26,007 nt of DNA from Oscillospiraceae bacterium (GTDB taxonomy: Bacteria; Bacillota_A; Clostridia; Oscillospirales; Oscillospiraceae), in assembly GCA_017549325.1 (NCBI GenBank), contig JAFYVA010000089.1, positions 1 through 26,007 on the forward strand, read 5' to 3'. The notes under the pieces are model-generated. The model searched no databases. It was not told the DNA's origin and worked only from the letters and a program-made list of their open reading frames with translations. Both the position numbers and the translations under genes were made by a program. Positions 1-26,007 of this stretch are shown here, piece after piece (the first letter of the stretch is position 1; every line of letters starts with the position of its first letter).

Positions 1-13
1 GGGGTGCAGCTAT

Positions 14-39
14 GTCTTGCCTCCCCCTTCGGGCAAGAC
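14..39. repeat. Hairpin at head of repeat cluster
   Basis: GTCTTGCC (14-21) pairs with GGCAAGAC (32-39) around a pyrimidine-rich loop. It opens the repeat cluster that fills the first 300 bases. The CTTGCCTC start resembles the outer end of the repeat at 3434-3458, so it may be the terminus of the same element type. Confidence 0.6.
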
Positions 40-68
40 TCTCCCCGGCGGCAAGACTCTCCCCGGCG
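33..68. repeat. Perfect 18-bp tandem duplication
   Basis: The 18-mer GCAAGACTCTCCCCGGCG is present twice without a gap (33-50 and 51-68). The second copy runs directly into the hairpin at 57-75. It looks like a slippage or unequal-exchange duplication inside the repeat element. No coding function is apparent. Confidence 0.85.
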
Positions 69-181
69 GGGAGAGATGTCACACGAAGTGTGACAGAGAG
101 GGGGGCGGAGAGAGATGTCATGCGAAGCATGACAGAGAGGGGGGCGGAGAGGTGGCACGGCGTAAGCCGTGACGGAGAGGG
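57..181. repeat. Palindromic element with three tandem hairpins
   Basis: A first hairpin (CTCTCCCC, loop GGC, GGGGAGAG; 57-75) is followed by three similar modules, about 39 bp apart. Each has a variable hairpin flanked by GGAGAG and GAGAGGG. The hairpins are GTCACAC-GAA-GTGTGAC (78-94), GTCATGC-GAA-GCATGAC (117-133) and CACGGC-GTAA-GCCGTG (156-171). The stem bases differ but pairing is kept, which suggests selection for structure. The layout (invariant hairpin, variable hairpin, GGAGAGGG tail) recurs around the DUF559 gene at 2997-3458. Repeats of this general kind are common between genes in gut Oscillospiraceae (from memory, not checked). This stretch has no credible gene. Confidence 0.8.
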
Positions 182-183
182 TC

Positions 184-303
184 AAAGCCTCCCTTGTGTA
201 AAGGGAGGTGCTGAACGAAGTGAAGCGGAGGGATTGACACAAAAACCGACAACCCCTCAGTCAGCCTCGCGGCTGACAGCTCCCCTTACACAGGGGAGCC
301 TTT
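184..303. mobile_element. Putative 120-bp MITE-like inverted pair of repeat elements
   Basis: Two two-hairpin elements face each other tail to tail. The left one begins AAAGCCTCCCTTGTGTAAAG (184-203), with the stem CCTCCCTT/AAGGGAGG, and ends GGAGGGATTG. The right one, read on the minus strand from 303, begins AAAGGCTCCCCTGTGTAAGG, followed by a TGTCAGCC/GGCTGAC hairpin and TGAGGGGTTG. The outer 20-25 bases therefore form an imperfect terminal inverted repeat, and only about 17 AT-rich bases separate the two tails. No target-site duplication is clear. The organisation matches the DUF559 cassette at 2997-3458 without the gene, so this may be a non-autonomous relative. The right end touches the stop codon of the Crp/Fnr gene. 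Confidence 0.6.
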
Positions 304-949
304 ATTCTTTCACCACGAACTCGCTCTTGCGGTATTCGATGACGCCCTCGCCTTTCAACTGCGACAGCACGCGGCTGAGGGCACTGCGGTCGCAGCCGAG
401 AAACTGCGCCATGCCCTGCCGATCCAGCGGCAGCGTGAACCACTCTCCCACGGCGGGGGCGCTGTCGCGCAAGTACCGCAGCACCCGCGTTTTCAGCCGC
501 GGCTCCAGCAGGTAGGCGATGCGCCGCCGCTGCTGCCAGAACTTCTCCCCCGTCTCGGTCAGGAGATTGCGCTGCACACGCCGCAGTGGCAGGGGCACCT
601 CCCCCGCCAGCGGGAACAATCCCTCCCGCGGCAGCAGCAGCACCGCCGTATCCTCCCGCGCCAGCAGCGTCACGGGGCTGAGGCTCTCCGAGGTCATCAG
701 CACGTCGCCCACCACCTCTCCCGGGCCGTGGTAGGCCACCAGCTCCGCTGCGCCGTCGCGGCTGTAGGCCACCGCCTCCACCGCGCCGAAGAGGACGATG
801 GCCAGGGACTTGACCTGCTCCCCCTGCCGCCACAGCTGCTCACGGGCCGAAAGCTCCCGTCGGTATCCCCCCGCAAGGGACACCACCGTTTCGATCTCCC
901 CCGCGCCCAAGCCCGCAAACAGACTCACGCCCTGCAATTCCTGCCACAT
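302..949 (-). CDS. Crp/Fnr-family transcriptional regulator
   Basis: This 215-residue protein has the usual Crp/Fnr length and layout: an N-terminal cyclic-nucleotide-binding-like beta roll (about 8-120), a dimerisation helix (about 122-145) and a C-terminal winged helix-turn-helix. The HTH lies at about 177-200, with recognition helix DRSALSR (187-193). Compared with E. coli CRP (RETVGR), the Glu that reads the GTGA half-site is Ser, so target preference cannot be read across. The pocket lacks the Crp cAMP signature (GE...RA). There is no N-terminal cysteine cluster for an Fnr-type 4Fe-4S centre, and the only cysteine is C186, next to the recognition helix. The ligand or signal is unknown. 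A GGGAGGA ribosome site precedes the ATG at 949. The gene diverges from the ECF S gene across a perfect palindrome (973-988), a candidate operator. Confidence 0.9.
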   Translation of the reverse strand: MWQELQGVSLFAGLGAGEIETVVSLAGGYRRELSAREQLWRQGEQVKSLAIVLFGAVEAVAYSRDGAAELVAYHGPGEVVGDVLMTSESLSPVTLLAREDTAVLLLPREGLFPLAGEVPLPLRRVQRNLLTETGEKFWQQRRRIAYLLEPRLKTRVLRYLRDSAPAVGEWFTLPLDRQGMAQFLGCDRSALSRVLSQLKGEGVIEYRKSEFVVKE

Positions 950-972
950 TCTCCCGCTTCCTCCCTCTGTTT

Positions 973-1014
973 CGTTGCCGCTGCAACGGAATTCCCTCTC
1001 TTTTCTGGTATACT
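973..1014 (+). promoter_or_regulatory. Promoter of ECF S gene with class II-positioned palindrome
   Basis: An extended -10, TGGTATACT (1006-1014), has no recognisable -35. A perfect inverted repeat, CGTTGC-CGCT-GCAACG (973-988), is centred at 980.5, about 40 bp before the expected transcription start. Crp/Fnr class II activators bind there. The core GTTGC-N4-GCAAC has the 5-4-5 geometry of Fnr-type boxes. The site also lies 24 bp upstream of the divergent Crp/Fnr start codon, so it could serve autoregulation. Confidence 0.6.
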
Positions 1015-1063
1015 ACTAGAAAAATGCGGAAAACGCAAGAAAAAGTTAAGCGAGGTACTCCCC

Positions 1064-1588
1064 ATGAAAAAGAAAACTCTCTGGATCGCCGAAACGGCGG
1101 TGATGATCGCGCTGCTGGTGGCCTTGCAGGGCCTCACCAAGCCCGCCGGACAGTTCGTGACCGGCTCCTGCGTCAACCTGATCCTCGGCGTGTCCACGCT
1201 GGTGGGCGGATTGTGGTGCGGTTTGACCGTCGCCCTGCTCTCTCCCTTCTTCGCCTTCTTGCTGGGCATCGGCCCGGCCCTCATCCAGATCGTGCCCGCC
1301 ATCGCCGTGGGCAACATCGTGCTGGTGCTGGTGCTGTGGCTGATCTGCCGCAAGGCCAAGAAGCTCTCTCCCCTCCACTACGGCGGCGCCGTGGTGGCCT
1401 CGGTGTGCAAGTTCGCCGCGCTCTATGCCCTGGTGGTGCTGCTGCTCCTTCCCCTCCTGGGCCTGCCCGAGAAGCAGGTGGCCATGATGAGCGCCATGTT
1501 CTCCTGGCCCCAGCTGGTGACCGCCCTCATCGGCAGCTTCCTCGCCGTTACCGTCTCCCCCGTCATCCGTAAGGCGCTGCACCGCTGA
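1064..1588 (+). CDS. ECF-type transporter S component (integral membrane, substrate unknown)
   Basis: This 174-residue, very hydrophobic protein has about five or six predicted membrane segments, beginning MKKKTLWIAETAVMIALL. Size, a basic N-terminus and a small-residue-rich first helix (ALLVALQGL) fit substrate-binding S components of energy-coupling-factor importers. These bind a vitamin or metal and share a separate EcfAAT module, which is not in this window. No substrate signature (thiamine, riboflavin, biotin, folate) was recognised and no riboswitch fits in the short leader. The start at 1064 was chosen because the reading frame upstream overlaps the divergent regulator and lacks a ribosome site; GCGAGG sits about 8 bases before this ATG. 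The promoter carries a palindrome at an activator position, so control by the neighbouring Crp/Fnr protein is plausible. Family assignment is moderately sure. Confidence 0.75.
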   Translation: MKKKTLWIAETAVMIALLVALQGLTKPAGQFVTGSCVNLILGVSTLVGGLWCGLTVALLSPFFAFLLGIGPALIQIVPAIAVGNIVLVLVLWLICRKAKKLSPLHYGGAVVASVCKFAALYALVVLLLLPLLGLPEKQVAMMSAMFSWPQLVTALIGSFLAVTVSPVIRKALHR

Positions 1589-1600
1589 AACAGTCAAAAA

Positions 1601-1637
1601 AATCCCTCCCCTGCCCCCACGGCAGGGGAGGATTTTT
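1601..1637 (+). terminator. Intrinsic terminator after ECF S gene
   Basis: CTCCCCTGCC and GGCAGGGGAG pair around a CCCAC loop, extended by AATCC/GGATT with one bulged C and followed by six T residues. Confidence 0.9.
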
Positions 1638-1645
1638 TGCATCGG

Positions 1646-1688
1646 TGTGACATTTATCACCGCCAAATGCCGCAAACTATGATATACT
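1646..1688 (+). promoter_or_regulatory. ccdA-tlpA promoter with Crp-like site
   Basis: TGTGA-CATTTA-TCACC (1646-1661) matches nine of the ten defined bases of the Crp consensus TGTGA-N6-TCACA. Its centre (1653.5) lies 29.5 bp before TATACT (1683-1688), which has an upstream TG making an extended -10. The predicted start near 1695 puts the site at -41.5, the class II activator position. The -35 region (CCGCCA) is poor, consistent with activator dependence. Confidence 0.6.
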
Positions 1689-1720
1689 GGCCCCAGAAAC
1701 CAAGAAAGGAGTGCTTTTCC

Positions 1721-2380
1721 ATGACCTATCTCATCTCCTTTTTAGAGGGCATCGTCACCTTCCTCTCCCCCTGCCTGCTGCCCATGCTGCCCATCTATCT
1801 GGGCTACTTCGCCGGCGGCGGCGAGCGCTCCACCGCCAAAACGCTGTGGCGCGTGGTGGGCTTCATTCTGGGCTTTACGGTGGTGTTCATGGCTCTCGGT
1901 GCCCTTGCCGGCACGCTGGGCAGCTTCTTGAGCCGCCATCAGCTGTGGGTCAATATCGTCACCGGCGCGGTGGTCATCTTCTTCGGTCTCCACTTCCTCG
2001 GCCTCTTTCAGCTGAAGCTCTTCCGGGGGGCAGGCGGTGCGGTGAAGTCCGACATGGGCTTTTTCTCCGCTTTTCTGTTCGGCCTCGTCTTTTCCCTCGG
2101 CTGGACGCCCTGCGTAGGTGCCTTCCTCGGCTCGGCGCTGGCACTGGCCTCCCAACAGGGCCACGTGCTGCAGGGCATGGTGATGCTCCTTTGCTACTCC
2201 CTCGGCCTCGGCGTCCCCTTCCTGCTGAGCGCCGTCCTCATCGACAGGCTCAAATCCGCCTTCACCTTCATCAAGCGCCACTACCGCATCATCAACATCG
2301 TCTGCGGCGCAGCACTGATTATCCTTGGCCTCGCCATGGCCACAGGCCTCATGAACCGTCTGCTGACCGCTCTGGGATAA
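1721..2380 (+). CDS. ccdA: CcdA-family thiol-disulfide electron carrier (membrane)
   Basis: This 219-residue polytopic membrane protein belongs to the CcdA/DsbD-beta family, which passes reducing equivalents from cytosolic thioredoxin to thioredoxin-like proteins outside the membrane. The two diagnostic cysteines are visible: C18 in SPCLLPMLP and C131 in GWTPCVGAFLG. About six hydrophobic helices are spaced as usual for the family, and the length is typical. The start at 1721 follows AAAGGAG by nine bases. The TlpA-like gene begins 11 bases after the stop, forming a two-gene operon of electron donor and periplasm-facing acceptor. In an anaerobe without recognisable cytochrome c genes here, the pair more likely serves disulfide reduction or oxidative repair than cytochrome maturation (inference). 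Confidence 0.93.
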   Translation: MTYLISFLEGIVTFLSPCLLPMLPIYLGYFAGGGERSTAKTLWRVVGFILGFTVVFMALGALAGTLGSFLSRHQLWVNIVTGAVVIFFGLHFLGLFQLKLFRGAGGAVKSDMGFFSAFLFGLVFSLGWTPCVGAFLGSALALASQQGHVLQGMVMLLCYSLGLGVPFLLSAVLIDRLKSAFTFIKRHYRIINIVCGAALIILGLAMATGLMNRLLTALG

Positions 2381-2390
2381 GGAGAACACT

Positions 2391-2942
2391 ATGAAAAACA
2401 AAAGCTTACTCATCATTCTGGCTCTTCTGGTGGTGATCCTTCTGGCCGCCGTCCCCCTGTACCGCAACCTCAGCGGCACAGTCAGCGACCCCGCCCCCAC
2501 CGTCAGCCAGCCGCAAGCCACCGCCATCCCCGCCCCCGACTTCACCTTCACCACCCTCGAGGGGCAGGAGGTGCGCCTTTCGGACTACTTCGGCAAACCC
2601 ATCGTGCTGAACTTCTGGGCCAGCAACTGCATCTACTGCGTATACGAGATGCCCTCGTTCCAGCAGGCCTACGAGCTCTACGGCGAGGAGGTGCAGTTCC
2701 TGATGGTCAACGTCACCAGCGGCCGCTGGGACAGCGAGGCCACCGCCCGCGAGTACCTCGAATCCGTCGACTACACGCTGCCCTTCTTCCTCAACACCGA
2801 TGACGACGCCACCGCCCCCTACGATCTCTACGGTCTGCCCGTCACCTATTTCCTCAATGCCGAGGGCAATCTGGTGGGCAAGCGCAGCGGCATGTTGAGC
2901 CACGAGCTGCTGCTGGGCGGCATCGACCTCATCCACCACTAA
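2391..2942 (+). CDS. TlpA/ResA-like membrane-anchored thioredoxin
   Basis: This 183-residue protein has an uncleaved-looking N-terminal anchor (about 5-22), a Pro/Ala/Thr-rich linker (30-47) and an AhpC-TSA/thioredoxin fold domain (about 48-183). The redox site is WASNCIYC (76-83), with C80 and C83; CIYC is an unusual CxxC variant compared with WCxxC in ResA/TlpA. The cis-proline loop is in GLPVTYF. The protein should sit outside the membrane and be kept reduced by the CcdA encoded just upstream. AAGGAGA lies a few bases before the ATG. Its targets are not evident from neighbours. A perfect 11-bp-stem hairpin follows the stop codon. Confidence 0.9.
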   Translation: MKNKSLLIILALLVVILLAAVPLYRNLSGTVSDPAPTVSQPQATAIPAPDFTFTTLEGQEVRLSDYFGKPIVLNFWASNCIYCVYEMPSFQQAYELYGEEVQFLMVNVTSGRWDSEATAREYLESVDYTLPFFLNTDDDATAPYDLYGLPVTYFLNAEGNLVGKRSGMLSHELLLGGIDLIHH

Positions 2943-2950
2943 GACGCAAA

Positions 2951-2982
2951 AACACACTCCCCCTGCGGGAGTGTGTTGTTTG
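2951..2982 (+). terminator. Terminator of ccdA-tlpA operon
   Basis: AACACACTCCC (2951-2961) pairs perfectly with GGGAGTGTGTT (2967-2977) around CCTGC, followed by the T-rich run GTTTGT. Confidence 0.85.
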
Positions 2983-2996
2983 TATACGCAGCCGCC

Positions 2997-3458
2997 CTTG
3001 GCTCTCCCTTTGGGAGAGCTGTCACCGTAGGTGACTGAGAGGGCCTTGCAGCCGCTTTTGAATTGTCATGTCAATTTGTTCGCACACACCACGAAAATCT
3101 CTGTCGATATCCCGGTTGGAAAATCGCAAGACCTCCAAGCCCAGAGCCGACAAAAACACAGAACGCTCTGCATCATATGCCATACCTTGCGGCTCATAAT
3201 GCTGAGAACCGTCTACTTCGATAATCAGCTTTGCAGAAGCGCAGTAAAAGTCCACGATAAACCCGCCAATGATCCGCTGCTTGTAAACCTTCACCGGATA
3301 TTTGCGGAGAAAAAGGTACCAAAGCTTGCGCTCATGGGGCGTCATTTCCCTGCGGAGCCGCCGCGCACTTTCCAATTTGCTGTTATCTTTTGGTATCGTC
3401 ATATTCACCCTCTCCGACCTCGCTTCGCTCGGCCACCTCTCCCAAAGGGAGAGGCAAG
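2997..3458. mobile_element. Putative DUF559 cassette bounded by inverted two-hairpin repeats
   Basis: The left repeat (2997-3043) reads CTTG, then GCTCTCCC-TTT-GGGAGAGC, then GTCACC-GTA-GGTGAC, then TGAGAGGG. The right repeat (3408-3458), read on the minus strand, has the same order: CTTG, CCTCTCCC-TTT-GGGAGAGG, a second imperfect hairpin, GGAGAGGG. The outer 24 bases agree at about 22 positions and face inward, so the 462-bp unit looks like a mobile cassette with terminal inverted repeats. Only a DUF559 gene lies between. No transposase and no clear target-site duplication is present, so mobility is inferred from architecture and from the similar empty pair at 184-303. Confidence 0.5.
3022..3402 (-). 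CDS. DUF559 domain protein (VSR-like PD-(D/E)XK nuclease fold)
   Basis: This 126-residue protein matches the DUF559 family, related to very-short-patch-repair endonucleases. It has the TPHERKLWYLFL helix (21-32), then a restriction-like core, GGFIVDFYC (46-54) and KLIIEVDGSQH (58-68). D51, E62 and D64 are the likely metal ligands, and H68 is conserved. LGLEVLRFSNRDI follows (88-100). The exact role of the family is not established; nicking or mismatch repair is inferred from the fold. The ATG at 3402 was chosen because the frame upstream only reads through repeat sequence. The GGAGAGGG ribosome site and the last six or seven codons, including the stop, are supplied by the flanking repeats. 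The gene is lone and its neighbours are unrelated. Confidence 0.85.
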   Translation of the reverse strand: MTIPKDNSKLESARRLRREMTPHERKLWYLFLRKYPVKVYKQRIIGGFIVDFYCASAKLIIEVDGSQHYEPQGMAYDAERSVFLSALGLEVLRFSNRDIDRDFRGVCEQIDMTIQKRLQGPLSHLR

Positions 3459-3505
3459 TAACGCGCTCAGCCCACCCCACCGGACGGTGTATGTCTCATG
3501 CAACC

Positions 3506-4222
3506 TCACTTCTCAAACCGAATGAGGGCGCGGCTCTCGCCCTCAGCGCCCCGCACGGACACGGTGCAGCCGCCCGCATCCTCACGGTAGAGACACTGCA
3601 CCTCCTCGCCGCACAGCACCGCCTTGCGGTAGTAGATGGTGAAGCGGTCACACTCGCCGCGGTCATAGACCTCCTGCGGCAGGGCACACAGCGCCAGATC
3701 CATGTAGTGGACGTTATTAAGATGCTCGTTGGTGTCGATGAAATACCGCTCCACGGTGCAGCGGTAGGTACACTGCCCCTCCTCGGACTCCCGCAGCTTG
3801 GCGATCCACGGCGAGGGGAAGTTGCCCCGCTGGGGCTCACTGCCGTACTGGTCAAAGAGTTCTCGCGTCAGCCGTTGCAGCTTGCCCGTATTGCCGTCGA
3901 TGCGCACCCAGTTGGAGATGGCCGTCACCATCAGCTCCCCCGCCTCATCGTACAGTTCGAACTCGCGGCAGGAGGTCACGCCCTTCATGTCCCGGTTCCA
4001 GCTCCGGAGCGTCAGCTCCTGCCCCAGCTTGGGGCGGCGATGGACGCACACCTGATACGCCAGCAGCACCCAGCGGTCGGTGGTGTCCCAAAGGCCGTCG
4101 TTCACCGCCGTGCCGTGCATGGTGGCGATGTCCTCAAACATCCGCAAAAGGCCGCTGTTGGTGATGGCCAGATCCTTCCCCACGCTGCTGTAGCCCACAT
4201 AAAACTGATGGGTAAATACCAT
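3506..4222 (-). CDS. Acyl-ACP thioesterase (FatA/FatB-like double hot-dog)
   Basis: This 238-residue protein fits the acyl-ACP thioesterase family (PF01643 type), which hydrolyses acyl-ACP to free fatty acid in the cytosol. The first hot-dog half is about 1-115 and the second about 150-238. The catalytic motif DTNEHLNNVHYMD (163-175) carries the D-x-N-x-H triad seen in plant FatB enzymes (D163, N165, H167). The length is normal for bacterial members. An AAGGAGAG ribosome site precedes the ATG at 4222, and the promoter is a good sigma-A match. It diverges from the ferredoxin-domain gene. The likely role is fatty-acid release or membrane-lipid adjustment; chain-length preference cannot be read. 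Confidence 0.88.
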   Translation of the reverse strand: MVFTHQFYVGYSSVGKDLAITNSGLLRMFEDIATMHGTAVNDGLWDTTDRWVLLAYQVCVHRRPKLGQELTLRSWNRDMKGVTSCREFELYDEAGELMVTAISNWVRIDGNTGKLQRLTRELFDQYGSEPQRGNFPSPWIAKLRESEEGQCTYRCTVERYFIDTNEHLNNVHYMDLALCALPQEVYDRGECDRFTIYYRKAVLCGEEVQCLYREDAGGCTVSVRGAEGESRALIRFEK

Positions 4223-4252
4223 TGACTTCCCTCTCCTTGGTCATTTTTCCCC

Positions 4253-4281
4253 ACTATACCACAATGCGGGGCGTTTTTCAA
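4253..4281 (-). promoter_or_regulatory. Sigma-A promoter of thioesterase gene
   Basis: On the minus strand TTGAAA (4281-4276), a 17-bp spacer and TATAGT (4258-4253) form a near-consensus promoter about 30 bases before the start codon. Confidence 0.75.
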
Positions 4282-4296
4282 CTTTTTCCACCGTTG

Positions 4297-4340
4297 CTGT
4301 TGCATAAACAACAGTTGTACACCGTTTCCCATGGTATACT
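4297..4340 (+). promoter_or_regulatory. Promoter of ferredoxin gene with perfect 18-bp palindrome
   Basis: CTGTTG-CATAAA-CAACAG (4297-4314) is a perfect inverted repeat centred at 4305.5. It lies 29.5 bp before the extended -10 TGGTATACT (4332-4340), the same spacing as at the ccdA promoter and one base from that at the ECF S promoter. There is no good -35. The palindrome also lies 16 bp upstream of the divergent thioesterase -35, so it could affect both genes. Confidence 0.6.
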
Positions 4341-4373
4341 TGTGGCAGAAACAACTGTAAGGAGGACGGGACT

Positions 4374-5087
4374 ATGCTCCGTAAGATCATCAAAATCGAC
4401 GAGGACAAGTGTATCGGCTGCGGCCTGTGCGCTGCCGCCTGCCACGAGGGCGCCATCGGCATGGTGGATGGCAAGGCAAAGCTGCTGCGTGAGGACTACT
4501 GCGACGGTCTGGGGGACTGTCTCCCCGCCTGTCCCACCGGCGCCATCACCTTTGAAGAGCGGGAGGCCCCCGCCTACGACGAGGCCGCCGTACTGGCCGC
4601 CAAGGCCGCCAAGGAGGCCGCCGACGGCGCGCTCCCCTGCGGCTGTCCCGGCTCCATGGCCAAATCCATCACCCCCACCTGCGAGTGCGCATCCGCACCC
4701 GCACCTGCTGCACCCGTGGCCTCGCAACTGCGCCAGTGGCCGGTGCAGATCAAGCTGGCGCCCCCCACCGCCCCCTACTTCCACGGCGCACACCTGCTGG
4801 TGGCCGCCGACTGCACCGCCTACGCCTACGGCAACTTCCACAACGAGTTTCTCCGCGGCAAAGTCTGCCTCGTGGGCTGCCCCAAGCTGGACAGCGTGGA
4901 CTACTCTGAGAAGCTGACGGCCATCCTCGCCGCCAACGACATCAAGTCCGTCACCGTGGTGCGGATGGAGGTCCCCTGCTGCGGCGGCATCGAGACGGCG
5001 GTGAAGAACGCCCTCCTCGGCAGCGGCAAGCTGGTGCCGTGGCAGGTGGTGACCGTCACCACCGACGGCCGTATTCTGGATCGCTAA
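4374..5087 (+). CDS. 4Fe-4S ferredoxin-domain protein (cysteine-rich)
   Basis: This 237-residue protein has an N-terminal two-cluster ferredoxin domain. CIGCGLCAAAC supplies C13, C16, C19 and C23; the second set is C43, C49 and C53 followed by Pro (PACPTGAI). An Ala-rich linker follows, then CGC (C89, C91) and CEC (C103, C105). A C-terminal domain of about 100 residues holds C147, C165, C169 and the pair C202-C203. The extra cysteines suggest further metal or redox sites. Similar proteins in Clostridia are annotated as 4Fe-4S or FrdX-like proteins, some near hybrid-cluster-protein (hcp) genes; no hcp is present here. The ribosome site AAGGAGG and ATG at 4374 are clear. A monocistronic transcript is likely, since a strong terminator follows. 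Confidence 0.85.
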   Translation: MLRKIIKIDEDKCIGCGLCAAACHEGAIGMVDGKAKLLREDYCDGLGDCLPACPTGAITFEEREAPAYDEAAVLAAKAAKEAADGALPCGCPGSMAKSITPTCECASAPAPAAPVASQLRQWPVQIKLAPPTAPYFHGAHLLVAADCTAYAYGNFHNEFLRGKVCLVGCPKLDSVDYSEKLTAILAANDIKSVTVVRMEVPCCGGIETAVKNALLGSGKLVPWQVVTVTTDGRILDR

Positions 5088-5095
5088 AACAGAGC

Positions 5096-5124
5096 AAAAA
5101 GACCGCAAATGCGGTCTTTTTTCT
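5096..5124 (+). terminator. Terminator after ferredoxin gene
   Basis: AAAAAGACCGC (5096-5106) and GCGGTCTTTT (5111-5120) pair around AAAT, with a long T run after the stem. Confidence 0.95.
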
Positions 5125-5143
5125 TTTCTATTCCGCGTTTTTG

Positions 5144-5152
5144 TGGTATACT
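5144..5152 (+). promoter_or_regulatory. Extended -10 promoter of SDR gene
   Basis: TGGTATACT lies 28 bases before the start codon and has no recognisable -35. The position 29.5 bp upstream contains only the preceding terminator, so the palindrome seen at three similar promoters is absent here. Confidence 0.55.
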
Positions 5153-5179
5153 GGTCAAAAATCCACAGGAGGACCCCCT

Positions 5180-5938
5180 ATGAACATCGCCATCATCACC
5201 GGCGCATCCTCCGGCATGGGCCGGGAATTCGTCACCGCCATCGACCGCGCCTTCCCCCTCGACGAGATCTGGGTCATCGCCCGCCGCGCAGAGCGCTTGG
5301 AGGAATTGCGTCCCCTGTGCCGCGCCGCCATCCGTCCCCTGCCTCTCGACCTTTTGGAGCGCGCCTCCTTCGACGCGCTGGAATTCCTCCTCACAGAGCA
5401 CAAGCCCACCGTGCAGGTGCTGGTGAACGCCGCAGGCTTTGGCCTCTTCGGCACTTTCTCGGAGATGGATCGGGCCAAGCAGCTGGACATCATCGACCTC
5501 AACGCCACAGCCCTCACCGCCGTGACCCACCTGTGCCTGCCCTACATCCCCGCCGGCGGCCACATCGTCAACTTAGCCTCCAACTCCTCGTGGCAGCCGG
5601 TGCCCTACATCAATGTCTACGGCGCCTCCAAGGCCTATGTGATGAGCTTCTCCCGCGCCCTCGGCATGGAGCTGCGCCACCGCAAGATTCATGTGATGGC
5701 GGTGGCTCCGGGCTGGATCAAGACGGAGTTTTTCGACACCGCCGTCCACGACGACACCATCCGCTACTACGACCGCTTCTACACCGCTCAGCAGGTGGTG
5801 GACAAGGCCATGCGTGATTTGAAGAAGAAAAAAGCCGTGTCCATCCTCGGTCTCCCCGTCCGGGCGCAGGTGGCCGCCGTGAAACACCTGCCGGTCAGCA
5901 TGGTGATGAAAACATGGTGCCGCCAGCAGGGGAAATAG
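5180..5938 (+). CDS. Short-chain dehydrogenase/reductase (SDR)
   Basis: This 252-residue classical SDR is a soluble NAD(P)-dependent oxidoreductase of unknown substrate. The dinucleotide-binding motif TGASSGMG is at 7-14, the structural NAAG at 83-86, a Ser-rich strand NLASNSS at 131-137 holding the catalytic Ser, and the catalytic Y147-x3-K151 in YGASK. Basic ARR (34-36) after the second strand hints at NADP(H) preference. The C-terminal extension KKKKAVSILGLPVRAQ resembles SDRs of the KR/DltE type. CAGGAGGA precedes the ATG at 5180. The gene sits between two independent promoters and appears monocistronic. No clear hairpin terminator was found before the next gene. Confidence 0.88.
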   Translation: MNIAIITGASSGMGREFVTAIDRAFPLDEIWVIARRAERLEELRPLCRAAIRPLPLDLLERASFDALEFLLTEHKPTVQVLVNAAGFGLFGTFSEMDRAKQLDIIDLNATALTAVTHLCLPYIPAGGHIVNLASNSSWQPVPYINVYGASKAYVMSFSRALGMELRHRKIHVMAVAPGWIKTEFFDTAVHDDTIRYYDRFYTAQQVVDKAMRDLKKKKAVSILGLPVRAQVAAVKHLPVSMVMKTWCRQQGK

Positions 5939-5997
5939 CGCGCCGCTTTGTGCATAATGCCATGCGATTTTTCTTCTCTCCTCCGCGCCGCTCCCTC

Positions 5998-6026
5998 TTT
6001 ACAAGGTATCGACAATCTGTGATAAT
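5998..6026 (+). promoter_or_regulatory. Sigma-A promoter of UroD-family gene
   Basis: TTTACA (5998-6003), a 17-bp spacer and GATAAT (6021-6026) with an upstream TG at 6018-6019. The leader is about 30 nt. Confidence 0.7.
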
Positions 6027-6061
6027 AGAGACAACACGATCAACGAAGGAGGCCGTTATGT

Positions 6062-7333
6062 ATGGATCCCAAGAATATGCCCGCGCCCGATCCCAAGCTC
6101 TTTGAGCGACTCAAGCTGCTGGACGACACACTGCACTATCGCCCCACCGACCACGTGCCCGTGGCGCCCATGGTACAGTACCTGCCCATCACCCTGTACG
6201 GCGAGACCACCATCGAGGAGGCCATGATGGACTACGGTAAGGCCGAGAGCAGCTGGATCCGCTACCACATGGAGTATCAGCCCGACTTTGCATGGGCTCC
6301 CCAGTCCATCTTCCCCGGCGCACCGCTGGACGTGCTGGACTGCCGGTTCATCCGCTGGCCCGGCAAGCATCTGGCCGACCCCAACGCCCCCTTCCAGGTG
6401 GTGGACCGCGAGGACGGCTACATGGGCCCCGAGGAGTATCTGGAGTACGCCGAGGACCCCACCGGCTTCATCATGCGTAAGATCCTGCCCCGCCATTACG
6501 GCGCACTGAAGGGTCTGGAGATGGTGGATTTCTCCAACTCCGTGTGGCAGGGCGGCCTCTACAGCATGATCCCCTGCGGCCTGCCCCCCGTCAAGGCGGC
6601 CTTCGGCGCACTGATGGAGGCCGGCGAGAAGATGATGGCCATGGCCCAGTCCGGCGGCAAGATCATGGGCACGCTGGCCGGCATGGGCTGGCCCTCCCTG
6701 TGCGATCAGGCGGCCACCGCCCCCTTTGACGTGTTCAACGATACGCTCCGCGGCTTCATGAACACCACCATGGATATGATCGAGTACCCCGACGAGCTGC
6801 TGGCGGCACTGGAGACCTGTACCAAGGTGCAGGTGCGTTCCATCAAGAACCTCTTCGCCACCCAGCCCTTCGTGAAGAACGTGGTGTTCTTCCTCCACAA
6901 CGGTTTCGACTCCTTCATGTCCCGCGAGCAGTTCCAGACCTTCTACTGGCCCGGCCTGAAGGCCTGCGTGGAGGCCGTCATCGAATGCGGCGGCATCCCC
7001 AACCTGTACATCGAGGACAAATACGACAGCAAGATGGACATCGTGGTCAACGATCTGCCCGCCGGCAAGTGCATCCTGACCCTCATCGGCTGCGATGTGG
7101 AGAAGTGGAAGGACGCCTGCCACGGCAAGCACGCCCTCTCCGGCGGTCTCGACGGCGTCCTGCTGGCCTACGGCGAGCCCGAGCAGGTCAAGCAGCACGT
7201 GGTGCAGACGCTGGATCTGTGGGCACCCGGCGGCGGCTATATTATGAACGGCAACGTCAGCATCGACCGGGCCAAGCCGGAGAATCTCCGCGCTCTGTTC
7301 GACACCGCCCGCAGCTACAGCCAGAAGTTCTGA
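6062..7333 (+). CDS. Uroporphyrinogen decarboxylase-family protein (MtaA/CmuA-like, substrate unknown)
   Basis: This 423-residue protein has the UroD/methyltransferase TIM-barrel character: RPTDHVPVAP near the N-terminus (about 27-36), SVWQGGLYS mid-protein and the C-terminal segment APGGGYIMNGNVSID. It is longer than true HemE (about 350), and the family includes corrinoid-linked methyltransferases. The zinc-binding H-x-C...C of MtaA is not evident, so substrate and even methyl transfer remain open. AAGGAGG (6046-6052) is nine bases from the chosen ATG. An out-of-frame ATG at 6058, whose frame closes at 6105, is too near the ribosome site. It converges on the Liv-type importer and shares a bidirectional terminator with it, so a functional link is possible but unproven. 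Confidence 0.8.
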   Translation: MDPKNMPAPDPKLFERLKLLDDTLHYRPTDHVPVAPMVQYLPITLYGETTIEEAMMDYGKAESSWIRYHMEYQPDFAWAPQSIFPGAPLDVLDCRFIRWPGKHLADPNAPFQVVDREDGYMGPEEYLEYAEDPTGFIMRKILPRHYGALKGLEMVDFSNSVWQGGLYSMIPCGLPPVKAAFGALMEAGEKMMAMAQSGGKIMGTLAGMGWPSLCDQAATAPFDVFNDTLRGFMNTTMDMIEYPDELLAALETCTKVQVRSIKNLFATQPFVKNVVFFLHNGFDSFMSREQFQTFYWPGLKACVEAVIECGGIPNLYIEDKYDSKMDIVVNDLPAGKCILTLIGCDVEKWKDACHGKHALSGGLDGVLLAYGEPEQVKQHVVQTLDLWAPGGGYIMNGNVSIDRAKPENLRALFDTARSYSQKF

Positions 7334-7340
7334 ATTAAGC

Positions 7341-7376
7341 AAAAAAAGAACGGCCCGTGAGGGTCGTTCTTTTTTT
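7341..7376. terminator. Bidirectional terminator between UroD-family gene and livM
   Basis: An A run and AGAACGGCCC pair with GGGTCGTTCT and a T run around GTGA, with one wobble pair. It serves the plus-strand gene and the minus-strand liv operon. Confidence 0.9.
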
Positions 7377-7382
7377 GTTGCG

Positions 7383-8366
7383 TTATTCCTTGGAGAAGCG
7401 CTTCTGAGACAGGATCTCGAAGTTGAACTTCTTCTGCAGCGTACCGAGAATGCCATCGGGCAGGAACAGGATCACCAGAATGGCGATGAAGCCAAGGATT
7501 ATATTGGACCAGCCGGGATAGGCCGCCAGCACCTCGGAGAGGAGGATGTACACCACGGAACCCACGATGGGGCCGGCCATGGTGCCGATACCGCCGATGA
7601 TGACGATGAACACCACCGCCACCGTCCAGCTGTTGCCGAAGCCGGAGTTGGGATAGATACTGACATTGTTGAGGAAGTACCAGCCGCCGGCCAGCGCCGT
7701 GAAGAAGCCGGCCACCACGAAGCAGATGAGCTTGGACTTGAAGATGTTCACGCCCACGGAGGAGGCGGCATCGGGATCGTCGCGCATGGCGGTGAGGCCA
7801 AGGCCCAGCTTGGAGTTGAGGAGCAGGTACACCGTCACGATGGCGCCCACGCAGATGATGAGCGCCACCATGTAGATGATGGTACGGTCGGAGGGACGGC
7901 CCATAACGGCCATACCGCCGCCCTGATTGACGAACTTCCAGCTGAGGAAGAAGGTCTTGAGTGCCTCGGCGATGACCCACGTGGCGATGGCGAAGTACAT
8001 ACCGCGCATACGGAAGAGGATGATGGCCAGCACCAGTGCAAGCGCGGCACCGATGACGCCGCCCACCAGCAGACCGACCCAGTAGGAGGTGAGGTAGGTG
8101 GCGGTCATGACGGCCATGGAGTATCCGGCGATACCCACGAAGGCCTGCTGACCGAGGCTGGTCATGCCCGTGTAGCCGCTCATGAGATTCCACACCACGG
8201 CCATGGCGCAGTAGAGGAACATACGGATAAGGATACGGCGGATGTTGTTGTCACCCACAAAGCCGATGACCACCAGAGCGGCCACGATGGCGATGCAGAC
8301 GATCAACTGCACGCGGCCGTTGAGGACGCGGACACCCTGACGGGAGGAGGTTTCGTTTTTCTTCAT
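7383..8366 (-). CDS. livM: Liv-type ABC transporter permease LivM
   Basis: This 327-residue integral membrane permease is of the branched-chain amino acid (HAAT) type, with about nine or ten hydrophobic segments. Characteristic stretches are MSGYTGMTSLGQQAF (about 62-76) and the coupling region GLGLTAMRDDPDAASSVGVN. LivM pairs with LivH to form the channel driven by LivG/LivF. It is the last gene of a minus-strand operon, 18 bases after livH, with GGAGGAG before its ATG. The start at 8366 is supported by that ribosome site and a basic N-terminus. The cargo need not be leucine, isoleucine or valine, since this class also moves amides, urea and other small organics. Confidence 0.92.
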   Translation of the reverse strand: MKKNETSSRQGVRVLNGRVQLIVCIAIVAALVVIGFVGDNNIRRILIRMFLYCAMAVVWNLMSGYTGMTSLGQQAFVGIAGYSMAVMTATYLTSYWVGLLVGGVIGAALALVLAIILFRMRGMYFAIATWVIAEALKTFFLSWKFVNQGGGMAVMGRPSDRTIIYMVALIICVGAIVTVYLLLNSKLGLGLTAMRDDPDAASSVGVNIFKSKLICFVVAGFFTALAGGWYFLNNVSIYPNSGFGNSWTVAVVFIVIIGGIGTMAGPIVGSVVYILLSEVLAAYPGWSNIILGFIAILVILFLPDGILGTLQKKFNFEILSQKRFSKE

Positions 8367-8384
8367 TGTTCGTCTCCTCCTTTC

Positions 8385-9221
8385 TTACTTGGAAAACAGG
8401 CCCTGAGGACGGACAGCCAGCATGAGGATCAGCAGGATGTAGCTGATCAGCGTACCGTACTGTGCGCCGCCGATGACCTGAGCCAGACCGAACACGAGGC
8501 CGGCCACCAGCGTACCGGGAATGGAGCCCATACCGCCGATGACCACCACGCCGAAGGCGATCAGCAGATACGCGCCGCCCGAGCTGGGATAGAAGGTCCA
8601 GCGCATACCCACGCCCAGGCCCGCCACAGCGGCGGTGGCCATGGCGATACCGAGGGCGATGGCGTAGGTCTTTTTGACGCTGACGCCCATGAGAGAGGCA
8701 GCCGTGGTATCGTCGGAGGTGGCGCGGATGGCGCGGCCCATATAGGTCTTACGCAGGAACACCGTGAGGATCAGGATGGTCAAGAGGGAGATGCCAAAGA
8801 CGATCAGATCCAGCACGGGGAGATAGAGTTTGCCGAACAGGGGGATGGTGGCGGTGTTGTAGGCCACATTGGCGCGCTGTGCGTCTGCGGTGAACAGCAG
8901 CAGCAGCGCATCCTGAATGATAATGGACAAACCGAAGGTCACCAGCAGCGCAGGCTCGGAGCCCTGCAGCATGACGCGGTTGATCAGCACCGTCTGCAGC
9001 ACCACGCCGATGAGGAACATCAAGGGCACGGTGATGATGAGGGTGACGATGGGGTCCACGCCCAGCCACTGGGCCAGCATGGTGGAGGCGAAGGCGCCCA
9101 TGATGATGAACTCACCGTGGGCCAGGTTCGTCAGCTTCACGATGCCGAACATCATGGTCATACCGACACCCAGCAGGGCGTAGATACCGCCCAACAAAAT
9201 ACCGTTAATCAAATATTGCAT
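8385..9221 (-). CDS. livH: Liv-type ABC transporter permease LivH
   Basis: This 278-residue membrane permease has about eight hydrophobic helices. The family's N-terminal GILLGGIYALLGVGMTMMFG (7-26) and NLAHGEF (32-38) are present, as is the coupling loop GRAIRATSDDTTAASLMGV. The C-terminus ends in RPQGLFSK, usual for LivH. It lies 15 bases after livF and 18 before livM, with AAGGAGG ahead of the ATG. It should form a heterodimer with LivM in the cytoplasmic membrane. Confidence 0.93.
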   Translation of the reverse strand: MQYLINGILLGGIYALLGVGMTMMFGIVKLTNLAHGEFIIMGAFASTMLAQWLGVDPIVTLIITVPLMFLIGVVLQTVLINRVMLQGSEPALLVTFGLSIIIQDALLLLFTADAQRANVAYNTATIPLFGKLYLPVLDLIVFGISLLTILILTVFLRKTYMGRAIRATSDDTTAASLMGVSVKKTYAIALGIAMATAAVAGLGVGMRWTFYPSSGGAYLLIAFGVVVIGGMGSIPGTLVAGLVFGLAQVIGGAQYGTLISYILLILMLAVRPQGLFSK

Positions 9222-9236
9222 ACTGCCACACCCTCC

Positions 9237-9950
9237 TTACAGACCGAAGTAGGCGGCCTTGATCTCGTCCTCGCCCAACTCCTTGGACAGGCCCGAGAGC
9301 ACGGTTTTGCCCTTGAGCATCACCGTGGCGAACTCGCCGGTGCGGATGGCGCGGTTGGTATCCTGCTCCACCAGCACAACCGTCATGCCCGCCTTGTTGA
9401 TCTCGCGGATACGGGCATAGATGTCCTTGATGACGGTGGGGGCCAGACCCAGCGAGATCTCGTCGAAGAGGATGCACTCGGGGTTGGTCATCAGGGCGCG
9501 GCCCACGGCCACCATCTGGCGCTGACCGCCGGAGAGGGAGCCGGCCAGATCGTTGCGCTTCTCCTTCAGTACGGGGAAGAGCTCATACACGCGCTCAAGG
9601 GACTCCTTGGCCTTGGCGCGGACGTGCTTGGGATAGCTGCCCATGATGAGGTTGTCCTCCACCGTCATGCGGATGAAGCAGCGGCTGCCCTGAGGCACGA
9701 GGGAGAGGCCGCGGGTGACGATCTTCTCAGCGGGGAGACCTGTGATGTCCTCACCCTTGAAATAGATCTTACCGGCGCTGGGCTTGTGGACGCCGGCGAT
9801 GGTGTCCATCAGCGTGGACTTACCGGCGCCGTTGGCGCCGATGACGGAGACGATCTTACCCTCAGGCACTTCCAGAGAGGCAGACTCCACAGCCAGGAAG
9901 TCACCGTACTTGGCCTGCACATTCTCCACTTTCAGGATCATATCACTCAT
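9237..9950 (-). CDS. livF: Liv-type ABC transporter ATPase LivF
   Basis: This 237-residue nucleotide-binding subunit has Walker A GANGAGKST (38-46), Q-loop near VPQGSR, ABC signature LSGGQ (139-143), Walker B ILFDE (160-164) and H-loop replaced by Q in VEQDT, as often in LivF. The start at 9950 was preferred over an upstream GTG (9962) because GGGAGGTG lies about ten bases before it and homologues begin near this Met. This start overlaps the end of livG by eight bases, indicating translational coupling. A further ATG at 9941 is also possible. Confidence 0.92.
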   Translation of the reverse strand: MSDMILKVENVQAKYGDFLAVESASLEVPEGKIVSVIGANGAGKSTLMDTIAGVHKPSAGKIYFKGEDITGLPAEKIVTRGLSLVPQGSRCFIRMTVEDNLIMGSYPKHVRAKAKESLERVYELFPVLKEKRNDLAGSLSGGQRQMVAVGRALMTNPECILFDEISLGLAPTVIKDIYARIREINKAGMTVVLVEQDTNRAIRTGEFATVMLKGKTVLSGLSKELGEDEIKAAYFGL

Positions 9951-10674
9951 CGTCTTCCACACCTCCCAGATACACTTCCTCCACCAGCTTGGAGTTCATG
10001 ACCTCCAGAGGCTTACCCACGATCAGGTTGCTGCCCTGTGCCATGCACATCAGCGTATCGGTGGATTCCACCATGGTCTGGATCACGTGCTCGATCCAGA
10101 TGATGGAGTAGCCCTCGGCCTTCAGCTTGGCCACCATTTTCATGACGTCCTGCACCTCGGCCTCGGTCAGGCCGGCGGCCACCTCGTCCAGCAGCAGCAG
10201 CTTGGGCTCGGTGCCCAGTGCGCGGGCGATCTCCAGACGCTTGCGGTCCAGCAGCGTCAGCTCACCGGCACGGACTTCGCGCTTGTCGTACAGCTCCGTC
10301 AGCTTCAGTGCCTCCAGTGCCACACGGCGGCCTTCTTTTTCACTGTGGCCGGCGCCGTGAACGGCGGCGACGAGACAGTTTTCATAAACGCTCATGCCCT
10401 CGAAGGGACGGGGCACCTGATAGGTGCGGCCAATACCCAGACGGCAGCGATCGTTTGCTTTCATCTTTGTAACATTTTTGCCATCGTAGATGATCTCGCC
10501 CTGGGTGGGCATGATCAGACCGATGAGGGCGTTGAACATGGTGGTCTTACCGCAGCCGTTGGGGCCGATAACACCGTAGACCTCGCCCTTTTTGACCTCG
10601 AAACTTAGGTCGTTGAGGATGCGAACGCGGCCGTAACCGGCGTTCACGTTCTTAAAACTCAGGATGGTATCCAT
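9943..10674 (-). CDS. livG: Liv-type ABC transporter ATPase LivG
   Basis: This 243-residue nucleotide-binding subunit has Walker A GPNGCGKT (37-44), Q-loop Q86 in TYQVPRPF and Walker B LLLLDE (159-164), with the H-loop in WIEHV. The signature is LTLLDRKRLE (139-148) rather than LSGGQ. LivG proteins vary at this site, so it is probably a subgroup trait, not a defect. GGAGGGAAAA immediately precedes the ATG. It is separated from the binding-protein gene by about 100 bases containing a GC-rich hairpin. That is typical of operons in which the binding protein is made in excess. Confidence 0.92.
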   Translation of the reverse strand: MDTILSFKNVNAGYGRVRILNDLSFEVKKGEVYGVIGPNGCGKTTMFNALIGLIMPTQGEIIYDGKNVTKMKANDRCRLGIGRTYQVPRPFEGMSVYENCLVAAVHGAGHSEKEGRRVALEALKLTELYDKREVRAGELTLLDRKRLEIARALGTEPKLLLLDEVAAGLTEAEVQDVMKMVAKLKAEGYSIIWIEHVIQTMVESTDTLMCMAQGSNLIVGKPLEVMNSKLVEEVYLGGVEDDE

Positions 10675-10701
10675 TTTTCCCTCCTACATTGAGGAACCAA
10701 A

Positions 10702-10731
10702 TCGGGCGGGGAGAATACTCCCCCCGCCCGA
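10702..10731 (-). terminator. GC-rich hairpin between binding-protein gene and livG (attenuator-like)
   Basis: TCGGGCGGGGAG (702-713 of the 10,000s) pairs with CTCCCCCCGCCCGA (718-731) around AATA, with two bulged C residues. On the minus-strand RNA it is followed by ATTTGGTT, a weak U tract. It is likely a partial terminator or 3' stabiliser that lets the binding protein be expressed above the membrane genes. Confidence 0.65.
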
Positions 10732-10772
10732 ACGGTCAAAATTTACAACAGTAAAATTTACGCGTTTTCCAA

Positions 10773-12059
10773 TTACTTGCTGGTGGCGTTGCCGGCAACA
10801 TACTCGCCGGTGACGGGCACCTCGGGATAGACGGTGTTGTCAATGATCTTCAGGGTCAGAGCGCCGTCGATCATCTGCCACTGGCCGCCGCCGATGACGG
10901 TGTTGGAGTAGGTCAGGTTGCCCATGGTCTGGTCATACTTGATGGGGCCGACGATGGTGGTGGTGTCCAGAGCCTTCATAGCGTCGCGGACAGCAGCCTT
11001 ATCGGTGGTACCGGCCTTCTGGAAGGCCTGAACAGCCAGCTCCAGAGCGGCATAGGCATAGCCGGCGGGCTGAGGCATATTGCGGCCGTTGTCAGCCTTG
11101 TAAGCAGCACCCAGCTCCTCGCAGGAGACGCCGGTCAGAGCGGAGGTGTAGGGGTTGGTGGGAGCCCACCAGACCTCGGTCATGATGCCCAGGCCCTTGT
11201 CCTCCAGAACACCGATGTCGCCCTCCAGCAGGCAGCACTTACCCATGGTGACGCAGCCAACCTCGATGCCGGCAGCGATGACCTGAGTGTACAGGTTCAG
11301 GAAATCCGGGGGAATGTTGGTACCGGCCAGGATGTCGATATCCTGCTCTTTGTAGGTGTTGACGATGTTGGTGAAGTCAGTGGTGCCGGAGGGATACTGA
11401 CCGGGATCGACCAGTACATAGCCGTCCTTCTCCAGGTTGGCGGTGAAGATGCTGTACCAAGCGGAGCCGTCAGCGTCGTTGGCGAAAGCAAGACCGACCT
11501 TGGCGCCGGTGTTGGGCAGATAGCCGGCAGCAGCCCACAGGGCCTTGTACTGCTCATAGACCTTCTCGATGGTCCAGAAAGCGTGAGCGGTCCACTCACC
11601 GGAACCGGCCAGGTTGCCGGCCACGGGGTTGACGGGAGCCTGGATGGCGATGCAGGGCACGCCGTAGGCCTCAGCGGTGTTCATCACGGGGATGACGGTC
11701 TCGGGAGTCTGGATGGCGATGATCATGTCCACCTCATCCTCGTCGCACAGCTTGGCGGCCATTTCGCCGCAGGTGTTGGAGTCGGACTTGGAGTCGTAGG
11801 TGATCACGTCGAAGGTGTACTTGGCGCCGTCGATGTCGATGCCGCCCAGAGTCTCGTTGACATAGCTCTCGATGGCAGCCACGACCCAGTCGCAGCCCTC
11901 GCAGTTACCGGCCAGAGGACGGGTGTTGGGGTTGACATAGCCCACCTTGATGGTGCCGCCGGTGGCAGCGCCGTCGTCAGAGGCGGGAGCCTTCTCGCCG
12001 CAGGCCACGATGCCGAAGCACATAACCAGAGCCAGAATCAGTGCAAGAAACTTTTTCAT
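10773..12059 (-). CDS. Type 1 periplasmic-binding-like lipoprotein (LivJ/LivK-like)
   Basis: This 428-residue extracellular substrate-binding lipoprotein has a signal peptide and lipobox GIVAC with lipidated C20. The mature chain starts CGEKAPA, followed by a flexible acidic linker and a two-lobed HAAT-family domain from about 32: IKVGYVNPNTRPLAG, VDMIIAIQTPE, GVPCIAIQAP and IDILAGTN. The start at 12059 was chosen because it gives a proper signal peptide and has GAGAGGAG upstream; the frame extends further without signal features. It heads the liv operon. Binding-site residues do not obviously match leucine-binding proteins (GNCEGCDW occupies the first ligand loop), so the ligand is unknown. 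Its leader is nearly identical to those of two unrelated binding proteins in this window. Confidence 0.9.
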   Translation of the reverse strand: MKKFLALILALVMCFGIVACGEKAPASDDGAATGGTIKVGYVNPNTRPLAGNCEGCDWVVAAIESYVNETLGGIDIDGAKYTFDVITYDSKSDSNTCGEMAAKLCDEDEVDMIIAIQTPETVIPVMNTAEAYGVPCIAIQAPVNPVAGNLAGSGEWTAHAFWTIEKVYEQYKALWAAAGYLPNTGAKVGLAFANDADGSAWYSIFTANLEKDGYVLVDPGQYPSGTTDFTNIVNTYKEQDIDILAGTNIPPDFLNLYTQVIAAGIEVGCVTMGKCCLLEGDIGVLEDKGLGIMTEVWWAPTNPYTSALTGVSCEELGAAYKADNGRNMPQPAGYAYAALELAVQAFQKAGTTDKAAVRDAMKALDTTTIVGPIKYDQTMGNLTYSNTVIGGGQWQMIDGALTLKIIDNTVYPEVPVTGEYVAGNATSK

Positions 12060-12136
12060 ACTGTTTTCTCCTCTCAGAATTTGCGTCTCTTCTCTTCTCA
12101 AACTCAAAAATAGACGCACCTTTTCAGGTTACTTTC

Positions 12137-12165
12137 ATATTATCAAATTGTTGAAAAAATATCAA
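12137..12165 (-). promoter_or_regulatory. Promoter of liv operon
   Basis: On the minus strand TTGATA (12165-12160), a 17-bp spacer and TAATAT (12142-12137). The surrounding 100 bases are AT-rich compared with the genes. Confidence 0.65.
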
Positions 12166-12184
12166 TGAACGAATGTTACAAAAT

Positions 12185-12203
12185 TAACAGTTCTTCCCTG
12201 TTA
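12185..12203. promoter_or_regulatory. Perfect inverted repeat upstream of liv promoter
   Basis: TAACAG-N7-CTGTTA is centred at 12194, about 64 bases upstream of the predicted liv start. It could be an activator site or a weak terminator-like hairpin. No matching copy was seen elsewhere in the window. Confidence 0.35.
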
Positions 12204-12287
12204 TAAAGGTATAGAGATGTGACACTATCCCCTTCTTGTATCAACTTTTTCTCCCCCTTCCCCTCCTGCGGCGGACGGAAATTCCCG

Positions 12288-12317
12288 TTGCATTTTTACC
12301 CTCCCTTGGTGTATAAT
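12288..12317 (+). promoter_or_regulatory. Sigma-A promoter of SnoaL-like gene
   Basis: TTGCAT (12288-12293), an 18-bp spacer and consensus TATAAT (12312-12317), about 30 bases before the start codon. Confidence 0.75.
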
Positions 12318-12348
12318 CATTCCAACACATGATAGGAGGGTCTACACC

Positions 12349-12675
12349 ATGACCAATAAGGAAATCGTACTGAATTTCTACCGTGACTTCTGGAACGCCC
12401 ACGATGTCTCCACCGTGGCACAGTTCGTCCACGAGGACTACATCCAGCACAATCCCAATGTGGAGCAGGGCCGTCAGGGTCTGGTGAATTTCGTCACCAA
12501 CATCTTCTTCAAGCGCGAGGCCAAGCACGACATCCAGTTGGCGCTGGAGGACGGCGATCTGGTGGCCGTCCATGTCTATGTCACCTTCAACGACGGGGCC
12601 AAGGCCGTGGTCACCGACATCTACCGTCTGGAAAACGGCATCATCGTCGAGCACTGGGACAGCGTGCAGAAGTAA
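12349..12675 (+). CDS. SnoaL/NTF2-like small protein
   Basis: This 108-residue protein has the cone-shaped alpha+beta fold of the SnoaL-like polyketide cyclase / ketosteroid-isomerase superfamily. Visible family features are FYRDFWNAHDVSTVAQFVHEDY near the start, here as FYRDFWN (9-15) and VHEDYIQHNP (27-36). The closing beta strands are VAVHVYVTF, DIYRLENGIIVEHWD (89-103). Members include enzymes and non-enzymatic ligand binders, so no reaction can be named. It is complete at the usual length, follows ATAGGAGGG, has its own promoter and ends at a bidirectional terminator. It looks monocistronic and its neighbours do not suggest a role. Confidence 0.88.
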   Translation: MTNKEIVLNFYRDFWNAHDVSTVAQFVHEDYIQHNPNVEQGRQGLVNFVTNIFFKREAKHDIQLALEDGDLVAVHVYVTFNDGAKAVVTDIYRLENGIIVEHWDSVQK

Positions 12676-12688
12676 CATCACTGGGAAG

Positions 12689-12725
12689 AAAAAAATCCCC
12701 GCTCCGTGGAGCGGGGATTTTTTAT
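12689..12725. terminator. Bidirectional terminator between SnoaL-like gene and dctP
   Basis: A-run plus ATCCCCGCTCC pairs with GGAGCGGGGAT plus T-run. A/T tracts on both flanks serve the plus-strand gene and the minus-strand TRAP operon. Confidence 0.95.
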
Positions 12726-12757
12726 TGCTTTAGCAGTTGGGTTTGGATCGGTTCCAA

Positions 12758-13828
12758 TTAGCCCAGCTTGGCCATCAGAGCATCGTAGATAGCCTGAGCC
12801 TCGGTAGCACCGGAAGCCTCCAGCTCAGCGATGTAGTTAGCCAGGTAGGGAGCGAAAGCATCCTGCCAGACCTTGACCTCATCCTCGGTCAGGGTGGTCA
12901 CAGCGCCGCCGTTCTCAGCGATGCCGGCGATGTTGGCGCCGTTGGCACCGTTGTCCCAGGCACCCTGGTTGTCGCGCAGAGCCTCAGCCTCAGCGGTGAA
13001 CAGAGCCTGCAGGTCGGCGGGCAGCTGGTTCCAGGCATCCTCGGAGAAGCACATCATCATGACGGACACGGCAGTACCCATGTCGCCGAAGACGGTAGCG
13101 CCCTTGACGAAGTCCATGCAGCCGAAGGCGGCCAGCACGTTGGCGTGGTTGATGACGCCGTCAACAACGTTGGTGTTCAGGCTGGTGGCGTAGTCGGTAA
13201 CGGGAGCGTTCACGACGGCAGCGCCGTTAGCAGTCAGGAACTCGGACATCACAGCGGAGCTGGAGATCAGCTTCAGACCCTTCAGGTCAGCGGGGGTCTT
13301 GATCTGCTTGTCAGCGGTGGTGTAGATGTTGTAGCCGGGGCAGGGATAGTTGGTCCAGTACTTCAGACCGTTCTTGGCATACTCATCAGCGAAGGCAGCG
13401 TTCTCGGCATACAGCTCGTCGAACAGCTTAGCAGCCTCCAGCATGTTGGGCAGGCCCAGGAAGGGAGTGTAAGTAACCAGGTTGGAGTAGGGGAACAGAG
13501 CCAGGTGCTCGTTGATGGGGACAGCAGCGATGTCCACGACGCCGGAGTTCAGGTCATCCACGACAGTGGGGACACTGGTCAGGGACCAGCTGTAGTAATA
13601 GGTGAACTCGATGCGGCCGTTGGAAGCAGCCTGAATGCGATCCAGAGCAGCGGTGATCTCGGTGGTGGAGAACTCGGGAGCGGCGAAGGACACGTTCATC
13701 TTGTAAACGGTGTTATCCTCCACGGCGGGATCGTTGGTGCCCTCGTCAGCGGCGGGAGCCTTCTCGCCACAGGCGACCAGACCCAGAACCATGACCAGAG
13801 CGAGAATCAGAGCCAGGAACTTTTTCAT
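12758..13828 (-). CDS. dctP: TRAP transporter substrate-binding lipoprotein DctP
   Basis: This 356-residue lipoprotein has a signal peptide, lipobox LVAC with C20 and mature start CGEKAPA. The DctP-fold domain starts at about 43 (YKMNVSFAAPE). Family features include a long connecting helix, the segment LKGLKLISSS (about 179-188), where TRAP proteins usually carry an Arg contacting the ligand carboxylate, and VDGVINHANVLAAFG. Here K/L residues occupy the usual LKGLKIR context, so the standard carboxylate-binding Arg is not obvious and the ligand cannot be assigned. TAGGAGG precedes the ATG. It is third in the DctQ-DctM-DctP operon, 60 bases after dctM. Confidence 0.9.
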   Translation of the reverse strand: MKKFLALILALVMVLGLVACGEKAPAADEGTNDPAVEDNTVYKMNVSFAAPEFSTTEITAALDRIQAASNGRIEFTYYYSWSLTSVPTVVDDLNSGVVDIAAVPINEHLALFPYSNLVTYTPFLGLPNMLEAAKLFDELYAENAAFADEYAKNGLKYWTNYPCPGYNIYTTADKQIKTPADLKGLKLISSSAVMSEFLTANGAAVVNAPVTDYATSLNTNVVDGVINHANVLAAFGCMDFVKGATVFGDMGTAVSVMMMCFSEDAWNQLPADLQALFTAEAEALRDNQGAWDNGANGANIAGIAENGGAVTTLTEDEVKVWQDAFAPYLANYIAELEASGATEAQAIYDALMAKLG

Positions 13829-13888
13829 GAATTTTTCCTCCTAAAAAATGTATGTTTCAACGCATTTTGCGTAAAAACCAAAGGGAAT

Positions 13889-15187
13889 TTAGATCATCAC
13901 AGAAGGCAGCCAGGTCACCAGCTCGGGGATGACGCAGCACAGCACGATGACGATGATGTCAGCGATGATGAAGGGCCACAGACCGGTGTAGATCTTGTTG
14001 ACGGGCACCTTGGAGATACCGGAGACGATAAAGGCGTCCATACCGATGGGGGGAGACACGGCACCCAGCGCCATCATCATGACGACGAAGATGCCGAACC
14101 AGATGACATCGTAGCCCAGGGCCACCATGGCGGGGAACAGCAGGGGCACGGTCAGGATCATCATGGGGATCTGGGGCATCAGCATACCCAGAATGACGTA
14201 CATCACGGCCACCAGCAGCAGGATGACAGCGCGATGGACGTTCAGGCTGATGACGAAGTTGGTGATGAGGAAGGGCAGCTTGGACAGGGCCACGAACTTG
14301 ATGAACACGTAAGTACCCACCAGCATGAAGATGACGAAGCCGGTAGCCAGCACCGTCTCATACAGGATCTTGCCCAGCTTCTTCCAGGACATATCGCGGC
14401 TGATCATGGCGATGATCAGAGCGCCCAGGGAGCCCAGCGCACCGGCCTCGGTAGCGGTGCAGATGCCCAGATAGATGCTGCCCAGCACGATGACGAACAG
14501 GATGACCACGGGGATGACGCCCACCAGAGCGCGGCGCTTCTCCTCCTTGGAGAAGGTCTCACCCTTGGGACCCCACTCGGGCTTGATGCGGCAGGTGATG
14601 GAGATGGCGATCACGAAGGCGATGACCATGATCACGCCGGGGATGATACCGGCCATGAACAGGGTGCCCACGGACTGCTCGGTCAGCATGGCGTACATAA
14701 TGAAGGCCATGCTGGGGGGGATCAGAATTGCCAGGGGAGCGCCGGCGGCCACGGAGGCGCAGGACAGAGAATCGGAATACTTCAGACGCTTCAGCTCGGG
14801 CAGAGCCAGCTTGCTCATGATGACGCAGGAGACGTTATCAGAGCCGGTGATGGCGCCCATGAGACCGGCGGCCACCACGGTAGCGGAGGCAACGCCGCCC
14901 TTGAAGCGGCCCAAGTATTTGTTGGCAAACTCAAACAGGTTGCGGCCAATGCTGGTCTCGGCAATGATCATGCCCATCAGGGTGAACATGGGGATCGCGG
15001 TGGTCACATAGCTGTCCAGGTTGCTAAAAGGTGCGGTAACGAGAACGCCGAAAGCGGGCTTGAAGCCGTTCATCAGCACAATGCCGAAGAAGCCCACGAT
15101 GGTCAGGGCGGCGCCGACCCAGATGCGGCAGCAGATCAGAGCGATCAGCACCACAACGCCAATAATACCAAACAGTTCGCTGCTCAT
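13889..15187 (-). CDS. dctM: TRAP transporter large permease DctM
   Basis: This 432-residue membrane protein of the DctM/ion-transporter superfamily has about 12 hydrophobic segments. Landmarks are FKPAFGVLVTAPFSN, PMFTLMGMIIAETSIGRNLF (about 46-65), GSDNVSCVIMSKLALPEL (about 114-131), IPPSMAFIMYAML and PPIGMDAFIVSGI near the C-terminus. It is the sodium-coupled transport channel of a TRAP importer. Its ATG overlaps the dctQ stop (ATGA), showing translational coupling. The length is typical. Confidence 0.93.
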   Translation of the reverse strand: MSSELFGIIGVVVLIALICCRIWVGAALTIVGFFGIVLMNGFKPAFGVLVTAPFSNLDSYVTTAIPMFTLMGMIIAETSIGRNLFEFANKYLGRFKGGVASATVVAAGLMGAITGSDNVSCVIMSKLALPELKRLKYSDSLSCASVAAGAPLAILIPPSMAFIMYAMLTEQSVGTLFMAGIIPGVIMVIAFVIAISITCRIKPEWGPKGETFSKEEKRRALVGVIPVVILFVIVLGSIYLGICTATEAGALGSLGALIIAMISRDMSWKKLGKILYETVLATGFVIFMLVGTYVFIKFVALSKLPFLITNFVISLNVHRAVILLLVAVMYVILGMLMPQIPMMILTVPLLFPAMVALGYDVIWFGIFVVMMMALGAVSPPIGMDAFIVSGISKVPVNKIYTGLWPFIIADIIVIVLCCVIPELVTWLPSVMI

Positions 15188-15702
15188 GCCTGACCCTCCT
15201 CTTCCTTGATCTCCTTGACATACATCTGCTTATCCATGTAGTGGCTCACCAGCTTGATGATAATGCCGATGGCGAAGAAGCCCATGGCCACGGCGAAGAT
15301 GGCATAGAAAGGCCAGGTGGGGATCTTCAGCATGGAATACACCTGCTTACGGGCAAACTGCTTGCCCATCTCGACGAAGCCCTGATAGCACATCAGGCCT
15401 GCCAGCACGAAGGTCAGCAGGTAGCCGATGGTATCGAAGGCCAGCTGACCCTTGCGGCCCAGCTTGTCCACGAACAGACCCACGCTCACGTGGCGGTTCT
15501 CAAACAGAGCGGCAACGAAGGCAGGAGACATCGTCACCATCATCATACGGGTGATTTCCACCGAGCCGGTAATGGGCGCGGCGAACAACTCGCGCAGGAA
15601 CACGTCGGCCAGCGTCACGCCGATCATCGCCAGCAGTGCAGCAATGGCGATAACGGAGAGCACCTTACCGAAAACGTGACACGCTTTCATCAGTTTTTTC
15701 AT
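15184..15702 (-). CDS. dctQ: TRAP transporter small permease DctQ
   Basis: This 172-residue membrane protein has four predicted helices, as expected for DctQ. The family motif is at about 44-65 (SVEITRMMMVTMSPAFVAAL), which includes the conserved E-x-x-R. A charged C-terminal tail, KEIKEEEGQ, follows. DctQ stabilises or couples the binding protein to DctM. It is the first gene of the operon; AAAGGAG precedes the ATG at 15702. Confidence 0.9.
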   Translation of the reverse strand: MKKLMKACHVFGKVLSVIAIAALLAMIGVTLADVFLRELFAAPITGSVEITRMMMVTMSPAFVAALFENRHVSVGLFVDKLGRKGQLAFDTIGYLLTFVLAGLMCYQGFVEMGKQFARKQVYSMLKIPTWPFYAIFAVAMGFFAIGIIIKLVSHYMDKQMYVKEIKEEEGQA

Positions 15703-15797
15703 ACTCTTTCTTCTCCTTTAAAAACACTGCATCGAATCGGACAGCATACGATATTGGCGGTTTTCTTTGCCCATTCTTTTCTTATATACAAAGAGTT

Positions 15798-15826
15798 TTT
15801 ATACCAAATATGCAGGACTATCCTAA
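15798..15826 (-). promoter_or_regulatory. Likely promoter of TRAP operon
   Basis: On the minus strand TTAGGA (15826-15821), 17 bp, then TATAAA (15803-15798) preceded by TGG, an extended -10. The gene-free stretch 15703-16102 is AT-rich and otherwise holds only the ZIP terminator and an AGGACT/AGTCCT inverted repeat (about 15814-15843) just upstream. No RNA gene or small ORF with a ribosome site was seen in it. Confidence 0.5.
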
Positions 15827-16040
15827 AATTTAACAGCAGTCCTATTCTATAGCATTTGTACCTTTTCGTCAACTTATTTTTTTCCATACACGGGGTAATC
15901 CCCTGTTTTTGTCAGAAACGATAGACATTTATGAAAAAACGGAACTCTGTATATTTTCCCTTTTCCTCTGGCGCACCAGGTCGTCCGTTTCGTTTCCTGT
16001 GAAGAATATTTTCTCCCGCTGTTTTGGCGAGAAAGACAAT

Positions 16041-16078
16041 ACCCGCCCCGCCGCAGTGTGTTCTGCGGCGGGGCGGGT
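16041..16078 (-). terminator. Terminator of ZIP gene
   Basis: A perfect 16-bp stem: ACCCGCCCCGCCGCAG (16041-16056) with CTGCGGCGGGGCGGGT (16063-16078), loop TGTGTT. Minus-strand RNA continues into ATTGTCTTTC. The U tract is short but the stem is very strong. Confidence 0.8.
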
Positions 16079-16102
16079 TGACAATTTTGGTTTACGTTTG
16101 TT

Positions 16103-16855
16103 TCACCCCAGCAGCACGTCGCTGATAAGCATGACGCAGAAGCCCACCAGCAATGCATAGGTGGCGGCTCGCTGGCTGCCGTGGGAGTGTGTCTCGAAGA
16201 TCATCTCGTCGCTGACCACGTAGAGCATGGTGCCGCCGGCAAAGGCAAGGCCGAAGGGCAGCACCGCCGCGGCCACCGACACGGCGAAGTAGCCGATGAG
16301 GGTACCCACCACCTCCACCAGGCCCGTGGCGAGGGCGATCAGCAGCGTGCGGCCGCGGGTAACGCCTGCGCTGAGCATGGGGGCGATGATGATCATACCC
16401 TCGGGGATGTTCTGCAATGCGATACCGCCGGCGATCAGCAGCGCGCGGGAGACGTCCTCGCTGCCGAAGCTGACGCCTGCGGCGATGCCCTCGGGCAGGT
16501 TGTGGATGGCGATGGCGAGGGTGAAGAGCAGCACCTTGTTCAGCTCGGCGTTGCGGTGCGCCTCCACCTCCGTGCCCACCATAGCGTGAAGATGGGGCAC
16601 CAGCTTATCCACCAGCGTGATGACCACGGCACCGGCGAAAATACCCGCGATGGTCACCAAAAGGCCGTACTTCCCGCCGTACTCCACCGAGGGGAGAATG
16701 AGGCCCAGCACCGCCGCCGCCAGCATCACGCCTGCGGCAAAGGCCATGATGATGTCGGACATCTTATGGGAGATCTTCTTGAATACAAAGCCCAGCAGCG
16801 CGCCCACCATGGTGGCGCCGCCCACACCCAGGGCCGTCAGCAATACCATCGTCAT
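16103..16855 (-). CDS. ZIP-family metal transporter
   Basis: This 250-residue membrane protein with about eight helices belongs to the ZIP (SLC39/ZupT-like) family that brings Zn(II), Fe(II) or Mn(II) into the cytosol. The paired metal-site motifs HNLPEG (118-123) and QNIPEG (148-153) are clear. The second has Q where the classic GufA/ZupT sequence has Q or H. The loop after helix III is short and has H88 and H90, not the long His-rich loop of eukaryotic ZIPs. A strong promoter and AGGAGAG ribosome site precede the ATG at 16855; Met-3 is an alternative start. It diverges from cutC, suggesting a metal-related pair. Confidence 0.92.
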   Translation of the reverse strand: MTMVLLTALGVGGATMVGALLGFVFKKISHKMSDIIMAFAAGVMLAAAVLGLILPSVEYGGKYGLLVTIAGIFAGAVVITLVDKLVPHLHAMVGTEVEAHRNAELNKVLLFTLAIAIHNLPEGIAAGVSFGSEDVSRALLIAGGIALQNIPEGMIIIAPMLSAGVTRGRTLLIALATGLVEVVGTLIGYFAVSVAAAVLPFGLAFAGGTMLYVVSDEMIFETHSHGSQRAATYALLVGFCVMLISDVLLG

Positions 16856-16886
16856 TTCGGTTTCTTCCTCTCCTGCCGCGCGCGGT

Positions 16887-16944
16887 TAGCCGCGGCTATC
16901 TGTTATCTCAGGGTGATTGTACCACACCCCTCCCCTTCCGTCAA
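16887..16944 (-). promoter_or_regulatory. ZIP promoter with palindromic leader
   Basis: On the minus strand TTGACG (16944-16939), 17 bp, TACAAT (16921-16916). Downstream in the leader, TAGCCGCGGCTA (16887-16898) is a perfect 12-bp palindrome, placed where a repressor or an RNA hairpin could act. Confidence 0.7.
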
Positions 16945-16976
16945 CGGAGAAAGCGACAAAAAAATCCGCCCTGCCG

Positions 16977-17005
16977 TTGCCATTATCGGCAAAAGCAGGT
17001 ATAAT
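16977..17005 (+). promoter_or_regulatory. cutC promoter with overlapping inverted repeat
   Basis: TTGCCA (16977-16982), 17 bp, consensus TATAAT (17000-17005). TTGCC-ATTATC-GGCAA (16977-16992) covers the -35 and part of the spacer, a repressor-like position. Confidence 0.7.
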
Positions 17006-17052
17006 AAACGGTAAGGTATTTAAGTTTACATAATTTCGAAAGGAACGGAACG

Positions 17053-17802
17053 ATGGATCATATTCTCTTTGAAGTCTGCTGCGGCAGCGCCGAGGATGCG
17101 CTGGCGGCGTACCACGGCGGCGCTGACCGTGTGGAGCTGAACTCCGACCTCTTCCACGGCGGCCTCACCCCCACGTTGGGTGCCCTGCTTACGGTGAAAA
17201 AGCACGCCCCCCACTTCCCCGTCATGTGCATGGTGCGGCCCCGCGAGGGCGGCTTCTGCTACAGCGAAACGGAGTTTGCGGTGATGCTGGAGGATGCCCG
17301 CCTCTTTGTGGAAAACGGTGCCGACGGCATCGTCTTTGGCTTCCTCCATCCCGACGGCACCGTGGACATGGAGCGCTGCCGAGAGATGATGGCCGTCATC
17401 GGGGAACGGGAGGCCGTGTTCCACCGGGCCATCGACGTAGTGCCCGACTGGCGCGTGGCGCTGGAACAGCTCATTGAACTGGGGGTCAAGCGCGTCCTCA
17501 CCAGCGGTCAGAAACCCACCGTACCCGAGGGCGTGTTCGTCCTCAAGGAGATGATCGCGCAGGCCGCAGGCCGCATCGAGATCCTCCCCGGCGGCGGCAT
17601 CACACCGGAGAACGCCCCCTTCGTCCGGGAGATGACGGGCACGACCATGATGCACGCAGCCATGCACCGCACCCGCTACGACCACAGCGCCGACGGCAAC
17701 CGCGCCATCTACTTCGGCGGCGCCGTGTATCCGCCGGAGGATCGCCACAGCGTCACCCACCGCGACGATATCGCCGCCTTTGTAGGCAGCATCAACAAGT
17801 AA
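17053..17802 (+). CDS. cutC: CutC-family protein
   Basis: This 249-residue TIM-barrel protein matches CutC throughout: FEVCCGSAEDALAAYHGGAD (6-25), RVELNSDLFHGGLTPTLG (26-43), VMCMVRPREGGFCYS (57-71), DGIVFGFLHPDG, FHRAID, RVLTSGQ and the closing ILPGGGI. CutC was first linked to copper tolerance in E. coli, but a direct copper role is disputed. The family fold suggests an enzyme of unknown substrate. The length is typical. GAAAGGAAC lies about eight bases before the ATG. It is divergent from the ZIP transporter gene and has its own promoter and terminator. Confidence 0.93.
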   Translation: MDHILFEVCCGSAEDALAAYHGGADRVELNSDLFHGGLTPTLGALLTVKKHAPHFPVMCMVRPREGGFCYSETEFAVMLEDARLFVENGADGIVFGFLHPDGTVDMERCREMMAVIGEREAVFHRAIDVVPDWRVALEQLIELGVKRVLTSGQKPTVPEGVFVLKEMIAQAAGRIEILPGGGITPENAPFVREMTGTTMMHAAMHRTRYDHSADGNRAIYFGGAVYPPEDRHSVTHRDDIAAFVGSINK

Positions 17803-17814
17803 CTTTTATGGCAA

Positions 17815-17849
17815 AAAAAGCGCCATCCCACAGCGGGATGGCGCTTTTT
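17815..17849. terminator. Bidirectional terminator between cutC and sugar operon
   Basis: AAAAAGCGCCATCCC (17815-17829) pairs perfectly with GGGATGGCGCTTTTT (17835-17849) around ACAGC, with A and T tracts on both sides. Confidence 0.95.
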
Positions 17850-17859
17850 ATTGCACAAT

Positions 17860-19239
17860 TTACTTGATCTCAGGCAGAGAGGCAGCGGCAGCGGACTGAC
17901 CCACGCGACGGAACTTCTCGTCGGGCAGGGAGGGCAGCAGCTTACCCACCAGCTCGGGATACTCCTCAGCGATGACGCGCTGGGCCTCGGCCAGAATGGT
18001 GTCGCCGCCCTTACCGCTCATAACGCGGCCCAGCAGCAGCACGTGCTTGCAGCCGTACAGCTCATGGTAGTAGGCCAGCGTGTGGCCCAGATAGGTACCG
18101 ATGGTGAGATACACATCGCGGGCAGCGGGAGAATCCTCGGCCATCAGCTTCTGCACCACCTTCAGCTTCTCGGCGGGGCTGAGGCTCTCGTCCAGCTCGA
18201 TACCGGCACGGGGAGCCAGCTTGATGACGGAATCCTGAGAGAAGTACTTGACGCCGCAGCCGATGTCCAGACTCCACTCGTCCTTCATGGCGTCGCCGTG
18301 GCAGTCCACGGGGACGAAGGCCAGCTCGTTGAGCCAGCCGGTGATGCAGCCGTTGGCGTCCACATAGCCCACGGCCTCACTGGTGCCCATGGCGATACCC
18401 AGCACGTTGGGCTCTTCCAGAGACATCATACCGGCCAGAGCCGACACGTCGCCGTCGTTGACCACCTCGAAGGGCACATCGCCGAAGGTATCGGTGATGG
18501 CGCGGATGTAGATATCCTTCACCTTCTCGTCATACAGCTCCTTGGGCACGGAGAGGAAGAGAGAGGCGCTCATGGTGCGGTTGTTGATGTAGATACCGGC
18601 GGAGCTGACGCCCACGGCATCGACGCGGGGCATATGGGAAGCGGCAGACTTCAGGGCTGCCACGATGCCCTCGTAGTGATAATCGGGGTCGGCCGTGACC
18701 TTGGGGAACCAGACCACTTCCTCGGAATAGACGCTCTCGCCATCGATGACGGCGCTGACCTTACGGTCGGAGCCACCGGCGTCGAAGCCGATGCGGCAGC
18801 CGCCCAGATGACCGCCCATCTTCTTGGGGGAGTCCTTGGCCTCGGGCACCTTGTCCACCAGCACCACCTCGAAGGGATGCTCGAAGATGCCGCCCATGTA
18901 GTGGAAGTCGAAGTCCTGCTCGCCGCCGTCGGAATAGGCAGCCTTGAGGTAGTGGTAGATGTTCTCGTCGCCGGCGACGTAGATGCGGAAGCCGCCCTTC
19001 ATCCACAGGATGGTCTTGGTGAGGCGGTTGACATAATAATTGTCAGCCTGCGCCATCTCGGGGGTGCCGTGGATACGGGTATGGACGGTGGCCATCTGAC
19101 CGTCGGCGCGCTCTACGGCGATGGAGACGGGCTTGGTGGCGGTGGAGAGGAAGGCGGCGTTAAACTTGCCCACGGGGATGAAGTTGGGATCCAGCTTGGG
19201 CACATTCTGAATATCGACAGAAATACCGAAATGATTCAT
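17860..19239 (-). CDS. ROK/ASKHA-type protein with N-terminal extension (putative sugar kinase or sugar sensor)
   Basis: In this 459-residue protein a ROK-like actin/hexokinase-fold domain begins only at about residue 148. It has the phosphate-1 motif IGFDAGGSDRKVSAV (150-164), AVGVSSAGIY (208-217), a catalytic-type VVNDGDVSALAG (259-270) and adenosine-region segments LGIAMGTSEAVGYV and HVLLLGRVMSGKGG. The first ~147 residues are not a helix-turn-helix and were not recognised; ROK kinases are about 300 residues. The ROK zinc motif C-x-C-G-x2-G-C is absent. It is last in the sugar operon, after galE, with its own ribosome site (AGGAG) and possibly its own promoter. Phosphorylation of an imported sugar is the simplest idea. 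Medium confidence in family, low in function. Confidence 0.7.
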   Translation of the reverse strand: MNHFGISVDIQNVPKLDPNFIPVGKFNAAFLSTATKPVSIAVERADGQMATVHTRIHGTPEMAQADNYYVNRLTKTILWMKGGFRIYVAGDENIYHYLKAAYSDGGEQDFDFHYMGGIFEHPFEVVLVDKVPEAKDSPKKMGGHLGGCRIGFDAGGSDRKVSAVIDGESVYSEEVVWFPKVTADPDYHYEGIVAALKSAASHMPRVDAVGVSSAGIYINNRTMSASLFLSVPKELYDEKVKDIYIRAITDTFGDVPFEVVNDGDVSALAGMMSLEEPNVLGIAMGTSEAVGYVDANGCITGWLNELAFVPVDCHGDAMKDEWSLDIGCGVKYFSQDSVIKLAPRAGIELDESLSPAEKLKVVQKLMAEDSPAARDVYLTIGTYLGHTLAYYHELYGCKHVLLLGRVMSGKGGDTILAEAQRVIAEEYPELVGKLLPSLPDEKFRRVGQSAAAASLPEIK

Positions 19240-19260
19240 TTCCTGTTACTCCTTATTTCT

Positions 19261-19312
19261 ATTGTATCACATGGTATAAACACCTCTGGGCGGGTGGGCA
19301 CAGAGGTGTTTA
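19261..19312 (-). promoter_or_regulatory. Hairpin and extended -10 between galE and ROK-like gene
   Basis: TAAACACCTCTG and CAGAGGTGTTTA (19277-19312) form a perfect 12-bp stem with a 12-base loop on the minus-strand RNA after galE. Just downstream, TGATACAAT (19269-19261) looks like an extended -10. The ROK-like gene may therefore be expressed partly on its own. The hairpin lacks a real U tract. Confidence 0.5.
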
Positions 19313-19325
19313 CTAAGCAGTTTGC

Positions 19326-20342
19326 TCACTCGCCGTAACCCATGGGGTTCTGGCTCTGCCAGCGGAAGCTGTCGCGGCACATATCCACCAGCGTATGGGT
19401 GGCCTGCCAATGGAGCTGCTCGGCGCTCTTGACAGGGTTGGCATAGCAGGTGGCCAGATCGCCGGGACGGCGTGCCTGGATCTCGTAGGGGATGGGCACA
19501 GCGTTGGCTTCCTCGAAGGCGTGGACCATATCCAGCACGCTGTAGCCGGTGCCGGTGCCCAGATTGAACACCTCGGCGCCCTGATGGGCCATCACATAGT
19601 CGATGGCTGCCACATGGCCGCGGGCCAGATCCACCACATGGATGTAATCGCGCACGCCGGTACCGTCGTGGGTGGGATAGTCGTTGCCGAACACGCCCAG
19701 CTTCTCGCGGCGGCCGACGGCCACCTGAGAGATGTAGGGCATGAGGTTGTTGGGGATACCCTTGGGGTCCTCGCCGATCTTACCGCTGATGTGGGCGCCC
19801 ACGGGGTTGAAGTAGCGCAGCAGCACCACGCTCCATTCCGGGTCGGCAGCGGCGATATCGCGGAGGATGATCTCACCCATGTACTTGGTCCAGCCGTAGG
19901 GGTTGGTGCAGTTGCCGGTCTTGGAAGTCTCCGTCAGGGGCATCTCGTTGTCGCCGGAATAGACGGTGGCAGAGGAGGAGAAGATGATCTTCTTGCAGCC
20001 ATACTTCTCCATGACGCGGCACAGGGTCAGGGTGGAGTTGAGGTTGTTATCGTAATACATCATGGGCTGTGCCACCGACTCGCCCACGGCCTTGAGGCCG
20101 GCGAAGTGGATGACGCAGTCGATCTTGTGAGCTTCAAACACGGCGCTGAGCTTGGCCTCGTCACGCAGGTCCAGCTCATAGAACAGCGGGTTCTTGCCGG
20201 TGATCTCACTAACGCGCTTCATGGACTCGGTCTTGGAGTTGACCAGATTGTCCACGATGATCACATCCATGTCGCGCTCGAGAAGCTCGACGCAGGTATG
20301 GCTGCCGATATAGCCCATACCGCCGCAAACCAGAACCGTCAT
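19326..20342 (-). CDS. galE: UDP-glucose/UDP-N-acetylglucosamine 4-epimerase
   Basis: This 338-residue extended SDR has the NAD-binding GGMGYIGSH (7-15), D31 after the second strand (IIVDNLVNSK), HFAGLKAVGES (79-89), SSSATVYSG (122-130) with the catalytic Ser, YGWTK (149-153) with the catalytic Tyr and Lys, and YFNPVGAH. This is canonical GalE length and layout. It interconverts UDP-Glc/UDP-Gal and, in many homologues, UDP-GlcNAc/UDP-GalNAc. The start at 20342 overlaps the preceding stop codon as ATGA and has GAGGAGG in front, so it is translationally coupled to the pyrophosphorylase-kinase fusion, whose UDP-sugar product would be its substrate. Confidence 0.95.
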   Translation of the reverse strand: MTVLVCGGMGYIGSHTCVELLERDMDVIIVDNLVNSKTESMKRVSEITGKNPLFYELDLRDEAKLSAVFEAHKIDCVIHFAGLKAVGESVAQPMMYYDNNLNSTLTLCRVMEKYGCKKIIFSSSATVYSGDNEMPLTETSKTGNCTNPYGWTKYMGEIILRDIAAADPEWSVVLLRYFNPVGAHISGKIGEDPKGIPNNLMPYISQVAVGRREKLGVFGNDYPTHDGTGVRDYIHVVDLARGHVAAIDYVMAHQGAEVFNLGTGTGYSVLDMVHAFEEANAVPIPYEIQARRPGDLATCYANPVKSAEQLHWQATHTLVDMCRDSFRWQSQNPMGYGE

Positions 20343-22297
20343 CTTGCAGCCTCCTCTTTCACGATGGCAGCCATCTCGTCCCAGTGTGCCTCCATCTCTG
20401 CCACCAGCTTGAACTGGGTGCGGCAGCGGTCGAGGTTGTGCTCGGGACGGTGGATGCGGAAGTAGTGGTCGCCCTGCAGATAGTCGGTGAGGAAACGGAC
20501 ACCGCACTCCAGCGTCATGGTCTTGGCGCCGTAGTGGAGGGTCTCGATCTCACGGTCGGTGAGGTCGCAGGCGGAGAGGAAACCGCGGGTGTAGATACGG
20601 AACAGGTCCAGATTGACCTTCACCTTGTCCAGATCCTTCTCGTCCTCGGCAGCGGTAGAGGCGCCGAAACGGATGGAGTCGCCGAAGTCGTAGGCGGCCA
20701 GACCGGGCATCACGGTGTCCAGATCGATAACGCACAGAGCCTTACGGGTGGTGGCGTCCAGCATGACGTTGTTGAGCTTGGTGTCGTTGTGGGTCACGCG
20801 CAGGGGCAGCTCGCCGCTCTGGCGCATACGCTGCAGCGTACCGGCCCACTCCTCGCGCTGGAGTGCGAAGTCGATCTCGGCCTGCACGTCCTTGGCGCGG
20901 CCCATCACATCCTTCTCCAGCGCCTCGCGGAAGATGCGGTAGCGGTCAATGGTGTTGTGGAAGTTGGGGATGGGCTCGGTGAGGGTCTCAGCGGGGAACT
21001 CCTCCAAGAGCTTCTGGAACGCACCGAAGGCCACGGCGCTCTGATAGAAATCCTCGGGGGTCTCCGCTGCCTGCAGGCAGATGCTGTCCTCGACGAAATC
21101 GTAGACGCGGTAGTGACCGGTCTCGTCGGTGTAGTAGGGCTTGCCGTCCAGGGTATGCACCATGGTCATGGCGCCGCGGGGATCGGCGGTACGCTCGGCG
21201 GTGAACTTGGTCACAGCGGCGATGTTGTTCATGAGGCCCTCCACATCGAAGGCATCGGAGATGCGCTGGAGGATGTAGCGGCGGCCGGTGGTGGTCACCA
21301 GCAGATAGGTGGCGTTGATGTGGCCGAAGCCGTAACGCTCGATAGAGAGGGGTGCGCCCTCCAGCTGGAAGTGATAGGCGGCGGCAGGCTCCATCCACAG
21401 CTTGTCGGGATAGATCTTCTTGGCCTTCATCTCGGCCACGGCATCCTTCACGCTCTGCAGATCCTCGGCGTAGGTGACGCCGTACCACACATCGGGAGTG
21501 GGCAGCACGCGGATGGTGCCCAGACCCTCCTGCAGCTGGGCGTTGGCCACAGTGGGCAGGAAGTACTCGCACTTGAGGGGGTTCTTGGAGAGGTTCTCGT
21601 CCAGGAATGCAGGGAAGCGGCCCACGAACTGATCGAGGATCTCACGCTGGAAGCCCCACAGGTTCATGGACACGGTGGTCTGACCGGGCAGATGGACGAA
21701 GTTGGTGCCGTCCTCGGTGTAGGCGGCGTCCTCGCCGCGCTTCTCGATGTGGGTGCGCTCGGTGACACTGCGGAGGTACCCGCCCTCCACCTCGCACACG
21801 CCGCGGGCAACGCTGCCGCTCTCGGTGACGGTGTTGATGAGGTTATAGCCCACCATGGCGTGCTCATTGGCAGGACGCTCTTCCTTGAGGAAGTCGAAAA
21901 TGGTCTGCATGGCGCGGGTGCCGTAATAGTCGTCGGCGTTCAGCACGGCGAAGGGGCCGTCGATGGCCTCAGCGGCGCAGGCGATGGCGTGGCCGGTGCC
22001 CCAGGGCTTGGTGCGGCCCTCGGGGACAGTGTAGCCCTCGGGGATCTTCTCCACCTCCTGGAACACGTACTTCACCTCAAAGTACTTCTCCATGCGCTCG
22101 CCGATGACCTCGCGGAAATCGTCCTCGATGGCCTTCTTGATGATAAAGACCACCTTGCGGAAGCCGGCCTTCCATGCATCGTACAGGGAATAGTCGATAA
22201 TGATCTGGTTGTTGTCGTCAATAGGCGCGATCTGCTTGAGGCCGCCGAAGCGGGAACCCATGCCCGCTGCCATAATTACCAATACAGGCTCTCTCAT
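20339..22297 (-). CDS. Bifunctional NDP-sugar pyrophosphorylase / N-acetylhexosamine 1-kinase fusion
   Basis: This 652-residue protein joins two enzymes. Residues 1-300 are a nucleotidyltransferase: AAGMGSRFGGLKQ (10-22) is the nucleotide and phosphate loop with its catalytic Lys, and NADDYYG (120-126) holds the metal-binding Asp. Residues about 307-652 are an APH-fold sugar kinase like NahK/LnpB: FGHINATYLL (324-333), catalytic HND (503-505), metal site IDLDTVMPG (524-532) and YDFGDSIRFGASTAAEDE (536-553). The kinase would make a sugar 1-phosphate (GlcNAc, GalNAc, Gal or similar) and the other half would activate it to a UDP-sugar. The domain order is the reverse of the reaction order. AAGGAG precedes the ATG, and the stop overlaps galE. 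Family assignment is firm; the exact sugar is inferred. Confidence 0.9.
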   Translation of the reverse strand: MREPVLVIMAAGMGSRFGGLKQIAPIDDNNQIIIDYSLYDAWKAGFRKVVFIIKKAIEDDFREVIGERMEKYFEVKYVFQEVEKIPEGYTVPEGRTKPWGTGHAIACAAEAIDGPFAVLNADDYYGTRAMQTIFDFLKEERPANEHAMVGYNLINTVTESGSVARGVCEVEGGYLRSVTERTHIEKRGEDAAYTEDGTNFVHLPGQTTVSMNLWGFQREILDQFVGRFPAFLDENLSKNPLKCEYFLPTVANAQLQEGLGTIRVLPTPDVWYGVTYAEDLQSVKDAVAEMKAKKIYPDKLWMEPAAAYHFQLEGAPLSIERYGFGHINATYLLVTTTGRRYILQRISDAFDVEGLMNNIAAVTKFTAERTADPRGAMTMVHTLDGKPYYTDETGHYRVYDFVEDSICLQAAETPEDFYQSAVAFGAFQKLLEEFPAETLTEPIPNFHNTIDRYRIFREALEKDVMGRAKDVQAEIDFALQREEWAGTLQRMRQSGELPLRVTHNDTKLNNVMLDATTRKALCVIDLDTVMPGLAAYDFGDSIRFGASTAAEDEKDLDKVKVNLDLFRIYTRGFLSACDLTDREIETLHYGAKTMTLECGVRFLTDYLQGDHYFRIHRPEHNLDRCRTQFKLVAEMEAHWDEMAAIVKEEAAR

Positions 22298-22348
22298 ACT
22301 CGTATTGCTCCTTTTTAATCATCTAATATTGTATGCTTCTTTTCTATA

Positions 22349-22432
22349 TCAGATGCCACAAGGTGGTGTATAGCCGTCCAGCCAGCGCCGATCGCCGATG
22401 CTGTAGGGCACATAGATCGAAACGATTCCCAT
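22349..22432 (-). CDS. Possible 27-residue ORF between permease and fusion gene
   Basis: A short frame starts at ATG 22432, seven bases after AGGAG, and ends at TGA 22351-22349. It encodes MGIVSIYVPYSIGDRRWLDG followed by YTPPCGI. It lies in the 173-base gap between the second permease and the fusion gene, in operon orientation. It has no recognised homology, no signal peptide and one Cys near the end. It could be a small protein, a leader peptide affecting translation of the fusion, or a decayed gene end. The good ribosome site is the only positive evidence. Confidence 0.4.
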   Translation of the reverse strand: MGIVSIYVPYSIGDRRWLDGYTPPCGI

Positions 22433-22470
22433 AACAGTTCTCCTAAAACAGGAACAGATTGGTTGAATGC

Positions 22471-23322
22471 TTATCCCTTCACGCCGCCGGCGGCCAGGCC
22501 GCTGGTGAGGTTCTTCTCGATGCACATGAAGAGGATGACGACGGGGATGATGGCGAAGATGGAGGAAGAGAACAGATACTGCCACTCGATGATGTTGTAG
22601 CCGTTGAAGATGTTGATACCAACAGTCAAGGGCTTGATGGTCTCGGTGGAGATGAGGCACAGGGCCACGGTGTACTCGTTCCATGCGTTGATGAAGATGA
22701 AGATCAGGGTGGTGACGATGCCGGGGGCAGCCACGGGCAGCAGCACCTTGATCATGGCCTGCACGCGGTTGCAGCCGTCGATGGTGGCGGCCTGCTCCAT
22801 CTCGGCGGAGATGGACATGAAGGTACCGCGCAGCAGCCAGATGGTAAAGGCCTGGTTGAAAGCGGCGTTGATGAAGATCAGACCCAGCAGCGTATTGGTC
22901 AGGCTCATGGTCTGCATCACCTTGTAGATACCGATCAGCAGCACCACGGGAGCGAACATCTGGGAGACGATGATGAAGCCCAGGAACGCGGTCTGACCCT
23001 TGAACTTCATGCGGGCCAGGGCATAGGCGGCGGGGATACCGCAGATCATGGCGATGAGGGTGGATCCGCCGGCGATGATGATGGAGTTGAGCATATACTT
23101 GCCCATGGGTGCGCGGGACCAGATATCAAGGAAGTTGGACCAGACCCACTCCTGAGGGAACACGGTGCCGTTCATGGAGAAGATCTCGCTGCGGCTCTTC
23201 AGCGCAGTGCAGAACATGACGAAGTAGGGGTAGAGGATGACCACGCAGATCACGACGATCACGAAATACAGCACAATGCGCTTTAAGAGCTTACCGTAAT
23301 TGACAGTCAGATTGTTATTCAT
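22471..23322 (-). CDS. Sugar ABC transporter permease (MalG/UgpE-type)
   Basis: This 283-residue membrane protein has about six helices and belongs to the CUT1 carbohydrate importer permeases. The EAA coupling loop is EMEQAATIDGCNRVQAMIKVLLPVAAPG (about 190-217), seen here as MEQAATIDGC and LLPVAAPG. The FINAWNEYTVAL segment (about 231-242) is typical of the MalG partner. It starts two bases after the first permease stop, with AAAGGAGAGG upstream. It pairs with the preceding permease. No ATPase is encoded here, as usual for CUT1 systems that share MsmK/UgpC-type ATPases. Confidence 0.93.
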   Translation of the reverse strand: MNNNLTVNYGKLLKRIVLYFVIVVICVVILYPYFVMFCTALKSRSEIFSMNGTVFPQEWVWSNFLDIWSRAPMGKYMLNSIIIAGGSTLIAMICGIPAAYALARMKFKGQTAFLGFIIVSQMFAPVVLLIGIYKVMQTMSLTNTLLGLIFINAAFNQAFTIWLLRGTFMSISAEMEQAATIDGCNRVQAMIKVLLPVAAPGIVTTLIFIFINAWNEYTVALCLISTETIKPLTVGINIFNGYNIIEWQYLFSSSIFAIIPVVILFMCIEKNLTSGLAAGGVKG

Positions 23323-23324
23323 GA

Positions 23325-24221
23325 TTATTCCTCTCCTTTCTTCAGAGTAGACACCATGTAGACGCTGGCGCAGATGAGGAGGATCACAAAGCCGATGACG
23401 GACACGGCGGCAGCCTCACCCTGCTTGCCGTTATAGAAGGCCAGCTTGTACAGGTAGGTGACCAGCGTGTCGGTGCGGCTGGCGGGGTCGCCCTTGGTCA
23501 TGGTCCAGACGATGGGGAAGGAGTTGAACACATAGATGATGTTCAGCACGGTGGCCACCGTCAGGCTGGGCTTGACCAGAGGCACGGTGATCTTGAACAG
23601 CTTCTGCCAGTAGGAAGCGCCGTCCACCGTAGCGGCCTCATAGTAGGAATCGTCGATGCTCTGGAGGCCCGACAATGCGGTAAAGCAGACGAAGGGGATG
23701 GTCACGAAAATACCGCAGGCGATCTCCCATGCAAACCAAGCCGCAGGCGTAGGCGTCCAGTTGATGTTGGCAGAGATGATACCCAGAGACTTCAGCAGGG
23801 TGTTCAGTGCGCCGAAATCGTTATCCAGCATGAACTTCCATGCAGTGGCCTGAATGACCAGGGTGGTAGCCCAGGGGAAGACCACGATGGCGCGAGCGAT
23901 CTTGCGGCCGCGGAACTTATTGTTCAGCAGCAGGGCCAGAATGAAGCCCAAAAGAGTGGACAGGCACACCACCACCACCGTCCAGATGGCGGTATTGCGC
24001 AGCACCAGCATGAACTTATCGCTGGAGAGCACCTTGGTGAAGTTATCAAACCAGATGAACTCCTTGATCAGGCCCGTCTTGGTGACACGGCTGAAGGCCA
24101 TGCGGAACACGGAGAAGATGGGGATGATGATGAAGATGAACATCAACACGATGCTGGGCAGGATCCACAGATAGGGCTCCGTCCTGCGCAGCAGATAGCG
24201 GGGCGTCTTGTTTCGTTTCAC
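23325..24221 (-). CDS. Sugar ABC transporter permease (MalF/UgpA-type)
   Basis: This 298-residue membrane protein with six helices is the other half of the CUT1 channel. The coupling loop reads YEAATVDGASYWQKLFKITV (about 203-222), followed by PLVKPSLTVATVLNIIYVFNSF. A basic N-terminus precedes the first helix. The start is GTG at 24221, preceded by GGGAGGTA at good spacing; no better ATG exists nearby. It follows the binding-protein gene after a gap with two large hairpins and precedes the second permease by two bases. Confidence 0.93.
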   Translation of the reverse strand: MKRNKTPRYLLRRTEPYLWILPSIVLMFIFIIIPIFSVFRMAFSRVTKTGLIKEFIWFDNFTKVLSSDKFMLVLRNTAIWTVVVVCLSTLLGFILALLLNNKFRGRKIARAIVVFPWATTLVIQATAWKFMLDNDFGALNTLLKSLGIISANINWTPTPAAWFAWEIACGIFVTIPFVCFTALSGLQSIDDSYYEAATVDGASYWQKLFKITVPLVKPSLTVATVLNIIYVFNSFPIVWTMTKGDPASRTDTLVTYLYKLAFYNGKQGEAAAVSVIGFVILLICASVYMVSTLKKGEE

Positions 24222-24283
24222 GGGGGTACCTCCCTGTTATGTAGTAAAATTTCTCTTTGCTTACTCTCTTACATAAGCGACTA

Positions 24284-24341
24284 TTGCAGCCGCTTTCAAA
24301 ACGCTGTTCATTTCAGAAAAGCGCATTGAAAGGGGCTGCAA
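24284..24341 (-). repeat. Long hairpin in binding-protein/permease gap
   Basis: TTGCAGCCGCTTTCAA (24284-24299) pairs with TTGAAAGGGGCTGCAA (24326-24341) with one mismatch, extended by CGC/GCG inside. It is probably an mRNA stabiliser or partial terminator on the minus-strand transcript. Confidence 0.6.
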
Positions 24342-24349
24342 GGGGTAAG

Positions 24350-24381
24350 ATGGGCCGGGTCAAAGGTTTGACCCGGCCCAT
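24350..24381 (-). terminator. Strong hairpin after binding-protein gene (attenuator-like)
   Basis: ATGGGCCGGGTCAAA (24350-24364) pairs perfectly with TTTGACCCGGCCCAT (24367-24381). On the minus-strand RNA it is followed by CTTACCCCTT, not a U tract, so it more likely protects the upstream mRNA 3' end than terminates fully. Confidence 0.6.
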
Positions 24382-24418
24382 GCGTTGAGCCTTGTTTTAC
24401 AGCTCGCTGGCTATGTAA

Positions 24419-25660
24419 TTAGCCGGCGATCTCGGACTGCAGAGCAGAGAGCAGCTCCTGAGCGTTGCCGCCCAGCAGGACCTGCTGCTGAACATCGATG
24501 ACGCCCTGCTTCACATCAGCCCACTCAGCCTTGGCGGCGGGGTAGAACTTAGCGGAGCCAATAACATCGATCCAAGCGGACATACCGGGATCAGCAGCGG
24601 CGCACAGCTCGTTACCGGTGGAGGTAGCGGGCAGGAAGTCCTCCATCAGAACCCACTCAGAGTAGGGCTGATCGTCATAGAAAGCGTCCACAACGGCGGT
24701 GATGGCAGCCATCTCAGCGTCGCTACGGCCTTCCTCGGCGAAGCACATGATACGGTCCATAACACCGACGGAAGCACCGGCAGCAGCACCGTTAACGGGC
24801 AGGGAAGCGATACCGTAGTTGATGGGGTTGGCGTTGGACTCGCAGTACTTGGAGATCTGGTTGGGGCCGATCATCATAGCGACCTGACCGTTAGCGAACA
24901 TCTCCTGCAGGTCATAGCGGGTCTCGGTGGTGGGATCCTGGTTGGTCAGGCCGGCCTTGACCAGACCGACGATGTACTCAACGGCCTCGACGTTGGCAGC
25001 GCTGTCCAGAGCCCAGTTGCCCTCGGCGTCAACGAAGCCGCCGCCGTTGTTCCAGGCATAGTAAGCGAAGCAAGCCTGACCCTCATCGGTGGTCATGTCA
25101 ACGCCCCAGGGATAGATGTTGGCATCGTAAGCCTTGATAGCCTCGCAAGCAGCGGTCAGCTCGTCCCAAGTGGTGGGAACCTCAACACCGGCAGCAGCCA
25201 GGATGTCGGCGTTGTAGTACAGAGCGCGGGCGGAAGCCAGATCGGGGACAGCCCAGACGGTGCCGTCGACGACGGACTCAGCCAGGAAAGAGGGGAAGAA
25301 CTTGGCATAGGTCTCGGCGGAAACCCACTCCTCGGCGGGCAGCAGCAGGCCGTCAGCCTGATAGTCTGCAAACACATCGATGTTCAGCAGGTCGGGAGCC
25401 TCGCCGTTGGCAACACGGGTGTTGACCACGGTGTAGATGTCGTTCCAGGAGACGACGTCAACCACCAGATCGATACCCTCGTTGGCAGCCTCGAACTTCT
25501 GCTCGAAGCCAACCCACCAGTTGGCGGTCTCATTGCCGTACTGAGCGGCGATCACGGTGACGGTGGTCTTGCCATCGTCAGCAGCGGGAGCCTTCTCGCC
25601 GCAGGCGACCAGACCGAAGACCATCACCAGGGCCAGAAGCAGAGCAATTGCTTTCTTCAT
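24419..25660 (-). CDS. Family 1 extracellular sugar-binding lipoprotein
   Basis: This 413-residue ABC solute-binding lipoprotein has a signal peptide, lipobox LVAC with C20 and mature start CGEKAPA. The binding domain starts at about 32 (TTVTVIAAQYGNE). Typical family 1 features are VVSWNDIYTVVNTRVANGEAPDLL (about 68-91), DILAAAGVEVPTTWDEL (about 153-169) with the alternating sugar-stacking Trp/Tyr residues nearby, and GQVAMMIGPNQ. It captures the carbohydrate for the two downstream permeases. TAGGAGG precedes the ATG at 25660. It is separated from the permeases by stable hairpins, which would allow higher expression. Ligand identity is not readable; the downstream enzymes suggest a hexosamine- or galactose-containing sugar. 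Confidence 0.92.
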   Translation of the reverse strand: MKKAIALLLALVMVFGLVACGEKAPAADDGKTTVTVIAAQYGNETANWWVGFEQKFEAANEGIDLVVDVVSWNDIYTVVNTRVANGEAPDLLNIDVFADYQADGLLLPAEEWVSAETYAKFFPSFLAESVVDGTVWAVPDLASARALYYNADILAAAGVEVPTTWDELTAACEAIKAYDANIYPWGVDMTTDEGQACFAYYAWNNGGGFVDAEGNWALDSAANVEAVEYIVGLVKAGLTNQDPTTETRYDLQEMFANGQVAMMIGPNQISKYCESNANPINYGIASLPVNGAAAGASVGVMDRIMCFAEEGRSDAEMAAITAVVDAFYDDQPYSEWVLMEDFLPATSTGNELCAAADPGMSAWIDVIGSAKFYPAAKAEWADVKQGVIDVQQQVLLGGNAQELLSALQSEIAG

Positions 25661-25721
25661 TAGATTTTCCTCCTAATAAAAATTAAAAAACAAATTCCGA
25701 TATGTTGCAGTGTTCACCCGA

Positions 25722-25756
25722 TGTGTACACACAACACAAAAGGGTCCATGACCCTT
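25722..25756. promoter_or_regulatory. Two palindromes at the start of the sugar-operon transcript
   Basis: AAGGGTC-CAT-GACCCTT (25740-25756) begins at the predicted transcription start, and TGTGTACACA (25722-25731) follows it. Either could be a repressor operator; the first could also fold as a 5' hairpin. The remainder of 25661-25935 is AT-rich and without a credible gene. Confidence 0.4.
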
Positions 25757-25763
25757 CGGGGTA

Positions 25764-25792
25764 ATATTACTATAAATTTACCCTTTCGTCAA
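25764..25792 (-). promoter_or_regulatory. Main promoter of sugar-uptake operon
   Basis: On the minus strand TTGACG (25792-25787), 17 bp, TAATAT (25769-25764). The leader to the ATG is about 97 nt. Confidence 0.75.
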
Positions 25793-25935
25793 CAAAAAAG
25801 TTCCCTTTTTCGCACTTTTTTCTAATTCCCATATTTTTCGGAAACAAAAGTTTCTTCCACAGAGACAGCGTTTACAGTTTTTGGAAGTTATGCTCAATAA
25901 GCGTACTTGTGTCCGCTATACGAGCACACCGCACA

Positions 25936-26007
25936 TCACTCCGCCCCTTGGACATCCCGGCGCTCCACGGTAAGGAACAGCACTGCCGTGCCCAGCGCCG
26001 CCATCAC
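25936..26007 (-). CDS. 3' end of a gene running off the window (probable membrane protein)
   Basis: The last 23 codons before TGA (25938-25936) read VMAALGTAVLFLTVERRDVQ and then GAE. A hydrophobic segment followed by a charged tail would suit the final helix of a transporter such as an MFS protein, but this is too little to assign. The remainder lies beyond position 26007. Confidence 0.5.
   Translation of the reverse strand: MMAALGTAVLFLTVERRDVQGAE

Follow-up and report, generated by a model that had tools for sequence, protein, structure and literature searches.

At class II promoters of Escherichia coli CRP and FNR, the operator is centered near -41.5 and is accompanied by an extended -10 element and a weak -35 element. 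The closest described systems are the HcpR regulons of anaerobes, in which, as far as the available text of the three source reports extends, Crp/Fnr genes lie beside hcp and/or frdX, palindromes occupy activator positions, and sites also precede clostridial frdX (Rodionov 2004, PMC545781; Rodionov 2005, PMC1274295; C. difficile hcpR, PMC12915319). The available part of PMC1274295 additionally reports a differing motif for HcpR of the Ser181 class, and by our mapping to CRP positions 180-181, the recognition helix of the regulator described here starts with Arg-Ser. Members of the present family similarly adjoin hcp (L041, L050, and L061) and frdX-hcp (L119), but their predicted operator is GTTGC-N4-GCAAC instead of the GTAAC-N4-GTTAC or the two delta-proteobacterial motifs given for HcpR in that text, and the gene predicted to be controlled locally encodes an ECF S component. 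The local regulator also shares with HcpR2-type proteins a two-domain Crp/Fnr architecture that is without the FNR cysteine cluster.

The window, i.e. the whole 26,007-nucleotide stretch of DNA that was analysed, comes from a bacterium related to gut Oscillospiraceae. It contains the divergent gene pair crp and ecfS followed by ccdA-tlpA (1721-2942), while further 3' are a DUF559 gene, an acyl-ACP thioesterase gene, and a ferredoxin gene, in that order. The features of the locus are as follows:

302-949, minus strand: local Crp/Fnr regulator gene (crp), 215 aa, recognition helix RSALSR (PF00027 and PF13545)
974-987, unstranded: predicted operator between crp and ecfS, GTTGC-CGCT-GCAAC, center 980.5 (sequence and comparison)
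1006-1014, plus strand: ecfS extended -10, TGGTATACT, 28.5 bp from the operator center (sequence)
1064-1588, plus strand: ECF transporter S component gene (ecfS; PF12822 and fold of the predicted structure)
1605-1631, plus strand: terminator-like hairpin 3' of ecfS, between ecfS and ccdA (sequence scan)
1647-1660, unstranded: predicted CRP-like operator of ccdA-tlpA, GTGAC-ATTT-ATCAC, center 1653.5 (sequence and comparison)
1680-1688, plus strand: ccdA extended -10, TGATATACT, 29.5 bp from the operator center (sequence)
1721-2380, plus strand: CcdA/DsbD-type membrane thiol electron carrier gene (ccdA; PF02683)
2391-2942, plus strand: TlpA/ResA-type thioredoxin-like protein gene (tlpA; PF00578; top NCBIfam match ResA, under its cut-off)
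2951-2977, plus strand: terminator-like hairpin 3' of tlpA (sequence scan)
4299-4312, unstranded: predicted operator of the ferredoxin gene, GTTGC-ATAA-ACAAC, center 4305.5 (sequence and comparison)
4332-4340, plus strand: ferredoxin-gene extended -10, TGGTATACT, 29.5 bp from the operator center (sequence)
4374-5087, plus strand: FrdX-like ferredoxin gene (frdX), 237 aa (PF12838 and homologs beside hcp)
5096-5121, plus strand: terminator-like hairpin 3' of the ferredoxin gene (sequence scan)

The terminator-like hairpins after ecfS, tlpA, and the ferredoxin gene suggest that these are three separate units. The FrdX-like ferredoxin combines a 4Fe-4S dicluster domain at its N terminus with a C-terminal part that contains Cys, and a homolog adjoins hcp in both L117 and L119, in agreement with FrdX as the available text of the HcpR papers describes it. 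The ecfS product displays both of the S component characteristics examined, the domain (PF12822) and the fold: its predicted structure (pLDDT 91.3) has an ECF S component as its top PDB match (3p5n; Foldseek E 0.004, TM 0.71) and TmRibU as its second-ranked fold match. Several S components were matched at weak E-values, and the fold search decides nothing about the substrate. Fold and domain are shared with vitamin S components of the RibU/ThiT/PanT type, from which ecfS differs in having no NCBIfam family at E 0.001 and no riboswitch or other known RNA (no Rfam match at gathering score anywhere in the window), with a predicted Crp/Fnr operator in its place.

The original prediction held that the ecfS, ccdA-tlpA, and ferredoxin promoters each have a TGnTATACT element, no good -35, and an inverted repeat centered 28.5, 29.5, and 29.5 bp upstream of the -10, respectively, which is the position of a class II activator. 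The TGnTATACT elements and repeat centers were indeed located as described, and in a consensus scan none of the three TATACT elements was paired with a -35; a 9/12 match, TTATCA-18-TATGAT, overlaps the ccdA promoter. The arms were also as claimed for ecfS and the ferredoxin gene, where the operator is nested in CTGTTG-N6-CAACAG (4297-4314), but the 5-bp arms claimed for ccdA shorten to 4 bp, as the outer T/C pair is non-complementary. A fourth TGGTATACT copy at 5144 (SDR gene) is without such a repeat. In 5000 mononucleotide shuffles, arms as long as those observed or longer arose at the same position 4 times for ecfS, 10 times for frdX, and 278 times for ccdA, so the ccdA repeat alone is not significant; chance origin is unlikely for the ecfS and ferredoxin repeats. 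Over all positions of the window, arms of at least 4 bp are found at 6.5% and arms of at least 6 bp at 0.56%. A distance of 29.5 bp from the center to the first -10 base corresponds to a center at -41.5, the class II position. All three repeats thus have the look of Crp/Fnr operators in class II position. The operator center near -41.5, the extended -10, and the weak -35 are all as in E. coli CRP/FNR class II promoters, while the half-site differs and the local protein is without FNR-type cysteines. L001, the closest related locus (in genome G001), has a repeat at all three promoters. The genes crp, ecfS, ccdA-tlpA, and frdX occupy no more than 5.1 kb and are found in identical order in L001, and the local regulator is 73% identical to that of this closest relative. 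The ecfS palindrome lies in 24 consecutive identical bases, and the frdX promoter of L001 has GTGGCTTATGCAAC at 29.5 bp.

The gene at 302-949 was expected to encode a Crp/Fnr regulator, and its product matched both PF00027 and PF13545. It contains a single Cys, located in the HTH, and no FNR-type ligand cysteines were found in the alignment columns of either the window or the L001 regulator. Cys at three columns is kept in 11 of 14 frdX-adjacent and 3 of 3 hcp-linked members and is gone in the window and L001, as well as in some other ecfS-linked regulators (L008 and L177). In a 107-row tree, built after dropping seven divergent sequences from 114, the local regulator falls in a clade of eight rows, all ecfS-linked (support 100/96). 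In an alignment of the window regulator with 26 of the 50 relatives found, the recognition helix reads RSAL[SC]R in 27 of 27 rows. One genome per species was scanned, and the best 80 of 101 confirmed loci were combined with the window, giving 81 sequences. In this set, GTTGC-N4-GCAAC occurs 77 times versus 1.44 expected by base composition and is found in 72 of the 81 sequences (nine loci have none), with 66 of the 77 sites, across 64 loci, located at most 350 bp from the stop-to-stop frame of the regulator. The alternative local operators GTAAC-N4-GTTAC and TGTGA-N6-TCACA each had 0 matches in the same 81 sequences. The class II position recurs here, as the distance from site center to TAnnnT, counted on both sides, peaks at 29.5 bp (53) with a second peak at 24.5 bp (37); initial scoring had favored TATAGT at 24.5 bp as the main -10 in many loci, which this plain count does not bear out. 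Gene clusters adjoining the sites of this set include the regulator itself, a substrate-binding lipoprotein cluster (45 sites; both of the 2 members examined are NMT1-type), ecfS (7 sites in one cluster, plus L008), hcp (3 sites, in L041, L050, and L061), a 600-aa protein with a sulfatase domain (5 sites; 1 member examined), and a short NRDD-like protein (2 sites; 1 member examined). The anticipated link of family sites to redox genes was also recovered in relatives, at hcp, frdX, rubrerythrin, SufC-like, msrA, and flavin reductase-rubredoxin genes.

Orthologs of the regulator (E<1e-39; next best 1e-19) are present in 7 of 60 relatives of G001 and orthologs of ecfS (E<1e-41; next best 2e-19) in the same 7, a count that treats genomes as unrelated and whose absences are soft, since the completeness of the 60 relatives is not given. 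All seven ecfS orthologs have a perfect palindrome, at 28.5 bp in six and 29.5 bp in one, and two distant ecfS homologs have no palindrome at the promoter. Because regulator, ecfS, and perfect palindrome share the same 7 of 60 genomes, the crp/ecfS palindrome is, by sequence comparison, the predicted operator of the local regulator, and to this extent the proposed local regulon stands. Genome-wide, the perfect motif is rare and near its control count, with 4 matches in G001 (control 3) and 1-4 in each of six further local-regulator genomes (control 2-8). Two of the four in G001 (L081 and tlpA) were set aside as lying within coding sequence. In G011 and G017, crp/ecfS is the only perfect site genome-wide. 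Other promoter-positioned perfect sites were found at a SufC-like ATPase gene (G029, G031, and G032) and a DUF1622 gene (G001), while those at rubrerythrin genes (G009 and G031) are both at 30.5 bp with AT-rich spacers and thus possibly belong to a second class.

Two PF13545 proteins over the cut-off are encoded in G001, the local regulator and L141, which has eight Cys and the helix RSAMMR. The RSAMMR group is a separate clade (support 100/100 in the 107-row tree) in which all 8 aligned proteins (8 of 8) retain four Cys columns, and orthologs (E<1e-50) are present in 17 of 60 relatives of G001. As the closest relative encodes both regulators, we infer that an RSAMMR-type regulator is encoded by the window's genome as well. 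A search of three genomes with GTGAYNWWTGYMAC yielded 13 distinct matches (control 0), of which seven are 29.5 or 30.5 bp before TAnnnT and six have no -10 at 29.5-30.5 bp. The seven promoter-positioned targets are frdX (2), ccdA, msrA, a flavin reductase-rubredoxin gene, a TPR gene, and a small gene; in G006, the site close to the RSAMMR gene lacks a -10 at class II spacing. At SufC-like promoters, a site (at least 7 of 10 core bases, 29.5-30.5 bp before TAnnnT) is present in 14 of the 18 genomes that encode either regulator versus 0 of the 12 that encode neither (Fisher p=2e-5). This count covers the 30 of 40 genomes with the gene for which loci were obtained and ignores relatedness, four of the 14 being near-identical; four genomes with a regulator have no site at this gene. 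The name SufC-like is given by similarity, as the protein scores under every NCBIfam cut-off among the 25 families shown, and G001 is outside the count, as scoring 46 of 58 candidates gave no match at E 1e-40. Perfect GTTGC-N4-GCAAC sites also occur at the SufC-like gene where a genome has no local regulator, indicating that this core does not separate the two regulators.

From its sequence, the arrangement looks more like two overlapping redox switches than like one local regulon. With moderate confidence, we propose two HcpR-like Crp/Fnr regulators with overlapping operators and class II activation, the local one acting upon ecfS and the Cys-rich one mainly upon ccdA-tlpA and frdX. With a local-class model of 12 distinct crp/ecfS sites, all of them perfect, which may understate the tolerance of the local regulator, the ecfS site scored 20.2 bits (partly circular; 19.3 when left out), frdX 12.7, and ccdA -8.2 (rank 891 in the window). 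With an RSAMMR-class model of 10 chosen sites from genomes having RSAMMR and no local regulator, the order reversed to ccdA 16.2 (rank 1), frdX 15.2 (rank 2), and ecfS 10.5 (rank 5), and because the training set includes frdX sites, ccdA is the sole independent test of this model. Following this comparison of models, we rejected a single-motif reading of ccdA. The sites form two overlapping motif classes with a common core and different compositions of half-site and spacer, making overlap likely; the frdX site is ambiguous between the models (12.7 vs 15.2 bits). As for the original prediction, that the encoded Crp/Fnr protein activates ecfS, ccdA-tlpA, and frdX alike, we consider it unlikely; it would have the protein tolerate degenerate half-sites. 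In its favor are the agreement in spacing to 1 bp, the compact gene order kept in L001, and the frdX site, which matches 9 of 10 core bases of GTTGC-N4-GCAAC and ranks second in the window by the local model, but the ccdA score speaks against one regulator for all three promoters, as do the frdX and SufC-like sites in genomes where no local-regulator ortholog was found and the near-control count of the perfect motif.

Orthologs of frdX have a palindrome exactly 29.5 bp before TAnnnT in 20 of 24 cases (L085-L108), the other four being two with weaker palindromes (L105 at 29.5, L107 at 30.5) and two with none. By the control's own rule, a site is present in 18 of 24 versus 23 of 960 random pieces. 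A Crp/Fnr gene adjoins frdX in 14 of 25 loci (L085-L109), and in the tree these genes form a group distinct from the other labelled ones (support 82/86, or 100/96 without L109). Sites beside their own Crp/Fnr gene are mostly of GTTGW or GTTGG type, the exceptions being GTGGT in L096 and L100 and GTAGC/ACCAC in L108. Among the loci having no adjacent Crp/Fnr gene of this group, five have sites resembling GTGAY/GTGGC...GCAAC (L085, L103, L104, L106, and L107) and two have one GTTGC half-site each (L090 and L105). The sixth helix-motif residue (185 in CRP numbering by our mapping) is Arg where half-sites end in C and not Arg in frdX-adjacent regulators, whose half-sites mostly end in another base. 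The window's frdX site could be a relic of, or be served by, a third Crp/Fnr protein of this frdX-adjacent type elsewhere in the genome, with ccdA independent, as one regulator group does occupy so many frdX loci with a characteristic site type. This is quite improbable, given that neither of the two PF13545 proteins of G001 over the cut-off is of that type and that frdX sites without a neighboring regulator differ. Among ccdA orthologs, a site was found in 2 of 22, one of them weak. That the ccdA repeat is due to chance, with control limited to ecfS and frdX, is likewise improbable, for although the shuffles and the 20 of 22 orthologs without a site by the rule used would agree with it, the L001 ccdA promoter (GTGACATATGTCAC, 30.5 bp from its -10) keeps TGTGACAT-T-TCACCG amid diverged flanks and forms a perfect 5-bp palindrome, and the window site ranks first under a model whose training set contains no ccdA site.

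In the two-regulator reading, the local regulator would bind GTTGC-N4-GCAAC between crp and ecfS and activate ecfS, with a dimer centered near -41.5 contacting RNA polymerase. Activation is the natural reading of promoters that pair an extended -10 with the lack of a good -35. Because only 24 bp separate the end of the ecfS site from the start codon of the regulator, the latter probably represses its own gene as well. The ccdA-tlpA and frdX promoters, carrying the sister motif GTKRY-WWWT-GYMAC, would answer mainly to the Cys-rich RSAMMR regulator, with possible binding of the local regulator to the frdX site as well. The signal would be redox or nitrosative. Sites, spacing, conservation, co-occurrence, and motif classes were established by sequence comparison, from which we infer binding, activation, autorepression, and signal. 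More tentatively, an HcpR-lineage regulator may have lost its ligand Cys here and become the switch of an orphan flavin-/vitamin-type ECF importer, with its Cys-rich sister keeping the redox genes (frdX, ccdA-tlpA, SufC-like, msrA, and flavin reductase-rubredoxin) and operators still shared, a possibility that we regard as doubtful but worth stating.

HcpR regulons are already known, and the GTTGC-N4-GCAAC operator and ecfS link appear to be a new variation on them; hcp itself had no match in G001. In a full-text literature search, whose coverage left out most subscription papers, GTTGC-N4-GCAAC in several written forms had no match, and the papers listed there for HcpR, frdX, redox, and clostridial or gut taxa included none on this arrangement. 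The analysis gives a regulator family of widespread, mostly uncultured Clostridia a concrete operator and ties an orphan ECF S component to the Crp/Fnr family. It also offers a natural test, centered upon the sixth helix-motif residue, of how paralogous Crp/Fnr proteins divide operators among themselves. If the lineage scenario is true, cofactor uptake and redox repair would be cross-wired at the DNA level through shared operators.

A second, weaker site (GTGGC-AGAA-ACAAC) is present at 4342-4355 of the window, immediately 3' of the ferredoxin gene -10, where it scores 10.7 bits with the model built for the RSAMMR class, i.e. sites of a second, Cys-rich Crp/Fnr protein, and 7.1 bits with the model of the local Crp/Fnr regulator. 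This is a candidate repression site. A good promoter for the divergent acyl-ACP thioesterase gene lies at 4253-4281 on the minus strand (TTGAAA-17-TATAGT with an extended -10); relative to it, the predicted ferredoxin operator would fall near -59.5.

The helix and site were compared for the 13 regulators encoded beside frdX, the ferredoxin gene ortholog, that had a site read (within L086-L108). All 13 lack Arg as the sixth residue of the helix, and GTTGC-N4-GCAAC was found at none of their loci, the half-sites being mostly GTTGT, GTTGA or GTTGG. Since the tree places the frdX-adjacent regulators in one group, both features possibly reflect one event.

In the genome of the closest relative, GTTGCTTTCGCAAC is located 29.5 bp upstream of TATGAT at a DUF1622 gene (L082, 1099-1431, minus strand), which is a candidate second target of the local regulator. 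In the window, GTTGCATTTTTACC (12287-12300) lies 18.5 bp upstream of the TATAAT belonging to the gene at 12349, a spacing that is wrong for class II. By-eye inspection also revealed short, repeated stem-like intergenic sequences at 1-300, 3000-3060, and 3410-3460, in the vicinity of the Crp/Fnr and DUF559 genes.

Among the sites beside Crp/Fnr genes (L002-L079), the commonest motif neighbor was a single substrate-binding lipoprotein cluster (45 sites), which was NMT1/SsuA-like in both members tested and whose adjacent motif occurs in Faecalibacterium, Gemmiger, and others. Thus, this Crp/Fnr family is often located at an importer.
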